From Modestobacter sp. VKM Ac-2977 (lineage in GTDB: Bacteria; Actinomycetota; Actinomycetes; Mycobacteriales; Geodermatophilaceae): a stretch of 64,000 nt of DNA. Every line of letters starts with the position of its first letter. The first letter of the stretch is position 1. The position numbers and the translations under genes are program-made. The stretch is taken from positions 571,238 to 635,237 of the forward strand of contig NZ_JAPVBQ010000001.1 in assembly GCF_026968045.1 (NCBI RefSeq), written 5' to 3'. Below the pieces are notes generated by a model. It did not search any database and was not told the DNA's origin. It saw only the letters and a list, made by a program, of their open reading frames with translations. Positions 1 through 64,000 of the stretch are shown here, piece by piece.

Positions 1-422
1 GGGGAGGTGCTGCCCTGCTGGTAGCTCTGCCGGGCGAACGCGGCGATGGCCGTGCGGGCGGTCGCCAGTTCGGCGGCGGCGGCGTCTGCGGTGGCCGCGG
101 CGGCGTCGGCGGCGGCCTGGGCGACCTCGTACTCGGCCTGCTCTGCCTGGAAGGTGTCCAGCGCGATCGCCGACCGGGCCCGGGCGGCGTCCACCTCGGC
201 CTGGGCGGTGGCGAGCTCGGCAGACAGGGCGCCGACCTGCTGTGCGGCGGTGTCCTGCTGCTGCCGGGCAGCGCCGATCTGCTCGTCGGAGGGGTTGGTC
301 GGGGTCGCTCCGGCGGTGCCGGGAGCCGCCACCAGGCAGAGGGCCGCCACGACGACCACCCCGGCCATGCGGCGCACCGGACGCTGGCCGGTCCGTCGCT
401 GGGTCGTTGCCTCGGTGCCCAT
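1..422 (-). CDS. secreted coiled-coil protein, N-terminal part of an NlpC/P60-type (RipA-like) hydrolase (partial)
   Basis: The gene runs off the left edge; only about the first 140 codons are visible. The product opens with basic residues (TGQRPVRR), then a hydrophobic segment and an Ala-rich cleavage-like stretch (APGTAGA), so it is probably exported. From about residue 50 it is an Ala/Gln/Glu-rich heptad coiled coil, closing at the edge with AFARQSYQQG. Signal, coiled coil and an FAR-SYQ-G linker are what actinobacterial RipA-type peptidoglycan endopeptidases show before their catalytic NlpC domain. That domain lies outside the window, so activity is inferred. The ATG follows a GGAGGG/GAGGAC purine tract. 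A Wzt-like or other coiled-coil secreted protein remains possible. Confidence 0.7.
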   Translation of the reverse strand, partial: MGTEATTQRRTGQRPVRRMAGVVVVAALCLVAAPGTAGATPTNPSDEQIGAARQQQDTAAQQVGALSAELATAQAEVDAARARSAIALDTFQAEQAEYEVAQAAADAAAATADAAAAELATARTAIAAFARQSYQQGSTS

Positions 423-518
423 GTCCTCGTGTCCCTCCACTGCCCTCGTTCACCCGATCAGGTGACCTGACAGAGAGGTCGGACGTTCCGGCACGCTCCT
501 TGAGCCTCTCGACACCAT

Positions 519-537
519 GAGTTGTAGAAAGCAACTC
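519..537. promoter_or_regulatory. 19-bp inverted repeat, candidate operator
   Basis: GAGTTG-N7-CAACTC is a perfect 6-bp inverted repeat with a 7-bp AT-richer spacer, in the 170-bp gap between the leftward secreted-protein gene and the rightward 65-residue orphan. Its position between divergent starts fits a transcription-factor site for either gene. No regulator family can be assigned from the sequence. Confidence 0.35.
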
Positions 538-592
538 GCGGCCTGGGCCTGGTCACTCGGGGCACGGGCAGCGCAGGGGAGACCATGGGGGC

Positions 593-790
593 ATGAACGT
601 CTTCACCGACTACGCCGAGACGCACTGGGTCCCGATCAACGGCGACATGGTGACCGTGCAGACCATCGACACCGCGGGGAAGCGGGAGACGCACGTGCTC
701 TCGGTGCCGGACGCGCTGGCCCAGTTCAAGGTCAAGTACCCGTTCGTGGACGACGCCCAGGCCGCCGCGCTCTTCGCCCAGGGCGGCTGA
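593..790 (+). CDS. small hypothetical protein (65 aa)
   Basis: A 65-residue acidic, soluble protein with no signal peptide or membrane segment. The ATG follows a GGGGAGACC purine tract at suitable spacing and the frame has the usual G/C third positions. It begins NVFTDYAETHWVPIN and has a hydrophilic middle rich in Thr/Val followed by an Ala/Gln helix. I do not recognise a family. It stands alone: divergent from the secreted coiled-coil gene and 59 bp before the SGNH hydrolase, which may be cotranscribed. Confidence 0.6.
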   Translation: MNVFTDYAETHWVPINGDMVTVQTIDTAGKRETHVLSVPDALAQFKVKYPFVDDAQAAALFAQGG

Positions 791-849
791 GCCGCCGCAG
801 CGAGGTCCGGATCACGGCACACCGGGCGGCATCAGGGCGTTGACCGGGT

Positions 850-1458
850 GTGACGCTCCGCTTCCTCGTCCTCGGCGACTCCCTCGCGTTCGGCACCGGC
901 GCCGCGACGGCGCGGGACACCCTCGGCGCACGACTGACCCGTTCGCTGCAGGAGGCCGGGCACGACGTCGACCCGCAGGTGGTCGCGGTGCCCGGTGCCA
1001 CCTCGCTCGACCTCGCCGCCCAGGTCCGCCGGGTGACCGGGTCCGTCGACGTCGCGTTGATCGTGGTCGGCGCCAACGACCTGACCCGGCAGGTGTCACC
1101 GGTCCGGGCGGCCGAGGCGCTGGGCGCGGCCGTCCAGGACCTCCGGAGGACCGGCGCGGCGGTGCTGGTCGTCCCCACGCCCGACCTGTCGTCGGTGGCC
1201 TGGGTGCCGCCGGCCCTGCGGCCGGTCGTCGCGGGCATCTGCGACCTGCTGCGCAACCGGCAGACCGTCGCCGCGGAGCGGGCCGGTGCCGTCGTCGCCC
1301 CGGTCGCCCCGGAGCTGGCCCGGCGGTTCGCCGCCGACCCCTCGCTGTTCTCCGCCGACCGCTTCCACCCGTCCTCGGCCGGCTACGCGCTGGTCGCCGA
1401 GGCCCTCGCCCCGCCCCTGCTCCGCCTGGTCGACGAGCGCACCGACGCGGCGGCCTGA
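850..1458 (+). CDS. SGNH/GDSL-family hydrolase
   Basis: A 202-residue cytosolic SGNH esterase/lipase-type hydrolase. Block I is LGDSLAFG near residue 8 (catalytic Ser), the oxyanion Gly is in the VPGATS region, block III is VGANDLT (Asn), and block V is DRFHPSSAGY near the C-terminus (catalytic Asp and His). All four consensus blocks are present and the length is normal for single-domain members. No signal peptide is seen, so the substrate is probably intracellular; its identity cannot be told. The GTG start places the conserved FLVLGDS strand at the N-terminus. It converges on the DCC-family gene, with the two stops one base apart. Confidence 0.85.
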   Translation: MTLRFLVLGDSLAFGTGAATARDTLGARLTRSLQEAGHDVDPQVVAVPGATSLDLAAQVRRVTGSVDVALIVVGANDLTRQVSPVRAAEALGAAVQDLRRTGAAVLVVPTPDLSSVAWVPPALRPVVAGICDLLRNRQTVAAERAGAVVAPVAPELARRFAADPSLFSADRFHPSSAGYALVAEALAPPLLRLVDERTDAAA

Positions 1459-1459
1459 C

Positions 1460-1849
1460 TCAGCCGGCGTCCGGCGGGGGCACCCGGCAGGCCGCCGTCC
1501 CGCCGGGGAGCCTGTGCCGATTGGCCGCCACCAGCCGGTAGGCGATCGGGGCGACCCACCGCACCGGCGGCACGGAGAGGACGACGCCGGGCACCGACCA
1601 CGGCAGACCCGCCGCCCGCAGGGCCTGCGCGACCGCCGGTGCACCACCGGCCACCGCGCCGTCCCGGTCGAACCACAGCACCTCCGTCTGCGCCCGTGCG
1701 GCGCTCACCCCGGCCGCCGCCAGGTCGGTGTACTGCCACGGGACCACCTGCACGTCGGCCGGCAGCAGCCGCCGGGCGACGTCGGCGCAGCGGGTGCAGA
1801 AGGCGCAGTCGCCGTCGAAGACGAGCGCAGGTCCGGTCACAGGGGTCAT
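1460..1849 (-). CDS. thiol-disulfide oxidoreductase DCC-family protein (DUF393)
   Basis: A 129-residue thioredoxin-fold-like protein of the DCC/DUF393 family. The diagnostic N-terminal motif is FDGDCAFCTRC (Asp-x-Cys-x2-Cys), followed by WQYTDLAAAG and the family's C-terminal RLVAANRHRL segment. Members are thought to act in thiol redox reactions, but substrates are unknown. The ATG chosen lies eight residues before the motif, as in the family; longer upstream frames would read into the terminator and sdhB. It lies downstream of sdhB but is separated from it by a strong hairpin, so it is probably transcribed separately. Confidence 0.85.
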   Translation of the reverse strand: MTPVTGPALVFDGDCAFCTRCADVARRLLPADVQVVPWQYTDLAAAGVSAARAQTEVLWFDRDGAVAGGAPAVAQALRAAGLPWSVPGVVLSVPPVRWVAPIAYRLVAANRHRLPGGTAACRVPPPDAG

Positions 1850-1878
1850 CGTGCGTCTCCACATCGACTCGCAGGACG

Positions 1879-1919
1879 CCGAACGGGCCGGCACCCCAGT
1901 GGGGTACCGGCCCGTTCGG
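1879..1919. terminator. strong hairpin between sdhB and the DCC gene
   Basis: A 13-bp perfect stem (CCGAACGGGCCGG paired with its complement) is extended, after one mismatch, by an ACCCC/GGGGT stem with an AGT loop. It lies just after the sdhB stop and upstream of the DCC start, without a U-tract, as is usual in such GC-rich genomes. It most likely ends the sdhCAB transcript. Confidence 0.75.
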
Positions 1920-1932
1920 TTGCGTCCTTCGT

Positions 1933-2712
1933 TCAGCTGGTCGGGACGCCGCCGGCCCGCAGCGCGCCGAGCAGGTCGTGGTTCAGCCGGGAGATGGTCT
2001 CCATCGAGATGCCCTTGGGGCACACGGCGGAGCACTCGCCGATGTTGCTGCAGCCACCGAAGTCCTCGGCGTCCTGCTGGGCCACCATCTTCAGCACCCG
2101 GCTGTCCCGCTCGGGCTGGCCCTGCGGCATGAGCCCGAGGTGGGAGACCTTGGCCGCGGTGAACAGCATGGCCGAGCCGTTCGGGCAGGCGGCCACGCAG
2201 GCACCGCACCCGATGCACGTCGCGGCGTCGAAGGCGGCGTCGGAGTTCTTCTTCGGCACCGGGGTGGAGTGCGCCTCGGGAGCCGTGCCGGTGGGGGCGC
2301 TGATGAACCCGCCGGCGGAGATGATCCGGTCGAACGCCGACCGGTCGACCGCGAGGTCCTTGACCACCGGGAAACCGCCGGCGCGCCAGGGCTCGATGTC
2401 CAGCACGTCACCGTCGGAGAACGACCGCATGTGCAGCTGGCACACGGTGGTCTGCTCCGGGCCGTGCGCGATGCCGTTGATCATCAGACCGCAGGAACCG
2501 CAGATGCCCTCGCGGCAGTCGTGGTCGAAGGCCACCGGGTCGTCGCCGTCGAGGATCAGCTTCTCGTTGAGCACGTCGAGCATCTCGAGGAACGACATGT
2601 CGGGCGAGACGTCGGTGACGTGGTAGGTCACCATCTTGCCCTTCTTGGTCCGGTCGCGCTGACGCCAGATGCGCAGCGTCAGGCTCATCGTCCGGGTCTC
2701 TGTGCTGGTCAC
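1933..2712 (-). CDS. sdhB: succinate dehydrogenase iron-sulfur subunit
   Basis: Carries electrons from the flavoprotein to quinone in complex II. The N-terminal ferredoxin-like domain holds the [2Fe-2S] cysteines ([10 protein letters not shown] and a distal VCQ). The C-terminal domain holds [15 protein letters not shown] and [14 protein letters not shown] for the [4Fe-4S] and [3Fe-4S] clusters. It is the short (about 250 aa) SdhB of the non-classical actinobacterial enzyme, like the Sdh1 set of M. tuberculosis. Two starts are possible: an ATG at 2688 (251 aa) with a weak ribosome site, and a GTG at 2712 (259 aa) with GGAG six bases upstream. I chose the GTG; its ribosome site lies inside a duplication of the sdhA end. 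Last gene of sdhCAB. Confidence 0.95.
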
Positions 2713-2731
2713 TTGTAGCTCCGGTGTGCTG

Positions 2732-2746
<15 letters not shown>
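2708..2746. repeat. direct micro-duplication at the sdhA-sdhB junction
   Basis: The 16-bp sequence GTCACTTGTAGCTCCG occurs at 2708-2723 and again at 2731-2746. On the coding strand the second copy is the last codons and stop of sdhA (RSYK-stop); the first is a duplicate just after that stop. The duplicate supplies GGAG and, six bases on, the GTG used as the sdhB start. Confidence 0.85.
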
Positions 2747-4678
<1,932 letters not shown>

Positions 4679-4695
4679 GACGGTGTCCTTCTCTC

Positions 4696-5406
4696 TCAGT
4701 CGATCAAGCCGAAGGCGACGGACAGCGGTACGAGCAGGAAGCCCACGGTGATGACCCCTGCGACGAGGTAGGCGAGGCCGTTGACGGCGCGCTCGCGGCG
4801 CTTGTTCGTCTGGCCGAGGGTCTGCGTGGCGGCGAAGATGCCGTGCCGCAGGTGCAGGCCGAGCAGCACCATCGAGACCACGTAGAAGAGCGTGATCGGG
4901 ATGTTGGAGAAGCTGGCGACCAGACGGTCGTAGGGCGTGGAGTCGTGACCCACCGGGTTCACCGCACCGAGCGTGAGGTCCAGGATGTGCCAGATGATGA
5001 ACAGCGCCAGGATCAGCCCGCCCCAGCGGACGGTGCGCGAGGCGAAGCTCTGCTGCACCCGCTTCTTGGTCACGTAGGGCACCGGGCGCGCGCGCCGGGC
5101 CTGCCGCCACAGCGAGATGGCCGCCCAGAAGTGCAGCACCACCGCGGCGAGCAGCACGAGCCGGATGATCCACAGCGCCGTCTGCGCCGGGAGCGCCGGC
5201 TCCCCGATGGTGCGGATCCACCCGGAGTAGCTGTTGAACGACTCGGGACCCGAGAAGGCCTTCAGGTTGCCCACCATGTGGGCGAGCAAGTAGAGGATCA
5301 TGATGATCCCGCTGACCGCCATGACGGTCTTCTTCACGACCGAGTTGTCGAACCGGCCGGTCTTGGGGGCCCTGCGCTGGGCCGGCTGCGTCGTCACTGT
5401 CGCCAC
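4696..5406 (-). CDS. sdhC: succinate dehydrogenase cytochrome b subunit (single-polypeptide anchor)
   Basis: Membrane anchor of complex II, about 236 aa, with five predicted helices: [19 protein letters not shown], then segments around [38 protein letters not shown] and [13 protein letters not shown]. Histidines in helices 1-4 (AHMVG, LHFW, WHILD, LHLRHG) are placed to ligate two b-type hemes and bind quinone, as in B-type enzymes. I chose the GTG that lies exactly seven bases after a TACCTT -10 element, which implies a leaderless message; another in-frame GTG lies nine bases downstream. First gene of sdhCAB, divergent from the molybdopterin oxidoreductase. Confidence 0.92.
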
Positions 5407-5413
5407 AGGGCCA

Positions 5414-5419
5414 AAGGTA
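5414..5419 (-). promoter_or_regulatory. -10 element of a probable leaderless sdhC promoter
   Basis: On the coding strand TACCTT (TANNNT consensus) ends seven bases before the sdhC GTG, the spacing at which actinobacterial transcription starts on the start codon itself. There is no Shine-Dalgarno sequence before that GTG, which agrees with a leaderless transcript. Confidence 0.45.
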
Positions 5420-5600
5420 AGCCCAGTGCCCACATGACACCCAGGTGAACGCACCGTGACACAGCTCATGTAAGGCGACCCTGACCGGTCCCGGGCTCCG
5501 GCCCGGCCCGGAAACGGCGTTGCCACCCAGGGAGACGGCGGCCTCGGGGGTGGAGGAAGATCGTCCTCACCCCAGTCCGGTGCCCCGAGAGGACGACGAC

Positions 5601-6204
<604 letters not shown>

Positions 6205-6212
<8 letters not shown>

Positions 6213-6930
6213 CGGAGGACGCGCGCCGGCCGGGGGATGGCGGACGGCGACGGTCGCCGGGCTGCGTCGGCCGATCGCCCGGGCGGTGGAGCTGCGGCTG
6301 GACGTGCACGACCGCATCGACCACCTGCCCGGCCAGCACTACGTCGTCCGGCTGACCGCCGAGGACGGGTACACCGCGCAGCGTTCGTACTCGGTGGCCT
6401 CGGCGCCGGGTGACCCGCTGGTGGAGCTGTTCGTCGAGCGGCTGGACGACGGCGAGGTCTCCACCTACCTCGCCGACGTCGTAGAGCCCGGTGACGAGCT
6501 GGAGGTCCGCGGCCCGATCGGTGGCTGGTTCGTCTGGGACGGCGTCACCCCGGCACTGCTGGTCGGTGGGGGGAGCGGCGTCGTCCCGCTGGTCGCGATG
6601 GTCCGGCACGCCCGGGCGCTGGGCAGGCTGGACCTGCTCCGGGTGGCGGTCTCCGCCCGCACGCTCGCCGAGCTGCCCTACGCCGACGAGCTGCTCGAGG
6701 CGGGGGCGCTGATCGCGCTCACCCGGGAGGCGCACGGCATCCGCCCGGCGGCCCGGCTGACCGCGATGGACCTGCTCCCGTTGTGGGAGCCCGGGCAGAC
6801 CGCCTTCGTGTGCGGGTCCGCAGGCTTCGCCGAGTCGGCCAGTCAGCTCCTGGTGGGGCTGGGGCTGCCGCCGGAGTCGGTGCGGGTGGAGCGGTTCGGG
6901 CCGTCGGCGCTGGAGCTGCCGAAGCGCTGA
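6205..6930 (+). CDS. ferredoxin-NADP reductase-like flavoprotein
   Basis: A 241-residue FAD/NAD(P)-binding reductase of the FNR fold. FAD binding: RSYSVASAPG near residue 60. Pyridine nucleotide binding: GGGSGVVPLVAM near residue 120. The C-terminal nucleotide-binding motif is VCGSAGFAE. There is no attached [2Fe-2S] ferredoxin domain, so electrons must pass to a separate partner. Its GTG lies inside the end of the molybdopterin oxidoreductase gene (8-bp overlap), so the two are translationally coupled and probably form a two-component oxidoreductase. Transcription ends at the hairpin just downstream. Confidence 0.88.
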
Positions 6931-6933
6931 CCG

Positions 6934-6969
6934 GGGTGCCGGGACGCAGTCGCCTGCGTCCCGGCACCC
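6934..6969. terminator. bidirectional hairpin terminator
   Basis: A perfect 16-bp stem (GGGTGCCGGGACGCAG and its complement) with a TCGC loop sits between the convergent flavin reductase and catalase genes. It can end both transcripts. Confidence 0.85.
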
Positions 6970-6977
6970 GGTGTGGG

Positions 6978-9089
6978 TCAGGCGGCCGGCGGCACCTGCG
7001 AGGCGGTCACCAGCGGCGCCCGCTCCCAGACGCGGTGCTTGCCCATCGCGGCGATCAGGTCACCGGCCAGGGCGCCGGCGCTGTCCGCGGTGAGCACGCC
7101 GGGGCCGTCGACGTCGATGCCGGTGGCGGTCAGCACCTCGGCGCCGTCGCCCCATGCGCCGATCGCCTTGAGCTGGCGGTAGCTCTCCAGCAGCAGGACG
7201 ACGGACTTCACGTCCTTCTCCTTCGGCGCACCGCCGGCGACGACGACCGCGTCGAACTCGATCGACCGCGCGGTCACGAAGGTCCGCTCCACGATCTCGG
7301 TGGCGCCCCCGTCGCTCAGCTCGCCGCCGGTGGGGGCGATCAGCTTGGTCATCGCGCCCTCCGCCTCCAGCGCCTCGCGCAGCGCGGTGACCCCGGCGAT
7401 GTCGGCGCCGGGGCCGGCGACGACGCCGACCAGCCGGCCCTCGATCGGGTAGGACTCCCCGGTCACCTGGGCCAGCGCCGGGCTGGGCGCCAGGTGCTCG
7501 ACCGGCGTCCCCTCCGGTGCCGGCAGGCCGAGGCCCTCGGCCACCGCGCGGCACAGCTCGGTGTCGATCTTCGCCAGCACGCCGAGCGTGCGCTCCTTGA
7601 TCGCCTGCTCGTAGACCTTGCCGAGCTCGAACGTGTACGCCTCCGCGACGTGCTTCTGTTCGTCCGCCGAGAGGCTCGCGTAGAACAGCGCGGCGTGCGA
7701 GAAGTGGTCGTCGAAGGACGCCGGGGCGCCCCGGACGACCTCGCCGGCGACCTTCCGCGGGACGTGCACGTAGGCCGCCTGGCTCGCGTCGGCGAGGGTG
7801 GGGGAGTCGTCGTCCACGCTGTTCGGCTTGTACGCCGCCAGGCCCTCGGGGATCCCGTGCTGGTGGAAGCCGTCCCGGGAGTTGTCGTTGACCGGGGCGT
7901 GCGGGCGGTTGATCGGGATCTGGGTGAAGTTCGGGCCACCGAGCCGGCTCAGCTGGGTGTCCAGGTAGGAGAAGTTGCGGCCCTGCAGCAGCGGGTCGTT
8001 GGTGCCCTCGATGCCGGGCACCAGGTGACCGGTGTGGAAGGCGACCTGCTCGGTCTCGGCGAAGTAGTTCGTCGGGTTGCCGGTCAGCACCAGCTTCCCG
8101 ATCCGCTGCACCGGGCAGAGCTCCTCGGGGACGATCTTGGTGGGGTCGAGCAGGTCGATCCCCTCGAAGGTCTCCTCGTCGGTGTCCGGCATGACCTGGA
8201 CGCCGAGCTCCCACTCCGGGTACGCGCCGGCCTCGATGGCGTCGGCCAGGTCGCGGCGGTGGAAGTCCGGGTCGACGCCGGCGGCGATCTGGGCCTCCTC
8301 CCAGATGAGGGAGTGCACGCCGAGCTTGGGCTTCCAGTGGAACTTGACCAGCGACGTCTCGCCGTCGGCGTTGACCAGCCGGAAGGTGTGGATGCCGAAG
8401 CCCTCCATCGTCCGGTAGGAGCGCGGGATGCCCCGGTCGCTCATGTTCCAGATCGTGTGGTGGGTCGCCTCGGTGTGCAGGGAGACGAAGTCCCAGAACG
8501 TGTCGTGGGCCGACTGGGCCTGCGGGATCTCCCGGTCCGGGTGCGGCTTCCCGGCGTGGATGATGTCGGGGAACTTGATCGCGTCCTGGATGAAGAAGAC
8601 CGGCATGTTGTTGCCGACCAGGTCCCAGGTGCCCTCCTTGGTGTAGAACTTCGTCGCGAAACCGCGGGTGTCGCGCACGGTGTCGGCCGAGCCGCGCGAG
8701 CCCAGGACTGTGGAGAACCGGACGAACACCGGCGTCTCCAGGCCCTCCTCGGCCAGCACCGCGGCCCGGGTGACCCCGGCCGCGTTGCCGTAGGCGGTGA
8801 AGACGCCGTGCGCCCCGGCGCCGCGGGCGTGCACCACGCGCTCCGGGATCCGCTCGTGGTCGAAGTGCATGATCTTCTCGCGGAGGTGGAAGTCCTCCAG
8901 CAGCACCGGCCCGCGGCGTCCCGCCTTCAGCGAGTGGTCGGTGTCCGGGATGCGGACGCCGTTGGGCGTGGTGAGGAACTCGCCGGCCTGGGCCCGGGGG
9001 TCCCGGCCCTTCTCTGGGCCCTCGTAGGCCACGCCGGTGGCGCTCACGGTGGCCGGGGCGGACTGGTCGGGCTGGCGCTTCGGGGGCAT
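6978..9089 (-). CDS. katE: large-subunit (HPII-type) catalase with C-terminal DJ-1/PfpI-like domain
   Basis: Decomposes hydrogen peroxide. At 703 aa it belongs to the large-subunit clade-2 catalases. The distal His lies in RVVHARGAGAHG (about residue 80), the distal Asn in the LVGNNMPVFFIQDA region, and the proximal heme Tyr in NFSYLDTQ. After about residue 560 comes the extra flavodoxin/DJ-1-like domain typical of HPII (RLVGVVAGPGAD, then FDAVVVAGGAP). The chosen ATG has AGGAG seven bases upstream; longer upstream extensions read through the promoter region. Divergent from the FNT channel across 178 bp, where I see no clear OxyR or Fur site. Confidence 0.95.
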   Translation of the reverse strand: MPPKRQPDQSAPATVSATGVAYEGPEKGRDPRAQAGEFLTTPNGVRIPDTDHSLKAGRRGPVLLEDFHLREKIMHFDHERIPERVVHARGAGAHGVFTAYGNAAGVTRAAVLAEEGLETPVFVRFSTVLGSRGSADTVRDTRGFATKFYTKEGTWDLVGNNMPVFFIQDAIKFPDIIHAGKPHPDREIPQAQSAHDTFWDFVSLHTEATHHTIWNMSDRGIPRSYRTMEGFGIHTFRLVNADGETSLVKFHWKPKLGVHSLIWEEAQIAAGVDPDFHRRDLADAIEAGAYPEWELGVQVMPDTDEETFEGIDLLDPTKIVPEELCPVQRIGKLVLTGNPTNYFAETEQVAFHTGHLVPGIEGTNDPLLQGRNFSYLDTQLSRLGGPNFTQIPINRPHAPVNDNSRDGFHQHGIPEGLAAYKPNSVDDDSPTLADASQAAYVHVPRKVAGEVVRGAPASFDDHFSHAALFYASLSADEQKHVAEAYTFELGKVYEQAIKERTLGVLAKIDTELCRAVAEGLGLPAPEGTPVEHLAPSPALAQVTGESYPIEGRLVGVVAGPGADIAGVTALREALEAEGAMTKLIAPTGGELSDGGATEIVERTFVTARSIEFDAVVVAGGAPKEKDVKSVVLLLESYRQLKAIGAWGDGAEVLTATGIDVDGPGVLTADSAGALAGDLIAAMGKHRVWERAPLVTASQVPPAA

Positions 9090-9267
9090 GCGGGAGCTCC
9101 TGTGCTCGGAGAAGGGGTCGGGGTCCGCTACCCGGTCCTCGGCGGTGGAGAAACGGCGTCCGGCGACGTGTGACGTGGTCGGTGTCGGGTGTGGTCGGGT
9201 CGGCAGCGGGTAGGCCCGCGCAGGACCGCGGCGCCCGACTGCCCGGCCGTCGTGGCAGGAGAGCACC

Positions 9268-10137
9268 GTGGGCACCACCCGTGAGGACCTCGGGGAGACC
9301 AACCCCTCGAACGAGGAGTTCGGCGACACCGACGCGGCGCGCGAGGAGCTCGGCGACACCGACGGTGCCACCGAGGACGAGCTGCAGGAGGCCTTCGACG
9401 TCATCGTCAGCGACGGTGCGCAGCGGCTGCACCGCAACTGGCGTGAGGTGCTCACGACCGGCTTCGCCGGCGGGCTCGAGGTCGGCACCGGGGTGCTGCT
9501 GCTGTTCGCCGTCTACGCCGAGACGGGCAGCCACCTGCTGGCCGGGCTGGCCTTCTCGGTCGGCTTCATCGCACTCTTGCTGGCCCGTAGCGAGCTGTTC
9601 ACCGAGGGCTTCCTCGTCCCGGTGACCGCCGTGGCCGCCGGTCGGGCCAGCTTCGCGCAGCTGGGAAAGCTGTGGGGCGGCACCCTGGTGGCCAACCTGC
9701 TGGGCGGCTGGATGTTCATGTGGCTGGTCGTCCGGGCCTTCCCGGACCTGCGGGCCACGGCGATCGAGAGCGCCGTCCACTTCGTGGACTCACCGTTGGA
9801 CCTGCAGTCGGCGTCGCTGGCCTTCCTGGCCGGCATCGCCATCACGCTGATGACCCGGATGCAGCACGGCACCGAGTCCGACCCGGCCAAGATCGTGGCT
9901 GCGGTCGGCGGCGCCTTCGTGCTGGCCGGGCTGCAGCTGTTCCACTCGATCCTGGACTCGCTGATCATCTTCGCCGCGCTGCACGCCGGGGCGCCGTTCG
10001 GCTACGGCGACTGGCTCGCCTGGCTCTGGTACACCGTGCTGCTGAACATGGCCGGTGGCCTGTTCGTGGTCACCCTCCTGCGGCTGGTCCGCAGCAAGGA
10101 CATGATCAAGGAGGAGCGGGCGAAGGCAGGCGCCTAG
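9268..10137 (+). CDS. formate/nitrite transporter (FNT) family channel
   Basis: A 289-residue membrane protein of the FocA/NirC family that moves small monovalent anions such as formate or nitrite. Six hydrophobic segments follow residue 60, including VGTGVLLLFAV, LAFSVGFIALLLARSELFTE, LVANLLGGWMFMWLVV and FHSILDSLIIFAALHAG. It is the actinobacterial type with the RLHRNWREVLTTGF lead-in. Unusually, the first 45 residues are an acidic set of three imperfect repeats around (E/R)E(D/E)(L/F)G(E/D)T(N/D). The GTG has AGGAG upstream. No formate or nitrite enzyme lies nearby, so the substrate is open. It ends one base from the convergent DUF1990 stop. Confidence 0.88.
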   Translation: MGTTREDLGETNPSNEEFGDTDAAREELGDTDGATEDELQEAFDVIVSDGAQRLHRNWREVLTTGFAGGLEVGTGVLLLFAVYAETGSHLLAGLAFSVGFIALLLARSELFTEGFLVPVTAVAAGRASFAQLGKLWGGTLVANLLGGWMFMWLVVRAFPDLRATAIESAVHFVDSPLDLQSASLAFLAGIAITLMTRMQHGTESDPAKIVAAVGGAFVLAGLQLFHSILDSLIIFAALHAGAPFGYGDWLAWLWYTVLLNMAGGLFVVTLLRLVRSKDMIKEERAKAGA

Positions 10138-10138
10138 G

Positions 10139-10687
10139 TCACCCCTGCCGGGCGGCTCGGCGGATCGCCACCACGTAGCGGTCCAGGGCCAGCCGCTGCG
10201 CGCGCCGGCTGACCGGGGCGCCGAGCCGGGCCAGCGGCGTCGCCAGCCGGGAGAACGCCCGCAGCGTGTAGACGACGTCGCCACCGGGCTCCAGCGTGAC
10301 GACGAAGGACTCCTCACCGCTCTCCGGGTGCCCGGGCAGCGTGCCGTAGCCGAACCCGCGTCGCCCGGGCTCGTCGACCGCCCACACCACCCGGCAGGGG
10401 ACGTCCAGCCCCAGCCTGCGCAGCCCCGCGGTCATCAGCACGACCGTGCCCGGGGTGCTGGCCGGCCCGTCGGCCTGGACGCGCAGACCCGCGCCCCGCT
10501 GGGCGGCCCAGCGGAAGACCGCGGCTGCGGCCCGGTCGAACTCCGCCCGGCCGGAGCCGACGACGGCGGACCGCTCGACGTGGTCGTAGCCGGCCGGCAG
10601 GGTCGCCTCCCGGGTGGCCCCGACCTCGGGGTAGGTGAACGGCGCGTCGGCCAGCTGCAGCAGCGTCGTGCGGCGGAGGAGTCCCAC
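10139..10687 (-). CDS. DUF1990 family protein
   Basis: A 182-residue soluble protein matching the DUF1990 family. It has the N-terminal FTYPEVGAT motif, the YDHVERSAVVGSG strand, the RVVWAVDEPGRRGFGYGTLPGHPESGEE core (quoted in pieces: VVWAVDEP, GFGYGTLPGHPE) and the C-terminal YVVAIRRAAR helix. The family is related to START/SRPBCC ligand-binding folds but has no established function. The GTG start gives VGLLRR; 52 bp separate it from the divergent HipA-like gene, so they may share a control region. Confidence 0.8.
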   Translation of the reverse strand: MGLLRRTTLLQLADAPFTYPEVGATREATLPAGYDHVERSAVVGSGRAEFDRAAAAVFRWAAQRGAGLRVQADGPASTPGTVVLMTAGLRRLGLDVPCRVVWAVDEPGRRGFGYGTLPGHPESGEESFVVTLEPGGDVVYTLRAFSRLATPLARLGAPVSRRAQRLALDRYVVAIRRAARQG

Positions 10688-10739
10688 GCCGTCAGTGTCC
10701 CCAGCCGTGCCCCGGCCCGCCGGTAGGGTGCCCAGCACT

Positions 10740-11597
10740 GTGCTCCCCGCCGTCTCCGCCACCCGCTACGTCACCCCGCTGCGCGAGGGTGGCTCGTTGC
10801 CGGGGCTCATGGAGGCCGACGACCTCGGCACCTACGTGGTCAAGTGGCGGGCCGCCGGGCAGGGCGTCAAGGTGCTGGCCGCCGAGGTGGTCTGCGGGGA
10901 GCTGGCCCGCCGGCTGTCCCTGCCGGTGCCCGCGTTGGTGACGGTGGACGTCGTCCCGGAGCTGGCGGTGGGGGAGCCGGACCAGGAGGTCCAGGAGCTG
11001 CTGCGCAACTCCGCCGGGACCAACCTCGGGATGGACTACCTGCCCGGTGCACTGGACTTCGAGGCGGGTGCGGCCCAGGTCGACCCGGAGCTCGCCGGGC
11101 GGGTGCTCTGGTTCGACGCGCTGATCGGCAACGTGGACCGGTCGTGGCGCAACCCGAACATGCTCTTCTGGCACGGGCGGCTGCACCTGATCGACCACGG
11201 TGCCGCGCTGACCTTCCACCACAACTGGCCGGGGGCGCCCGCCGCCGTCCCCCGCGCCTACGACGCGGCCCAGCACGCCCTGGTGGAGTGCGCCCCCGAC
11301 GTCGTGGCCGCCGACGCCGCGCTGGCCCCGCAGGTCACCGGCCCGCTGCTCACCGAGGTGCTGGCCCAGGTGCCCGATGCGTGGCTGGAGGGGCCGACGG
11401 CCGAGGAGCCCGCCGACGAGGTCCGCGCCCGCTACGTCGGCCAGTTGCTGCAGCGGCTGGCCGCCCGCGAGGCCTGGCTCCCCGGCGTCGTCGCGGCGGC
11501 CGAGGCCGGCGGCGCGGGGCGACGGACCGCGCCGCGGGGGCAGAACCGGCCGAGCTGGCTCGGTCCGCCGCCGCCCGAGGGCGTGACCCAGCGATGA
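10740..11597 (+). CDS. HipA-like family kinase
   Basis: A 285-residue compact relative of the HipA Ser/Thr kinases. A Lys-containing strand (TYVVKWRAAGQGVKVLAAE) is followed by the catalytic loop FDALIGNVDRSWRNPN (Asp/Asn) and the metal-binding LIDHGAAL. It lacks the long N-terminal HipA_N domain and no HipB-type DNA-binding antitoxin lies nearby, so it is not a classical toxin module. It overlaps by 4 bp (ATGA) with a DUF3037 gene, a pairing I know from other actinobacteria, suggesting a joint but unknown role. The GTG was chosen because the family starts close before the RYVTPLREGGSLP segment; no strong ribosome site is visible. Confidence 0.8.
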   Translation: MLPAVSATRYVTPLREGGSLPGLMEADDLGTYVVKWRAAGQGVKVLAAEVVCGELARRLSLPVPALVTVDVVPELAVGEPDQEVQELLRNSAGTNLGMDYLPGALDFEAGAAQVDPELAGRVLWFDALIGNVDRSWRNPNMLFWHGRLHLIDHGAALTFHHNWPGAPAAVPRAYDAAQHALVECAPDVVAADAALAPQVTGPLLTEVLAQVPDAWLEGPTAEEPADEVRARYVGQLLQRLAAREAWLPGVVAAAEAGGAGRRTAPRGQNRPSWLGPPPPEGVTQR

Positions 11598-11998
11598 GGG
11601 CTGTGACACTCAGGGACACCTTCGAGTACGCGGTGCTGCGGGTGGTGCCGCGGGTCGAGCGCGGGGAGTCGATCAACGCCGGGGTGCTCGTCTACTGCCG
11701 GCAGCGGGACTACCTGGGCTCGCGCGTGCACCTGGACGTCGACCGGCTGCGCGCACTCGACCCGACGGCGGACCCGGTGGCGATCACCGCCGCGCTGCAG
11801 GCGGCCGCCGACGTCTGTTCGGCCGCGGTCGCGGCCGGCGCGGCCGGGCGGGAGGCGCTGGGGTCGCGGTTCCGCTGGCTGACCGCGCCCCGCAGCACGG
11901 TCGTCCAGCCCAGCGCCGTGCACACCGGGCTCACCGCCGACCCGGACGCCGAGGCCGACCGGCTGCTGCAGGTGCTCGTCCTCCCCGTCACCGCCTGA
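11594..11998 (+). CDS. DUF3037 family protein
   Basis: A 134-residue protein of the DUF3037 family: FEYAVLRVVPRVERGE, then INAGVLVYCRQRDYLG and the C-terminal FRWLTAPRSTVVQPS with HTGLTADP. There is no membrane segment and no catalytic motif that I can name. The ATG overlaps the stop of the HipA-like kinase gene (ATGA), so it is coupled to it and probably acts with it, perhaps as substrate, adaptor or inhibitor. Function unknown. No terminator is evident before the phosphatase promoter region. Confidence 0.85.
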   Translation: MRAVTLRDTFEYAVLRVVPRVERGESINAGVLVYCRQRDYLGSRVHLDVDRLRALDPTADPVAITAALQAAADVCSAAVAAGAAGREALGSRFRWLTAPRSTVVQPSAVHTGLTADPDAEADRLLQVLVLPVTA

Positions 11999-12106
11999 GC
12001 CTGCTCGGGTGCGGCGAGCCCGCGTCACGCGTCGCTGGTCCGACACCGGGCGCGACACGCCCGAACACGCACAGGAGCCCCACAGGCAACTCTGGATTCT
12101 CCGTCC

Positions 12107-12128
12107 GTTCACCGCTTGGATGACCTGG
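12107..12128 (+). promoter_or_regulatory. PHO-box-like direct repeat upstream of the PhoX-type gene
   Basis: Two adjacent 11-bp units, GTTCACCGCTT and GGATGACCTGG, end about 46 bp before the start codon. The first unit matches the GTTCACC core of actinobacterial PhoP boxes exactly; the second matches only weakly (TGACC). Placement before a secreted phosphatase supports phosphate control; the match alone is modest. Confidence 0.4.
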
Positions 12129-12174
12129 CCGACCTAGCGTCCGTGGAACGTCCCACCCGACCAGAGGACTCCCC

Positions 12175-14406
12175 ATGACGGACATCGTCCCTGCCCGCCG
12201 TCGTCTCCTGCTGCCGCTCCTGAACTCGGTTCGACATGGCAGCCGCAGCCACACGACGTGCTTCTACAAGTGCGGCAACGCCTGCGACTCCCCCGTGCCG
12301 AACAAGACGGACAACCCGACCATCGGCGAGGTCGTCGAGGGTGCGTTCAGCCGGCGGACCATGCTCAAGGCCGCCGGGGCCGGAGCCCTGGTCGTGGCGG
12401 CCGGTCCGCTGCAGGCCGCCCCGGCACGGGCCGACGATGCGGACCTGCTGAACTGGCGGCCGGCGCCCAACGCGCCGCTCACCTTCGAGCCGGTCGAGCA
12501 GAACCTGCTCGACGAACTGGTCACTGCCACCGGCTACACCCACGGCGTGGTGATGCGCTGGGGCGACCCGGTGCTGCCGGACGCCCCGGACTTCGACGTC
12601 GACGCCCAGACGCCGGAGGCCCAGGCCATGCAGTTCGGCTACAACTGCGACTACATCGGGCTGCTGCCGCTGGACCGGAAGGGGCGGCGGGCGCTGCTGG
12701 TGGTCAACCACGAGTACACCGACGAGCAGCTGATGTTCGCCGGCGTGGCCGACGAGGAGGCGCCGACCACCGAGGTGCAGAAGCGCATCGCGATGATGGC
12801 CCACGGGATCTCGGTGGTGGAGCTGCGTCGGGAGGGCAATTCGGGCAACTGGCAGCCCGACCGGCGGGGGAAGCGCAACCGTCGCATCACGGCGGTGACG
12901 CCCTTCGAGCTGACCGGCCCGGTGGCCGGCTCGGAGTACGTGCAGACCAGCGCCGACCCTGCGGGCCGGCACGTCCTCGGGACGCTGAACAACTGCGCCG
13001 GCGGGGTGACGCCGTGGGGCACGACCCTGCACGGTGAGGAGAACTTCAACCAGTACTTCGGGACGTCGACGGTCATCACGGAGGATCCGCGGGAGCCCCG
13101 GTTGTCCCGTTACGGCATCTCCACCGAGGAGCTCCCCGGCCGCCGGTGGGACGAGATCGACCCTCGGTTCGACCTCACCCGGGAGCCCAACGAGGTGAAC
13201 CGCTTCGGTTACGTCGTGGAGCTCGACCCGTACGACCCCACGTCCACGCCGAAGAAGCGCACAGCCCTCGGTCGGTTCAAGCACGAGGGCGCCAACGTCC
13301 AGATCGCCGAGGACGGCCGGGTGGTCGCGTACTCCGGTGACGACGAGCGGTTCGACTACATCTACAAGTTCGTGTCCAAGGCGCGCTACCGGCCCGGCAT
13401 CGACCGCGAGTCGCGGGCGCACAACATGACCCTGCTGGAGGAGGGCGACCTCTACGTCGCACGCTTCACCGGCGACTCGCCGCCGGAGCAGATCGACGGC
13501 CTGGCGAGCGTGCCGGCCGACGGCGAGTTCGACGGCACCGGCCAGTGGATCCCGCTGGTGAAGGACGGGCAGTCGATGATCCCGGGCAAGTCGGTGCCGT
13601 GGGTGCTCACCTTCACCCGGCTGGCCGCTGACCGGCTGGGCAAGGAGCTGGACGCCAACGGCGACTTCCCCGACCCGGCCGCCCCGGTGGTCCTCGACCC
13701 GTCCCAGCTGCCCACCCAGATGGACCGGCCCGAGGACATCCAGGTGAACCCGGTCAACGGCCGGGTCTACGCCGCGCTGACCAACAACTCGCGGCGCGAG
13801 GTCGCCGACGAGCCGAACCCGGTGTCCCGGTCCTTCGCCTTCGACATCGAGGACGGCACCTACGAGGAGCGGGCCGGCAACCGCAACGGCCACGTGCTGG
13901 AGTGGCTGGAGACCGACGGGATCGCCGGGGACGACTTCTACTGGCGGGTGTTCATCGTGGCCGGTGACCCGGAGACCCCCGGGACGTACTTCGCCGGCTA
14001 CGACAAGAGCCAGGTCAGTGCCCTCTCTTGCCCGGACAACCTGGAGTTCGACCTGTCCGGCAACCTGTGGATCTCCACCGACGGGAACGTGCTCTCCACC
14101 CGGAACCGGGAGGTCGGCACCTACGCCGGGACCAACGACGGGCTCTTCGCCGTCCCGACGGCCGGACCGGAGCGCGGTCACCTCAAGGCGTTCCTCACGG
14201 TGCCGATCGGTGCGGAGTGCAGCGGGCCGCTGATCACCCCGGACTCCCGCTCGGTCTTCGTCTCGGTGCAGCACCCCGGGGAGACCACCGGGTCGACGCG
14301 TGAGTCGCCGTCGAGCACCTGGCCGGACCAGCTGGCCGACCGGCCGTACCCGCGCCCCAGCGTGGCTGTCGTCTACCGGACCGACGGCGGTCGGATCGGC
14401 AGCTGA
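12175..14406 (+). CDS. PhoX-family phosphatase, Tat-exported
   Basis: A 743-residue protein of the PhoX/DUF839 alkaline phosphatase family, whose studied members hydrolyse phosphomonoesters with a Ca/Fe centre outside the cell. A twin-arginine motif SRRTMLKAAGAG lies near residue 60 with an Ala-rich h-region after it; the unusually long basic n-region (with FYKCGNACD) is typical of these proteins. Conserved family segments include LLVVNHEYTD, TPWGTTLHGEENFNQYF, RFKHEGAN, and late NLEFDLSGNLWISTDGN and GAECSGPLITPD. AGAGGA lies seven bases before the ATG. A PHO-box-like repeat upstream and a strong terminator downstream mark it as monocistronic. Confidence 0.88.
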   Translation: MTDIVPARRRLLLPLLNSVRHGSRSHTTCFYKCGNACDSPVPNKTDNPTIGEVVEGAFSRRTMLKAAGAGALVVAAGPLQAAPARADDADLLNWRPAPNAPLTFEPVEQNLLDELVTATGYTHGVVMRWGDPVLPDAPDFDVDAQTPEAQAMQFGYNCDYIGLLPLDRKGRRALLVVNHEYTDEQLMFAGVADEEAPTTEVQKRIAMMAHGISVVELRREGNSGNWQPDRRGKRNRRITAVTPFELTGPVAGSEYVQTSADPAGRHVLGTLNNCAGGVTPWGTTLHGEENFNQYFGTSTVITEDPREPRLSRYGISTEELPGRRWDEIDPRFDLTREPNEVNRFGYVVELDPYDPTSTPKKRTALGRFKHEGANVQIAEDGRVVAYSGDDERFDYIYKFVSKARYRPGIDRESRAHNMTLLEEGDLYVARFTGDSPPEQIDGLASVPADGEFDGTGQWIPLVKDGQSMIPGKSVPWVLTFTRLAADRLGKELDANGDFPDPAAPVVLDPSQLPTQMDRPEDIQVNPVNGRVYAALTNNSRREVADEPNPVSRSFAFDIEDGTYEERAGNRNGHVLEWLETDGIAGDDFYWRVFIVAGDPETPGTYFAGYDKSQVSALSCPDNLEFDLSGNLWISTDGNVLSTRNREVGTYAGTNDGLFAVPTAGPERGHLKAFLTVPIGAECSGPLITPDSRSVFVSVQHPGETTGSTRESPSSTWPDQLADRPYPRPSVAVVYRTDGGRIGS

Positions 14407-14417
14407 CCAGCTGACGC

Positions 14418-14450
14418 AGGAGCCCGGCCGCGGACAGCGGCCGGGCTCCT
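14418..14450. terminator. bidirectional hairpin terminator
   Basis: A perfect 14-bp stem (AGGAGCCCGGCCGC and its complement) with a GGACA loop lies between the convergent phosphatase and pterin dehydratase genes. It closes both the phosphatase transcript and the leftward sulfur-assimilation transcript. Confidence 0.85.
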
Positions 14451-14473
14451 CGCGGCTGTGTCCCCCGGGCGCC

Positions 14474-14785
14474 CTACGCGCCGTCTTCGGACTGGTCGTC
14501 CAGATGGAGGTCGGCCCGACGGGCGAACTCGACGTCGAGCTCGGTCACCCCGTCCACCGAGTGGGTGATCAGGTGGACGGTGAGGTCGCCGTAGCTGATC
14601 TCGACGTCGGGGTGGTGGTCCAGCTCCTCGGCGACGTCGGCCAGGGCTGCCACGCACCGGGCGGCGCTGCGGAAGTCGATCCCCTTCACCCGGCGGTGGA
14701 TGCCGTGGACGTCCCCCGCCCACGCGGGCAGTTCCTCGAGGGCGTCGGAGAGCTCGTCAGGGGTCAGCAGGATGCGGCGGGCCAT
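14474..14785 (-). CDS. 4a-hydroxytetrahydrobiopterin dehydratase (PCD/DCoH family)
   Basis: A 103-residue pterin-4a-carbinolamine dehydratase. The conserved active-site block HHPDVEISYGDLTVHL supplies two histidines, and a third is in LITHSVDGVTELD. Length and layout are normal. In bacteria lacking an aromatic amino-acid hydroxylase nearby, such proteins may serve molybdopterin or folate-related chemistry; nothing here decides. It follows cysH by 31 bp on the same strand and is probably the last gene of that transcript, just before the hairpin terminator. Confidence 0.88.
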   Translation of the reverse strand: MARRILLTPDELSDALEELPAWAGDVHGIHRRVKGIDFRSAARCVAALADVAEELDHHPDVEISYGDLTVHLITHSVDGVTELDVEFARRADLHLDDQSEDGA

Positions 14786-14816
14786 GCCGGCAGTGTGCTC
14801 GCCGGATCCGACAGGA

Positions 14817-15530
14817 TCAGGTGTGCAGCCCGCACTCGACCTTGTTCTTCCCGGCCCAGCGGCCGGCGCGCGGGTCCTCGCCCGGGGCGACCGGGCGGGT
14901 GCAGGGTGCACAGCCGATCGAGGCGTAGCCGATCTCCGACAGCGGGTTGACCGGCACCTGGTGCTCGGCGACGTAGCCGTCGACGTCGTCCTGGGTCCAG
15001 GCGGCCAACGGGTTGACCTTGACCATGCCGCGCTTGGCGTCCCAGTCGACGACCCGGGTGCCCGTCCGGGTCGCGGACTCGTCGCGGCGCACGCCCGATC
15101 CCCAGGCGGTGAAGCCGGCCAGCGCCTGCGCCAGCGGCTGCACCTTGCGCATGGAGCAGCAGAGGTCGGGGTCGCGTTCGTAGAGCTTCGGCCCGTGCTC
15201 GGCGTCCTGCTCGGCGACGGTCAGCGGCGGCTGGACGTTGTGCAGGGTGATCGGCAGGACGCCGGTGATCCAGTCGCGGGTGCCGATCGTCTCGGCGAAG
15301 TGGTAGCCGGTGTCGAGGAAGACGACGTTCACGCCGGGCACGGCGCGGCTGGCCAGGTGCGCCAGCAGCCCGTCTGCCATCGAGGAGGTGATGGCGAAGG
15401 AGTCGCCGAACGTCTCCCCGGCCCAGGTGAGCACGGCCAGCGCCTGCTCGACCGGGTCGGTGATGCCCTCGAAGCGTGCATCGGCCTCGGCCGCGAGCTC
15501 CGGCGTCGGTGTGGTGATCGCGATCGTCAT
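14817..15530 (-). CDS. cysH: adenylyl-sulfate (APS) reductase
   Basis: Reduces activated sulfate to sulfite. The 237-residue protein has the PP-loop-like ITSSMADGLL region, the DTGYHFAET segment, and RRDESATR. It also has the paired cysteines DLCCSMRKV plus GCAPCTRP, which ligate a [4Fe-4S] cluster, marking the APS-using rather than PAPS-using type. The catalytic C-terminal Cys is in VECGLH. The start ATG overlaps the stop of the zinc-ribbon gene (ATGA). Sulfite formed here is the substrate of the upstream SirA. Confidence 0.93.
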   Translation of the reverse strand: MTIAITTPTPELAAEADARFEGITDPVEQALAVLTWAGETFGDSFAITSSMADGLLAHLASRAVPGVNVVFLDTGYHFAETIGTRDWITGVLPITLHNVQPPLTVAEQDAEHGPKLYERDPDLCCSMRKVQPLAQALAGFTAWGSGVRRDESATRTGTRVVDWDAKRGMVKVNPLAAWTQDDVDGYVAEHQVPVNPLSEIGYASIGCAPCTRPVAPGEDPRAGRWAGKNKVECGLHT

Positions 15531-15721
15531 GGGTGCTGCACCCCCGTTCCGGTCAGCCGCAGGGTGAAGGTCCGCAGGCAGGCACCGCAGTGCCAGCCGG
15601 TTGCATCGTCACCGTGCGGGGTGAGGTCTTCTTCGCCGCAGTACGGACAGTGGAACGGTGGCAGCTGGCGCGTCCTTCCGGACGTGCTGTCTGTCACACC
15701 GCTCGGGTCCTGCGGGGTCAC
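15527..15721 (-). CDS. small zinc-ribbon protein between sirA and cysH
   Basis: A 64-residue protein with two CxxC knuckles, CPYC and CGAC, about 20 residues apart (FHCPYCGEEDLTPHG, then GWHCGACLRTFTLR). This is a treble-clef/zinc-ribbon layout likely to bind Zn. Its GTG overlaps the sirA stop (GTGA) and its stop overlaps the cysH start (ATGA), so all three are coupled. Small proteins of this kind sit between sulfite reductase and cysH in other actinobacteria; the role is not known. A part in Fe-S handling or regulation would be speculation. Confidence 0.85.
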   Translation of the reverse strand: MTPQDPSGVTDSTSGRTRQLPPFHCPYCGEEDLTPHGDDATGWHCGACLRTFTLRLTGTGVQHP

Positions 15722-17397
15722 ACCAGCCACTCGTCGTCGGCGCGCGCCACGTAGGCGGCGAACCGCTCGCCGGGCTCGCGGCGGTCGAGGTAGCCGCGGA
15801 GCACGCGCTCGCAGTAGTCCGCGGTCTCCTCCTTGGTGATCTTGTGACCACGGAACTTCCGGCCGAACGAGGCGTCGACGCCGAGGTGGCCGCCCAGGTG
15901 GACCTGGAAGCCCTCGACGCTCTCGCCCGCGGCGTTGCGGACGATCATGCCCTTGAAGCCGATGTCCGCCGTCTGGAACCGGGCGCAGCTGTTCGGGCAC
16001 CCGTTGACGTTGATCCCGATGGGCTCGTCGAACTCCGGCAGCCGGCGCTCCAGCTCGGCGTAGAGCTCCTGGGCGTGCTGCTTGGTCTCGACGATCGCGA
16101 GCTTGCAGAACTCCAGCCCGGTGCAGGCCATGGTGCCGCGGCGGAAGGCGCTGGGGCGCACCAGCAGGTCGTGCTCGGCCAGCGCGGCGACCAGGTCCTC
16201 GACCCGCTCGTCGGGGACGTCGAGGATGACCAGCTTCTGCTGCGTCGTGGTCCGGATCCGCCCGCCCTGGGTGCCGTACTCCTCGGCCAGGTCGGCGATC
16301 CGGGTGAGCAGCGTGCCGCTGATCCGGCCGGTGCGCAGCGCGAAGCCCAGCGCGTTGGTGCCGTCCTTCTGCTTGCTGACCCCGACGTGGTCGCGCTGGT
16401 CGTGCTCCGCCGGGGCGGGGGCCGGGCCGTCGGGCAGCTCGGCGTGCAGGTACTCGTCCTGCAGCACCTGGCGGAACTTCTCCGGGCCCCAGTCGGCCAT
16501 CAGGAACTTGATCCGGGCGTGGTTGCGGGACCGGCGGTAGCCGTAGTCGCGGAAGATCGAGGTGCACGCCGCCCAGACGTCGGTGACCTGGTCGGGGCGG
16601 ACGAAGACGCCGATCCGCTTGGCGAACATCGGGTTGGTCGACAGACCGCCGCCGACCCACAGGTCGTAGCCGGCCTCGCCGGCGGAGTTCACCACGCCGA
16701 CGAAGGAGACGTCGTCGATCTCGGGCTCGGTGCAGTGGTCGACGCAGCCGGACATCGACGTCTTCCACTTGCGCGGCAGGTTGCTGAACTGTGGGTCGCC
16801 GAGGTACTTCGCGACCGTCTCGGCCAGCACCTCGGAGGCGTCGATCACCTCGTCGGCGAGGATCCCGGCCATCGGGCAGTTCAGCATCACGCGCGGTACG
16901 TCGCCGCAGGCCTCCATCGTGCTCAGGCCGACCGACTCGAGTCGTCGCCAGATCTCCGGCACGTCCTCGATCCGGATCCAGTGGTACTGGACGTTCTGCC
17001 GGTCGGTGACGTCGGCGACGTCCCGGCCGAACTCGGTGCTGATCCCGCCGAGGACCCGGAGGGCCTCACTGGTCAGCGCCCCGCCGTCGATGCGGGCCCG
17101 CATCATGAAGTAGGAGTCCTCGAGCTCCTCGGCCTCCAGCACGGCGGTCTTGCCGCCAGGGATGCCCTGGGCCCGCTGGGTGTACAGGCCCATCCAGCGC
17201 ATCCGGCCGCGCAGGTCGCCGGGGTCGATGCCGTCGAAGCCGGTGTGCGCGTAGATGTCCAGGATCCGCTGGCGCACGTCCAACCCGTCGGAGTCCTTCT
17301 TCATCCGCTCGTTCGGGTTCAGCGGCTCGCGGTAGCCCAGCGCCCACTGTCCTTGTCCACGGACGGGGCGGTTGCTGCTGCGGGTGGGGGTCGACAC
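15718..17397 (-). CDS. sirA: ferredoxin-dependent assimilatory sulfite reductase
   Basis: Six-electron reduction of sulfite to sulfide with siroheme and a [4Fe-4S] cluster. At 559 aa it has the two-fold repeated ferrodoxin-like/catalytic domains. The cluster ligands are CTGLEFCKLAI and NGCPNSCARFQ in the C-terminal half; the N-terminal half has the parallel degenerate NCPMAG and SGCVDHC segments. Close to the mycobacterial enzyme once called NirA; nitrite is an alternative substrate but the cysH neighbour argues for sulfite. The GTG has GAGGAG ten bases upstream; an ATG nine codons earlier lacks such a site. A leader peptide and hairpin precede it. Confidence 0.94.
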   Translation of the reverse strand: MSTPTRSSNRPVRGQGQWALGYREPLNPNERMKKDSDGLDVRQRILDIYAHTGFDGIDPGDLRGRMRWMGLYTQRAQGIPGGKTAVLEAEELEDSYFMMRARIDGGALTSEALRVLGGISTEFGRDVADVTDRQNVQYHWIRIEDVPEIWRRLESVGLSTMEACGDVPRVMLNCPMAGILADEVIDASEVLAETVAKYLGDPQFSNLPRKWKTSMSGCVDHCTEPEIDDVSFVGVVNSAGEAGYDLWVGGGLSTNPMFAKRIGVFVRPDQVTDVWAACTSIFRDYGYRRSRNHARIKFLMADWGPEKFRQVLQDEYLHAELPDGPAPAPAEHDQRDHVGVSKQKDGTNALGFALRTGRISGTLLTRIADLAEEYGTQGGRIRTTTQQKLVILDVPDERVEDLVAALAEHDLLVRPSAFRRGTMACTGLEFCKLAIVETKQHAQELYAELERRLPEFDEPIGINVNGCPNSCARFQTADIGFKGMIVRNAAGESVEGFQVHLGGHLGVDASFGRKFRGHKITKEETADYCERVLRGYLDRREPGERFAAYVARADDEWLV

Positions 17398-17420
17398 GTC
17401 AGTCGTTCTCCTCTGCGCCG

Positions 17421-17435
17421 GCACGCCGAGCGTGC
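17421..17435 (-). promoter_or_regulatory. hairpin next to the sirA ribosome binding site
   Basis: GCACGC-TCG-GCGTGC on the coding strand is a perfect 6-bp stem with a 3-base loop, ending seven bases before the GAGGAG ribosome site of sirA. It lies in the 93-bp spacer after the leader peptide stop and is well placed to switch pairing when ribosomes stall on the leader. Confidence 0.4.
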
Positions 17436-17490
17436 GCGACGCGGCCGGGTGTGGGTGCAGCAGGGAGGCTGCGGGGGACCGGGGCCGTGG

Positions 17491-17577
17491 TCAGCGCGCG
17501 GCGCGACAGGCGGCGCTGGAGACCCGCGCCAGGTCGACGTGCAGGCGCTCCACGAGGAGGGCGCCGCAGTCCGTCAC
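17491..17577 (-). CDS. cysteine-containing leader peptide upstream of sirA (28 aa)
   Basis: A 28-codon frame opening with GTG, in the 230-bp gap between the Rrf2 gene and sirA. It contains the motif HVDLARVSSAACR, which I know from short actinobacterial proteins annotated as putative leader peptides (H-x-D-L-x-R-V-S-S-x-x-C). Cysteine codons occur at positions 4 and 24. A CACGAT -10-like hexamer ends six bases before the GTG and there is no Shine-Dalgarno, consistent with leaderless translation. Cysteine-responsive attenuation by short leaderless frames is reported before mycobacterial sulfur genes. I infer that ribosome stalling on its Cys codons adjusts sirA-cysH expression. Confidence 0.72.
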   Translation of the reverse strand: MTDCGALLVERLHVDLARVSSAACRAAR

Positions 17578-17628
17578 GGGTCGATCGTGCCACACCGAGC
17601 CGACTCGTGTTCCCGTCCGCGCGCGCGG

Positions 17629-18111
17629 TCAGTCCGCGGCCGGGACGCCGAAGGAACGCCACGCACTGTCCAGCTCGATCATCTCGGCCACGTGCGGCGG
17701 CATGGTGCCGGCGACGACGTCGGCCAGGGTCACGTTCTCCAGCACCCGGCGGTAGGACTCCCGCGCCGCCACCCACACCGAGGCGAGCGGCCCGGCGGCG
17801 CCCGGGTACTCGACGTCCTCGGGGCGCTGTCCGTGCACCTCGGCGAGGAAGCCCTGCTCCACCCGCATGACCCGGGCGACGGAGATCTCCGACGGCGGCA
17901 TCGCCAGCCGGTAGCCGCCCTCCCGGCCGCGCTGGCTGGTCACCAGCCGGGCGTGCTGCAGGTCGCCGAGGATGGCCTGCAGGAAGCGGGCCGGGATGCC
18001 CTGTGCCTGGGCGATCCGCTCCGAGGTCAGCGAGTCGGGTGCCACCGCGGCGAGTTCGACGGCGGCGCGGACTGCGTAGTCGACCCGGGCGGAGATGCGC
18101 ACGCCGGTCAT
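17629..18111 (-). CDS. Rrf2-family transcriptional regulator without Fe-S cysteines
   Basis: A 160-residue winged-helix regulator of the Rrf2 family (SARVDYAVRAAVELA start, recognition region IPARFLQAILGDLQ, wing RGREGGYRLA). The three cysteines that hold a [2Fe-2S] cluster in IscR, NsrR and RsrR are absent; there is no cysteine at all. That resembles CymR, the sulfur regulator that works through protein partners or metabolites. It lies directly upstream of the leader peptide and sirA on the same strand, which suggests it controls sulfur assimilation and perhaps itself. The ATG faces the divergent Nudix gene only a few bases away. Confidence 0.87.
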   Translation of the reverse strand: MTGVRISARVDYAVRAAVELAAVAPDSLTSERIAQAQGIPARFLQAILGDLQHARLVTSQRGREGGYRLAMPPSEISVARVMRVEQGFLAEVHGQRPEDVEYPGAAGPLASVWVAARESYRRVLENVTLADVVAGTMPPHVAEMIELDSAWRSFGVPAAD

Positions 18112-18138
18112 CCTGCCGTGTCTGCGACGCTGCTCCCC

Positions 18139-18891
18139 GTGTTCCAGCTGCGGTTCACCACCTTGGTGGAGGCGCCCCTGACCGTCGCCTTCGACGTCGC
18201 CCGGTCCCTGGGGCGGCCGTGGCCGCACCCGCTGCAGGAGGTCGTCTCGGAGCGGCCCTGGCGCGACGTGCACGTGGCGGCGCTCGGCAGCGGCTGGCGG
18301 ACCCTGGTCCACACCCGTTCCTTCACCGCCACCGCGGCCGGCACCCTCGTCGAGGAGCAGGTCGACGCGGAGGCCGCGTTGCCGGGGTGGCTGGATGGGC
18401 TGGTGCCGCGACGCCGGGTCGAGCGGGCGATGCAGGTGCACCTGGACGCCTATGCAGCAGCCGCCGCCCGGCGGGCGCAGGAGGTCACCCAGGTGGTCGG
18501 CGCCGCGCTGGTGGACGACCGGCAGCGGGTGCTGGTCGCGCAGCGCGGCTCGGGGCCACTGGCCGGGCTGTGGGAGTTCCCCGGCGGCAAGGTGGAGCCG
18601 GGGGAGCCCGAGGTGTCGGCGCTGGTCCGGGAGTGCCGCGAGGAGCTCGGCGTCGGGATCACGCCCGGGGCCTTCCTCGGTGAGGTGCCGCTGGACGGCG
18701 TGGTCGCCGGCGGCGTGCCGGGCGCCTCCACCCTGCGCCTGTGGTCGGGCCTGGTCACTGCCGGTGAGCTGGTCGCCCACGAGCACAGCGAGCTGCGCTG
18801 GCTGGGGCCCGAGGAGCTGGAGGACCTGGACTGGATCCCGGCCGACCGCCCGCTGCTCCCCGCCGTCCGCGCCCTCCTCGTCCGCCGCTGA
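18139..18891 (+). CDS. START-like (SRPBCC) plus Nudix hydrolase fusion protein
   Basis: One uninterrupted frame of about 250 aa. Residues 1-115 look like an SRPBCC/START-type domain (FQLRFTTLVEAPLTVAFDVARSL). Residues 125-250 are a MutT-type Nudix hydrolase: VVGAALVDD, then the Nudix box GGKVEPGEPEVSALVRECRE with EELGV completing G-x5-E-x7-RE-x2-EE-x-G. MutT-type members clean the nucleotide pool of oxidised dNTPs. No stop separates the domains, so it is a fusion or the Nudix part starts at an internal GTG. The GTG at 18139 fits an SRPBCC N-terminus; an in-frame GTG at 18118 would lie only six bases from the divergent regulator start. Confidence 0.75.
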   Translation: MFQLRFTTLVEAPLTVAFDVARSLGRPWPHPLQEVVSERPWRDVHVAALGSGWRTLVHTRSFTATAAGTLVEEQVDAEAALPGWLDGLVPRRRVERAMQVHLDAYAAAAARRAQEVTQVVGAALVDDRQRVLVAQRGSGPLAGLWEFPGGKVEPGEPEVSALVRECREELGVGITPGAFLGEVPLDGVVAGGVPGASTLRLWSGLVTAGELVAHEHSELRWLGPEELEDLDWIPADRPLLPAVRALLVRR

Positions 18892-19276
18892 CCCGGGCCC
18901 CGGACGTGCGACGGCCCCTCCGACCGGCGGCGGACGCGGGAGGGCGCACACGCAGCGTGAGCAGAGCAGAGCGGCCTCATGATCATGTCGTCCGGGGTGC
19001 GTCCCAGACTGCCGGAAAGTGTGCGGTGGAAGCCCGTACATTGCCGGGATGTTTCCGGTCGTCAGCGACGGTCGTTTGCACAGGTCACAAAATGATGACG
19101 GCCGTGGACGGCCTCTTCCGGCTCTGCCTAGGGTCTGCCCGTTGCGCTCGTCCGAAAGCGTCCCGACAGCTGGACGACGGCGCGTGTTCATGTAGGAGCC
19201 CAGTCCGCCCGGCGATCCCGGGTCGGTCACACCTGATCGTTCCCCCCGCTCCTGCGGGTCGAGGAGGCAAGCGAAC
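18892..19276. other. intergenic control region before the oligopeptide importer
   Basis: 385 bp without a convincing gene. The first 70 bp can form an imperfect GC hairpin (CCCTCC with GGAGGG), perhaps a weak terminator for the Nudix gene. The middle holds the lowest-GC stretch nearby (CAGGTCACAAAATGATGACG) and a TAGGGT -10-like element, so it probably carries the promoter of the solute-binding protein gene. I see no known riboswitch fold. Confidence 0.4.
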
Positions 19277-20998
19277 GTGAAGTTGAGCAAGCGCACTTCC
19301 ATGCTCATCGCGACCGGGCTCACCGGTGCGATGGCGCTCTCGGCGTGTGGTGGCGGCAGCGACGACGGCGAGGGCGGTGGCGAGGCCAGTGGCGGCTCGG
19401 GTCGCGTGGTCTTCGGTGAGTCGACCGACTTCCCGGAGAACCTGTACCCGAACATCGCCGCGGGCAACGCCACCTCGGTGGCCAACGTCCTGATCAAGGT
19501 GCTGCCCTCGGCCTACCAGGTCCAGCCCGACTTCACCGTCGAGTTCAACGAGGACCTCTTCACCGGCGAGCCGACCCTCGAGGAGGTCGACGGCCAGCAG
19601 GTGAACACCTACGAGATCAACCCGGACGCGGTGTGGAGCGACGGCACCCCGATCACCGTGGACGACTTCGAGTTCACCTGGCGGGCCAACCGCAGCGGTG
19701 ACCCGGCCGACGGTGGCTGCCCCGCGGTGCTGTCGACCACCGGCTACGAGCAGATCGCCTCGGTCGAGCCCGGCGAGGACGAGAAGACCGTCGTCGTGAC
19801 CTACGAGACGCCCTTCGCCGACTGGCAGGGCAACTTCGAGAACCTGCTCCCGTCCCACCTGATGGACGCCGACGACCCGGCCGCGGTCTGCGAGACGATC
19901 ACCGAGGGCTGGCCGATCGCGGAGGGTCTGCCGGAGGGCATCTCCGGTGGCCCGTGGCAGGTGTCGAACATCGACGCCGGCCAGCAGGTCATCGTGCTCA
20001 CCCCCAACCCCGAGTGGTGGGGCGAGGGGCCGGAGCTCGAGCAGCTGATCATCCAGAACATCGGCAACGACCCGACGACCGCCGTCCAGGGTCTGCAGTC
20101 CGGTGAGCTGGGCGTCATCTACCCGCAGCCGCAGCTCGACCTCGTCGAGCAGGTCCAGGCCCTCGAGCCGAACGTCGAGAGCGAGATCAACTTCGGTCTC
20201 ACGTTCGAGCACCTCGACCTGAACACCCAGGACCCGCACCTCGCCGACCCGCTGGTGCGCCAGGCCCTCGCCTACGCCCTGGACCGCCAGGAGATCGTGG
20301 ACCAGACCGTCGGGCAGTTCTCCTCCGACGCGCAGGTGCTGAACAACCGGATCTGGCTGAACACCCAGCCGGAGTACGAGGACACTGCGCCGGAGCAGGT
20401 CAAGACCCAGAACGTGGACGAGGCCCGCGCGCTGCTGGAGCAGGCCGGCTACACCGCTGGTCCGGACGGGTTCTACACCCACCCGGAGCGTGGCCCGCTG
20501 AACATCCAGATCGACACCACGGAGAACAACCCGCTGCGGCAGACCACGATCGAGGTCATGATCCCGCAGCTGGCCGAGGCCGGGATCAACGCCTCCTTCA
20601 ACGCCAACCCGGACATCTTCGCCGGTGCCGAGAAGCCGACCTCGCTGGAGGGCGGTGGCTTCCAGGCTGCGCTCTTCGCCTGGGTGGGCAACCCGTTCAT
20701 CACCTCCTCACAGTCGATCTACCAGTCGCCGCAGGGTGACAACATCCAGCAGAACTACAGCCGGATCGGCAACCCCGAGATCGACGCGCTCTTCGCCGAG
20801 CTGGCCACCGAGCCGGACCGCGAGCGGCAGGCCGAGCTGGGCAACCAGATCGACGGCCTGCTCTGGGAGCAGATGGCCACCATCCCGCTCTACCAGAAGC
20901 CGACCTTCGTCGCGCACCAGGCGGACATCGAGGGTGTGCAGGACAACCCGACCGAGGCCGGTCCGCTGTGGAACTCGGAGACCTGGACGGTCGAGTGA
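19277..20998 (+). CDS. oligopeptide ABC transporter solute-binding lipoprotein
   Basis: A 573-residue extracellular binding protein of family 5 (OppA/DppA). A lipoprotein signal ends in the lipobox LSAC near residue 24, followed by a Gly/Ser/Glu linker. Family features include the TYEINPDAVWSDGTPITVDDF block, the DPLVRQALAYALDRQEIV signature helix near residue 330 and a late EQMATIPLYQKP segment. It captures peptides for the permeases and ATPases that follow. The GTG has GAGGAGG nine bases upstream. A hairpin after the gene probably leaves it expressed above the rest of the operon, as is usual for binding proteins. Confidence 0.93.
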   Translation: MKLSKRTSMLIATGLTGAMALSACGGGSDDGEGGGEASGGSGRVVFGESTDFPENLYPNIAAGNATSVANVLIKVLPSAYQVQPDFTVEFNEDLFTGEPTLEEVDGQQVNTYEINPDAVWSDGTPITVDDFEFTWRANRSGDPADGGCPAVLSTTGYEQIASVEPGEDEKTVVVTYETPFADWQGNFENLLPSHLMDADDPAAVCETITEGWPIAEGLPEGISGGPWQVSNIDAGQQVIVLTPNPEWWGEGPELEQLIIQNIGNDPTTAVQGLQSGELGVIYPQPQLDLVEQVQALEPNVESEINFGLTFEHLDLNTQDPHLADPLVRQALAYALDRQEIVDQTVGQFSSDAQVLNNRIWLNTQPEYEDTAPEQVKTQNVDEARALLEQAGYTAGPDGFYTHPERGPLNIQIDTTENNPLRQTTIEVMIPQLAEAGINASFNANPDIFAGAEKPTSLEGGGFQAALFAWVGNPFITSSQSIYQSPQGDNIQQNYSRIGNPEIDALFAELATEPDRERQAELGNQIDGLLWEQMATIPLYQKPTFVAHQADIEGVQDNPTEAGPLWNSETWTVE

Positions 20999-21007
20999 CC
21001 CCCAGCT

Positions 21008-21047
21008 CCACCCAGCACGGCTGAGCACCACCCAGCACGGCTGAACA
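21008..21047. repeat. two tandem 20-bp repeats after the binding-protein gene
   Basis: CCACCCAGCACGGCTGAGCA is followed directly by the same 20 bp with one change (G to A at position 18), and a third partial start. It lies just after the binding-protein stop and before the hairpin. Function unknown; it may be slipped-strand duplication or part of a 3' processing region. Confidence 0.8.
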
Positions 21048-21065
21048 CCACCGGGCCACCGGCTG

Positions 21066-21100
21066 CCGCGGCCCCCGGGAGACCATCCCGGGGGCCGCGG
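21066..21100 (+). terminator. hairpin between binding-protein and permease genes
   Basis: A perfect 15-bp stem (CCGCGGCCCCCGGGA and complement) with a GACCA loop. Being inside the operon, it may act as a partial terminator or 3' stabiliser that raises the level of the solute-binding protein message relative to the permeases. Confidence 0.75.
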
Positions 21101-21222
21101 TGTGTCGGGACCCGAGAACCCCGCTCCCCCCGGACCCGGCACGACCTGCAGCGGGTCCGGCGAAGGCACGCCGGCCCGGCCGATCGGCCGGACGGCTTCC
21201 TCTCTCGGCGTAAGGTCACCAC

Positions 21223-22212
21223 ATGTTCTTCTTCACGATCCGGCGTCTGCTCGCGTCGGTCCTCGTGTTGCTGGTCAGCTCGTTCCTGGTGTTCGCGCTG
21301 TGTGCGGCCAGTTTCGACCCGCTGGAGAAGTACTACACGCAGAACCCCAGGCCGCCGGAGTCGTTCTTCAACAACCTCCGCGAGACGCTGGGCCTGAACG
21401 ACAACTTCTTCGTCCGGTACTGGCGCTGGCTCTCCGGGGCGGTCACCGGTGACTTCGGGGAGACCATCAACGGCACCCCGGTGACCGAGCAGCTCTGGCC
21501 CCGGCTCATGGTGACCGGCCGGATGATCATCGGCGCGATCGTGATCGCCATCCTGCTGGCGATCATCGTGGGCGTCATCGGCGCCGTGCGGCAGTACAAG
21601 GCCTCCGACTACACCTTCACGTTCATCGCCTACATCCTCATCGCCCTGCCGACCTTCTGGTTCGCCGCGCTGCTCAAGGAGTACGTCGCCGGCGGGGTCA
21701 ACGACCTGTTCGGGGAGCAACTGCTCTACACGATCGGTGAGGAGACACCGGGGCTGTCGCTGTACGCCTCCGGGTGGGAGCTGTGGTCCGACCGGCTCGG
21801 GCACCTGGTGCTGCCCACGATCAGCCTGGCTGCGCTCTCGTTCGCGGCCTGGAGTCGCTTCCAGCGGGCCGCCATGCTCGACGTGCTGGGCTCGGACTAC
21901 ATGCGCCTGGCCCGGGCCAAGGGCCTCACCTACCGCCGCACCGTGCTCAAGCACGGGCTGCGGAACGCGCTCATCCCGCTGACCACGGTCGTCGCGCTGG
22001 GCGTGGGCACGCTGTTCGGCGGTGCGGTCATCACCGAGACGGTGTTCGTCTGGCACGGCATGGGCGAGTACCTGCTGAGCAACGGCATCGAACAGAACGA
22101 CATCAACGTGGTGCTCGGCTGGCTGCTGGTCAGCGCCGTGTTCGTGGTCGTCTTCAACTTGGTCGCGGACCTCCTCTACGCGGTGCTCGACCCGCGCATC
22201 CGGCTGTCCTGA
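21223..22212 (+). CDS. oligopeptide ABC transporter permease (OppB/DppB type)
   Basis: A 329-residue inner-membrane permease with six predicted helices, starting FFFTIRRLLASVLVLLVSSF. The EAA-type coupling loop is DYMRLARAKGLTYRRTVLKH, placed before the last two helices; the GTLFGGAVITETVF segment is typical of OppB-type proteins. It has the usual long periplasmic loop after helix 1. It pairs with the downstream permease to form the channel and receives peptide from the binding lipoprotein. The ATG follows a 120-bp spacer after the hairpin, so it may have an extra promoter. Confidence 0.93.
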   Translation: MFFFTIRRLLASVLVLLVSSFLVFALCAASFDPLEKYYTQNPRPPESFFNNLRETLGLNDNFFVRYWRWLSGAVTGDFGETINGTPVTEQLWPRLMVTGRMIIGAIVIAILLAIIVGVIGAVRQYKASDYTFTFIAYILIALPTFWFAALLKEYVAGGVNDLFGEQLLYTIGEETPGLSLYASGWELWSDRLGHLVLPTISLAALSFAAWSRFQRAAMLDVLGSDYMRLARAKGLTYRRTVLKHGLRNALIPLTTVVALGVGTLFGGAVITETVFVWHGMGEYLLSNGIEQNDINVVLGWLLVSAVFVVVFNLVADLLYAVLDPRIRLS

Positions 22213-22239
22213 CCCGGCCTCGCGAGAAGGAACGGACAC

Positions 22240-23196
22240 ATGGCCACCACCCAGACCACCACCGGACCCGTCGTCCCCGCGACACCCGGCACGCCCGAGG
22301 GCGGCCCGGTCGAGCGGGAGTTCACCGTCAAGGCGCGGAGCCAGCGCCAGCAGATCATCGGCCGGTTCCTGCACAACAAGGTGGGGATGGCCGGGGCGGT
22401 CATCTTCGTGCTGCTGCTGGCCTTCGGTTTCCTCGGCCCGCTGGTCACCGGCATCGACTACGCCGACCAGAGCAGCGCCAACCAGTCGGTCCCCCCGGGC
22501 ACTGCCGGCTACCTGATGGGCAGCGACGCGATCGGCCGTGACCTCATGGCCGGGATCATGACCGGGGTCCAGCGCTCGCTGTTCATCGTGCTGCTCTTCG
22601 TCGCCATCGCGTTCCCGCTGGGCCTGCTGGTCGGGGCGCTGGCCGGCTACTTCGGCCGGTGGGTCGACAGCGTCCTGATGCGGCTGGTCGACCTGATCCT
22701 CACCGTGCCGCTGCTGGTCGTGCTGATCGTCGTGGCCAGCAACTTCCCGGGCTCCCGCACCCCGCTGGGCGTGGGCATCATCCTGGGCCTCTTCGGCTGG
22801 CTCGACCTCGCCCGGATCGTGCGCAGCCAGTTCCTCTCCCTGCGGGAGAAGGAGTACGTCGAGGCGGCGCACGCGATGGGCGCCTCCAACGCGCGGATCA
22901 TCTTCAAACACCTGATCCCCAACTCGCTGGGGTCGCTGATCGTCTGGACGACGCTGGCCGCCGCCACCGCGATCACCCTCGAAGCCGCCCTCACCTACCT
23001 GGGCTTCGGCGTCAACGGCGCCAACCAGACCTCCCTGGGGCGGCTGGTGTCCGACGGGGTGCAGGCCGCGAGCACCCGCCCCTGGCTCTTCTACTTCCCC
23101 GGCATCGCCCTGCTGATCATCGTGCTGTCGATCAACCTGATCGGCGACGGGATCCGGGATGCCTTCGACCCGAGCAACCGCCGCGTGCGGGCCTGA
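22240..23196 (+). CDS. oligopeptide ABC transporter permease (OppC/DppC type)
   Basis: The second channel subunit, 318 aa. A hydrophilic N-terminal tail ([17 protein letters not shown], the OppC_N region) precedes six helices. The family blocks [20 protein letters not shown] and the coupling loop [20 protein letters not shown] are present, and the C-terminus has [13 protein letters not shown] as expected. It follows the first permease by 27 bp with AGAAGGA ahead of the ATG. Heterodimer with the upstream permease. Confidence 0.93.
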
Positions 23197-23207
23197 CGAG
23201 GAGCTCC

Positions 23208-24506
23208 ATGTCCACGACCGGGACCACGGGCCCCAGCATGTCCGGTGCCACCTCCACGGGCACCATGAACCAGGGCCGCACCACCAGCCTGCCCGGGTTC
23301 GACCCGGGTGCGCCGCTGCTGGAGGTGAGCGACCTCAACGTCCGGTTCCCCACCGAGGACGGCCTGGTCCACGCCGTCCGCGGCGTCGACTACTCGCTGC
23401 GCTCCGGTGAGGTGCTCGGCATCGTCGGAGAGTCCGGCTCCGGCAAGTCGGTGACGTCGCTGGCGGTGATGGGGCTGCTGCCCGGCTCTGCGCGCGTCAC
23501 CGGCTCGATCAAGTACCGCGGCCAGGAACTGCTGGGGCAGAGCGACCGCAGCATGTCGCGGGTCCGCGGCAAGGGCGTCTCGATGATCTTCCAGGACCCG
23601 ATGACGTCGCTGGACCCCGTCTACAAGGTGGGGGCGCAGATCGAGGAGACGCTGCGCATCCACGACAAGCAGCTGTCGTCGAAGGCTGCGGAGGCACGGG
23701 CGGTCGAGCTGCTGGAGCTGGTCGGCATCCCGAACGCCACCGACCGGGTGCACTCCTACCCGCACGAGTTCTCCGGCGGCATGCGCCAGCGGGTGGTCAT
23801 CGCGATCGCGATGGCCAACCAGCCCGAGGTGATCATCGCCGACGAGCCGACGACGGCGCTCGACGTCACCGTCCAGGCCCAGATCCTCGAGGTGCTGCAG
23901 ACCGCCCTCCGCGAGACCGGCGCGGCGATGGTCATGATCACCCACGACCTGGGTGTCGTGGCCGGGATCGCCGACCGCGTCCTGGTCATGTACGCCGGCC
24001 GGCCGGTGGAGATCGGCAGCGTCGAGGACATCTACTACGAGCCCCGGATGCCCTACACGCTCGGCCTGCTCGGCTCCCTGCCCCGGCTGGACTCCGCGAC
24101 CCGCGAGCGGCTCACCCCGATCAAGGGCGCGCCGCCCTCGGTGGTCAACATGCCGCCCGGCTGCCCGTTCGCCCCGCGCTGCCCGCTGCACATCGCCGAG
24201 TGCGACGAGGCCGAGCCCGAGCGCTTCCAGGTCGGCCCCGGCCACACGGCCGCCTGCATCCGCACCGAGGAGGTCGAGGCCGCCCACGGGCGGGCCGCCG
24301 ACATCTTCAGCGAGTCCGCCGACGACGTGGACCTGGCGACCACCCCGGCCCCGGCCGGCGTGGCCCTCGCCGCGGACGACCTGGACGGCGACGGCCCCGC
24401 CGTCCCGCCCGGCGACCAGACCGCACCCCGGGCCGGCCAGGACGACACCGGCACCCAGAGCGTCGTCAGCGCCCCGCCACGCCCCACGAACGGAGACCGG
24501 GCATGA
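23208..24506 (+). CDS. oligopeptide ABC transporter ATP-binding protein (OppD/DppD type)
   Basis: Nucleotide-binding subunit, 432 aa. Walker [10 protein letters not shown]-loop [10 protein letters not shown], signature [12 protein letters not shown], Walker [13 protein letters not shown] and switch His in THDLGVV are all intact. The OppD-type C-terminal cysteine region ([17 protein letters not shown]) may bind an Fe-S cluster. Unusual additions are a Thr/Ser/Gly-rich 35-residue N-terminal tail and a low-complexity acidic/Ala-Pro tail of about 80 residues after the last conserved Cys. AGGAGCTCC lies before the ATG. Its end overlaps the next gene (ATGA). Confidence 0.93.
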
Positions 24507-25567
24507 CCGCCCCCACCACCCAGCGGCCTGCCGACGGCACGCCCCAGCGCGGCGAGCCGATCCTGTCGGTCCGTGGTCTGGAGAAGCACTTCCCGATCAA
24601 GGGCGGCGGCCTGATCAAGCGGACCGTCGGCGCGGTCCGTGCCGTCGACGGCATCGACCTGGACCTCTACCCCGGTGAGGTGCTCGGCCTGGTCGGGGAG
24701 TCCGGGTGCGGGAAGTCCACCACCGGGCGCGCCATCCTCAACCTGCAGCCGGCGACCGGCGGCTCCGTCGTGTTCCAGGGGCGGGAGCTCGTCGGGCTCG
24801 ACCGCAAGCAGATGCGCCCGCTGCGCCGGGACATCCAGCTGGTCTTCCAGGACCCGTACGCCTCGCTGAACCCGCGGCTGCCGGTCTTCGACATCGTCGC
24901 CGAGCCCATGATCATCCACGGGCTCACCAAGGACCAGGACGAACTGCGCTCGCGGGTGCGCGAGCTGGTGGAGACCGTCGGGCTGAACCCCGAGCACACC
25001 AACCGCTACCCCGCCGAGTTCTCCGGTGGACAGCGGCAGCGCATCGGGATCGCCCGGGCGCTGGCCCTGCAGCCCAAGGTGCTCGTCCTCGACGAGCCGG
25101 TGTCGGCGCTGGACGTCTCCATCCAGGCCGGCGTCATCAACCTGCTCGAGGACCTGAAGTCCAGCCTGGGGCTGAGCTACCTGTTCATCGCCCACGACCT
25201 GTCGGTGGTCCGGCACATCTCCGACCGGGTCGCGGTCATGTACCTGGGGCGGATCATCGAGATCGCCGACCAGGAGACGCTGTTCAGCCGCCCGGCGCAC
25301 CCCTACACGCAGGCGCTGCTCTCCGCGATCCCACTGCCCGACCCGCGCCGCGAGCGCGCCCGGCAGCGGATCATCATCACCGGCGACGTCCCCAGCCCGG
25401 CCAACCCGCCCTCGGGGTGCCGCTTCCGCACCCGCTGCCAGAAGTTCGCCAACGAGCTGACCGACGGCCAGCGCGAGATCTGCCTGACCGTCGACCCCAA
25501 GCTCGAGGACCGCGGCGCCGGTCACCTCAACGCCTGCCACTACGCGGAGGCCAAGTCGGTGCTGTGA
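24503..25567 (+). CDS. oligopeptide ABC transporter ATP-binding protein (OppF/DppF type)
   Basis: Second ATPase subunit, 354 aa. Walker [11 protein letters not shown]-loop [10 protein letters not shown], signature [14 protein letters not shown], Walker [13 protein letters not shown], and switch His in [11 protein letters not shown] are present. The C-terminal Oligo_HPY region has [12 protein letters not shown] and a later HLNACHY, giving the three or four cysteines typical of the family. Translationally coupled to the preceding ATPase by an ATGA overlap; completes a five-gene importer. No terminator of classical form is seen, but two structured repeats follow the gene. Confidence 0.93.
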
Positions 25568-25631
25568 CATGGCGATCCTGGCGGATCGCACCGCGGCCAG
25601 CGGCCGTGCCCGGCTGGCGTTGAGCCGCTTC

Positions 25632-25693
25632 GTCGGATCTGAGCAGGACCCTCCGGGCCCGTGCTCGGATCCGACAGCTCGCGTTGCTCGCGC
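25632..25693 (+). repeat. structured hairpin repeat, copy 1
   Basis: A 14-bp stem with one G-T pair (arms 25632-25645 and 25662-25675) encloses an inner CCC-TCC-GGG hairpin. The right arm ends in CGAC and is followed by the tail AGCTCGCGTTGCTCGCGC. The same plan with different arm bases recurs 64 bp downstream. Confidence 0.75.
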
Positions 25694-25739
25694 ACTGCTG
25701 CGCGGCCGAGATGCGGGTCGGCTGCTGTGACGCGCTTCC

Positions 25740-25803
25740 GTCGATGTCAGGCGGGAGTCCTCCGGACCCCGCGCCTGACATCGACAGCTCGCTGTGCTCG
25801 CGG
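25740..25803 (+). repeat. structured hairpin repeat, copy 2
   Basis: A perfect 14-bp stem (25740-25753 with 25772-25785) encloses an inner GTCC-TCC-GGAC hairpin. It shares with copy 1 the GTCG...CGAC ends, the TCC inner loop and a tail matching at 15 of 18 positions (AGCTCGCTGTGCTCGCGG), while the rest of the arms differ. It lies 54 bp before mshB. Confidence 0.75.
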
Positions 25804-25857
25804 CCGTTGCGGGACACGGGTACGAGCGTCCTGGGCCGTCACGGTGTAATTGCTCGC

Positions 25858-26754
25858 GTGACTGCTCCACGCCGGCTGATGCTCGTGCACGCCCATCCCG
25901 ACGACGAGACGATCAACAACGGGGCCACGATGGCCCGGTACGTCGCCGAGGGGGCGCACGTCACCCTGCTCACCTGCACGCTGGGGGAGGAGGGCGAGGT
26001 GCTGGTGCCCGAGCTCGCCCAGCTGGCCGCCGACCAGGCCGACCAGCTCGGTGGCTACCGGATCGGTGAGCTGGCCGCGGCGATGGCCGCGCTCGGCGTC
26101 ACCGACTGGCGGTTCCTCGGCGGGGCGGGCCGGTACCGGGACTCCGGGATGATGGGGACGGCGGCCAACGACGCCCCGCGCGCCTTCTGGCGGGGCGACC
26201 TGGACGAGGCGGTCGCGCACGCGGTCGCCGTCGTCCGTGAGGTGCGCCCGCAGGTGCTGGTCACCTACGACGAGGACGGCGGCTACGGGCACCCCGACCA
26301 CATCCAGGCGCACCGGGTCGCGATGGGCGCGGTGGAGGCGGCCGCCGACCCCGGCTACCGGGCCGACCTCGGGCCGGCCTGGCAGGTCGCGAAGGTCTAC
26401 TGGAACGCCATGCCCCGCTCCGTCGTGCAGCGGGGGATCGACGCGATGGCCGCCCTGGGGGAGGAGTCGCCGTTCGCCGCGCTGGGCGACCTGGACGAGG
26501 TGCCGTTCGCGGTGGCCGACGACGTCGTGACCACCGAGGTCGACGCGCGCGCCCACGCCGCGCGCAAGGAGGCCGCGATGCGCGCCCACCCGACCCAGAT
26601 GACCGTGGACGGCCCGTTCTTCGCACTGTCGAACAACCTGGGCCAGGAGGTGCTGGCCACCGAGCACTACCGGCTGGTCCGCGGGGAACGGGGCCCGGCC
26701 GGGTCGGGCCCGCAGGGCTGGGAGGACGACCTGTTCGCCGGGCTGCCGGGGTGA
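25858..26754 (+). CDS. mshB: mycothiol biosynthesis deacetylase (GlcNAc-Ins deacetylase)
   Basis: Removes acetyl from GlcNAc-inositol in mycothiol synthesis, a Zn-dependent LmbE-fold enzyme. Metal ligands are in AHPDDE near residue 14 and GHPDH near residue 142. The region with [19 protein letters not shown] and the [12 protein letters not shown] motif marks MshB rather than the related mycothiol conjugate amidase Mca. At 298 aa it has the family length. The GTG start puts the first ligand motif at its usual distance; no Shine-Dalgarno is visible and a TGTAAT -10-like hexamer ends seven bases upstream, so it may be leaderless. Overlaps the next gene (GTGA). Confidence 0.92.
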
Positions 26755-27167
26755 GGCTGCTCCGACTGCTGGGCTGGTCGGTCGCGGCGGTGGTCGTCGC
26801 CGCCTGGCTGGCGCTGGTCCAGGTGCTCTGGCTGCCCTGGCGGGTCGGCGGGGTCCCGGTGCCGATCTCCCTGGTCGTGGCCGTGGTCGGCAACCTGCTG
26901 CTGGTCGACGCGGCCCGCCGGCTGTCGGGCTCGCGGCTGGTCGCCGTCCTGCCCGCCGTGGTCTGGCTGGCCGTCGCGCTGGCCGGCACGATGCGCCGGC
27001 CGGAGGGCGACCTGCTGCTCCCTGGCGGCGACGCCGCCACGCAGGCGGTCACCCTCGGGTTCCTGCTGGTCGGCGTGGTGGCTGCCGCCTTCGCCGTCGG
27101 CCGTGCGCTGGGCGCTGCGCCGGTCAGGCCGGCCGGTGCCGGTAGTGGTAGCGGTGGTGCTCGATGA
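26751..27167 (+). CDS. small integral membrane protein (DUF6113-like)
   Basis: A 138-residue protein with four predicted helices: [18 protein letters not shown], then [34 protein letters not shown] and [19 protein letters not shown]. The GTG overlaps the mshB stop (GTGA). Small four-helix proteins (DUF6113) follow mshB in many actinobacteria; the role is unknown. Its last 14 codons, a Gly/Ala/Ser tail, overlap the end of the convergent acetyltransferase gene by 44 bp, so the natural C-terminus could be shorter only if the frame were interrupted, which it is not. Confidence 0.82.
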
Positions 27168-27876
27168 ACCCCGCCTGCCGGTAGAGCGCCCGGGCCGGGG
27201 CGTTCCCGGCGGTGACCTGCAGGTAGACCGAGTGCGCGCCCCGTCCGGCCGCCCACCGTCCCAGCGCGGCCATCACGGCGGTGGCCAGCCCGCGACGCCG
27301 GTGCTCCTCCGCCACGGTGACCGCAGTGACCCCCAGCCAGCCGTCGGTCAGTGCCCCTCGGGCGACCGCCGCCAGCGGGGCCGGGGCCGGGTCGAGGCGC
27401 ACCGAGGCGAAGACGACGTCCGCGGCGGAGGTGAGCACCTGGCGGGCGACCGGCGGCAGCGCCGCCCCCCGGTGCCGGTAGCCGGCCAGCCAGGCGTCGT
27501 CCGGCGTGGGGGAGAGGTCGACCGGGACGGCGGGCTCGGCCGGCCGGCCGATCGGGGCGGTGAGCACCAGCACGTCCTCGTCCCGGGTCCACCCGGCCGC
27601 GTCGAAGGCCGCATCGGCGCGCCGGGACTGCACGCCGGGCAGCTGGGCGGACGGCCGGAGACCCCGGTCGTCGTACCAGCGGGTGACGGCGGCGACCGCC
27701 TCGGGCAGGGGCAGCCCGGGGTCACCGACGACCAGTGCCGAGTTGGCCCGCCCGGTGAAGCCACCACCGGCGCGCAGCAGCCAGTCGCCCAGCCGCTCCT
27801 CCGCCAGCGCCTGCCAGCCACGGGCGGCCAGCAGTTCCAGCTCCGGTACCCCCAGGGGTGAGCGCCGCTGTCCCAT
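27124..27876 (-). CDS. GNAT-family N-acetyltransferase
   Basis: A 250-residue acetyltransferase. The C-terminal GNAT core has the acetyl-CoA loop VAEEHRRRGLATAVMAAL near residue 195 and a final strand-helix region [20 protein letters not shown]. The N-terminal half (RGWQALAEERLGDWLLRAGGGFTGRANSAL, in pieces GGGFTGRANSAL) is a degenerate second GNAT-like domain. Its place by mshB and fdxA/dapC matches the conserved order in other actinobacteria. It is not the mycothiol synthase MshD by motif, though a link to mycothiol cannot be excluded. Substrate unknown. Tail-to-tail overlap with the small membrane protein. Confidence 0.85.
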   Translation of the reverse strand: MGQRRSPLGVPELELLAARGWQALAEERLGDWLLRAGGGFTGRANSALVVGDPGLPLPEAVAAVTRWYDDRGLRPSAQLPGVQSRRADAAFDAAGWTRDEDVLVLTAPIGRPAEPAVPVDLSPTPDDAWLAGYRHRGAALPPVARQVLTSAADVVFASVRLDPAPAPLAAVARGALTDGWLGVTAVTVAEEHRRRGLATAVMAALGRWAAGRGAHSVYLQVTAGNAPARALYRQAGFIEHHRYHYRHRPA

Positions 27877-27894
27877 GGGGTCGATCCTGCGGTT

Positions 27895-30744
27895 TCAGGT
27901 GGGCGGGGCCGTCACCGGGGTCGGCAGCCGCTCGGCGAGCCAGTCGAGGACGTGCTCGGCCGCCATCGGCCGGGCCACGTGGTAGCCCTGGGCGACGTCG
28001 CACCGCCACTCCCGCAGCGCGGCCAGCGCGGCGGCGTCCTCGACGCCCTCGACCACGATCGTCATCCCCAGGTCCCGGCCCAGCTGCAGCGTGCTGCGCA
28101 CGATGGCCGCCGCCCGGACGTCGGAGGTGAGCTGGCCGACGAAGCTCCGGTCCAGCTTCAGCTCGTGCACCGGCAGCGCACGCAGGTACGACAGGGACGA
28201 GTACCCGGTGCCGTAGTCGTCGATCGAGAGCCGGACGCCGAGGGCCCGCAGCCCGGCGAGCACCTGGGAGCTGCGCGCCGCGTCGGCCATCAGCACGTCC
28301 TCGGTGATCTCCAGGGTGAGCGCGGCTGCCGGTACCTCGGTCGCCTCCAGCAGCATGGCGACCTGGTCGGGCAGGGCGACGTCGGCGAGGTTGGACACCG
28401 ACAGGTTCACCGCGACCGACAGGTCGTGGCCGGCGGCCCGCCAGCCCTGCAGGTCGCGGAGTGAGCGCTCCAGCACCCGCAGCGCGAGCCGGCGCATCAG
28501 GCCGGCCTGCTCGGCGAGGCCGAGGAAGGTGTCCGGGGCGAGCAGGCCCCGCTCGGGGTGCTCCCAGCGCACCAGCGCCTCCACGCCGGTGACTCGGCCG
28601 CTGCGCAGGTCCAGCTGTGGCTGGTAGTGCGGCACGAGCTGGTCGGAGTCGAGCGCGTCGCGCAGCTCCTCGAGGGTCTGCAGCCGGTCGCGGGGGTCCG
28701 TGGCGCCGTCCGGCGTCCAGACCTGGGAGCCGTCCCGGGCCCGTTTGGCCGAGTACATGGCGGTGTCGGCACGGGCGAGCAGCAGTGAGCGGTCCCGGCC
28801 GTGGTCGGGGCACACCGCGATGCCGATGCTGGCGTCGACGTGCAGGGACATGCCGTCGAGCACGAAGGCCTCGCGCAGGGCGGCACCGAGCCGGTCGGCC
28901 ACCTCCTGGGCCCGGGTCGCGTCGGCGTCGGGCAGCAGGACGGCGAACTCGTCGCCCCCCATCCGGGCCAGCAGGTCCGCCGGCCCCAGTGGCTGCTCGA
29001 GGCGGGGGCCGACCAGGCGCAGCAGTTCGTCGCCGACGCTGTGCCCGAAGCTGTCGTTGACCTCCTTGAAGCGGTCCAGGTCGATCATCAGCACCGCACA
29101 GGACCGGGCCGGCGTCGCGTAGACGGTGCGCTCCAGCTCCTCGGTGAAGCGCCGTCGGTTGGCCAGGCCGGTGAGCGGGTCGTTGTGCGCCTCGAGCGCC
29201 AGTTGCTGGACGCGCAGCTGCTCCACCGCCCGCAGCTCTGCGTTCTGCACGACGAGGGCCCCCTCGAGCACCACCTGCTGGACGGCCTGGCGCAGCGACG
29301 GGGACCACTCGCCGGTCCCGCTGGAGGAGCCGGTGACGACCATGCCGAGCAGCCGGTCGCCGGACAGCAGCGGCACGCTGAGGTAGGAGGTGAGGCCCAG
29401 CGCCTGCACCAGGTCGGCGTCCAGCAGATCGCTGGCGACGGCGTCGGGGACGAAGACCGGGCGCCGGTCGCGGACGGTCAGCTGCCACAGCCGGACGTCG
29501 CTGACGTCCTGGCCGACCAGCCGGTCGCGGATCACCTGGATGTTCTGCTCGGGCCATCCGACGTGGCGCACCTCGCCCAGCCGGCCGGCGTCGTCGAGCA
29601 GGTAGGCGGCGCTGCGCTCGGTGCCGGCGAGTCCCCGCACGACGGTGGCCAGCACCTCGGCGGCCTCGGCCACCCCGGTCGCCGACGCCCCGTCGACGAG
29701 CAGCTGGCGGACGGCGCGGGCGGTGCTGAGCGATGCGGCGCGGGTCTCGGTGGCGCGCGCCTGCTCGATGACCCCGCCCAGGTGCGCACCGGCGGCCGAG
29801 GCGAGCCGGCGGACGTCCTCGGAGAAGGGCTGGATCGAGGGGCTGTCCAGGGTCAGCACGCCGGACAGCTGGGGGCTGCGGCCCAGGGGCACGGCGAGGC
29901 CCGAGGCGATGCCGAACGCGTCGACCCACCAGCCGGTCAGCAGGTCGGAGTCCCGGTCGGCGGACATCGGGCGACCGGTGCGCAGCACCTCGTCGGCCAG
30001 CCGGAGCGGCTCCGGTGCCTGGCGGAACTGCGTCCAGGAGCCGATGTCGCGCCGGCCGTCGGCGTAGCTGGCCATCCGTGGCACCAGGACGCCGTCCTCC
30101 AGCAGGAAGACGCAGGCGCGGTGGACCTCGCCCAGCGCGGCGAGCTGCTCGCAGGCCGAGCCGAGGAGCTGGTCCATCGACCGGGCGAGGGCCGCGCTCT
30201 CGATCAGCCCGATCAGCACCTCGGCCTGGGCCAGCCGGCGCTGCTCCGACCGGCGCGTCCAGGCCTCCTGCAGGGCCACCGCCAGCCGCGGGGTGGCGTG
30301 CCGCAGCTGCGAGGCCGAGGCGGCCGCGGCCGGCTCGATGACGAGGGCACCGACGACCTCGTCGCCCACCAGGAGCGGCTCGCCGTGGGCCGAGCGGACG
30401 CCGTACCGGCCCGCCTCGTCGGCGAGCGACCGCGGGGCGTCGTCGAGGTGCATGTTCAGGGTGCGGCGCTCGCCGATCACCGCGGAGAGCACCGGTGAAC
30501 GGTCCAGGGACAGCGGCACCCGTTCGCTGGGTGGCACCTGACCGACCGGTCCACCGGAGCGGACCTGGCGGAAGGGGACGGCGACGCCGGTGCTGGCCTC
30601 GTGCACCCAGACGGCGACCCGGCTGGCGCCGGAGCTGCGCTGCAGCCGGAGCAGGAGCTGTTCGAGGGCGGCGACGGCGTCGTACGGCGAGGGCGGGTCT
30701 CCCTGCGCCTGCACACCGTCACCGGACGTCGTCGCATCTGACAC
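27895..30744 (-). CDS. multi-GAF sensor with diguanylate cyclase and c-di-GMP phosphodiesterase domains
   Basis: A 949-residue soluble signalling protein. Three GAF-like domains fill roughly residues 20-165, 175-335 and 345-510. A GGDEF domain follows with an intact MGGDEF near residue 597 and no RxxD inhibitory site before it. The EAL domain has EALVRWEHP near 720, then VNLSVSNLAD, EITEDVL, DDYGTGYSSL, KLDRSFV and VVEGVED, so both catalytic sites look functional. It may both make and break c-di-GMP under GAF-sensed cues. There is no membrane segment. Start: GTG preceded by GGAG; a longer frame exists upstream but is basic and Pro-rich. Divergent from fdxA. Confidence 0.92.
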   Translation of the reverse strand: MSDATTSGDGVQAQGDPPSPYDAVAALEQLLLRLQRSSGASRVAVWVHEASTGVAVPFRQVRSGGPVGQVPPSERVPLSLDRSPVLSAVIGERRTLNMHLDDAPRSLADEAGRYGVRSAHGEPLLVGDEVVGALVIEPAAAASASQLRHATPRLAVALQEAWTRRSEQRRLAQAEVLIGLIESAALARSMDQLLGSACEQLAALGEVHRACVFLLEDGVLVPRMASYADGRRDIGSWTQFRQAPEPLRLADEVLRTGRPMSADRDSDLLTGWWVDAFGIASGLAVPLGRSPQLSGVLTLDSPSIQPFSEDVRRLASAAGAHLGGVIEQARATETRAASLSTARAVRQLLVDGASATGVAEAAEVLATVVRGLAGTERSAAYLLDDAGRLGEVRHVGWPEQNIQVIRDRLVGQDVSDVRLWQLTVRDRRPVFVPDAVASDLLDADLVQALGLTSYLSVPLLSGDRLLGMVVTGSSSGTGEWSPSLRQAVQQVVLEGALVVQNAELRAVEQLRVQQLALEAHNDPLTGLANRRRFTEELERTVYATPARSCAVLMIDLDRFKEVNDSFGHSVGDELLRLVGPRLEQPLGPADLLARMGGDEFAVLLPDADATRAQEVADRLGAALREAFVLDGMSLHVDASIGIAVCPDHGRDRSLLLARADTAMYSAKRARDGSQVWTPDGATDPRDRLQTLEELRDALDSDQLVPHYQPQLDLRSGRVTGVEALVRWEHPERGLLAPDTFLGLAEQAGLMRRLALRVLERSLRDLQGWRAAGHDLSVAVNLSVSNLADVALPDQVAMLLEATEVPAAALTLEITEDVLMADAARSSQVLAGLRALGVRLSIDDYGTGYSSLSYLRALPVHELKLDRSFVGQLTSDVRAAAIVRSTLQLGRDLGMTIVVEGVEDAAALAALREWRCDVAQGYHVARPMAAEHVLDWLAERLPTPVTAPPT

Positions 30745-30941
30745 ACCGCTCCATCGGCGGGACGGGCCGGCCCTTGAGGGTGTGCGGCAGGTCACCCCCC
30801 GATCGGGTGGCGCGGTCCGGCGGCACGTCGGTGGCCCACCCATCGCGCTGAGCGGGCAGGCCTCGGGTGATACTGGACGTGATCGACCGCAGTCCCTGGC
30901 CTGCCAGGGAGCTCACCGCCCGCACGTCCCGGAGGAACCCC

Positions 30942-31262
30942 GTGACCTACGTCATCACCCAGGCCTGTGTCGACGTCCTCGACAAGGCGTGCATCGACGA
31001 GTGTCCGGTGGACTGCATCTACGAGGGCGACCGGATGCTCTACATCCACCCCGACGAGTGCGTGGACTGCGGCGCCTGCGAGCCGGTCTGCCCGGTGGAG
31101 GCCATCTACTACGAGGACGACGTCCCGGACAAGTGGAAGGACTTCTACAACGCCAACGTGGAGTTCTTCTCCGACCTCGGCAGCCCCGGTGGTGCCGCCA
31201 AGACGGGCAAGATCAACAAGGACCACCCGCTGGTGGCCGCGCTCCCGCCCCAGGGCGAGTGA
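30942..31262 (+). CDS. fdxA: seven-iron ferredoxin
   Basis: A 106-residue bacterial ferredoxin that holds one [3Fe-4S] and one [4Fe-4S] cluster. Cysteines: TQACVDVLDKACIDECPVDC in the first half and DECVDCGACEPVCPVEAI in the second, the typical FdxA arrangement, followed by the C-terminal helix FYNANVEFFSDLG. It is a low-potential electron carrier for reductases and P450s. GGAGG lies six bases before the GTG. Its stop overlaps the dapC start (GTGA), a gene order widely kept in actinobacteria. Confidence 0.96.
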   Translation: MTYVITQACVDVLDKACIDECPVDCIYEGDRMLYIHPDECVDCGACEPVCPVEAIYYEDDVPDKWKDFYNANVEFFSDLGSPGGAAKTGKINKDHPLVAALPPQGE

Positions 31263-32362
31263 GCACGGTCCGGCTGCCGGACTTCCCCTGGGACTCGCTG
31301 GGCCCCGCCCGCGCTCGCGCCGCTGAGCACCGCGGTGGTGCGGTCGACCTGTCGATCGGCACGCCGGTGGACCCGACCCCGACCCTGCTGGGGGAGGCGC
31401 TGGCCGCGGCCGGCAACGCCCCCGGGTACCCGACGGCGTTGGGCACCGCGGACGTGCGGCGTGCGGCGGCCGGCTGGCTCTCCCGCCGGCTCGGCGTCCA
31501 GCTGGCCGACCCGCTGGGGGCCGTGCCCTCGGTGATCCCGACGGTGGGCTCCAAGGAGCTCGTCGCGCTGCTGCCGACGCTGCTGGGGCTCTCCGGCACC
31601 GGGACGGTGCTGATCCCCGAGGTCGCCTACCCGACCTACGAGGTGGGCGCCGTCGTGGCCGGGCTCTCCGTGCAGCGCACCGACACCCCGCCGGCGGTCC
31701 GTGGCGACGCCGTCCTCGTCTGGCTGAACTCGCCGGGCAACCCGCACGGCCGGGTGCTCACCGACGACGAGCTGCGCGCCTGGGTGGCCTGGGGCCGCAC
31801 GCACGGCGTGCCGGTGGTGGCCGACGAGTGCTACGTCGAGCTGGGCTGGGACGGCGTCCGGCCGCGGTCGGTGCTGCACCCCGACGTCGCCGGGCCGGAC
31901 CACACCGGTCTGCTGGCCGTCCACTCGCTGTCCAAGCAGTCGACCGCCGCCGGCTACCGCGCCGGCCTGCTGTCCGGTGACCCGGCGCTGGTCCGCCGGG
32001 TGTGGGAGGTGCGCCGCCACCTCGGTCTGCTGGTGCCCACCCCGGTGCAGGCGGCGATGGCCGCCGCGCTGGCCGACGACGGCCACGTGGACGCCCAGCG
32101 GGAGCGCTACCGGTCCCGCCGGGACCGGCTGGCCCCGGCCGTGCTGGCCGCCGGTGCCCGGATCGACCACTCCGAGGCGGGCCTGTACCTCTGGGTCACC
32201 CGCGACGAGGACTGCTGGGCGACGATCGACTGGCTGGCCGGGCTGGGCATCGTGGCCGCACCCGGCAGCTTCTACGGCCCGGCCGGGAGCCGGCACGTCC
32301 GGCTGGCGCTCACCGCCACCGACGAGCGGATCGACGCCGCCGTGCAGCGCCTCACCCGCTAG
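31259..32362 (+). CDS. dapC: succinyldiaminopimelate transaminase
   Basis: A 367-residue fold-type I PLP aminotransferase for the succinylase branch of DAP/lysine synthesis. The cofactor Lys is in VHSLSKQSTAAGYRAG; other family residues include the NSPGNPHGR loop, ADECYVELGW and the C-terminal Arg in RHVRLALTAT. It is the actinobacterial DapC that follows fdxA; dapD and dapE of the same branch lie 3-5 kb downstream. The start is coupled to fdxA by a GTGA overlap. Its stop overlaps the convergent AraC-type gene by 4 bp. Confidence 0.92.
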   Translation: MSTVRLPDFPWDSLGPARARAAEHRGGAVDLSIGTPVDPTPTLLGEALAAAGNAPGYPTALGTADVRRAAAGWLSRRLGVQLADPLGAVPSVIPTVGSKELVALLPTLLGLSGTGTVLIPEVAYPTYEVGAVVAGLSVQRTDTPPAVRGDAVLVWLNSPGNPHGRVLTDDELRAWVAWGRTHGVPVVADECYVELGWDGVRPRSVLHPDVAGPDHTGLLAVHSLSKQSTAAGYRAGLLSGDPALVRRVWEVRRHLGLLVPTPVQAAMAAALADDGHVDAQRERYRSRRDRLAPAVLAAGARIDHSEAGLYLWVTRDEDCWATIDWLAGLGIVAAPGSFYGPAGSRHVRLALTATDERIDAAVQRLTR

Positions 32363-33291
32363 CTCGCGAGAGTGGCGCGGTGGGCAGCCGGGCTGACCCC
32401 GGTGGCCCGCTTGAAGGCGGTGCTCAGCGCGAAGGGGCTGGCGTAGCCCACCCGGTGGGCGATGCCGGAGAGGGTCAGGCTGCGGTCACGGAGCAGGTCG
32501 GTGGCGAGCGCGATCCGCCAGCTGGTCAGGTAGCCCATCGGCGGCTCGCCCACGAGTTCGGTGAAGCGCCGCGCCAGCGTCGCCCGGGCGACCCCGACGC
32601 CATCGGCGAGCGAGGCGACGGTCCACGGCTCCGCCGGACGGTCGTGGAGCAGGGTCAGCGCGGGCCCGACGACCGGGTCGCCGGCGGCCACGTACCAGCC
32701 GGGGGCCCGCGCCTCGGGTCGGGCGGCCCAGACCCGCAGTGCGGACACGAGGGTGACGTCCAGCAGCCGGTCCAGCACGGCCTCCTGGCCGGGCGCCTCC
32801 CGGGCCACCTCCGCGGCGAGCAGCCGGGTCACCGCGGACGTGCCCTCGTCGGCGGGGACGACCACCAGTGGCGGGAGCGCCCGCACCAGCCGCTCGCCCA
32901 CCGCGCCGGGCTGGGGGTAGGTGCCGGTGAGCAGCACGGTGCCCCCGGCGGCGTCGTTGCCCCACGCGCGGGTGCCCAGCTCGGCCATCCCGGTGCCCGA
33001 CCCGACCGGCGTGCACTGCTGCCCGGGGCCGACGGACACCTGCGGCGGCGTCGACGGCTCGTCGGCCACCGTGTAGTGCTGCGGGCCGCGGACCAGGGCG
33101 ACGTCGCCGGCGCCGATGTGCTCGGCGCGGCCGTCGGCGAGCACCACCCACGCCGACCCGTGCAGGACGGCGAGCAGGGTCAGCGGTGCCTCGTCGGCGA
33201 TCCGCATCGACCACGGCGGGCTGAGCAGGGAACGCAGCAGGAACGCCCCACGCGCGTGCGGGCCGTCGAGCAGGGCGGAGACGGCGTCCAT
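32359..33291 (-). CDS. AraC-family transcriptional regulator (cupin plus HTH)
   Basis: A 310-residue regulator. The N-terminal half is an AraC-type cupin ligand domain (PLTLLAVLHGSAWVVL, GDVALVRGPQHY). The C-terminal 100 residues form a double helix-turn-helix: SLADGVGVARATLARRFTEL and GIAHRVGYASPFALSTAFKR, ending GVSPAAHR. This type usually controls the adjacent divergent gene, here an NAD(P)-binding reductase, and probably itself. The 81-bp divergent gap holds TGAC-N4-GTCA, a possible site. The inducer is not evident. Confidence 0.9.
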   Translation of the reverse strand: MDAVSALLDGPHARGAFLLRSLLSPPWSMRIADEAPLTLLAVLHGSAWVVLADGRAEHIGAGDVALVRGPQHYTVADEPSTPPQVSVGPGQQCTPVGSGTGMAELGTRAWGNDAAGGTVLLTGTYPQPGAVGERLVRALPPLVVVPADEGTSAVTRLLAAEVAREAPGQEAVLDRLLDVTLVSALRVWAARPEARAPGWYVAAGDPVVGPALTLLHDRPAEPWTVASLADGVGVARATLARRFTELVGEPPMGYLTSWRIALATDLLRDRSLTLSGIAHRVGYASPFALSTAFKRATGVSPAAHRATLAS

Positions 33292-33372
33292 GCGGCGCAG
33301 CGTAGACGCTGACGCATGTCATCGCGCTCCTCGGCGATGGATCGTCTCGATTCACCTCGCTGTACTGACGTC

Positions 33373-34206
33373 ATGACCGAACAGCTGATCCTCCTGACCG
33401 GCGGCACCGGGACGACCGGCCGCCGCATCGCCCATCGACTGCGGGCCCGTGGCGTGCCCGTGCGGGTCGCCTCCCGGAGCGCTGCCTGCCGGCTCGACTG
33501 GGCCGACCCCACCACCTGGGACGCCGCACTGGCCGGCACCTCCGCGGTGTACCTGGCCTACGCGCCGGACCTCGCCGTCCCGGGGGCGGACGACGTCCTG
33601 GCCGCCTTCACCGACCGGGCCGCCCGGGCCGGGGTCGGCCGGGTGGTGCTGCTGTCCGGCCGGGGCGAGCCCGCCGCACAGCGGGCGGAGCGGGCCGTAC
33701 GGGAGACCGCCGCCGGTGCGGGGCTGGACTGGACCGTGGTGCGCTGCAGCTGGTTCGTGCAGAACTTCACCGAGGGGCAGTTCGCCGACGCGGTGCGCGC
33801 CGGTGAGCTCGTACTGCCCGTGGACGACGTGGTCGAGCCGTTCGTGGACGCCGACGACATCGCCGACGTGGCCGTCGCCGCGCTGCTGGACGACGGGCAC
33901 GCCGGGCTCACCCACGAGCTGACCGGGCCGCGGGCGCTGACCTTCGCTGCGGCGGTGGCCGAGCTCGCCGCGGCGACGGGCCGGCCGGTGGCCTTCCGGT
34001 CGGTGGCGCTGGCGGAGTTCACCGCTGCCCTGGCGGCAGACGGCGCGCCGCCGGAGGTGGTGGAGCTGATGACCCACCTGTTCACCGAGGTCCTGGACGG
34101 CCGCAACGCCGCGCCCACCGACGGCGTGCGGCAGGCACTGGGCCGCCCGGCCACCGACGTCACCGACGCGGTGCGGCGCAGCGCGCTCGCCGGGAGCCGG
34201 GCGTGA
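33373..34206 (+). CDS. NmrA-like NAD(P)-binding oxidoreductase or sensor
   Basis: A 277-residue atypical short-chain dehydrogenase. Rossmann motif LLTGGTGTTGRRIAHRL at the N-terminus; then the RCSWFVQNFTEG and DADDIADVAVAALL blocks common to NmrA/quinone-reductase-like proteins. The classical Tyr-x3-Lys pair is absent, as usual in this group, so it may be an NAD(P) sensor or a quinone/aldehyde reductase. Divergent from the AraC-type regulator and coupled (GTGA) to a DUF1772 gene; the three probably form one inducible detoxification unit. Confidence 0.85.
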   Translation: MTEQLILLTGGTGTTGRRIAHRLRARGVPVRVASRSAACRLDWADPTTWDAALAGTSAVYLAYAPDLAVPGADDVLAAFTDRAARAGVGRVVLLSGRGEPAAQRAERAVRETAAGAGLDWTVVRCSWFVQNFTEGQFADAVRAGELVLPVDDVVEPFVDADDIADVAVAALLDDGHAGLTHELTGPRALTFAAAVAELAAATGRPVAFRSVALAEFTAALAADGAPPEVVELMTHLFTEVLDGRNAAPTDGVRQALGRPATDVTDAVRRSALAGSRA

Positions 34207-34673
34207 ACGGGGACCGCCCACCCGTGCTGGTGGTCGCGACGATCGGTTCGGGGCTGGTCGCCGGGGCCTTCGCCGTCTTCAGCCTGATGGTGGTGCCGGC
34301 GCTGACCGCCCTGCCCGGCGCCGCCGGTGCGGCGGCGATGCAGTCGGTCAACCGCACGGCGGTCCGCCCGGGCTTCATGACGTTGCTGTTCGGCACCGCG
34401 CTGGTCTGTCTGGCGCTGGGCGGGGCCGAGCTCGCCGGGGCGCGTCGGCCGGCCGTGCTGACCGGTGTCGCGCTGTACCTGTTCGGGGTCGTCGGGGTCA
34501 CCGTGCTGGCGAACGTCCCGCTCAACGACGCGCTGGCCCGGCTGGACGCCGCGGCGCCGGGTGCGGCGGAGGCGTGGCGGGAGAACGCCGGCCGCTGGAC
34601 CCGGTGGAACACCGTGCGCTCGCTCGCCGCGACGGGCGCGGCCACCGCCTTCCTGCTCGCGTCGGCCGACTGA
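34203..34673 (+). CDS. DUF1772 family membrane protein
   Basis: A 156-residue protein with four hydrophobic helices (LVAGAFAVFSLMVVPAL, FMTLLFGTALVCLALGG, VALYLFGVVGVTVLANVPLN, and a C-terminal one) and the family motif NVPLNDAL with the later WTRWNTVRSLAA. DUF1772 is related to anthrone-oxygenase-like proteins, whose biochemistry is poorly known. The GTG overlaps the stop of the NmrA-like gene. It ends seven bases from the convergent lysozyme-fold gene. Confidence 0.85.
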   Translation: MNGDRPPVLVVATIGSGLVAGAFAVFSLMVVPALTALPGAAGAAAMQSVNRTAVRPGFMTLLFGTALVCLALGGAELAGARRPAVLTGVALYLFGVVGVTVLANVPLNDALARLDAAAPGAAEAWRENAGRWTRWNTVRSLAATGAATAFLLASAD

Positions 34674-34680
34674 CCGCCGG

Positions 34681-35601
34681 TCAGTCCAGGCTGAGCCGGA
34701 GCGGGAGCTCGAAGGTGCTCGGAGTGCTCTCCCAGCCGACCGCGGGGGTCCAGCGCCAGCCGTCCATCGTCACCTCGGTGAGGCCGAAGCGCTCTGCGTG
34801 TGCCACCGCCCAGGTGGCCTCCGGCCAGCCGGCGCCGGCGATGGAGACGGTGCCGTCGGTCTCGACCGTGGGCTGGCCGGCCTCCCGCCGGGCGGCCTCG
34901 GTGACCACGGCCGTCCGGTCGGCCAGGGTGGCCGGCCCGGCGCCTGGAGCCGCGCCGCAGGTCAGGGCGGAAGGAGAGGTGGCGAGCAGGGCACCGCTCA
35001 GCGCGCTCGCCATCGGCTCCCACTGCTGGTACGCCTCCGGGTACCCGCTGCGCTGGACCGCCTGGGCCACCTCGGTGAGCCGTCCGGTCTCCCAGCCGGG
35101 CACCTCGACCAGGCCGTCGAAGAACTTGCCGGCCGAGTAGACCGGGTCCCGCACCTGCGCCTCGCTGCCCCAGCCCTGCGAGGGCCGCTGCTGGAACAGG
35201 CCGAGGGAGTCGCGGTCGCCGTAGTCGAGGTTGCGCAGCCGGGACTCCTGCTGCGCGGTCGCCAGCGCGATGACGGTGGCCCGCGGCGGCAGGCCACGCG
35301 AACGGGCCACCGCCGCGATCGTCGCCGCGTTGGCCGCCTGCTCGGCGGTGACGCTGACGTCCGTCCCGGGCACCGTGCACCCGGCGAGCACCGACGGCGT
35401 GCCCTCCTCCTCCCGCCAGAGCAGCGCGATGGCGGCGAGGAGGGCGGCGACGAGCACCAGCGGCCACAGCGTCCGCGCGCGGCTCGTCCGGCGGGCCCGG
35501 CGCCGCGGGGCGGGTCGGGCCGGGGGACGGCGCGCCGGACGTGCCGCGGGGCGGGCGGCCCGCGGCGGGGGCCGTCGGCCCGCGACCGGGGTGCTCACCA
35601 T
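34681..35601 (-). CDS. membrane-anchored lysozyme-fold (transglycosylase-like) protein
   Basis: A 306-residue type II membrane protein. The first 45 residues are an Arg/Pro/Ala-rich cytosolic tail, followed by one helix (LWPLVLVAALLAAIALLW). Outside, AATIAAVARSRGLPPRA and ATAQQESRLRN carry the Glu expected of lytic-transglycosylase-like folds, and DSLGLFQQRPSQGWG matches their Gly-Leu-Phe-Gln motif. The final 80 residues are a beta-rich domain of unknown kind. Homologues are common in actinobacteria under misleading transporter names; I infer a role in cell-wall turnover. It lies 69 bp downstream of dapD. Confidence 0.75.
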   Translation of the reverse strand: MVSTPVAGRRPPPRAARPAARPARRPPARPAPRRRARRTSRARTLWPLVLVAALLAAIALLWREEEGTPSVLAGCTVPGTDVSVTAEQAANAATIAAVARSRGLPPRATVIALATAQQESRLRNLDYGDRDSLGLFQQRPSQGWGSEAQVRDPVYSAGKFFDGLVEVPGWETGRLTEVAQAVQRSGYPEAYQQWEPMASALSGALLATSPSALTCGAAPGAGPATLADRTAVVTEAARREAGQPTVETDGTVSIAGAGWPEATWAVAHAERFGLTEVTMDGWRWTPAVGWESTPSTFELPLRLSLD

Positions 35602-35640
35602 CGCGCCGATCGTAGGTCGCCGAACTGTCAGGGACCTGGA

Positions 35641-35671
35641 AGGCGAGGGCCCGCGCGGCGGCCCCCGGCCT
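35641..35671 (-). terminator. imperfect hairpin at the end of dapD
   Basis: AGGCGAGGGCC at 35641-35651 pairs with GGCCCCCGGCCT at 35660-35671 with one bulge. It starts at the dapD stop codon and could end or attenuate transcription before the lysozyme-fold gene. Confidence 0.4.
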
Positions 35672-36654
35672 CAGTTGGCGTGCAGTGCGGCGTTCAGCGC
35701 GCCCCAGTCGCCGTCGCGCGGCAGGGCCTCGAGCGCGCCGCTGAGGGAGTTGCGGCGGAACAGCAGGCCGTCGCGACCGGAGAGCTCGCCGGCCTTGATC
35801 GACGTCCCGTCGGGGAGGAGCACCTTCGACCCGGCAGTCACGTAGCAGCCGGCCTCGACCACGCAGCCGTCGCCGAGGGAGATGCCGATGCCGGCGTTGG
35901 CGCCCAGCAGGCAGCCCTTGCCGATCGAGATGACCTGCTTCCCGCCACCGGAGAGGGTGCCCATGATCGAGGCGCCGCCGCCGACGTCGGAGTCGGCGCC
36001 GACGACGACCCCGGCGCTGATCCGGCCCTCCACCATCGAGGGGCCCAGCGTGCCGGCGTTGAAGTTGACGAAGCCCTCGTGCATGACCGTGGTGCCCTCG
36101 GCGAGGTGCGCGCCCAGCCGCACCCGGTCGGCGTCGGCGATCCGCACGCCCGAGGGGACGACGTAGTCGACCATCCTCGGGAACTTGTCGACCCCGAAGA
36201 CGGTCAGGTGCCCGGCGTCCGCGCGCAGCCGGGCACGCGCCGCGTCCAGCTCGGTGGCGAGCACCGGGCCCGCGCTGGTCCAGGCCACGTTGGCCAGCAG
36301 CCCGAAGACGCCGTCCATGTTGACCCCGTGCGGCCGCACCAGCCGGGCGGAGAGCAGGTGCAGGCGCAGGTAGACGTCGTGGGCGTCGACCGGCGGGGCG
36401 GACAGGTCGGCGATGGTGGTGGAGACGGCGACCGACTGCACGCCGCGGGCCTCGTCGGTGCGCACCAGCCCGGAGAAGTCGGGCCCGAGCAGCCCCTCCA
36501 GCTCCAGCACCCCGATCGGCTGGGTGCCGCTCTCGCCCTGGTCGGCGCTGCTGAGCGTCGGGGAGGGGAACCAGGTGTCGAGCACCGTCCCGTCGGAGGT
36601 GAGGGTGGCGATGCCGACGCCGTTCGCGCCGGTGGTCTCTGCAGCGGTCGTCAC
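35671..36654 (-). CDS. dapD: tetrahydrodipicolinate N-succinyltransferase
   Basis: A 327-residue acyltransferase that succinylates tetrahydrodipicolinate in DAP/lysine synthesis. The N-terminal domain precedes a left-handed beta-helix built of hexapeptide repeats ([17 protein letters not shown], then [19 protein letters not shown] and [18 protein letters not shown]). It is the long actinobacterial type with the [11 protein letters not shown] and [16 protein letters not shown] segments. Divergent from dapE across 112 bp, so both steps of the pathway may share a control region. Confidence 0.95.
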
Positions 36655-36766
36655 GGGCAGTCAGGCTACCCAGGGCGCCCCAGCGTGGCCTGGCTGCAGG
36701 GGCCGGATGCGGGCGTCAGCGAGGGGCGGGGGGCACCCAGGCCCTTCCTCACTACCCTCGGCGGTC

Positions 36767-37897
36767 GTGAGCCCTGCCGACCAGCCGCTGCCCCCGCTCG
36801 ACCTGAGCGCCGACGTGCTCACCCTGACCCGAGCCCTGGTCGACGCGCCCTCGGTCTCGGGCACCGAGGGGCCACTGGCCGACGCCGTCGAGGCGGCGCT
36901 GCGCGGGCTGGGCGGCCTGGAGGTCGAGCGGGTGGGGGACACGGTGCTGGCCCGCACGAACCTGGACCGGCCCACCCGGATCGTGCTCGCCGGGCACCTG
37001 GACACCGTGCCGATCGCCGACAACCTGCCCAGCCGGGTCGAGGTCGTCGACGGCGAGCAACGGCTCTACGGCTGCGGTACCAGTGACATGAAGGCCGGCG
37101 ACGCGGTGATGCTGCGGCTGGCCGGGATGTTCGGCGTCCCCGGGGCGCAGCCGGCCCGCGACCTCACGTTCGTCTTCTACGACAACGAGGAGGTCGAGGC
37201 GGTCCGCAACGGCCTGGGCCGGGTGGCCCGCGAGCGCCGCGGCTGGCTGTACGGCGACCTGGCGGTGCTGCTGGAGCCCACCGACGGGGTGGTCGAGGGC
37301 GGCTGCCAGGGCACGCTGCGCGTCGTCCTCACCGTGCCCGGCACCCGTTCGCACAGCGCGCGTTCCTGGCTCGGTGTCAATGCCGTGCACGGCGCCGCCG
37401 GCATCCTCGCCACCCTGGCCGCCCACCCGGCGCGGGAGGTCGAGATCGACGGTCTCCGCTACCGCGAGGGGCTCAACGCCGTGCGGATCGAGGGCGGGGT
37501 CGCCGGCAACGTCGTCCCGGACGTCTGCCGGGTGACCGTGAACTTCCGGTTCGCCCCGGACCGGGACGAGGACCAGGCCCTGGCGTACGTGCGCGAGGTG
37601 TTCGCCGACGCGCTGGCCGCCGGGGTCACCCTCGAGCTCACCGACACCTCCGGCGGCGCGCTGCCCGGCCTGTCGGAGCCGGCCGCCGCGGCGTTCGTCG
37701 CCGCGGTCGGGCAGTCGGCCCGGGCGAAGCTGGGCTGGACCGACGTGGCCCGCTTCGCCGCGTTCGGCATCCCGGCGGTGAACTACGGCCCGGGTGACCC
37801 GAACCTGGCCCACACCGTCGAGGAGCACGTCCGGGTCGACCGGTTGCAGCCGGCCGAAGACGCCTTGATCGCCTACCTGAGCGGGAGTGACGCATGA
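36767..37897 (+). CDS. dapE: succinyl-diaminopimelate desuccinylase
   Basis: A 376-residue M20-family di-zinc amidase, the last succinylase step of DAP/lysine synthesis. Metal and catalytic residues: [11 protein letters not shown] (His, Asp), [14 protein letters not shown] (Asp), YDNEEVEA (Glu general base and ligand), and a late [17 protein letters not shown] (His). The central dimerisation lid is present ([15 protein letters not shown]). The GTG follows the AGGTGGT-poor leader region weakly, but it starts at the normal distance before [13 protein letters not shown]. Overlaps the LOG-type gene (ATGA). Confidence 0.94.
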
Positions 37898-38742
37898 GCC
37901 AGACCGACGACGGTGCCCGGCGGCGGCCGATCCGGCACCGCGGGCCGATCACCCTGCGCGGCGGCGAGCCCGACCCGCAGAACGCCGGGACGACGACCGA
38001 CCAGCGTCTGTTGGACCGCCGCGGCAGCAGCGACTGGGTGCACACCGACCCGTGGCGCGTGCTCCGGATCCAGGCCGAGTTCGTCGAGGGCTTCGGCCTG
38101 CTGGCCGACCTGCCGCGCGCGGTGAGCGTCTTCGGCAGCGCCCGCACCCCGCGGGACTCCGCGTACTACGCCACCGGGGTGCAGCTGGGCGCAGCGCTGG
38201 CCGACGCCGGCTACGCGGTGATCACCGGCGGCGGCCCGGGCGCGATGGAGGCGGCGAACAAGGGCGCCTGCGACGCGGGGGGCACATCGGTCGGGCTGGG
38301 CATCGAGCTGCCGTTCGAGCAGGAGCTCAACGAGTGGGTCGACGTCGGCGTGCTGTTCCGCTACTTCTTCGTGCGCAAGACGATGTTCGTCAAGTACGCC
38401 CAGGCGTTCGTCATCCTGCCCGGCGGTTTCGGCACGCTCGACGAGCTGTTCGAGGCGCTCACCCTGGTGCAGACCCGCAAGGTGACCCGGTTCCCGGTGA
38501 TCCTCTTCGGCAGCGAGTACTGGTCCGGGCTGGTCGACTGGATCCGGCAGACGATGGTCGCGCAGGGGACGGTGAGCCCGGCGGACCTCGACCTGCTGCA
38601 CGTCACCGACGACGTCGCCGAGGCGGTCGCGATCATCCAGGCCGCGGACGCCACTCGCGGTGAGCACGAGTCGGAGCCGCCCCCCGGGGAGGCGGTCCCC
38701 GACCCCGCTCCCCTTCCCGGCTCGGCCACGGTCGACGACTGA
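37894..38742 (+). CDS. LOG-family (TIGR00730) Rossmann-fold phosphoribohydrolase-like protein
   Basis: A 282-residue protein of the LOG/TIGR00730 family, whose studied members release bases from nucleoside monophosphates, including cytokinin forms. The nucleotide motif [14 protein letters not shown] and the catalytic [14 protein letters not shown] are intact; [13 protein letters not shown] lies between. It has an extra N-terminal 60 residues ([14 protein letters not shown]) that also occur in actinobacterial homologues and a low-complexity acidic tail. Coupled to dapE by ATGA; this placement next to dapE is common in actinobacteria but unexplained. Confidence 0.9.
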
Positions 38743-38744
38743 GC

Positions 38745-39152
38745 ATGGCCGGACTCGTCTTCGTCGTCAGCCTGCTGCTGGTCGGCGGGCTGCTGTTCCT
38801 CGGCGCCTCGCTGCTGCTCGGCCGGGGCGAGACGCAGCCCCCGGCCGAGCCCGAGCGCTCCCCGGTGCAGCTGCCCGAGGGGCGGGCGGTGGTCGCCGAC
38901 GACGTCCGGGCGCTGCGCATCTCGGTGGCGGTGCGCGGGTACCGGATGACCGAGGTCGACTGGCTGCTGGACCAGCTGGCCTCGGTGCTGGACGACCGGG
39001 ACGCGGAGATCGCGGCCCTGCGGGCACAGTTGCCGGGTGCCCAGTTGCCCGGCGTCCAGCGTCCGGTCGACCAGCGAGGCACCGAACCCGGAGGCCTCCC
39101 CGTCCTGGAGGACGGCCCCGGGAGTGACGAGGAGAGGCGGGCCGATGCCTGA
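38745..39152 (+). CDS. small membrane protein with DivIVA-like segment
   Basis: A 135-residue protein: one N-terminal helix (GLVFVVSLLLVGGLLFLGASLLL), a Pro-rich linker, then a short DivIVA/Wag31-like motif RGYRMTEVDWLLDQLASVL with an acidic coiled-coil end (DDRDAEIAALRAQL). The C-terminal third is disordered. DivIVA-type segments bind curved membrane or polar-growth scaffolds, so a tether at the pole or septum is a reasonable inference. It begins two bases after the LOG-family gene and its end overlaps the SRPBCC start by 8 bp. Confidence 0.8.
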   Translation: MAGLVFVVSLLLVGGLLFLGASLLLGRGETQPPAEPERSPVQLPEGRAVVADDVRALRISVAVRGYRMTEVDWLLDQLASVLDDRDAEIAALRAQLPGAQLPGVQRPVDQRGTEPGGLPVLEDGPGSDEERRADA

Positions 39153-39615
39153 ACTGGTGGAGCAGGTCGAGGTGGACGCACCACCGGAGCAGGTGTGGGC
39201 GGCGCTGGTCGACTGGGACCGGCAGGGTGAGTGGATGCTCCTCACCGACGTGCGGGCCGGCGCCCGCGACGGGCAGGGCGTGGGTGGGGAACTCGCGGCC
39301 ACCACCGGCGTCCGGCTGCCCGGTCCGCTCGGGGGCCGCCGGCTGGGGGTGCTCGACACCATGTTGATCACCGGCTGGGAGCCGCCCCGCCGGGTGGACG
39401 TGCGGCACACCGGGCGGGTGGTGCGCGGCACGGGAACCTTCGAGGTGCGGCCCCGGGACGACGGCGGGTCGACGTTCGTCTGGACCGAGGGGCTGGACCT
39501 CCCGCTGGGTGCGCTGGGTCGGGCCGGCTGGCCGCTGGTGCGCCCGGTGATGGCCGCCGGAGTCCGGCTGTCGCTGCGCCGCTTCGCCGCCTACGCGCAG
39601 GCCCACCCCGCCTGA
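39145..39615 (+). CDS. SRPBCC (START-like) family protein
   Basis: A 156-residue polyketide-cyclase/START-like protein. It starts ELVEQVEVDAPPEQVWAALVDWDRQGEWML, here in pieces: VDAPPEQVWAALVDW is the classic first strand and helix. A beta-sheet core follows (MLITGWEPPRRVDVRH, GTGTFEVRP) and a long C-terminal helix RPVMAAGVRLSLRRFAAYA closes the ligand cavity. Ligand unknown. The gene overlaps the DivIVA-like gene and is the last of the dapE-led run; a long hairpin follows. Confidence 0.87.
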   Translation: MPELVEQVEVDAPPEQVWAALVDWDRQGEWMLLTDVRAGARDGQGVGGELAATTGVRLPGPLGGRRLGVLDTMLITGWEPPRRVDVRHTGRVVRGTGTFEVRPRDDGGSTFVWTEGLDLPLGALGRAGWPLVRPVMAAGVRLSLRRFAAYAQAHPA

Positions 39616-39633
39616 CGGCGCGGGGAGGGCGCG

Positions 39634-39701
39634 CTCTGCACGCTTTTCGTCCGCTCTGCACGTGCTGCTGCACAGGCAGAGCGGACAGAACCCGTGCAGA
39701 G
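39634..39701. terminator. compound hairpin between convergent genes
   Basis: An outer 9-bp stem (CTCTGCACG/CGTGCAGAG), an asymmetric internal loop, an 11-bp stem (GTCCGCTCTGC/GCAGAGCGGAC) and an inner GTGC-TGCT-GCAC hairpin nest in one 68-bp structure. The word GCTCTGCACG occurs twice on the left side, so alternative pairings are possible. It lies between the convergent SRPBCC and CtaG-type genes and probably ends both transcripts. Confidence 0.65.
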
Positions 39702-39724
39702 GGGCAGGGGGGGGCGGAGCGCGC

Positions 39725-40471
39725 TCAGGCCGGGGTCGGCAGGGCGGCGCGTTCGGCGTCCCGGACCGTCGCCCGCGACCGGTACCACTGCCGCCACAGC
39801 AGGGCGGCCACCAGCACGTGCACGACCGTGCCGCCGTGGTACATCAGCTGGGCGCCGGCCTCGGCTCCGGTGACCCCGGCCGGCGGTGCCGCGTAGAGCG
39901 CCTTGGCCAGCACGTCGTGGGCGGCTGCTCCCGCCGCCAGCGCCACCGCGCGGGCGACCACGCCGCGGCGGTGCCCGATCGGGTCCAGGGCCAGGACGGC
40001 GGCCGTGGCCAGCCAGCCGGTGAGGAGCACGTGCACCGAGACCAGCAGGTGCATCCCCGGCGAGTGCAGCATCGCCGTCAGCAGACCGGTGCCGTAGAGC
40101 AGCCACAGGCCGGCGGCGTTGATGCCGGTGGCCACGAACGGATCGGTGAGCACTCGCACCGGTGCCGTGCGCAGCGCCCGGCTGACCCGCCGGGCAGCGG
40201 GCGCGGGCAGGGCGCGCAGCAGCAGGGTCGAGGGGCGGGCGAGCACGAGCAGCACCGGGGCGACCATCCCCACCAGCAGGTGGGCGGCCATGTGCGCGCG
40301 CAGGTCGCCGTGGGTCGTGGCGAGCGGCCCGGTGAGCGCGACGGCCAGGCAGCCCAGCCCGGCCAGCCAGGCCGCCGTCCGACCCACCGGCCACGGGGAG
40401 CGCGAGCGGGCGACCCCGGCCAGGTAGAGCGCGGCCGGCACCAGCACCACGGTCCACACGGCCTGGCTCAC
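39725..40471 (-). CDS. CtaG-type cytochrome c oxidase assembly membrane protein
   Basis: A 248-residue polytopic protein of the caa3-CtaG family, with about seven helices (AVWTVVLVPAALYLAGVA, LAGLGCLAVALTGPLA, AAHLLVGMVAPVLLVLARP, GINAAGLWLLYGTGLL). Family residues: THGDLRAHMAAHLLVGM with its histidines, and a later QLMYHGGTVVHVLVA. It is linked to copper delivery to heme-copper oxidases by family knowledge. Its GTG overlaps the DUF2243 stop (GTGA), so the two are coupled. Confidence 0.87.
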   Translation of the reverse strand: MSQAVWTVVLVPAALYLAGVARSRSPWPVGRTAAWLAGLGCLAVALTGPLATTHGDLRAHMAAHLLVGMVAPVLLVLARPSTLLLRALPAPAARRVSRALRTAPVRVLTDPFVATGINAAGLWLLYGTGLLTAMLHSPGMHLLVSVHVLLTGWLATAAVLALDPIGHRRGVVARAVALAAGAAAHDVLAKALYAAPPAGVTGAEAGAQLMYHGGTVVHVLVAALLWRQWYRSRATVRDAERAALPTPA

Positions 40472-40944
40472 GGTGCCGGCGATCTCGGAGCGGGGTGGGT
40501 GCGGGCCCGCCGGAGCAGCAGCACCCCGGCCAGCAGCACCAGGGCCCCGGCGCCGATCCACGCCACGTCGTAGCCGGTGAGGTCGACGCCGTAGCGGACC
40601 TGGTGCAGCCGCAGCAGCTTGTGGTGGACGACGCCGTCCCAGACCTGGAACGCCCCGGCGCCCACCAGCACCGCACCCCACCAGGCGCCCGCTGCGAACG
40701 ACCGCCGCCGGCGGACGTCGGCGAGCAGCGCCAGGCCGGCCACGGTCGCCGACCAGGTGGCGGCGTGCAGCAGCCCGTCGGAGACGAGCCCGGCGGCGCC
40801 GCTGGCCCGGTCGTAGAAGTGGTGCCAGTGCAGCAGCTGGTGGAAGACGATCTCGTCGACCGCACCCGCGGCGCCGAGACCGAACAGCAGGCCGGAGACG
40901 AGCAGCCGCCGACGGTCGGGCCGCCCGGGATCGGCTGCGGTCAC
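40468..40944 (-). CDS. DUF2243 family membrane protein
   Basis: A 158-residue protein with four helices (LLVSGLLFGLGAAGAVDEI, LLHAATWSATVAGLALLA, WWGAVLVGAGAFQVWDG, VAWIGAGALVLLAGVLLL). Conserved histidines sit in FHQLLHWHHFYD, DGLLHAA, DGVVHHKLLRLHQVRYG, a pattern that suggests metal or heme binding. DUF2243 genes habitually pair with CtaG-type genes, as here, so a role in copper handling or oxidase assembly is inferred. Start GTG; divergent from the MacB-type exporter over 160 bp. Confidence 0.87.
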   Translation of the reverse strand: MTAADPGRPDRRRLLVSGLLFGLGAAGAVDEIVFHQLLHWHHFYDRASGAAGLVSDGLLHAATWSATVAGLALLADVRRRRSFAAGAWWGAVLVGAGAFQVWDGVVHHKLLRLHQVRYGVDLTGYDVAWIGAGALVLLAGVLLLRRARTHPAPRSPAP

Positions 40945-40999
40945 GGGACCTCCGTCGTCCGGCTGCTGGTGGTGCCCGGTCGCTGCCCGGCCGCCGACC

Positions 41000-41028
41000 G
41001 GGGGAAACCCCCAGCCGGTCGTACGACC
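41000..41028. promoter_or_regulatory. two palindromes in the DUF2243/ABC divergent region
   Basis: GGGGGAAACCCCC (41000-41012) is a 5-bp inverted repeat with an AAA centre, and GGTCGTACGACC (41017-41028) is a perfect 12-bp palindrome. Both lie between divergent start codons, 56-105 bp from one and 77-105 from the other, so they are candidate operators. The regulator is not encoded next to them. Confidence 0.4.
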
Positions 41029-41104
41029 CAGGGCTGAGCCGGCCCGCCGGGCTTCCGTCCCCGGGGCGACGCGGTGCGCCGGGTCGGCGGCCGACGATCA
41101 GCCC

Positions 41105-41818
41105 ATGACCGCGACCCTCTCCGCCCGGGACCTCCGGATGACCTACGGCGACGGCCCGGCCGCCGCCCACGCCCTGGCCGGGGTGGACCTCGACCTCGGC
41201 GCCGAGTCGCTGGCCGTGATGGGGCCCTCCGGCTCCGGCAAGACCACCCTGCTGCACTGCCTGGCCGGGATCGTCCGGCCGACCTCCGGGTCGGTCACCT
41301 GGCAGGGGCAGGACCTCGCGCGGCTGTCCGACGCGCGGCGCACGGTGCTGCGCCGGTCGGACTTCGGCTTCGTCTTCCAGTCCGGCCAGTTGCTGCCCGA
41401 GCTGCCCGCGGTGGAGAACGTGGCGCTGCCGTTGATGCTCGCCGGGGTCGACCGCCGGACGGCGACCGAGCGGGCGGCCCGCTGGCTGGACCACCTGGGC
41501 CTGGCCGGGCTGGAGCAGCGCCGGCCCGGTGAGCTCTCCGGCGGGCAGGGCCAGCGGGTGGCGATCGCCCGCGCCCTGGTCACCTCGCCGGGCGTCGTCT
41601 TCGCCGACGAGCCGACCGGTGCCCTCGACGCCGCCACCGGGCAGGAGGTGATGAGCCTGCTGGTCCGCTCCACCTCGGCGGCCGGGGCCGCGCTCGTCGT
41701 GGTCACCCACGACGAGGGGGTCGCCGCCTGGTGCGGACGGGTGGTCACCATGGGCGACGGCCTGCTGGTCGACGACCGCCGGACGCCGGCCGCGGCGCCG
41801 GGCGGTGGCCTCCGATGA
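41105..41818 (+). CDS. MacB/LolD-type ABC transporter ATP-binding protein
   Basis: A 237-residue ATPase: Walker A GPSGSGKTT, Q-loop FVFQSGQLLPEL, signature ELSGGQGQRVAIARAL, Walker B VVFADEPTGALD, switch His in VVTHDEGVA. The EPTGALD form is typical of MacB-type ATPases that drive FtsX-like permeases by mechanotransmission. ATGA overlap with the permease gene. Cargo unknown; family members move lipoproteins, antibiotics or peptides, or act as stress sensors with two-component systems, none of which is adjacent. Confidence 0.92.
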   Translation: MTATLSARDLRMTYGDGPAAAHALAGVDLDLGAESLAVMGPSGSGKTTLLHCLAGIVRPTSGSVTWQGQDLARLSDARRTVLRRSDFGFVFQSGQLLPELPAVENVALPLMLAGVDRRTATERAARWLDHLGLAGLEQRRPGELSGGQGQRVAIARALVTSPGVVFADEPTGALDAATGQEVMSLLVRSTSAAGAALVVVTHDEGVAAWCGRVVTMGDGLLVDDRRTPAAAPGGGLR

Positions 41819-43152
41819 GGGCCGCGCTGCGCCTGTGGTGGGCGCTGGCCCGCAGGCAGGGGCCCGACCGGCTGACCACCGGCCTGGCCGTGCTCGCCTT
41901 CACCGCGGTGACCTGGGCGCTGCTGACCACCCTGGGCGGGCTGCGCGCCTTCGTCGACCGCGCCGCCGTCGAGCGGACCGAGCCGGAGCCCTCGGGCATG
42001 GCCGAGGTGTACGTCGTCCTGGCCGTCGTCGCGGCTGCCCTCATCCTGGTGCCGCTGATCACGCTCGGCGGCGCGGCGGCCCGGCTTGCCATCGCCCGGC
42101 GCAACGCCCGGATGGCGGCGCTGCGGCTGGCCGGGGCGACCACCGGGCAGGTCGCGGGGATGGCGGTCGCGGACGCGCTGGCCCAGGCGGTCGCCGGCGC
42201 GCTGGCCGGTGCGGTGCTCTACGGGGCGACCCTGCCGCTGGTGGCGCTGCTGCACTTCCAGGGCCGGGCCTTCGCGGTGGGGGAGCTGTGGGTCGGCTCC
42301 TGGGGAGCGTTCGCCCTGCCGGCGGTGCCGCTGGTGGCCTTGGTCTCGGCGCTGGCGGCGCTGCGCCGGGTGGCGGTCACACCACTGGGGGTGGCCGCGC
42401 GCACCGGGGTGAAGCCGCTGTCCTGGACCCGGCTGCTCCCGCTGTTCGTGCTGGTCGGGGTGTTCCTGCTCGCCGCGAACGGGCTGCTCCGGCTGGACGC
42501 GATCGTGGTGCTGGCGATCCTCGTCGCGAGCCTGGCCGGCGCGATGTGGGTGTTCAACCTGGTCGGCCCGTGGCTGATCTCGGTGCTGGGCCGGGTGGTC
42601 GCCCGGCGGGCGCGCAGCGTGCCGACCCTGCTGGCCGGCCGGCGGATCGTCGACGACCCGAAGGCGGCCTGGCGCAGCGTGGGCGGGGTGGCGCTGGTCG
42701 CCTTCGTCGCCGGCGTGCTCAGCGTCAGCCCGGGTCTGGCGGCGACCGGTGCGGAGGAGGACCACCTCGGGGTGGACATCGCGACCGGGACGGCGATCAC
42801 GCTGGTGATCGCGTCGCTGCTGGCCGCGGTCTCGACGGGGGTCACCCAGGCGGGCCGGGTGCTCGACCACGCCGGGGAGTACCGCGCCCTGCACCTGGCC
42901 GGCACCGAGGTGGCCACCCTGCACGCGGCCCGGATGCGGGAGACCTGGATCCCGCTGGCGGTCTGCGTGGGCGGCGCGAGCGTCACGGCGCTGGCGCTGA
43001 TCACCCCGTTCATCGACGTGCTGGCCGACGAGCCGGTCGGGGTGGTGCTCTTCGTCGGCTCCGTGGTGGCCGGCTGCGCGCTGGTGCTCGGCGGCACGGC
43101 GGCCAGCCGGCGGATGGTCGACCGGGCCGCCGGGGCGGCGGTCCCGGCCTGA
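41815..43152 (+). CDS. FtsX-like (MacB-type) ABC permease
   Basis: A 445-residue permease with about eight to ten helices in two FtsX halves. The first half has MAEVYVVLAVVAAALILVPL and ARRNARMAALRLAGATTGQV, the coupling segment typical of FtsX. The second half has AITLVIASLLAAVSTGVTQ and a matching EYRALHLAGTEVATLHAARM coupling segment. No large periplasmic domain of the MacB kind is present, as in the actinobacterial BceB-like group. Works with the preceding ATPase. Confidence 0.9.
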   Translation: MRAALRLWWALARRQGPDRLTTGLAVLAFTAVTWALLTTLGGLRAFVDRAAVERTEPEPSGMAEVYVVLAVVAAALILVPLITLGGAAARLAIARRNARMAALRLAGATTGQVAGMAVADALAQAVAGALAGAVLYGATLPLVALLHFQGRAFAVGELWVGSWGAFALPAVPLVALVSALAALRRVAVTPLGVAARTGVKPLSWTRLLPLFVLVGVFLLAANGLLRLDAIVVLAILVASLAGAMWVFNLVGPWLISVLGRVVARRARSVPTLLAGRRIVDDPKAAWRSVGGVALVAFVAGVLSVSPGLAATGAEEDHLGVDIATGTAITLVIASLLAAVSTGVTQAGRVLDHAGEYRALHLAGTEVATLHAARMRETWIPLAVCVGGASVTALALITPFIDVLADEPVGVVLFVGSVVAGCALVLGGTAASRRMVDRAAGAAVPA

Positions 43153-43247
43153 CCGATCGCCGCCTGCGGCCGTGGGTCCGCCGCCGTCGGGACCGTCGTA
43201 CCGGGGAGCCATGATGACCCGGTGACGGCGGCGGCTGGGGGACGAGG

Positions 43248-44156
43248 ATGAGTCGGCGGGGCTGGGCGCTGTTCGTGGCGATGTCGCTCATCTGGGGCCT
43301 GCCGTACCTGCTGATCAAGGTGGCGGTGGAGGACTTCTCCCCGGTCGTGGTGGTCTTCCTGCGCTGCGCGATCGGCGCGGCGCTGCTCGTGCCGTGGACC
43401 CTCGCCCGGGGGCACCTGGGCACCGCGCTGCGCCGGCACTGGCGGGCCCTGCTGCTGTTCACCGTGCTGGAGATGACCGGCCCCTGGCTGCTGTTGCCGT
43501 ACGCCGAGCAGTCGCTGTCCAGTTCGCTGACCGGGCTGCTCGTCGCGGCGGTGCCGTTCGTGGCCGCGGTGGCGGCCCTGGTCGCCGGGGACGAGGACCG
43601 GCTCTCCCCGCTGCGGGTGGTCGGGATGCTGATCGGGGTGGTGGGCATCGTCGCCCTGCTGGGCCTGGACGTCGGCGGGGCCCAGCTCAGCGCGATCGGG
43701 GCGGTCGCGCTGGTGGTGGTCGGCTACGCCGTCGCCCCGATCGTGATCAGCCACAAGCTGCCCGACGTGCCGGGCGTGACGGCGGCGTCATTCGCGCTGC
43801 TGTTCACCGCGCTGGTCTACGCGCCGTTCGCGGTGCCCCGGCTCGGCGACGCCGTCGAGGCACCGACGCAGGCCTGGCTGGCCCTCCTCGCGCTGGGCAC
43901 GGTCTGCACCGCCCTGGCGCTGGCGCTGTTCTTCGCGCTGATCCGGGAGGCCGGCCCGCAGCGGGCGCTGGTGATCACCTTCGTCAACCCGGCGGTCGCC
44001 GTGCTGCTCGGCGTCCTGGTGCTCGACGAGCCGTTCACCCTGGGCCTGGCGCTCGGGCTGCCGCTGGTGCTCCTCGGCTGCGTGCTGGCCACCCGGCGCA
44101 GCCCCGTCCGCGCCGCGCGGTCGGAGTTCGACGACCTCGACACGGCCGTCCCGTGA
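43248..44156 (+). CDS. EamA/DMT-family transporter
   Basis: A 302-residue ten-helix transporter in the drug/metabolite transporter superfamily. Two EamA repeats start at GWALFVAMSLIWGLPYLLIK and at GAVALVVVGYAVAPIVI. Conserved features are FFSPVVVVFLRC-like helix 2 (DFSPVVVVFLRC), and the C-terminal FVNPAVAVLLGVLVLDEP typical of EamA. Exports amino acids or other metabolites in studied relatives; substrate here unknown. It is coupled to tag by a GTGA overlap. Confidence 0.9.
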   Translation: MSRRGWALFVAMSLIWGLPYLLIKVAVEDFSPVVVVFLRCAIGAALLVPWTLARGHLGTALRRHWRALLLFTVLEMTGPWLLLPYAEQSLSSSLTGLLVAAVPFVAAVAALVAGDEDRLSPLRVVGMLIGVVGIVALLGLDVGGAQLSAIGAVALVVVGYAVAPIVISHKLPDVPGVTAASFALLFTALVYAPFAVPRLGDAVEAPTQAWLALLALGTVCTALALALFFALIREAGPQRALVITFVNPAVAVLLGVLVLDEPFTLGLALGLPLVLLGCVLATRRSPVRAARSEFDDLDTAVP

Positions 44157-44731
44157 CCGCGCGGACGCCGGCCCCGGTGGAGCGCTGCGGATGGGCGACG
44201 AGTGCGCCCGAGTACGTCCGCTACCACGACGAGGAGTGGGGGGTGCCGCTGCACGGCGACGACGCGTTGTTCGAGCGGGTCACCCTGGAGGCCTTCCAGT
44301 CGGGCCTGTCCTGGATCACCATCCTGCGCAAGCGCCCCGCCTTCCGGGCCGCGTTCGCCGGCTTCTCGATCCCGGCGGTGGCCGCCTTCAGCGACGACGA
44401 CGTCGAGCGGCTGATGGCCGATGCGGCGATCGTCCGCAACCGCGCCAAGGTGACGGCGGCGGTGCGCAACGCCCGGGCTGCGCTCGACCTGCCGGAGGGG
44501 TTGTCGGCCCTGCTGTGGTCGTTCGCACCGCCCCCGGGACGTCCACGGCCGGAGACCCTCGCCGACGTCCCGGCGACCAGCCCGGAGTCGGTTGCACTGG
44601 CCAAGGAGCTGAAGCGGCGGGGGTTCTCCTTCGTCGGACCGACCACCTCCTACGCCCTGATGCAGGCCACCGGGATGGTCGACGACCACGTCGCGACCTG
44701 CTTCCGGGCGGGGGCGATGCACCCGGACTGA
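44153..44731 (+). CDS. tag: DNA-3-methyladenine glycosylase I
   Basis: A 192-residue base-excision glycosylase that removes 3-methyladenine. Characteristic blocks: ERCGWATS with a zinc Cys, YVRYHDEEWGVPLHGDDALFE in part (YHDEEWGVP), EAFQSGLSWITILRKR, and FVGPTTSYALMQATGMVDDH in part (FVGPTTSYALMQA) with DDHVATC near the C-terminus for the remaining zinc ligands. Length is normal. Overlaps the EamA gene (GTGA). Confidence 0.95.
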   Translation: MTARTPAPVERCGWATSAPEYVRYHDEEWGVPLHGDDALFERVTLEAFQSGLSWITILRKRPAFRAAFAGFSIPAVAAFSDDDVERLMADAAIVRNRAKVTAAVRNARAALDLPEGLSALLWSFAPPPGRPRPETLADVPATSPESVALAKELKRRGFSFVGPTTSYALMQATGMVDDHVATCFRAGAMHPD

Positions 44732-44847
44732 GGGGTCCGGGTTGGTCGATGGCCGGGGATACGGGATCATGGACCGCACAGCTCTGCACGAACAGTCGCC
44801 ACACCACGGTCCAGCCGGGCTGTGGGTGGCCGGTGAAGGAGGCACGC

Positions 44848-45015
44848 ATGGCGGCCATGAAGCCGCGTACGGGTGAAGGTCCCCTCGAGGTCACCAAGGA
44901 GGGCCGCGGCCTGGTCATGCGCGTCCCGCTGGAGGGTGGCGGCCGGCTGGTCGTCGAGCTGTCCCCCGACGAGGCGAGCGCCCTCTCCGAGGCCCTGAAG
45001 GGCGCGATCAGCTGA
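44848..45015 (+). CDS. DUF3117 family small protein
   Basis: A 55-residue protein that is almost invariant across actinobacteria: MAAMKPRTGEGPLEVTKEG, then GRGLVMRVPLEGGGRLVVEL and a DEASALSEALK helix. Function unknown. AGGAGG lies six bases before the ATG. Its stop codon overlaps a CTG (CTGA) from which the pepA frame is continuously open, so translation of pepA may be coupled to it. Confidence 0.93.
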   Translation: MAAMKPRTGEGPLEVTKEGRGLVMRVPLEGGGRLVVELSPDEASALSEALKGAIS

Positions 45016-45104
45016 ACACCGACGCGAGTCTGCCCCCGGGCAGCCCCGCGACAGACGACGCGGCCCCGGCCGTCGGCAGCACGCCGGCGACCGGGGCCGC
45101 GCCG

Positions 45105-46637
45105 TTGCCGCGGGTCGAGGTCGTCCCGGCGCTGCCGGTGCTGGGTCCCGACGACGTCCTGGCCGTGCCGGTGCGTGCCCGCGGCTCCCTGCCCGACTGG
45201 CTCACCGCGGCGGCCCAGCCGCCGGTCGACCCGGAGTTCCTCGCCGCGGCCCTGGCCGACACCGGCAACGGCGGCAAGCCCGGCGGGATCACCAACGTGC
45301 CGATGGAGAGCCGGCGCCCGCGCAGCGTGCTGGCGGTCGGGGTGGGCGACGCGACCCTGCCGCACCTGCGCTCCTACGTGGCGGTCGCCGTCCGGCGGGC
45401 CCAGACGCTCGCCGAGTCCGGCGCCCGCCGGCTCGTGCTGCCGCTGGACACCGGCGTCGCCCCGGCCGGGGCCGACGAGGTCCGCACCGCGGTCGAGACG
45501 GCGCTGCTGGCCGGCTACCGCTTCCGGGACACCTCCACCCCGCACCCGCCCCGGCTGGCCGAGGTGCTCGTGGTGGCCGCCGGTGCCGACGACCCGGCGG
45601 TGGCCGCCGGTGAGCTCGCCGGCCGGGTCGCGGCGGAGTCGGTGGTGTGGGCCCGCGACCTGGTCAACACCCCCAGCAGCACCAAGGACCCGGCCTGGCT
45701 CGCCGACCAGGCGCTCGGGCGGCTGGGCGCGGTCGCCGGCGTGACGGTCACCGTGCTGGGGCCCGACGAGCTGCGGGCCGGCGGCTTCGGTGGTGTGCTC
45801 GCCGTCGGCGGGGGATCGGCCTCCCCACCGCGGATGGTGGTCGCCACCTACCGGCCGGACGGGACCGGCCCGGCGCACCCGGTGCTGGTCGGCAAGGGCA
45901 TCACCTTCGACACCGGGGGCATCTCGATCAAGAAGACCCCGGGCATGCGCGAGATGAAGACCGACATGGCCGGCGCCGCCGCGGTCCTCGCCGCCGTCGA
46001 CGCCGCGGCCCGGCTGCAGCTCCCGGGCGCCGTCACCGCCGTCGTCGCGCTCTGCGAGAACGCCGTCTCCGGTACCGCCTACCGGCCGGCCGACGTCGTG
46101 CGGCACGTGGGCGGGCGCACCACCGAGGTGCGCAACACCGACGCCGAGGGCCGGCTGGTGCTCGCCGACGCGCTGGCGCACGCCCGGCTGGCGCTGGGGG
46201 CGACCGTGCTGGTCGACGTCGCCACCCTCACCGGGGCGATGCGGACGGCGCTGGGGGCCCGGACGGCCGGGCTGTACGCGACCACCGACGGGCTGGCCGA
46301 CGCGCTGCTCACGGCGGGCGGGCACGCGGGCGAGGCGTTCTGGCGGATGCCGCTGAGCGAGGAGCACGTCGGGCACCTGCGCGCGCAGCTCGACTCCGCG
46401 GTGGCCGACGCGAACAACGCCCCGGGCGACCCCGGGTCGACCACGGCGGCGCTGTTCCTGCAGCCCTTCGCCGGGGGCCTGCCGTGGGCGCACCTGGACA
46501 TCGCCGGCCCGGCGCGCGCCGGCCGGGACGACGCCGAGGTGGTCAAGGGCGGCACGGGCTTCGCCGTGCGCACGCTGCTGCGCTGGCTGGAGGCCGGTGC
46601 ACCGGCCGACCTGCCGGAACCGGTCGTGCGCGACTGA
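45105..46637 (+). CDS. pepA: leucyl aminopeptidase (M17 family)
   Basis: A cytosolic di-metal aminopeptidase, about 510 aa from the TTG used here. The C-terminal catalytic domain has GKGITFDTGGISIKKTPGM (Lys, Asp ligands), KTDMAGAAAVL and the signature NTDAEGRLVLADAL. The N-terminal macro-like domain is present. The start is uncertain: the frame stays open 31 codons further upstream, to a CTG that overlaps the DUF3117 stop as CTGA. That stretch is strongly G/C at third positions (coding-like) but offers no ATG or GTG. Confidence 0.9.
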   Translation: MPRVEVVPALPVLGPDDVLAVPVRARGSLPDWLTAAAQPPVDPEFLAAALADTGNGGKPGGITNVPMESRRPRSVLAVGVGDATLPHLRSYVAVAVRRAQTLAESGARRLVLPLDTGVAPAGADEVRTAVETALLAGYRFRDTSTPHPPRLAEVLVVAAGADDPAVAAGELAGRVAAESVVWARDLVNTPSSTKDPAWLADQALGRLGAVAGVTVTVLGPDELRAGGFGGVLAVGGGSASPPRMVVATYRPDGTGPAHPVLVGKGITFDTGGISIKKTPGMREMKTDMAGAAAVLAAVDAAARLQLPGAVTAVVALCENAVSGTAYRPADVVRHVGGRTTEVRNTDAEGRLVLADALAHARLALGATVLVDVATLTGAMRTALGARTAGLYATTDGLADALLTAGGHAGEAFWRMPLSEEHVGHLRAQLDSAVADANNAPGDPGSTTAALFLQPFAGGLPWAHLDIAGPARAGRDDAEVVKGGTGFAVRTLLRWLEAGAPADLPEPVVRD

Positions 46638-46717
46638 GCGGTTGCCGCCACCGGTCGGCGGGCATGTCCGGGGCCGAGCCGCGCCACCGGCGCGACCGGA
46701 TCCCTGGGGGAACAGCC

Positions 46718-46891
46718 GTGAGCATGATGGACAAGGCCAAGGGCGCGCTGGACAGCGACAAGGGCGAGAAGGCCAGCGACTCGGCGCTGGACAAGGGCGA
46801 GCAGTTCGCCGACAAGAAGACCGGTGGCACGCACGACGCGCAGATCGACAAGGGGCGCGACGCCGCCGACGGCAAGATCGGCAACCAGTAA
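46718..46891 (+). CDS. Rv0909/MT0933-like antitoxin family small protein
   Basis: A 57-residue highly charged protein: MMDKAKGALDSDKGEKASD, then ALDKGEQFADKKTGG and HDAQIDKGRDAADGKIG. The Lys/Asp/Gly pattern matches the MT0933-type antitoxin family (paired with Rv0910-like SRPBCC toxins in mycobacteria). No toxin partner is adjacent, so it is an orphan or acts as a general stress peptide. GTG start with GGGGGAACA upstream. A strong hairpin ends the transcript just after. Confidence 0.75.
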   Translation: MSMMDKAKGALDSDKGEKASDSALDKGEQFADKKTGGTHDAQIDKGRDAADGKIGNQ

Positions 46892-46902
46892 CCGACGGTG
46901 CC

Positions 46903-46932
46903 GGCGGCTGGGGCCTGAGCGCCCCAGCCGTC
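46903..46932 (+). terminator. hairpin after the antitoxin-like gene
   Basis: A perfect 10-bp stem CGGCTGGGGC/GCCCCAGCCG with loop CTGAGC, extended by two further pairs. It follows the stop by about a dozen bases and precedes the Rossmann-fold orphan. Confidence 0.8.
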
Positions 46933-46963
46933 AGCGGCGGGCCGGGTCGGGCAGGATCGGGCC

Positions 46964-48412
46964 GTGACCGAGGAGCAGCGCGGAGTCGTCTTCCCAGCCG
47001 GGCCCGACGGGCGGCGCAGCACCGCCACGCTCGGTCGGGCGGTCGTCGCCGACGCACTGCGGCCGGTCGACCCGACCGGGGCGCGGGCAGCTGAGCAGGA
47101 GACCAACTGGCGGGCCGGCTACCTGCCCCACCTGCGCCGCACGGTGGAGGCGGGGCTGAGCTCCCGCGACGCGGCGCTGCAGATCGCCGGGGCTGGCCTG
47201 GACTCGCTGCACGCCCGGATGCGGGTCGCCGGGCCGGACGGCGAGACCGACCTCGGCGCGCTGCAGACCGCGCCGGCCGCTCGCCGGCTGCGCACCGTCG
47301 AGGTGACCGGGGACGCCGAACCCGAGCGCGAGCTGTCGCTGCCCTACCGCGGCACCCGGCTGCGCGGCGACGACCTGCACCGCCGGCTGGTCGCCTGGGT
47401 CGACGCCGGGGTGATCGAGCCCAGCTGCGCCGACGCGGTGCGCACCGTGGCCGACCACCCCGAGTGGCTGGCGCTCCCCGACCGCACGGTCGCGGTGCTG
47501 GGTGCCGGCGCGGAGATGGGGCCGCTGACCGCCCTGCTGCGGTGGGGAGCCCGGGTCGCCGCCGTCGACCTGCCCCGGCCGCCGCTGTGGCAGCGGGTCC
47601 ACGAGACCGCCCGGCGCGGCGCGGGCACGCTGCTGCTGCCGGTCGCCGACGACGACGCGGCCGGCGCCGACCTGATCACCGAGGTGCCCGAGGTCGCCGA
47701 CTGGCTCGCGGCCCTGCCCGGCTCCCCGGTGCTCGGCAACTACGTCTACGCCGACGGCGCGACCAACGTCCGGGTCTCCACCGCCGTCGACGCGCTCACC
47801 CGGCGGCTGACCGAGGCCCGCCCCGAGCTGGCGCTGGCGTTCCTCGCCACCCCGACCGACGTCTTCGCGGTGCCCGGGGAGGCGGTTGAGCACTCCGTCG
47901 CCGCCTACGCCTCCCGGCCGCGGACGGCGAAGCTGGTGGGCCGGCCGCTGCGCACGCTGTCGGCCGGGCGGCTGCTGCGCCGGGCGTACGTGCCGGGCAC
48001 CGACCCGGGCATCGCCGACAGCCTGGTGCCGCAGCAGGGGCCGAACTACGCGCTGGCCAAGCGCTTGCAGCGCTGGCGTGCCTCGGTGGCCCGGGCGGCG
48101 GGCAGCACGGTGTCGATGAACGTCGCCCCGCCCACCCGGACCCGCTCGGTGGTCAAGAACCGCGCACTGGCCGCTGCCTACGCCGGGGCGCACCGGTTCG
48201 GCGTGGAGGTGTTCGAGCCGGCGACGTCGAACGTGCTGATGGCGGCGCTGCTCGTGCACGACCTGCACACCGGTGGCGGGCCCGCGCAGCAGCACCCGTG
48301 GCAGGACGAGGCACACGCCGCCGCGCACGGCGGGCTGTGGCGCACCCCGTACGCACCGCGCAGCGCGCTGGGTCTGGCGGCGGTGCTCGGCCTGGGCGCC
48401 GCGCGCGGTTGA
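46964..48412 (+). CDS. uncharacterised Rossmann-fold-containing protein (482 aa)
   Basis: I do not recognise a named family. The middle has a nucleotide-binding-like turn, VAVLGAGAEMGPLTALLRWG followed by an acidic second strand (VAAVDLPRPPLW), as in dinucleotide-binding Rossmann folds. The first 130 residues are helical (RAGYLPHLRRTVEAGLSSRD) and the C-terminal part has a conserved-looking NYALAKRLQRWRASVARAAG and SMNVAPPTRTRSVVKNRALA. No signal or clear membrane helix, though the last 25 residues are hydrophobic. GTG start chosen at first in-frame initiator. Stands alone between a terminator and a membrane protein gene. Confidence 0.8.
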   Translation: MTEEQRGVVFPAGPDGRRSTATLGRAVVADALRPVDPTGARAAEQETNWRAGYLPHLRRTVEAGLSSRDAALQIAGAGLDSLHARMRVAGPDGETDLGALQTAPAARRLRTVEVTGDAEPERELSLPYRGTRLRGDDLHRRLVAWVDAGVIEPSCADAVRTVADHPEWLALPDRTVAVLGAGAEMGPLTALLRWGARVAAVDLPRPPLWQRVHETARRGAGTLLLPVADDDAAGADLITEVPEVADWLAALPGSPVLGNYVYADGATNVRVSTAVDALTRRLTEARPELALAFLATPTDVFAVPGEAVEHSVAAYASRPRTAKLVGRPLRTLSAGRLLRRAYVPGTDPGIADSLVPQQGPNYALAKRLQRWRASVARAAGSTVSMNVAPPTRTRSVVKNRALAAAYAGAHRFGVEVFEPATSNVLMAALLVHDLHTGGGPAQQHPWQDEAHAAAHGGLWRTPYAPRSALGLAAVLGLGAARG

Positions 48413-48461
48413 TCCGGCCGATGTCGTCCCGCTGACGGCCGGTCACCTCTACGGTCACCTC

Positions 48462-49163
48462 ATGCCGTCGGCCGCCGCATCGACCGCACCGGCCCATCCC
48501 CGTCCGCGGGCGCGCCTGCGGGACCCGTGGACGGCGCTCCGGGTGGCGCTGGTCGTGCTGGGGCTGGGCATGGTGCTGGCCTCCGTCCTCGTCGGTCAGC
48601 GCCCGGGGTCCCTGGACGACCTGCGGGCGGCGGTCGATGCCGGTCGGGTGGAGGAGGTCCGGGTCAGCGAGGGGCTGGAGCCGGGCGCCACCGGCTACGC
48701 CGTGCAGACCGCGGTCTGGCAGTCCGGCCTGATCACCCGCCGCACCGAGGTCTGGGAGGCCAGTCCGGGGGGCGACGTCCCGCAGGACCGCCGGCCGGTG
48801 CTGTACCGCGATCTGGCCGCCGAGTTGCAGGCTGCTGACCCCGACCTGCGCGTCGTCCCCCTGGCGGAGGCGTCCTCCTGGTCGGAGGTGCTCGGCTGGC
48901 GGCTGCCGAACTGGGCCGGCACGGTGCTGTTGGCGCACGGCCTGGCAGTGGTGTTCCTGCTCGTCGGCGGCCCACCGCCGGCCCGGGCCACGCGCTGGGG
49001 CTGGTTCTGGCTGAGCTGGCCGCCGATCGGGAGCCTGGCCTTCCTCCTGCTGTCCGGTCCGTTCCCCGGCATCCCGGCGCCACGCCCGGGAGCCCGTCGG
49101 CTGACCGGTGGCTGGGCGTTCCTGTTCACCTGGTTGGTCGTCGGCGCACTCGCCGGCGGCTGA
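48462..49163 (+). CDS. uncharacterised membrane protein with extracytoplasmic domain
   Basis: A 233-residue protein with one N-terminal helix (TALRVALVVLGLGMVLASVLV), a soluble domain of about 100 residues (SLDDLRAAVDAGRVEEVRVSEG, then YAVQTAVWQSG and TRRTEVWE), then three C-terminal helices (AGTVLLAHGLAVVFLLVG, SWPPIGSLAFLLLSG, GWAFLFTWLVVGALAG). No family recognised. Two direct repeats of CGGTCACCTC lie 12 bp apart just before the ATG, where a ribosome site would be, and no clear Shine-Dalgarno is seen. It precedes the sigma-factor gene by 75 bp. Confidence 0.78.
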   Translation: MPSAAASTAPAHPRPRARLRDPWTALRVALVVLGLGMVLASVLVGQRPGSLDDLRAAVDAGRVEEVRVSEGLEPGATGYAVQTAVWQSGLITRRTEVWEASPGGDVPQDRRPVLYRDLAAELQAADPDLRVVPLAEASSWSEVLGWRLPNWAGTVLLAHGLAVVFLLVGGPPPARATRWGWFWLSWPPIGSLAFLLLSGPFPGIPAPRPGARRLTGGWAFLFTWLVVGALAGG

Positions 49164-49238
49164 TCCGGCCGCCCTCGGGGGCATGCAACCTCCCGGCCCC
49201 GGATCCCGTCTCCAGGGCATGAAAAGATCGGACACCAC

Positions 49239-49817
49239 GTGAGGCCGGGGCGCGACGAGGAGTTCTCCACGTTCGTCGTCGCGAGGCGGGGCGACCTGCT
49301 GCGCTCGGCGACGCTGCTGGCAGCCGGGGACCGGCACCTCGCCGAGGACCTGGTGCAGGTCGCCCTCACCCGGCTCTACGTCGCCTGGGGCCGGCTACGG
49401 GTGCCCGAGGCGCGGTACGCCTACGCCCGCCGGGCGCTGGTGACCACGCTCATCGACGAGACCCGCCGGCCCTGGCGGCGTCGGGAGCACTCCCGCGCCG
49501 AGCTCCCCGACACCGCCGTCGAGACCGCCGACGACCGGGACGACGAGGTGCTGGCCCGGCTGCGGCCGGCGCTGGCGCAGTTGCCGCCGCGGATGCGGGC
49601 GGCGGTGGTCTTCCGGCACCTGCACGAGCTGAGCGTCGCCGAGACCGCCGACGTCCTGAACTGCTCGCAGGGCACCGTGAAGAGCCAGACCGCCCGCGGC
49701 CTGGACCACCTCCGCCGGGCGCTCGGCGTCCCGCTGGAGGAGCCGTCGTCGGCCCCGCCGCCTGCCCGCACTCCCGTCGACCACCGCACCACCGTGACCG
49801 CTTGGAGTCCCTCGTGA
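49239..49817 (+). CDS. SigE-family ECF-type RNA polymerase sigma factor
   Basis: A 192-residue group IV sigma factor of the actinobacterial SigE family. Region 2: ARRGDLLRSATLLAAGDRHL and AEDLVQVALTRLYVAWGRL. Region 4: AVVFRHLHELSVAETADVLN and CSQGTVKSQTARGLDHLRRA, the promoter -35 binding helix. A Pro-rich tail of 25 residues ends the protein. No zinc anti-sigma gene follows; instead it overlaps (GTGA) a single-helix membrane protein, the usual partner in this group. Its target promoters cannot be told from this window. Confidence 0.92.
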   Translation: MRPGRDEEFSTFVVARRGDLLRSATLLAAGDRHLAEDLVQVALTRLYVAWGRLRVPEARYAYARRALVTTLIDETRRPWRRREHSRAELPDTAVETADDRDDEVLARLRPALAQLPPRMRAAVVFRHLHELSVAETADVLNCSQGTVKSQTARGLDHLRRALGVPLEEPSSAPPPARTPVDHRTTVTAWSPS

Positions 49818-50512
49818 ACGTCCACACCCTCCTGTCCGACGCCGCCGCCGAGGTCGACACCACCGTCGCCGACGAGACCGTGCAGGCCGACCTGCTCCGT
49901 GGCCGCCGTGCGCTCAGCCGCCGCCGGGCACAGCGCACGGGCGTGGCCGGCCTCGTCGTCGCCGGCGCAGGCGTCGGCGCGCTGGTCCTCGGTGGGGCGA
50001 CCCCCACCCCGGTCAGCCCGGAGGCAGGGGGCAGCAGCGGCACCGTCCTGGCGCCCGGGGCGATCGAGCTCGTCGACTTCACCGGCGACCAGCTGGCGGG
50101 GTACTCCGTCGACGAGGTGCCCGAGAGCTGGACGTTGCTGCACTCCGATGAGCACGCGCTCACCATCGGGCCGCAGGCCATGGTCGACACCGCCCCGGAC
50201 TCCTACCTGGGCAAGCTGACCGTGATGCTGCTGTCCTCCGACGCGACCCTGCCCACCGAGGGCACCACGGTCCCGGTCGGCGCCGGTGAGGGCGTCTACG
50301 TCGAGTCGGCGGACCAGGTGGACGTCGACCGGCAGGCGGCCGGGGGCGCGGGCGTCACCCCCTTCACCGGCTCTCTGTTCTACGTCGACCAGGCGTCGGG
50401 TCTGCCGGTCGTCGTCCAGGTGCCGACCGAGCTGGACTGGACGGCGGTGGAGGCCGCCGAGTTCGCGGCGGGCGTGCACGTCACCGCCGCCGCGGAGCAG
50501 AGCGTCGGCTGA
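49814..50512 (+). CDS. membrane protein coupled to the sigma factor (putative anti-sigma-like)
   Basis: A 232-residue protein. The first 45 residues are cytosolic and helical (TLLSDAAAEVDTTVADETVQ, ADLLRGRRALSRRRAQR), then one helix (GVAGLVVAGAGVGALVLGG) and an extracytoplasmic domain (IELVDFTGDQLAGYSVDEVP, LSSDATLPTEG). This is the layout of proteins that follow SigE-family sigma genes; whether it binds the sigma factor is inferred from coupling and topology only. There is no ZAS motif (HxxxCxxC). Start GTG overlaps the sigma stop. Confidence 0.8.
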   Translation: MNVHTLLSDAAAEVDTTVADETVQADLLRGRRALSRRRAQRTGVAGLVVAGAGVGALVLGGATPTPVSPEAGGSSGTVLAPGAIELVDFTGDQLAGYSVDEVPESWTLLHSDEHALTIGPQAMVDTAPDSYLGKLTVMLLSSDATLPTEGTTVPVGAGEGVYVESADQVDVDRQAAGGAGVTPFTGSLFYVDQASGLPVVVQVPTELDWTAVEAAEFAAGVHVTAAAEQSVG

Positions 50513-50519
50513 CCCACCC

Positions 50520-50565
50520 CTCAGGGCCGACCCTGAGCGCGTTCGTCCGGGTGCGGTCAGGGTCG
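50520..50565. promoter_or_regulatory. nested inverted repeats before the ABC-2 exporter
   Basis: CTCAGGG-CCGA-CCCTGAG (50520-50537) is a 7-bp hairpin right after the membrane-protein stop; alternatively CGACCCTGA (50528-50536) pairs with TCAGGGTCG (50557-50565) across 20 bp. The shared ACCCTGA word means the two pairings exclude each other. It may be a short terminator or an operator for the exporter genes about 90 bp downstream. Confidence 0.4.
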
Positions 50566-50657
50566 GTCCAGGGTGCTCCCCGATGTGCCGGGGGTGGCCC
50601 CGCCGACAGGCTCGTCGGCATGGACACCACCTCTCCCGCCCATCCCGGGGGCTCGCT

Positions 50658-51584
50658 GTGATCGTCGCCCGGGGACTCACCAAGACCTACGGCCCCAGGA
50701 CCGCCGTCGACCACCTGAGCTTCACCGTCGAGCCCGGCCGCGTGACCGGCTTCCTCGGCCCGAACGGGGCCGGCAAGTCCACCACGATGCGGATGATCCT
50801 GGGGCTGGACCGCCCCACGTCGGGCAGCGTGACCGTGAACGGCCGGTCCTACGCCGCGTCGCCGGCGCCGCTGCGCGAGGTCGGTGCGCTGCTGGAGGCC
50901 CGGGCCCTGCACCCCGGCCGCAGCGCCCGCGACCACCTGCGCTGGCTGGCCGCCAGCAACGGCATCCCGCGCACCCGGATCGACGAGGTGCTCGACCTGG
51001 TCGGGCTGGAGGCGGTCGCCGAGCAGCGGGTGGGTCGCTTCTCCCTCGGCATGGGCCAGCGGCTCGGCATCGCGGTGGCGCTGCTCGGCGACCCGCCGGT
51101 CGTCGTCCTGGACGAACCGGTCAACGGGCTGGACCCGGAGGGCATCCGCTGGGTGCGCAACCTCGCCCGGGAGCTGGCCGGGCAGGGCCGCACCGTGCTG
51201 GTCTCCAGCCACCTCATGTCGGAGATGGCGCTCACCGCCGACCACCTGATCGTGGTCGGCCGCGGACGGATGCTGGCCGACTGCTCGATGGCCGACTTCA
51301 TCACCGAGCACGCGTCCTCCTACGTCCGGGTCCGCAGTCCGCGGGTGTCCGACGCCGAGGCGCTGCTGCGCGGCCAGGGCCTGGACGTCGATCGGCTGGA
51401 CGACCAGCTGCGGGTGCGCGGCCGGAACGCCGCCGAGATCGGTGAGCTGCTCGGCGGCGCCGGGCTGTACGTCCACGAGCTCGCCCTCGTCCAGTCCTCG
51501 CTGGAGGACGCCTTCATGACCCTCACCGCCGACAGCGTCGAGTACGCCACCCACCCGGCCGAGACCGCAGGAGCCGTGCGATGA
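50658..51584 (+). CDS. ABC-2 type transporter ATP-binding protein
   Basis: A 308-residue ATPase of the DRA/CcmA type: Walker A GPNGAGKST, signature FSLGMGQRLGIAVAL (the LGMGQRLG form typical of this group), Walker B VVVLDEPVNGLDPEG, switch His in SSHLMSEM. A C-terminal extension of about 80 residues is usual for exporter ATPases of this type. Coupled (ATGA) to the permease. Members expel antibiotics, lipids or peptides; cargo unknown. Start GTG after GGGGGCTCGC, a weak ribosome site. Confidence 0.92.
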   Translation: MIVARGLTKTYGPRTAVDHLSFTVEPGRVTGFLGPNGAGKSTTMRMILGLDRPTSGSVTVNGRSYAASPAPLREVGALLEARALHPGRSARDHLRWLAASNGIPRTRIDEVLDLVGLEAVAEQRVGRFSLGMGQRLGIAVALLGDPPVVVLDEPVNGLDPEGIRWVRNLARELAGQGRTVLVSSHLMSEMALTADHLIVVGRGRMLADCSMADFITEHASSYVRVRSPRVSDAEALLRGQGLDVDRLDDQLRVRGRNAAEIGELLGGAGLYVHELALVQSSLEDAFMTLTADSVEYATHPAETAGAVR

Positions 51585-52462
51585 GTGCCACCCCGACCGT
51601 GAGCACCGCCCCGGCCCGACCCGGGACCGGCTCCTCGTCCGCCGCCGACGTGGTGCGGCTCGACCCGAACCGGCACGTGCCCGGCGTCCGGCAGCCCGGC
51701 TTCGCGCAGGTGCTGCACGCGGAGTGGGTCAAGTTCTGGACCGTCCGCTCCACCCGCTGGTCGCTGGGCCTGCTGTTCCTGCTCGGCGCCGGCCTGACCA
51801 CGCTCGTCTGCTGGGCGGCGGCCAGCGACCTGGCCGCCGGCGACACCGGGGAGGCGCCCGCCGCCTTCCTCACCTGGGGGCTGCTGTTCTCCCAGCTCAC
51901 CGCGCTGGCGCTGGGCACGCTGGTGGTCACCAGCGAGTACGGCACCGGGATGATCCGGGCCACCGTCACCGCGGTGCCCCGGCGCGGACGGGTGGTGGCG
52001 GCCAAGGCCGTGGTGCTCACCGTCGTGCTCTTCGTGGCCGGCGTGGTCACCGCAGTGGCCGGCTACCTCGGAGGCAACTGGTTCCTCGACCGGGAGGGCG
52101 TGGGCCTGGCGCTGTCGGACGACGGGGTGCTCCGTGCCCTGCTGGGGAACGGGCTCTACCTCGCCGGCCTGGGGGTCTTCGCGCTGGCCACCGGGCTGCT
52201 GATCCGGCACACCGCGGCGGCGCTGACCGTCGGCATGGCGCTGGTGCTGGTGGTCGGCAACGTCGCCTACGCACTGCCGGGCACGTGGGGGGAGTGGGTG
52301 GCCAAGCTGCTGCCGGGCAACGCCGGCGGGGCGGTCGCCCAGGTCGCCCCCTTCAACGGCGGGGCGGTGCTGGCCCCGTGGACCGGCTTCGGGGTCTTCG
52401 CCGCCGAGGTGGCCGCGCTGCTGCTCGTGGCGGTCCTGGTCTTCCGCCGCCGCGACGCCTGA
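51581..52462 (+). CDS. ABC-2 type transporter permease
   Basis: A 293-residue permease with six helices after a 45-residue hydrophilic tail: RWSLGLLFLLGAGLTTLVCW, FLTWGLLFSQLTALALGTLV, AVVLTVVLFVAGVVTAVAGY, LLGNGLYLAGLGVFALATGL, VGMALVLVVGNVAYALPG and VFAAEVAALLLVAVLVF. The VTSEYGTGMIRATVTAVPRR loop after helix 2 is the hallmark of these ABC-2 permeases. Works with the preceding ATPase. A hairpin terminator follows. Confidence 0.9.
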   Translation: MSATPTVSTAPARPGTGSSSAADVVRLDPNRHVPGVRQPGFAQVLHAEWVKFWTVRSTRWSLGLLFLLGAGLTTLVCWAAASDLAAGDTGEAPAAFLTWGLLFSQLTALALGTLVVTSEYGTGMIRATVTAVPRRGRVVAAKAVVLTVVLFVAGVVTAVAGYLGGNWFLDREGVGLALSDDGVLRALLGNGLYLAGLGVFALATGLLIRHTAAALTVGMALVLVVGNVAYALPGTWGEWVAKLLPGNAGGAVAQVAPFNGGAVLAPWTGFGVFAAEVAALLLVAVLVFRRRDA

Positions 52463-52484
52463 CGGGCTCGGTCCCCCTCGATTC

Positions 52485-52512
52485 CCCCCCTCACCCCGCC
52501 CGGTGAGGGGGG
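52485..52512 (+). terminator. hairpin after the ABC-2 exporter
   Basis: A perfect 11-bp stem (CCCCCCTCACC/GGTGAGGGGGG) with a CCGCCC loop, 22 bp after the permease stop and before the CPBP protease gene. Confidence 0.8.
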
Positions 52513-52569
52513 AGTCGCTGCGTCGACGGGGATGGACGGCGGGGCGCCGGGCACGGGAAACTGCCGGTC

Positions 52570-53316
52570 GTGCGCCAGCGTGTGCTCGACCTCGCCCGAG
52601 GTCGGCCGCTGACCCTCGCCGTTGCGGTCACGGTGGTCTGGCACCTGGTGCTGTTCGCCGTCGAGGACCTGCTGCCGCCGTTGCAGCCGGGGTGGTTCCC
52701 CGACCTGGGGGCTGCGGTGGTCAACGTCGTGCTCGCCGGTCTCACCCTGGCCCTGATCGGCTGGCTCGGGTGGTGGCGCGAGACCGGGCTCGCCTGGCGG
52801 TGGCCGGACCGCTCGTGGTGGCTGCTGCTGCCGCTGCTGGGCGAGGGGCTGCTGCACCTCGTCGACGGGCTGGCCGGGTCGGCGACGGTGCTGGCCGGCG
52901 CAGTGGTCACCATGCTGGCGGTCGGACTGGCCGAGGAGTCGCTCAGCCGAGGGCTGGTGCAGCGGCTGCTGAGCCCGCTGGGCCTGGCCCGCGCAGCCGT
53001 CCTGGTGGGCGTGCTGTTCGGTCTCGGGCACCTGATGAGCGGGCTCTGGTTCGGGCGGGCACCGGACGAGATCGCCTTCCAGGTGGTGAACACCGCCGCC
53101 TTCGGGTTCTGCCTGGCGGCGCTGCGGTGGCACGTCGGCACGCTCTGGCCGCTGGTCGTGCTGCACGCGTGGGTGAACGTCGCCAGCATCCGGAGCCCGG
53201 GAGCGCTGCCCGACGTCGTCCAGGTGTCGATCATCCTGGTGCTGATCGGCTACGGCTGGTGGCTGCTGCGGCTGCTCGACCGGAGACCGCGGCAGGTCCC
53301 GGTCCGGGCCGGCTGA
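52570..53316 (+). CDS. CPBP-family intramembrane metalloprotease
   Basis: A 248-residue polytopic protein of the CAAX-protease/bacteriocin-processing (ABI) family. Catalytic motifs: GLAEESLSRGLV (the EExxxR pair), LFGLGHLMSG (FxxxH) and VLHAWVNVAS (HxxxN) near residues 125, 157 and 200. About seven helices. Roles in the family include bacteriocin immunity and processing of membrane proteins; none can be chosen here. GTG start without a strong ribosome site. The gene ends next to the 14-bp tandem repeats. Confidence 0.88.
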   Translation: MRQRVLDLARGRPLTLAVAVTVVWHLVLFAVEDLLPPLQPGWFPDLGAAVVNVVLAGLTLALIGWLGWWRETGLAWRWPDRSWWLLLPLLGEGLLHLVDGLAGSATVLAGAVVTMLAVGLAEESLSRGLVQRLLSPLGLARAAVLVGVLFGLGHLMSGLWFGRAPDEIAFQVVNTAAFGFCLAALRWHVGTLWPLVVLHAWVNVASIRSPGALPDVVQVSIILVLIGYGWWLLRLLDRRPRQVPVRAG

Positions 53317-53320
53317 CCGC

Positions 53321-53376
53321 CGATCACGCCGGGCCGATCACGCCGGGCCGATCACGCCGGGCCGATCACGCCGGGC
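53321..53376. repeat. four perfect 14-bp tandem repeats at the end of the desaturase gene
   Basis: CGATCACGCCGGGC occurs four times head to tail without a mismatch, plus a decayed fifth start (CGACCAGCCCGGC). The last copy contains the stop codon of the leftward desaturase gene, so the array grew from its 3' end into the gap before the convergent protease stop. Each copy repeats the in-gene GGCGTGATC context. Confidence 0.92.
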
Positions 53377-54868
53377 CGACCAGCCCGGCGACGATCTCCG
53401 CGGAGAGGGTGACCAGCGGGAGCCCGCCACCGGGGTGCGCCGAGCCGCCCACCAGGAACAGGCCCGGGAGGCGGGCCGCGTTGGCCGGCCGCAGGAAGGC
53501 CGCGCGGGCCCCGTTGCTGGACGTGCCGTAGATCGAGCCGCCGGGGCTGGCGGTCTCCCGCTCCAGGTCGGCCGGGGTGCGCACCACCCGCCAGCGGACC
53601 CGGTCGCGCACGTCGAGCCCGCGGGCGGCCATCGTCGCCAGCACCTGGTCGGCGTAGCGGTCGGCCAGCCCGGGGGCGGTCCAGTCGACGCCGGTGCCCG
53701 GCTCGTGCCGCGGCGCGTTGACCAGCACGAACCACGACTCGCTGTCGGCGTCGGGTCGGGTGGCCGGGTCGTCGGGGGCGCTCACGTAGACGGTCGGGTC
53801 GGCCACCGGCCGGCGGGGCCCGCCCCGTCCGAACAGGGCGTCGAACTCGGCGTCGTACTCGGTGGGGAACAGCACCGTGTGGTGCGCCAGCCCGGGCGTG
53901 CGGCCGCGGAGCGCGAGCAGCAGCACGAACCCCGAGGACGACGGCGTCACCCGCCGCAGCGCGGCCCGGGCCCGCCGCACCGGCGCCTGCGGCGGCAGCA
54001 GGCTGCCGTAGAGGCTCGTCGCGTCGGCGTTGCAGACGACGACGTCGGCCGGCACCACCTCGCCGTCGGCCAGCCGCACCCCGGTCGCCCGGCCCGCCGT
54101 CACCAGCACCTCGCTGACCGCGGCGCCGGTGCGCACGACCGCTCCTCGCTCGACCGCGCGTGCGGCCACCGCCTCGGGCAGTCGGCGCAGTCCGCCGGGG
54201 ACGTACCAGGAACCGAAGGCCTGCTCGGCGTAGGGGACGGTGAGCAGCGCGGCGGGTGCCCGCCGGGGGTCCGAGCCGGAGTAGGTCGCGTACCGGTCCA
54301 GCAGCATCCGCAGCCGCGGGTCGGTCAGGTAGGCAGCGCCCAAGCCGCGCAGCGTCCGGCCGGGTGCGACCGTGCGGAGGTCGGCGGTGTTGCGGGCGAG
54401 CCGGGCGAGCGTGGCCGCACCGGCCAGCGGGGTGCGCAGGAACGGCTGCTCGGTGGCCCGCCACATGGCCTCGGCACGGGTCAGCAGTGCCGTCCACTGC
54501 GCGCCGCTGCCGGGGCCGAGGTCGGCGTCGAGCCGGGCCGGGATGTCGTCGCGGTGCCCGGGCAGCGCCGTCGTCGTCCCGTCGGCGAACCGGTAGGCCA
54601 CCGCCGGATCGAGCCGCTGCAACGGCAGCACCTCCGACAGTGGGGCGCCGGTGGCGGCGAAGAGGTCCTCGAACACCTGCGGCATGGTGACCAGGCTCGG
54701 GCCGGTGTCGAAGCCGTGGCCGTCGCGGGCGTACCAGCCGAGCTTGCCGCCGACCTGCGGCGCCCGCTCCAGCACGGTCACTGCGTGGCCGGTCGCGGCC
54801 AGCCGGGCGGCGGCGGCGAGACCCCCGAGCCCGGCGCCGACGACGACGACCCGGGCCACGCCCCTCAC
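53366..54868 (-). CDS. CrtI-type phytoene desaturase / carotenoid oxidoreductase
   Basis: A 500-residue FAD enzyme of the CrtI family. N-terminal dinucleotide motif VVVGAGLGGLAAAARLAATG and the following VLERAPQVGGKLG; central FDTGPSLVTMP and LLDRYATYSGSDPRRAPA; C-terminal FLVGGSAHPGGGLPLV, the family's second FAD motif. Members desaturate phytoene or oxidise carotenoid ends (CrtI, CrtD, diapolycopene oxidase); with no crtB or crtE nearby the exact reaction is open. Start GTG, with another GTG three codons on. The stop lies in a tandem repeat array. Confidence 0.87.
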   Translation of the reverse strand: MRGVARVVVVGAGLGGLAAAARLAATGHAVTVLERAPQVGGKLGWYARDGHGFDTGPSLVTMPQVFEDLFAATGAPLSEVLPLQRLDPAVAYRFADGTTTALPGHRDDIPARLDADLGPGSGAQWTALLTRAEAMWRATEQPFLRTPLAGAATLARLARNTADLRTVAPGRTLRGLGAAYLTDPRLRMLLDRYATYSGSDPRRAPAALLTVPYAEQAFGSWYVPGGLRRLPEAVAARAVERGAVVRTGAAVSEVLVTAGRATGVRLADGEVVPADVVVCNADATSLYGSLLPPQAPVRRARAALRRVTPSSSGFVLLLALRGRTPGLAHHTVLFPTEYDAEFDALFGRGGPRRPVADPTVYVSAPDDPATRPDADSESWFVLVNAPRHEPGTGVDWTAPGLADRYADQVLATMAARGLDVRDRVRWRVVRTPADLERETASPGGSIYGTSSNGARAAFLRPANAARLPGLFLVGGSAHPGGGLPLVTLSAEIVAGLVGPA

Positions 54869-54896
54869 GGTAGCCGCCGGGGCGCGACGCCGACGG

Positions 54897-55778
54897 TCAG
54901 AAGTCGGACTCCAGGTGGGCCAGCAGGGTGGCGCCGTCCCAGGTGGGCGGCGGCATGATCCGGCGGATGGTGAGCAGCGGCTGCGCCGGGTCGGTGGGCT
55001 CGGAGAGCTGGAAGGCGGCCCGGTAGCCGGCGGCGGCGACGTGCGGCAGCGCCTCCTGGTCCCACATGCCGTGCGGGTAGGCGAGCAGGTCGACCGGGTG
55101 GCCGAGGATGCCGGCCAGGGTGGCCCTGGGGTCGTCGAGCTGCTCGGTCCACTGGTCGCCGGTCAGCTGGTCCACCCGCTGGTGGTCCCAGCTGTGCGCG
55201 CCGATCGTCATGCCCGCCGCGTCGAGCTCACGCAGCTGGTCGCTGCTGAGCCAGTCCGGCTTGTCCAGCACCACGGTCATCGGGAAGAAGGCCGCCGGGA
55301 AGCCGAACTCGCGGAGCACCGGCAGGGCCGCCGTGGCATGGGTGACCGACCCGTCGTCGAAGGTCAGCAGCACGGGCCGGTCGGGGAGGGCGGTGCCGTA
55401 CTGCAGGTGGTCGACGAGCGCCGGGGCGGTGACCGGGGTGTGGCCGCCGTCGCGCAGCGCCTGCAGCTGGGCGGTGAGCACGGCCGGGGGCGTGATGATC
55501 GTGCGGGCGTAGGCGCTGTCGTCGGCCCGGAACTCGCGGATCTGGTGGAAGCAGAGCACCGGCACCGTCGACCGGGCGAGGATCTCCGCCGGCGTCCCCG
55601 GGGTGGGCGCTGGTTCCTCGGTCGGCGTGGGGGCCGCACTGGTCGACGCGGCTGCAGACCCTGCTGCCGACGTCGAGGCTGCCGACGTCGTGGGCGCAGC
55701 GGCCGGGGAACTGCCGGATCGGCTGCAGCCGGCGAGGAGGAGTGCGCCGCCGGCGGCCAGGAAGTCTCGTCTGCGCAC
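54897..55778 (-). CDS. polysaccharide deacetylase lipoprotein (NodB-like, Tat-type signal)
   Basis: A 293-residue secreted deacetylase. The N-terminus RRRDFLAAGGALLLAGC combines a twin-arginine motif with a lipobox ending in Cys, so it is likely a Tat-exported lipoprotein. A Ser/Ala/Thr/Pro linker of 50 residues follows. The NodB domain has LCFHQIREF, LTFDDGSVTHA (catalytic and metal Asp) and IGAHSWDHQRV (metal histidines), and late LLAYPHGMWD. Members remove N-acetyl groups from chitin-like or wall glycans. GTG start chosen because it puts RRRDFL at the N-terminus; the longer upstream frame reads into the 16-bp repeats. Confidence 0.87.
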   Translation of the reverse strand: MRRRDFLAAGGALLLAGCSRSGSSPAAAPTTSAASTSAAGSAAASTSAAPTPTEEPAPTPGTPAEILARSTVPVLCFHQIREFRADDSAYARTIITPPAVLTAQLQALRDGGHTPVTAPALVDHLQYGTALPDRPVLLTFDDGSVTHATAALPVLREFGFPAAFFPMTVVLDKPDWLSSDQLRELDAAGMTIGAHSWDHQRVDQLTGDQWTEQLDDPRATLAGILGHPVDLLAYPHGMWDQEALPHVAAAGYRAAFQLSEPTDPAQPLLTIRRIMPPPTWDGATLLAHLESDF

Positions 55779-55923
55779 GGCACCACCGTCGCCCACCGGG
55801 GGGTGCCGTGGCAAACCCCCGGCGTGGCGCCGCCCGGACGACCGATCGCAGGGCGCCTTGGTGGTGCGCCGACGAACGGACGTGTCGAGGCGGGGGCCAG
55901 TCGGGGCGGGCGCCTGGCCCGCC

Positions 55924-56019
55924 GAGCGCTTGTCGACACGAGCGCTTGTCGACACGAGCGCTTGTCGACACCAGCGCTTGTCGACACGAGCGCATGCCGA
56001 CGGGAGGGCTCATCGACAG
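55924..56019. repeat. 16-bp tandem repeat array (six units)
   Basis: GAGCGCTTGTCGACAC occurs three times exactly, once with a single change (CAGCGCTTGTCGACAC), then twice in decayed form, all in strict 16-bp register. Each intact unit holds two 6-bp palindromes, AGCGCT and GTCGAC, one base apart. The array fills the gap between the deacetylase start and the HNH gene end; no coding sense is evident. Confidence 0.92.
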
Positions 56020-56058
56020 GAGGACGGGCGGGCAGGGGTGATGTCTGCCGACGTGGGG

Positions 56059-57555
56059 TCAGAAGGGCGGTGGGTCGTCGGCCGGTGGTGGTGCTCCCGG
56101 TGGTGGTCCGGCCTGTCGGGTCGGGGTGTCCGGTGGTCGGGAGTCGGGTGGTCGCTGGCCGGGTGGGCGGGTGGTGCGGGTGACGCCGGAGGGGGTGGTG
56201 ACGTGCAGGGTGCCGTTCCGGTCGAGGCGGTACTGCCAGCCGGGGGCGAAGGTCTTGAGTCGGTGGTGGGAGCGGCACAGGCAGCAGAGGTTGGTGCAGT
56301 CGGTGGGGCCGCCGCAGGCGTGGGCGGTGACGTGGTCGAGGTCGGTCCAGCCGACGCGTTGGCCGCAGTTGGGGAAGCGGCAGCGCCGGTCGCGGGTGGT
56401 GATGAAGGCGCGTTGGCGTTCGGTGGGGGTGTAGGCGGTGGTGGCCGGTGGCGGGCCGAGCACCGGGCACTCGCAGTTCGGGGCGTCCGGGTGGTGTGGG
56501 CAGCCGCGGCGGGCGAGGCGGGCCAGTTCGGCCGGGGTCACGGTGGCCAGCAGTTCCCCGTCGGGGCCGGTGAGGGCGTAGGTCAACGTGCCGCCGTCGG
56601 GGGTGCTGAGGCCGAGGGCGCCGACCCGGGTGAGCAGTTCACGCAGGTGGGCGGCGGTGATCGGCAGCCCGTTCACCTCACCCGGGGCACTGCTCGCCCC
56701 GGCCAGGGCGTGCAGGTCGGCGGTGATCGTCACGTTCGCGGCCACGTGCGGGAGGCTGGAATCGGCCGGGCGGCGGATCAACGTGGACAGCACGTGCGCC
56801 CGCAGGGCGCCGATCGGGCGCTGGTCGCCGTCGGCCTTGAGCATCTTCGCGAGTTGGTCGACCAGGTCGTGGCACTCCACGGCCTCATCAGTGGGCAGGT
56901 CCGCGGCCAGGGTCGACCGCCCGTCGGTGGGGGAGGGGTACACGCGCACGTCGGCGTCCTTGGCGGCGGCTTCCCGGCGTTCCTCGGCTGCGGCGGCGTC
57001 GAGGCGGAGCAGTTCCTCGGTGGCCCGCTTCTCCAGCCGCGCCACCGACAGCTCGGTCGCCTCACCCAGCAGCGCGGCCTCGACCTGCCCGGCGATCTGC
57101 GCCGGGGTGTGCTCCAGGACATCAGCCAGCACCTGGGCTCGTCGCTCGTCCAGCTGCCCGGCGGCCAGGGCGGTGAAGGTGCGCGGCAGCTTCTCCGACC
57201 AGGTCAGTGCCCGCCGCAGCCGCACCGCCGCCGTCCCACGGCCCAGGTTGAGCACCGCGGACAGCTCGGCGAGGAAGAACTCACTGATCTCCGCGCCGCC
57301 GGTCTCGCTGGCCCAGCCGGGCCGGCGGGCACCGGGACCGTCCGGGTCCAGCGCCGCGGGCCGCTGACCGGCCAGGGCCAGGATCAGCTGGGCCTCCTCG
57401 GCGGCGTCCATCGCCCGCTGGCGCTGCACCGACCGCAACCGGGCAGCCAGCCGCTCATCAGGAGAGGTCGCCCCCTGGTCGCGGTGCCAGTCGCCGGTGA
57501 AGCAGACGTCGACCGCCACACCCCAGAACCCCGGTGGCATCGCCGTCGTCGTCAT
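56059..57555 (-). CDS. DUF222 plus HNH endonuclease protein (13E12-like)
   Basis: A 498-residue protein: DUF222 domain over about residues 30-330 (ELSAVLNLGRGTAAVRLRRA, LEHTPAQIAGQVEAALLGEA), then an HNH nuclease core near residue 395 (RDRRCRFPNCGQ, TDLDHVTAHACGGPT, NLCCLCRSHHRLK), and a Pro-rich tail. It is the family called 13E12 repeats in M. tuberculosis, often multi-copy and linked to DNA damage, but of unknown role. I start at the ATG preceded seven bases earlier by TATGTT, implying a leaderless message; an ATG four codons earlier lies within that -10 and a LexA-box-like site. Confidence 0.88.
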   Translation of the reverse strand: MTTTAMPPGFWGVAVDVCFTGDWHRDQGATSPDERLAARLRSVQRQRAMDAAEEAQLILALAGQRPAALDPDGPGARRPGWASETGGAEISEFFLAELSAVLNLGRGTAAVRLRRALTWSEKLPRTFTALAAGQLDERRAQVLADVLEHTPAQIAGQVEAALLGEATELSVARLEKRATEELLRLDAAAAEERREAAAKDADVRVYPSPTDGRSTLAADLPTDEAVECHDLVDQLAKMLKADGDQRPIGALRAHVLSTLIRRPADSSLPHVAANVTITADLHALAGASSAPGEVNGLPITAAHLRELLTRVGALGLSTPDGGTLTYALTGPDGELLATVTPAELARLARRGCPHHPDAPNCECPVLGPPPATTAYTPTERQRAFITTRDRRCRFPNCGQRVGWTDLDHVTAHACGGPTDCTNLCCLCRSHHRLKTFAPGWQYRLDRNGTLHVTTPSGVTRTTRPPGQRPPDSRPPDTPTRQAGPPPGAPPPADDPPPF

Positions 57556-57559
57556 GCAC

Positions 57560-57575
57560 TCGAACATACGTACGG
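57560..57575 (-). promoter_or_regulatory. LexA/SOS-box-like site over the -10 of the HNH gene
   Basis: TCGAACATACGTACGG (read on the plus strand) matches the actinobacterial SOS box TCGAAC-N4-GTTCGA at 10 of 12 defined positions; one half is perfect. It covers the TATGTT -10 hexamer of the leftward gene, where bound LexA would block transcription. 13E12-type genes of M. tuberculosis are known members of the LexA regulon, which agrees. Confidence 0.55.
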
Positions 57576-57636
57576 GGTCTGACGGTTTCCGCGTCGGTCG
57601 GCGGGACGGGGTGCGCCGTCCCGCCGACCGCCGAGG

Positions 57637-59184
57637 TCAGCGGTAGACGACGTCCACGCTGCGGAAGGCGCCCAGCTCGTGGTCGGCGACGAAGTACTCG
57701 TGGTCCCGGCGGATCCGCTCGGCGGCCTCCTCGGCGAAGCGGAGGATGTCGTCGACGAACAGGTCCCGCCCGCCGATCGCCTCCAGGATCGCCGGCTCGA
57801 CGTCGTAGTCGACGTTGCCGGTCTCGTCCGACATCGCGTGCGTGTGCGCAAGGACCCGCCCACAGATCTCGGCGTACTCCTTCCACTCGGTGGTGGACAG
57901 CGAGCCGAGGCTGATGTCGTCGCGGAACGGCGCCCGCTCGCGCACCATGAAGCTCTTGCCGTCGATGTCGACGCTGCCGTAGAAGACGTCGCCGCTGACC
58001 AGGTGCACCCGCTGGGCGTGCCGGATCCGGTCACCCTGACCGTCGACCTCGTACCCCGACGGCGGCACCAGCCCGGACAGGGCGGAGCGGCGGGCGCGCT
58101 TGAACTCCAGGAGCAGGTCGTCGGTGCCGTCGTCGCGCACCCCGGCGATGAGCACGTAGTACCGGGTCAGGCCCAGCGAAGCGGTGCCGGCGCCGCGCCG
58201 CTCGGCGACGTCCTTCACCCGCATCCGGCCGGCGCGCTCGGGCACCTCCACCTCGTTCTCGGCGACGTAGCGGTCGACGAGCTGCTGGAACTCCTCCCGG
58301 CGGCTGCTGACCGGCACCAGCTCCTCGTCGGTACGGAAGCCGCTCCGGGTCTCGTCCAGCAGCTCGGCCAGCCAGTCGGCACGGCTGGTCTCCAGCGTGC
58401 TGCCGATCAGCTCCGCGATCAGCGGCGGCGCGTTGTCCATCCGGAGCTGCTCGGTCTGCTCCTGGCCGTCGGCGGCGTAGGAGGCGATGCCGGCCACGTA
58501 GCCGCGCACGAAGCGGCGCGCGATGGCCCGCTGCTTCTTCGGGCTGAGATCGGACTTCTCGGCCGCGCCGAGCATGAAGCCGACGGCACCACGCTTGAGG
58601 TCCCAGGTGAAGGGCGCGTAGTAGGCGTCGTCGAAGTCGTTGACACCGAAGATCGGCACGTTGTCCGAACTGGGCATCACGCCGAAGTTGCCGGGGTGGA
58701 CGTCGCCGAGCGCGAGCACCGTGGGCAGCCGGGCGTCCTCACCGACCAGGTCGCGGTAGAAGAGCAGGTTCGTGCCGCGGAAGAAGTGGAAGACCGAGCC
58801 GGCGAGCTTGTCGAACTTCGCCCGCGCCTCCAGGTCGCCGGTGGCGATGCGGGTCTCGTGGTCCTCGCGCACGGTCTCCCGCACGTGCACCCGGCGGTCG
58901 TTGCCACTGAGCATCCGGGGGATGAGCACCATCTCGCCGCGGGCCCGAGCCTTGGCCAGGAGCCGGAAGGGCTCGACCCGGGAGTGCACCGGCCGCGAGC
59001 CGTCGCCGCGGACGCCGCCGGACGAGGTGCCGTCGGACGCGGCGCCCTCGGACGGGCCGCCGTCGCCGGACGTCAGCGCGTCGACCAGTTGTTCCTTGGT
59101 CATCGACGAGCGTCCGGGTACGTCCTGCTCGCGCGCGCGGCGCAGCAGTTCGGTGCGGGTGGCGGACTCGAGGTCTGTGTCCAT
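57637..59184 (-). CDS. DUF2252 family protein
   Basis: A 515-residue soluble protein. Residues 5-40 (TRTELLRRAREQDVPGRSSM, TKEQLVDAL) look like a small SAP/Rho-N-type helix pair, followed by a disordered Gly/Ser linker. The rest matches DUF2252, a kinase-like fold: ALGDVHPGNFGV and FGVNDFDDAYYAPF resemble the catalytic and metal loops of aminoglycoside-phosphotransferase-like enzymes. Also RIRHAQRVHLVSGDVF and a C-terminal CGRVLAHTHAMS. Activity unproven. It stands alone between the HNH gene and a GNAT gene. Confidence 0.87.
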   Translation of the reverse strand: MDTDLESATRTELLRRAREQDVPGRSSMTKEQLVDALTSGDGGPSEGAASDGTSSGGVRGDGSRPVHSRVEPFRLLAKARARGEMVLIPRMLSGNDRRVHVRETVREDHETRIATGDLEARAKFDKLAGSVFHFFRGTNLLFYRDLVGEDARLPTVLALGDVHPGNFGVMPSSDNVPIFGVNDFDDAYYAPFTWDLKRGAVGFMLGAAEKSDLSPKKQRAIARRFVRGYVAGIASYAADGQEQTEQLRMDNAPPLIAELIGSTLETSRADWLAELLDETRSGFRTDEELVPVSSRREEFQQLVDRYVAENEVEVPERAGRMRVKDVAERRGAGTASLGLTRYYVLIAGVRDDGTDDLLLEFKRARRSALSGLVPPSGYEVDGQGDRIRHAQRVHLVSGDVFYGSVDIDGKSFMVRERAPFRDDISLGSLSTTEWKEYAEICGRVLAHTHAMSDETGNVDYDVEPAILEAIGGRDLFVDDILRFAEEAAERIRRDHEYFVADHELGAFRSVDVVYR

Positions 59185-59247
59185 GCCCCTCCGCCTACCC
59201 CGACCCGCCCGGGTGCTGAAACCCCGACGTCAGCGACGCGACCGAGG

Positions 59248-59742
59248 TCAGCGGACGAGACGGATCTCCGCCAGGCCTTCCCAGGAGTCGACCACCTGCC
59301 GTGCACCGTCGGGCCGGAAGCCGTTGCGCGCGTAGAACCGCCGAGCCCGGGGGTTCTCCTCGGCCACCCACAAGGAGGCCGGTCGACTCCCCAGGACGGC
59401 ACCCAGCAGCGCCTGGCCCAGCCCGCTGCCGTGCTGAGCCACACGCAGGTAGAGCGTGGTCAGTTCTTCGGCCCGGACCGGGGGTTCGTCGCGGCTGGGT
59501 GCGGCCTGGGCGAACCCGGCGACCTCGCCGTCCACCACTGCGACGACCACCGGCGACTGGTCGGGGTCGGCGAGCAGCCGTGCCCAGTTGGCAGCGAACC
59601 GGTCGGGGTCGCGGGCGGCGAAGAAGGCGGTCGAGAGCAGCTCGCCGTAGGTCTCGCGCCAGCAGGTGAGGTGGCAGGAGCCGATGCCGGCGGCATCGGC
59701 AGGGATGGCCGGCCGGACGACGCCCGGGGTGGTCGCGCTCAT
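59248..59742 (-). CDS. GNAT-family N-acetyltransferase
   Basis: A 164-residue acetyltransferase. GNAT landmarks: RPAIPADAAGIGSCHLTCWR start, VVDGEVAGFAQAAP strand, LYLRVAQHGSGLGQALL with the acetyl-CoA loop (QHGSGLG), and LWVAEENPRARRFYARNGFR near the end. The ATG overlaps the stop of the preceding frameshifted GNAT gene (ATGA), so it belongs to the leftward exporter operon. Substrate unknown. Confidence 0.87.
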   Translation of the reverse strand: MSATTPGVVRPAIPADAAGIGSCHLTCWRETYGELLSTAFFAARDPDRFAANWARLLADPDQSPVVVAVVDGEVAGFAQAAPSRDEPPVRAEELTTLYLRVAQHGSGLGQALLGAVLGSRPASLWVAEENPRARRFYARNGFRPDGARQVVDSWEGLAEIRLVR

Positions 59743-60343
59743 GCGCCGATCCTGCCCGCGGCCGGCCACCCCGTTCTCGCCGGCGTCCGCCACATCGCCC
59801 ACACGGTCGGCCCGCCGGCGGCGAGGGTCACCGCCTGCCGCACGACGAAGCCGGCCGCGGCGTAGAAGGGCAGGTTCGCCGGGTCCGTGGTCTCCAGGGC
59901 CCACCCCGGCCGGTACCGGCCAGCCGGACGAGTCCGCGGCCGAGCAGCTCGCGCCCGTGCCCGCGGCGCTGGGCGGCGGGGTCCACGGCGAGGAACTGCG
60001 GGTGGGCGTGCGGCTCGGTCGGTCGCAGCCCGCCGAGCGCAGCCAGCGCGACCCCGACCTCCTGGGCGCGCGCCGTCCCGACGAGGGCCGCGAACAGGCC
60101 GCCGAGCGTCGGCAGGGTCGGCTCAGCGGGAGAGGGTGCGGCCGCCCGCCACACCGCCAGACCGACGGGTGGGTCTCCGGCGACGTCAACCTGCCCGCCG
60201 CCGTCCTGCACCTGCTCCAGGTACCGGCCCAGCCACGCGGCGGCGGCGTCGAGGCGGTGCGCGCGGTCGGGGAAGAGCCAGGCGACCAGCGGGTCCTCGG
60301 CGTGGGCGCGGGCCAGCAGGGTGCGGGCCTGAGCGGGGGTCAG
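59739..60343 (-). pseudogene. GNAT acetyltransferase gene with a frameshift
   Basis: Upstream part: LTPAQARTLLARAHAEDPLV, then FLAVDPAAQRRGHGRELLGR, a clear acetyl-CoA-binding motif. Around 59896-59915 the frame breaks. Shifted by one base it continues as WALETTDPANLPFYAAAGFV and ends WAMWRTPARTG..., matching the GNAT C-terminus, and its stop then overlaps the next GNAT start as ATGA. Without the shift the protein ends in a basic nonsense tail. A missing base in the GGGG/GGG run could be a real mutation or an assembly error. No ATG or GTG starts the frame; a CTG overlapping the permease stop (CTGA) is the only candidate. Confidence 0.8.
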
Positions 60344-61359
60344 TGCAGGTCGCGGCGGGTGAACAGCACAGTGCCCAGGGTGAGGACGACGGCGGTCACC
60401 ACGGCCATGAAGACCCCGGCCTGCAGGTTGCCCAGCAGGTACTCGGTGGACTGCCCGGTGACCGGGTCGAAGCCGGTGTAGAGGGTCAGCCCGTCCGGCA
60501 CCACCAGAGCCGAGGCGTTGTTGGTGAGCAGCCAGGGCTGCCAGTCCGGGCGCACGGCCCGTACCGCCGTCTCCAGCACCGCGAAGTAGACGAACCCCAC
60601 CCCGAGCGCTGCCCCGGTGTTGCGCACCAGGTTGGTCAGGCCGAACCCCAGCAGCCCGGCCAGCGTGGTGAGCAGCACGCCGCGTCCGGCGGTGGCCAGC
60701 AGCTCCGACCAGAACCCGTCGGGCAGGGCGACCCCGTCGCCGGCGAAGGTCTGCCAGAGGCCGGCCATCGCCAACCACGCGCCCTGCGCGACCACGCCGA
60801 GGACGGCGGAGGCCGCGGTGACGACGACGATCTTGGCGCCGAGCACCCGGGGCCGCCGGGTCTCCCAGAACAGCAGCGCGATCATCGACCGGGAGGACCA
60901 CTCGGCGCCGACGAACGTGGCGCCGACCAGGAAGGCCAGCACCGCACCCGCTGCGCTGAACGCCACCGCTCCGGCGACGCCGTCCGCGGCGAAGGAGAAC
61001 GGCGCCGGGTCCAGGTACCAGTCGAGGTCGAGGTCCGCGGCGGTGACCGGCGCGCCGCACCACTCCTCGGGGGAGACGTCCGCCGGGACGTCGTCCGAGG
61101 CCAGGCACTCCGCCCGGAACTCGTTCGCCCGTTCCACCTCCACCTGCAGCTGCTGCTGTGCCGCGGCGAGCCGCTCGGGGGTGGTGGAGGCGTACTGGGT
61201 GAGGCCGATGACGGTGACGGTCGCCCAGCCGAGCGCCGCGAGGAGCAGCAGCACCTGGATGAACCGGCGGGCTCGGAAGCGGTGCGCCTCGGCCCGCAGC
61301 AGCCCGCCGAACCGGCCGGCGGGTGCGGTCGGGGGCGCCTCGGTGTGGACGGCGGTCAT
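60340..61359 (-). CDS. ABC-2 type transporter permease
   Basis: A 339-residue permease. Helix 1 (FIQVLLLLAALGWATVTVIG) is followed by a large extracytoplasmic loop of about 75 residues with two Cys (AECLASDD, EEWCGAP) that could pair. Then five helices: GAVAFSAAGAVLAFLVGATF, VVVTAASAVLGVVAQGAWLA, VLLTTLAGLLGFGLTNLV, ALGVGFVYFAVLETAV and VFMAVVTAVVLTLGTVLF. The VGAEWSSRSMIALLFWETRR loop is the ABC-2 permease hallmark. Coupled to the upstream ATPase by an ATGA overlap and followed by the GNAT genes. Confidence 0.9.
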   Translation of the reverse strand: MTAVHTEAPPTAPAGRFGGLLRAEAHRFRARRFIQVLLLLAALGWATVTVIGLTQYASTTPERLAAAQQQLQVEVERANEFRAECLASDDVPADVSPEEWCGAPVTAADLDLDWYLDPAPFSFAADGVAGAVAFSAAGAVLAFLVGATFVGAEWSSRSMIALLFWETRRPRVLGAKIVVVTAASAVLGVVAQGAWLAMAGLWQTFAGDGVALPDGFWSELLATAGRGVLLTTLAGLLGFGLTNLVRNTGAALGVGFVYFAVLETAVRAVRPDWQPWLLTNNASALVVPDGLTLYTGFDPVTGQSTEYLLGNLQAGVFMAVVTAVVLTLGTVLFTRRDLH

Positions 61360-62270
61360 GCCGGCTCCGCCGTCAGTGCCAGGAACGCGCTCTCCAGGTC
61401 CGCCGCCACCGGGGTCAGCTCCTCCAGGTAGTGGCCGTGCTCGGCGAGCACCCGGGTGACCTCACCCGGCGCCGGGACAGCGGAGACCAGCAGTGCGTCC
61501 TCGCTCGGGGTGACGGTGAAACCGGCGGCGGTGAGCACGGCGGTCGCGGCCGCCCGGTCGGGCACGCGCACCCGCACGTCCCCGGAGGACCGGCCGGCGA
61601 GCACCTCGTGCACCGGGCCGGAGGCGATGCAGCGGCCCCGCGCCATGATCGAGACCCGGTCGGCGACCTGCTCGATCTCGGCGAGCAGGTGCGAGCTGAG
61701 CAGCACCGTCGTCGAGCCGTCGTGGCCCAGTCGGCGGATGAGCTCGCGGACGTCCCGGATGCCGGCCGGGTCCAGACCGTTGCTGGGCTCGTCCAGGATC
61801 AGCAGCTGCGGGGACTTCAGCAGCGCGGCGGCGATGCCCAGCCGCTGCTTCATCCCCAGCGAGTAGCCCTTGAACCGGTCGTCGGCCCGGTCGCGCAGCT
61901 CGACGGTCTCCAGCACCTCCTCGACCCGGGTGCGCGGCACCCCGGCGGCCTCGGCGAGCAGCCGCAGGTTGCGGCGGCCGGAGAAGCCGGGGAAGAACAG
62001 TGGGGTCTCGACCAGCGCGCCCACGCTGCCGATCACCTGCGGGAGCCCGTCGGGCACCGGCCGGCCCAGCAGTCGCACGTCGCCGGCATCGGGCCGGATC
62101 AGGCCCAGCAGCACCCGGATGGTCGTCGTCTTGCCCGAGCCGTTCGGGCCGAGGAACCCGTGCACGCCGCCGGACTCGACCACCAGCTCCAGGGAGTCCA
62201 GGGCCTGCTGCGGCGGGCGGCCGCGTCGGGCGTAGCTCTTGGACACCGCGTGCATCTCCACGGCCGGCAC
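61356..62270 (-). CDS. ABC-2 type transporter ATP-binding protein
   Basis: A 304-residue ATPase: Walker A GPNGSGKTTTIR, signature GYSLGMKQRLGIAAALL, Walker B LLILDEPSNGLDPAG, switch His in LSSHLLAEIEQV. The C-terminal 90 residues are the regulatory tail of DRA-type ATPases. Start: GTG with GGAGG five bases upstream rather than the longer frame, which reads into the promoter. First gene of a leftward operon: ATPase, permease, broken GNAT, GNAT. The acetyltransferases next to an exporter hint at export or detoxification of an amine, an inference only. Confidence 0.92.
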   Translation of the reverse strand: MPAVEMHAVSKSYARRGRPPQQALDSLELVVESGGVHGFLGPNGSGKTTTIRVLLGLIRPDAGDVRLLGRPVPDGLPQVIGSVGALVETPLFFPGFSGRRNLRLLAEAAGVPRTRVEEVLETVELRDRADDRFKGYSLGMKQRLGIAAALLKSPQLLILDEPSNGLDPAGIRDVRELIRRLGHDGSTTVLLSSHLLAEIEQVADRVSIMARGRCIASGPVHEVLAGRSSGDVRVRVPDRAAATAVLTAAGFTVTPSEDALLVSAVPAPGEVTRVLAEHGHYLEELTPVAADLESAFLALTAEPA

Positions 62271-62376
62271 GGATGCCTCCTGTCGCGACGGGGCTGGGCG
62301 GGAGCACCGTGGCACAGCGCGCGCCCGGGCGACACCACCTGGCGTGCGTGTCCGGAACGAGTCCGGCCGCCGGTGG

Positions 62377-63372
62377 TCAGCGCGCGGCGCGCGGTGCGCC
62401 GAGGAGCGCTGCCAGTGCGGCGTCGGAGGCAGCGAGCGCCGTCCGGTCGTGCGTGCTGCTGGAGGCGACCAGCTCGGCGGCGCCGGTCCGGTCGAGCAGC
62501 TCGGCCAGCCGGCTCGCCACCTGGGCGGGGGTGCCGGCGATCGCGGCGGCGGCGGTCTGCTCGACGTAGGACTGCTGGCGCGGGGTGGGCGTGTGGGCCC
62601 GGATCCCCGCCACCGGTTCCAGGGGCGGGAAGACGCCGGTGGTGCGGGCCCTGGCCATGGCCCAGGCCTCGGGCAGCAGCAGGTCGGTGGCCTCGCCGGC
62701 GGTGTCGGCGACCAGCACGTCGAGGCTGATCGCCACCCGCGGCTCCGGTGCCTCCTCGCTCGGCCGGTAGCTGCGCCGGTACCCCGCCAGTGCGGCCAGC
62801 CCGGGCTCCGGGTCGCCGGCCACGCCCAGCAGCGGGCCGCCGACGATCACCGGCAGCCCCAGCTCGGCCGCGACCGTGAGTCCCGAGCCGGTGGCCAGCA
62901 CGAACATCGGGACGGCGGTGGCCGGGCGGGGGTGCGCGGTGATCGCCGCCGAGCCGGCGAGGAACGCCCGCAGCTCGGCCAGGTCGTCGGCGAAGTCCGG
63001 CTCGCCGGTGGAGCGCAGCGCCCGCCGTACGGGGGCGGTGAAGCCGGGGGAGCGGCCCAGGCCCAGGTCGACCCGGCCGGGGGCGAACGCGCTCAGGGTG
63101 GCGAACTGCTCGGCGACGACCAGCGGCTGGTGGTGCGGCAGCATCACGCCGGCCGAGCCGAGCCGGATGGTCGTCGTCCGGCCGGCTATCGCGGCCAGCA
63201 GCACTGCCGGGGCGGCACCGGCGACGCCCGGCACGCCGTGGTGCTCGGCGACCCAGAACCGCGCGAAGCCCAGCCGCTCGGCGGCGACCGCCCGCTCGAC
63301 GGTGGCGGTCAGTGCGGCGGCGTCCGGCTCGTCCACCCGGGTGCGGGCGCGGTCCAGCAGGGAGAGGCGCAT
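62377..63372 (-). CDS. LLM-class flavin-dependent oxidoreductase
   Basis: A 331-residue bacterial-luciferase-like TIM-barrel monooxygenase using FMNH2 or F420. Conserved segments: ERLGFARFWVAEHHGVPGV (the AEHH motif), LGSAGVMLPHHQPLVVAEQF, APGRVDLGLGRSPG and the late GTPAQVASRLAELL. Substrate unknown. The ATG overlaps the upstream stop by one base (TGATG), so translation is coupled to the SPL-like gene. About 105 bp separate its end from the next ATPase start. Confidence 0.9.
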   Translation of the reverse strand: MRLSLLDRARTRVDEPDAAALTATVERAVAAERLGFARFWVAEHHGVPGVAGAAPAVLLAAIAGRTTTIRLGSAGVMLPHHQPLVVAEQFATLSAFAPGRVDLGLGRSPGFTAPVRRALRSTGEPDFADDLAELRAFLAGSAAITAHPRPATAVPMFVLATGSGLTVAAELGLPVIVGGPLLGVAGDPEPGLAALAGYRRSYRPSEEAPEPRVAISLDVLVADTAGEATDLLLPEAWAMARARTTGVFPPLEPVAGIRAHTPTPRQQSYVEQTAAAAIAGTPAQVASRLAELLDRTGAAELVASSSTHDRTALAASDAALAALLGAPRAAR

Positions 63373-64000
63373 CAGAACGCGTAGCGGACGTGCAGCCACG
63401 GGGCGTGCTGCCGGATGAGCTGCTGCAGCCGGTCGACCCCTGCCCGCTTCACGTCGTTGCGGTACCGGACGTTGACCTGGCCGTTCTGGCTGACCTTGGG
63501 CTGCTGGAGCTCCGGGCGCCAGAGCAGGTCCTCGGCCTGGGGGTGCCAGCCCAGGTTGACCTCGTGCAGGCCCTCGTTGTGGGTCAGCATGATCACCTCG
63601 GCGGCGGCCTGGGCCTTCGCGTCGTCGGAGAGCTCGTCGTCCAGCTGCTGCAGCAGCGCCGTCCAGTCGGCCTCCCAGCCCTCGCGCAGCACGACGGGGG
63701 AGAGGTTGAGGTGCACCTCGTAGCCGGCCGCGACGAAGTCGTCGACGGCGGCGATCCGCTCACCGACCTTGCTGGTGCGCACGTCCAGCACCGTGGCGTC
63801 GGACTGGGGCATCAGCGAGAAGCGGAGGCGGGTGCGGCCCTGCGGGTCGAGCTCGAGCAGCTGCCGGTTGACGTACTTGGTGGCGAAGGACGCCTTCGCC
63901 GTCGGCAGCGTGCGGAAGGTGGCGACCAGGTCGGCGACGTTGTCGCTGACCAGCGCGTCGACCGAGCAGTCGCTGTTCTCGCCGAGGTCGTAGACCCAGC
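63372..64000 (-). CDS. spore-photoproduct-lyase-like (SPL family) radical SAM protein, C-terminal part
   Basis: The gene continues beyond the right edge; 209 codons are visible. They contain KASFATKYVNRQLLELDPQG, RLRFSLMPQSDATVLDVRTS, AGYEVHLNLSPVVLREGWEA, VIMLTHNEGLHEVNLGWHPQ and VNVRYRNDVKRAG, which I recognise as the C-terminal half of the SPL family. The radical-SAM CxxxCxxC motif would lie outside the window, so it cannot be confirmed. Family members repair the spore photoproduct UV lesion in Firmicutes; actinobacterial homologues in non-spore formers are of unproven function. Coupled to the LLM gene (TGATG). Confidence 0.78.
   Translation of the reverse strand, partial: WVYDLGENSDCSVDALVSDNVADLVATFRTLPTAKASFATKYVNRQLLELDPQGRTRLRFSLMPQSDATVLDVRTSKVGERIAAVDDFVAAGYEVHLNLSPVVLREGWEADWTALLQQLDDELSDDAKAQAAAEVIMLTHNEGLHEVNLGWHPQAEDLLWRPELQQPKVSQNGQVNVRYRNDVKRAGVDRLQQLIRQHAPWLHVRYAF

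Follow-up and report, generated by a model that had tools for sequence, protein, structure and literature searches.

The short frame that precedes sirA-cysH in Modestobacter sp. VKM Ac-2977 is probably the leader of a cysteine-responsive, ribosome-mediated attenuator, a reading to which we give, on comparative sequence evidence, a probability of roughly 0.78. In the mechanism we propose, transcription would begin at or beside the GTG start codon, as the position of the promoter suggests, and the leader would be translated first. A ribosome short of charged Cys-tRNA would then pause as the one conserved Cys codon, UGU, enters its A site, at a point that lies 10 residues past the V of a conserved VDL motif. 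The paused ribosome would alter the downstream mRNA and raise sirA-cysH output, either through release of the sirA ribosome site or through relief of termination. A sequence-only reading of this locus had described a translation-dependent attenuator that senses cysteine supply. This was retained in its main part, as it is favoured by a conserved and probably leaderless leader, one conserved Cys, a curated peptide family and sulfur genes downstream, whereas a role for two Cys codons (the first is kept in 15/70 leaders) and a 6-bp hairpin acting as the switch (exact in 4/44 sequences) had to be given up.

The window, by which we mean the whole analysed stretch of 64,000 nt, carries the leader at 17491..17577; this and all other features given with coordinates lie on its minus strand. 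The frame comprises 28 codons, from GTG at 17577 to TGA at 17491, and its translation is VTDCGALLVERLHVDLARVSSAACRAAR. The first Cys codon is TGC at codon 4 (17566..17568), the conserved one is TGT at codon 24 (17506..17508; VDL+10), and the HVDL codons occupy 17530..17541. The 28-codon GTG frame with two Cys codons before sirA was thus found as had been proposed, and so were a −10-like element and a 6-bp hairpin 56–70 nt past the stop. The sirA gene (15718..17397) encodes a ferredoxin-type nitrite/sulfite reductase (PF01077 and PF03460) and its product shows 99% identity to the Modestobacter caceresii homologue. The ORF caller placed its start at 17424; the ribosome site GAGGAG (17413-17408), into which GGCGCAG leads (together 17408..17419), indicates GTG 17397. 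Downstream lies cysH (14817..15530), coding for a PAPS/APS reductase (NF002537, 247.7 bits vs. a cut-off of 154), and this order on the same strand was seen in 77 of 80 relatives. Between the two genes, at about 15527-15721, there is a small CxxC...CxxC ORF, whose product is possibly a zinc-ribbon partner protein; a tblastn match to it was present on the sirA strand in 56/80 relatives. On the other side, 51 nt separate the leader start from the end of a gene for an Rrf2-family regulator (PF02082, 17629-18111). In 49/80 relatives a homologue, encoded on the strand of sirA, precedes that gene, often several hundred nt further off. As the Rrf2 family takes in CymR-type cysteine regulators, the adjoining gene makes it plausible that sulfur is also controlled at the level of transcription, as a second layer.

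The leader scored 33.2 bits against the NCBIfam model NF042934 ("putative leader peptide"), above the cut-off of 27, with a match spanning positions 2–19 of the 19 in the model, and 31.7 bits in a whole-genome search with the same model. We thus consider it a further member of the cysteine leaders of Actinomycetes. The remark that short frames of this kind are usually missed in annotation is no longer fully true, since a model now exists that this leader passes. For the comparison of upstream regions we used 80 relatives retrieved through their sirA, many of them close kin. An H[VILM]DL leader was detected at most 450 nt upstream of sirA in 69/80, and 9 of the other 11 had an HVDF version no further than about 300 nt upstream. 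The frame and its motif, expected to be kept in related genomes, were therefore found in 78/80, and only for L055 and L061 was no HVDL/HVDF-type leader identified upstream of sirA. The part HVDLxRVSSxxC is kept at the protein level: third bases at V, D, L, R and S vary while the amino acids stay constant, and one Ser alternates between TCC and AGC. With third bases free and amino acids kept, the peptide itself looks selected. The two Cys codons fared differently. The second was present in 70/70 sirA leaders; the first was TGC in just 15/70 and is therefore not a conserved part, so the view that both matter found no support.

An extended −10-like element of the leaderless type, TGTGGCACGAT (17584..17594), lies 6 nt before the GTG. 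Collapsing identical sequences left 51 distinct leaders from Geodermatophilaceae, and the element was counted in the 50 that start 12 codons before the H (L052, which starts elsewhere, was left out). TGTGnnAnnAT or a close variant was present upstream of the start codon in 50/50, with a gap of 6 nt in 28 and of 7 nt in 22. This pattern, composed after the sequences had been viewed, was matched in 4 of 10,000 shuffles. No full −35/−10 sigma-70 promoter was detected in a consensus scan of the window. The position of the −10 element is compatible with leaderless initiation from an extended −10. An SD-like 5-mer preceded the leader start in 6/50 cases; under a loose criterion (at least 4 bases matching the SD string between −20 and −4), 35/49 leaders matched. 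We regard the leader as probably leaderless, the loose SD matches making such a start less than certain.

The position and the spelling of the conserved Cys were the same in all sirA leaders: the residue stood 10 past the V of VDL in 70/70, and its codon was TGT in 70/70. The criteria for this set were H[VILM]DL and a Cys at any position, with no spacing prescribed. Inside the sirA genes, Cys codons were TGC 618 times and TGT 11 times. TGT was also found in all of the HVDF leaders (9/9). A pooled set from many families of Actinomycetes (180 leaders, 168 of them distinct) gave TGT in 164 and TGC in 4 at +10. Cys occupied VDL+10 in 168/168 pooled leaders, part of which had been chosen with that spacing: the loci from the genome search were taken by a regular expression requiring Cys at +10 (L117 and L129 gave no yield and were dropped). 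The spacing claim therefore rests on the sirA set and the model-picked loci. Another 20 leaders were read, for the most part with more than one from each genome and under one genus label; Cys stood at +10 in 18, always as TGT, and five other loci scanned beside them gave TGT in three and no match in two. The two that lack this Cys, L243 (TGA at +10) and L251 (GGG at +10), are similar leaders from two genomes with the genus label f31 g81; they carry a TGC Cys at +6 instead and are possibly decayed or re-tuned. Their lack of the +10 Cys counts against the attenuator.

At other positions the spelling was distributed otherwise. In the non-sirA leaders, Cys was TGC 53 times vs. TGT twice at +3, and TGC 30 times vs. 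TGT 12 times at +8; in the ORFs downstream of leaders the count was 240 TGC vs. 38 TGT. Fisher values obtained with these codon counts take no account of kinship among the sequences and are nominal. Within the Cys runs of the non-sirA set, TGT and TGC numbered 12 and 6 at +11, 11 and 7 at +12, 6 and 7 at +13, and 0 and 9 at +15. With TGT frequent at +11 and +12, the preference is not wholly limited to one codon. Over all leaders, T made up 98% of third bases at +10, 1% at +9 and 14% at +11. The four leaders with TGC at +10 (L177, L186, L188 and L189) all bear the family label f15, with Arg after the Cys in each; among the six f15 leaders read, the other two had TGT. Polycysteine leaders likewise have TGT at +10, and the shared sensor would then be one codon and not the number of Cys codons. 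These data suggest that a single UGU codon is the shared sensor, with VDLxR lying a constant number of residues further back in the tunnel. In bacteria a single tRNA serves the two Cys codons and pairs with UGU by wobble; an obvious guess for the preference is therefore that UGU is decoded more slowly. The UGU rule seems to be an undescribed feature of cysteine leaders: no report of it, or of the VDL-to-Cys geometry, was found in the literature searched (mostly without subscription papers), which does not prove absence.

Leaders of this kind also precede other genes. The Modestobacter genome has four, all with TGT at the conserved Cys. Besides that of sirA, one stands before a gene for a TauE-type exporter (leader, 30.8 bits against NF042934; TauE match, 119.9 bits, cut-off 32.6), one before a MetN-like ABC gene (26.8 bits, just below the cut-off of 27) and one before a rhodanese gene (23.2 bits, below the cut-off; rhodanese match, 75.9 bits, cut-off 22.2). 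The first 200 residues of the MetN-like product matched MetN best, at 260.3 bits, which is under the full-length cut-off of 499.7. A fifth match (E 0.376) lay inside a longer frame without leader shape and was not counted. At the class level, 94 of 101 first downstream ORFs were searched against Pfam (seven from near-identical leaders were omitted, and three leaders had no ORF); the ORFs were chosen mechanically and some may be in the wrong frame. Among the best 25 of 29 families, rhodanese was found 20 times, DUF4395 16, sulfite reductase half-domain 16, APS kinase 3, PAPS reductase 3, sulfatase 2, TauE 2, serine acetyltransferase 1 and cysteine dioxygenase 1, along with families of no obvious sulfur link such as SDF symporter (3) and POR (3). 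The same device before other sulfur genes in the genome and the class probably points to a shared cysteine signal. NF042934, which covers both single-Cys and polycysteine forms, matched above its cut-off in 174/200 genomes of the order and 147/246 of the class, and a phylum-wide draw gave matches in 12/198 genomes, 12/12 of them in the window's own order or class. We also observed divergent leader pairs on opposite strands, 57–237 nt apart (L190; genomes G173, G209, G243, G253 and G170), each of which may serve two back-to-back operons that share an intergenic region.

The RNA between leader and sirA bears on how a paused ribosome might act. Under plain codon-counting translational attenuation, as in mycobacterial polycysteine leaders, the peptide sequence and the Cys spelling would be incidental, and a stalled ribosome would sit on leader codons that, when free, contribute to masking the sirA ribosome site. 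In alignment A1 (44 of the 51 leaders; L047-L052 and L054 were left out for short, long or divergent gaps), RNAalifold returned only one pairing that could serve this end, between GCGCU at the leader end and GGCGC/AGCGC immediately 5′ of the sirA ribosome site, possible in 99.1% of alignment cells. The leader-end partner belongs to segment A, GCGCTG (17492..17497; A1 columns 12-17), which is nearly invariant. Judging from footprint size, a ribosome at UGU would cover GCGCT, and the available portions of PMC13236596 and PMC9031893 summarise, for the cysteine genes of M. smegmatis, attenuation at the level of translation. Against this, the pairing (A:E) showed no covariation in the 44 aligned sequences. 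When a ribosome at UGU was modelled by masking, the energy needed to open the sirA ribosome site fell by a mean of 0.2 kcal/mol (51 sequences); by more than 1 kcal/mol, 14/51 sequences were relieved and 13/51 worsened, with an equal effect at control positions. In this folding model, release of the site by a ribosome parked at UGU was thus rejected as a general rule. For the window alone, the opening energy went from 11.5 to 7.9 kcal/mol with the ribosome at UGU, and was 8.1 with the ribosome at the stop codon and 8.4 and 8.6 at two control codons. Codon counting also leaves the VDL-to-Cys spacing and the UGU rule unexplained, and we rate it as possible, if somewhat doubtful.

Other elements of the same region gave no common switch. 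The 6-bp hairpin GCACGC-TCG-GCGTGC (17421..17435) was exact in 4/44 aligned sequences (the window, L004, L005 and L009), with shorter forms in L006, L007 and L044; being limited to a few close relatives, it was rejected as a conserved switch, contrary to what had been proposed for it. A second hairpin after the stop, GCAGC-CTCCCT-GCTGC (17457..17472; A1 columns 41-44 and 49 with 60-64), had one pair with changes on both sides in 5 sequences. As for alternative pairings, C:E had one cell with a both-side change, and its covariation score was reached by 120/500 shuffles; A:E had no such cell. The leader-to-sirA RNA of the window was no more structured than shuffles (z 0.06), and no convincing Rfam element was found in 17000-18000 (two matches, E 0.8 and 3.9). 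The lack of a common RNA switch in the opening energies of 51 sequences, the window shuffles and the terminator scan counts against the attenuator. As a separate observation, leader codons CTCCTC (17554-17559) are the perfect complement of the sirA site GAGGAG (17408-17413), and the centroid fold shows the two paired; this complementarity is weaker in relatives with GGAAGAAG-type ribosome sites.

Rho-dependent termination in the C-rich gap, with leader translation setting the access of Rho, would offer another route. The first 60 nt past the leader stop contain on average 55% C and 25% G (51 sequences), which keeps Rho in consideration, and no intrinsic terminator was detected (0 in 17350-17720). 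The same proposal was made for mycobacterial cys leaders, where the accessible text of PMC1262725 terms it weak. C-richness is weak evidence in GC-rich DNA, however, and a ribosome halted at UGU would expose the gap and favour Rho under starvation, i.e., in the wrong direction. Rho control is in our judgement rather unlikely.

The UGU spelling could also be kept for a reason in the RNA, as a pairing or protein site, and not for decoding. When the window is folded locally from the Cys codon onwards, the GUC in UGUC is paired to GAC, formed by the stop UGA and the next base, and TGT is also common at +11 (12 vs. 6 TGC) and +12 (11 vs. 7 TGC). On the other hand, the flanking third bases are free (T in 1% at +9 and 14% at +11 vs. 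98% at +10), the stop is UGA in 148/168 leaders and the next base C in 93/168, and the codon after UGU is variable. Conservation of UGU through pairing with the stop codon is, given these variable partners and free third bases, not general, and an RNA reason of any kind appears unlikely. The constant spacing between conserved residues and the Cys codon would accord with an arrest peptide by which the ribosome responds to free cysteine, or to some other sulfur metabolite, instead of to tRNA charging. That the Cys codon is itself kept at the same place, and that Cys-dependent elongation is reported for related M. smegmatis leaders in the available part of PMC9031893, make this quite improbable. 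A chance frame, conceivable for a short ORF in GC-rich sequence with long open frames on both strands, is contradicted by the family score, the presence in 78/80 relatives and the amino-acid-level conservation, and can practically be dismissed.

For the ribosome-mediated attenuator preferred here, we tentatively propose, at somewhat short of an even chance, that the single codon senses cysteine with the aid of the nascent chain: the peptide would slow the ribosome, and one slow UGU would suffice where a run is used elsewhere. VDLxR would then lie about 6–10 residues up the exit tunnel when the wobble-read UGU occupies the A site. If this is true, a silent change of UGU to UGC would blunt or abolish cysteine regulation class-wide. 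The UGU rule also bears on an old question, namely what renders a regulatory codon starvation-sensitive when both codons share one tRNA, and reduces it to one silent-mutation experiment.

Compared with known systems, a classical transcription attenuator has an intrinsic terminator between leader and first gene, whereas the Modestobacter leader has none. In TnaC-type arrest peptides, the spacing between conserved residues and the stall codon is constant. The Modestobacter leader resembles them in this residue-to-codon distance, which was constant in 70/70 sirA leaders and 18/20 further leaders, its stall site being putative. In TnaC the nascent chain causes the arrest; here such arrest is putative.

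Among cysteine leaders, those predicted without terminators upstream of the cys operons of Mycobacterium and P. acnes, as far as the available text of PMC1262725 describes them, share with the present one a short ORF, Cys near the stop and the lack of a conserved terminator hairpin, and differ in having runs of Cys codons instead of a single UGU. The uORFC-8-2 motif before cysS in Rhodobacterales is also a candidate Cys-codon leader attenuator; according to the accessible part of PMC8632094, it differs in its tandem Cys codons, the dominance of UGC and a U-run consistent with an intrinsic terminator. For Streptomyces lividans, reannotation from RNA-seq yielded eight leader peptides, according to the portion available of PMC8079986, with none for cysteine among them, which counts against the attenuator. 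Cys-rich leaderless uORFs show ribosome occupancy in ribosome profiling, as stated in the text at hand of PMC4633059. Cysteine-responsive attenuation by the M. smegmatis polycysteine leaders (Canestrari 2020) is cited in the available parts of PMC13236596, PMC9094748 and PMC9031893.

At the protein level there is no difference between the Modestobacter leader and NF042934, a protein model that carries no codon information. Against NF042936 (Ms4527A family Cys-rich leader) it scored 23.2 bits, below the cut-off of 45. We take the M. smegmatis polycysteine sORFs of the 2020 Canestrari work to belong with this Ms4527A family; ribosomes stalled on them are said to block structures that hide the ribosome site. 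The Modestobacter leader shares with these leaderless sORFs the VDL core of polycysteine leaders, a putative leaderless-type start and a similar downstream operon, sirA-cysH being the cysteine/sulfur operon expected behind a polycysteine attenuator. They have a run of Cys codons, whereas the Modestobacter leader has none contiguous and one that is conserved, a difference from the tested leaders that counts against the attenuator. Our results extend the cysteine leaders from polycysteine forms to a widespread form of Actinomycetes with one conserved Cys codon.
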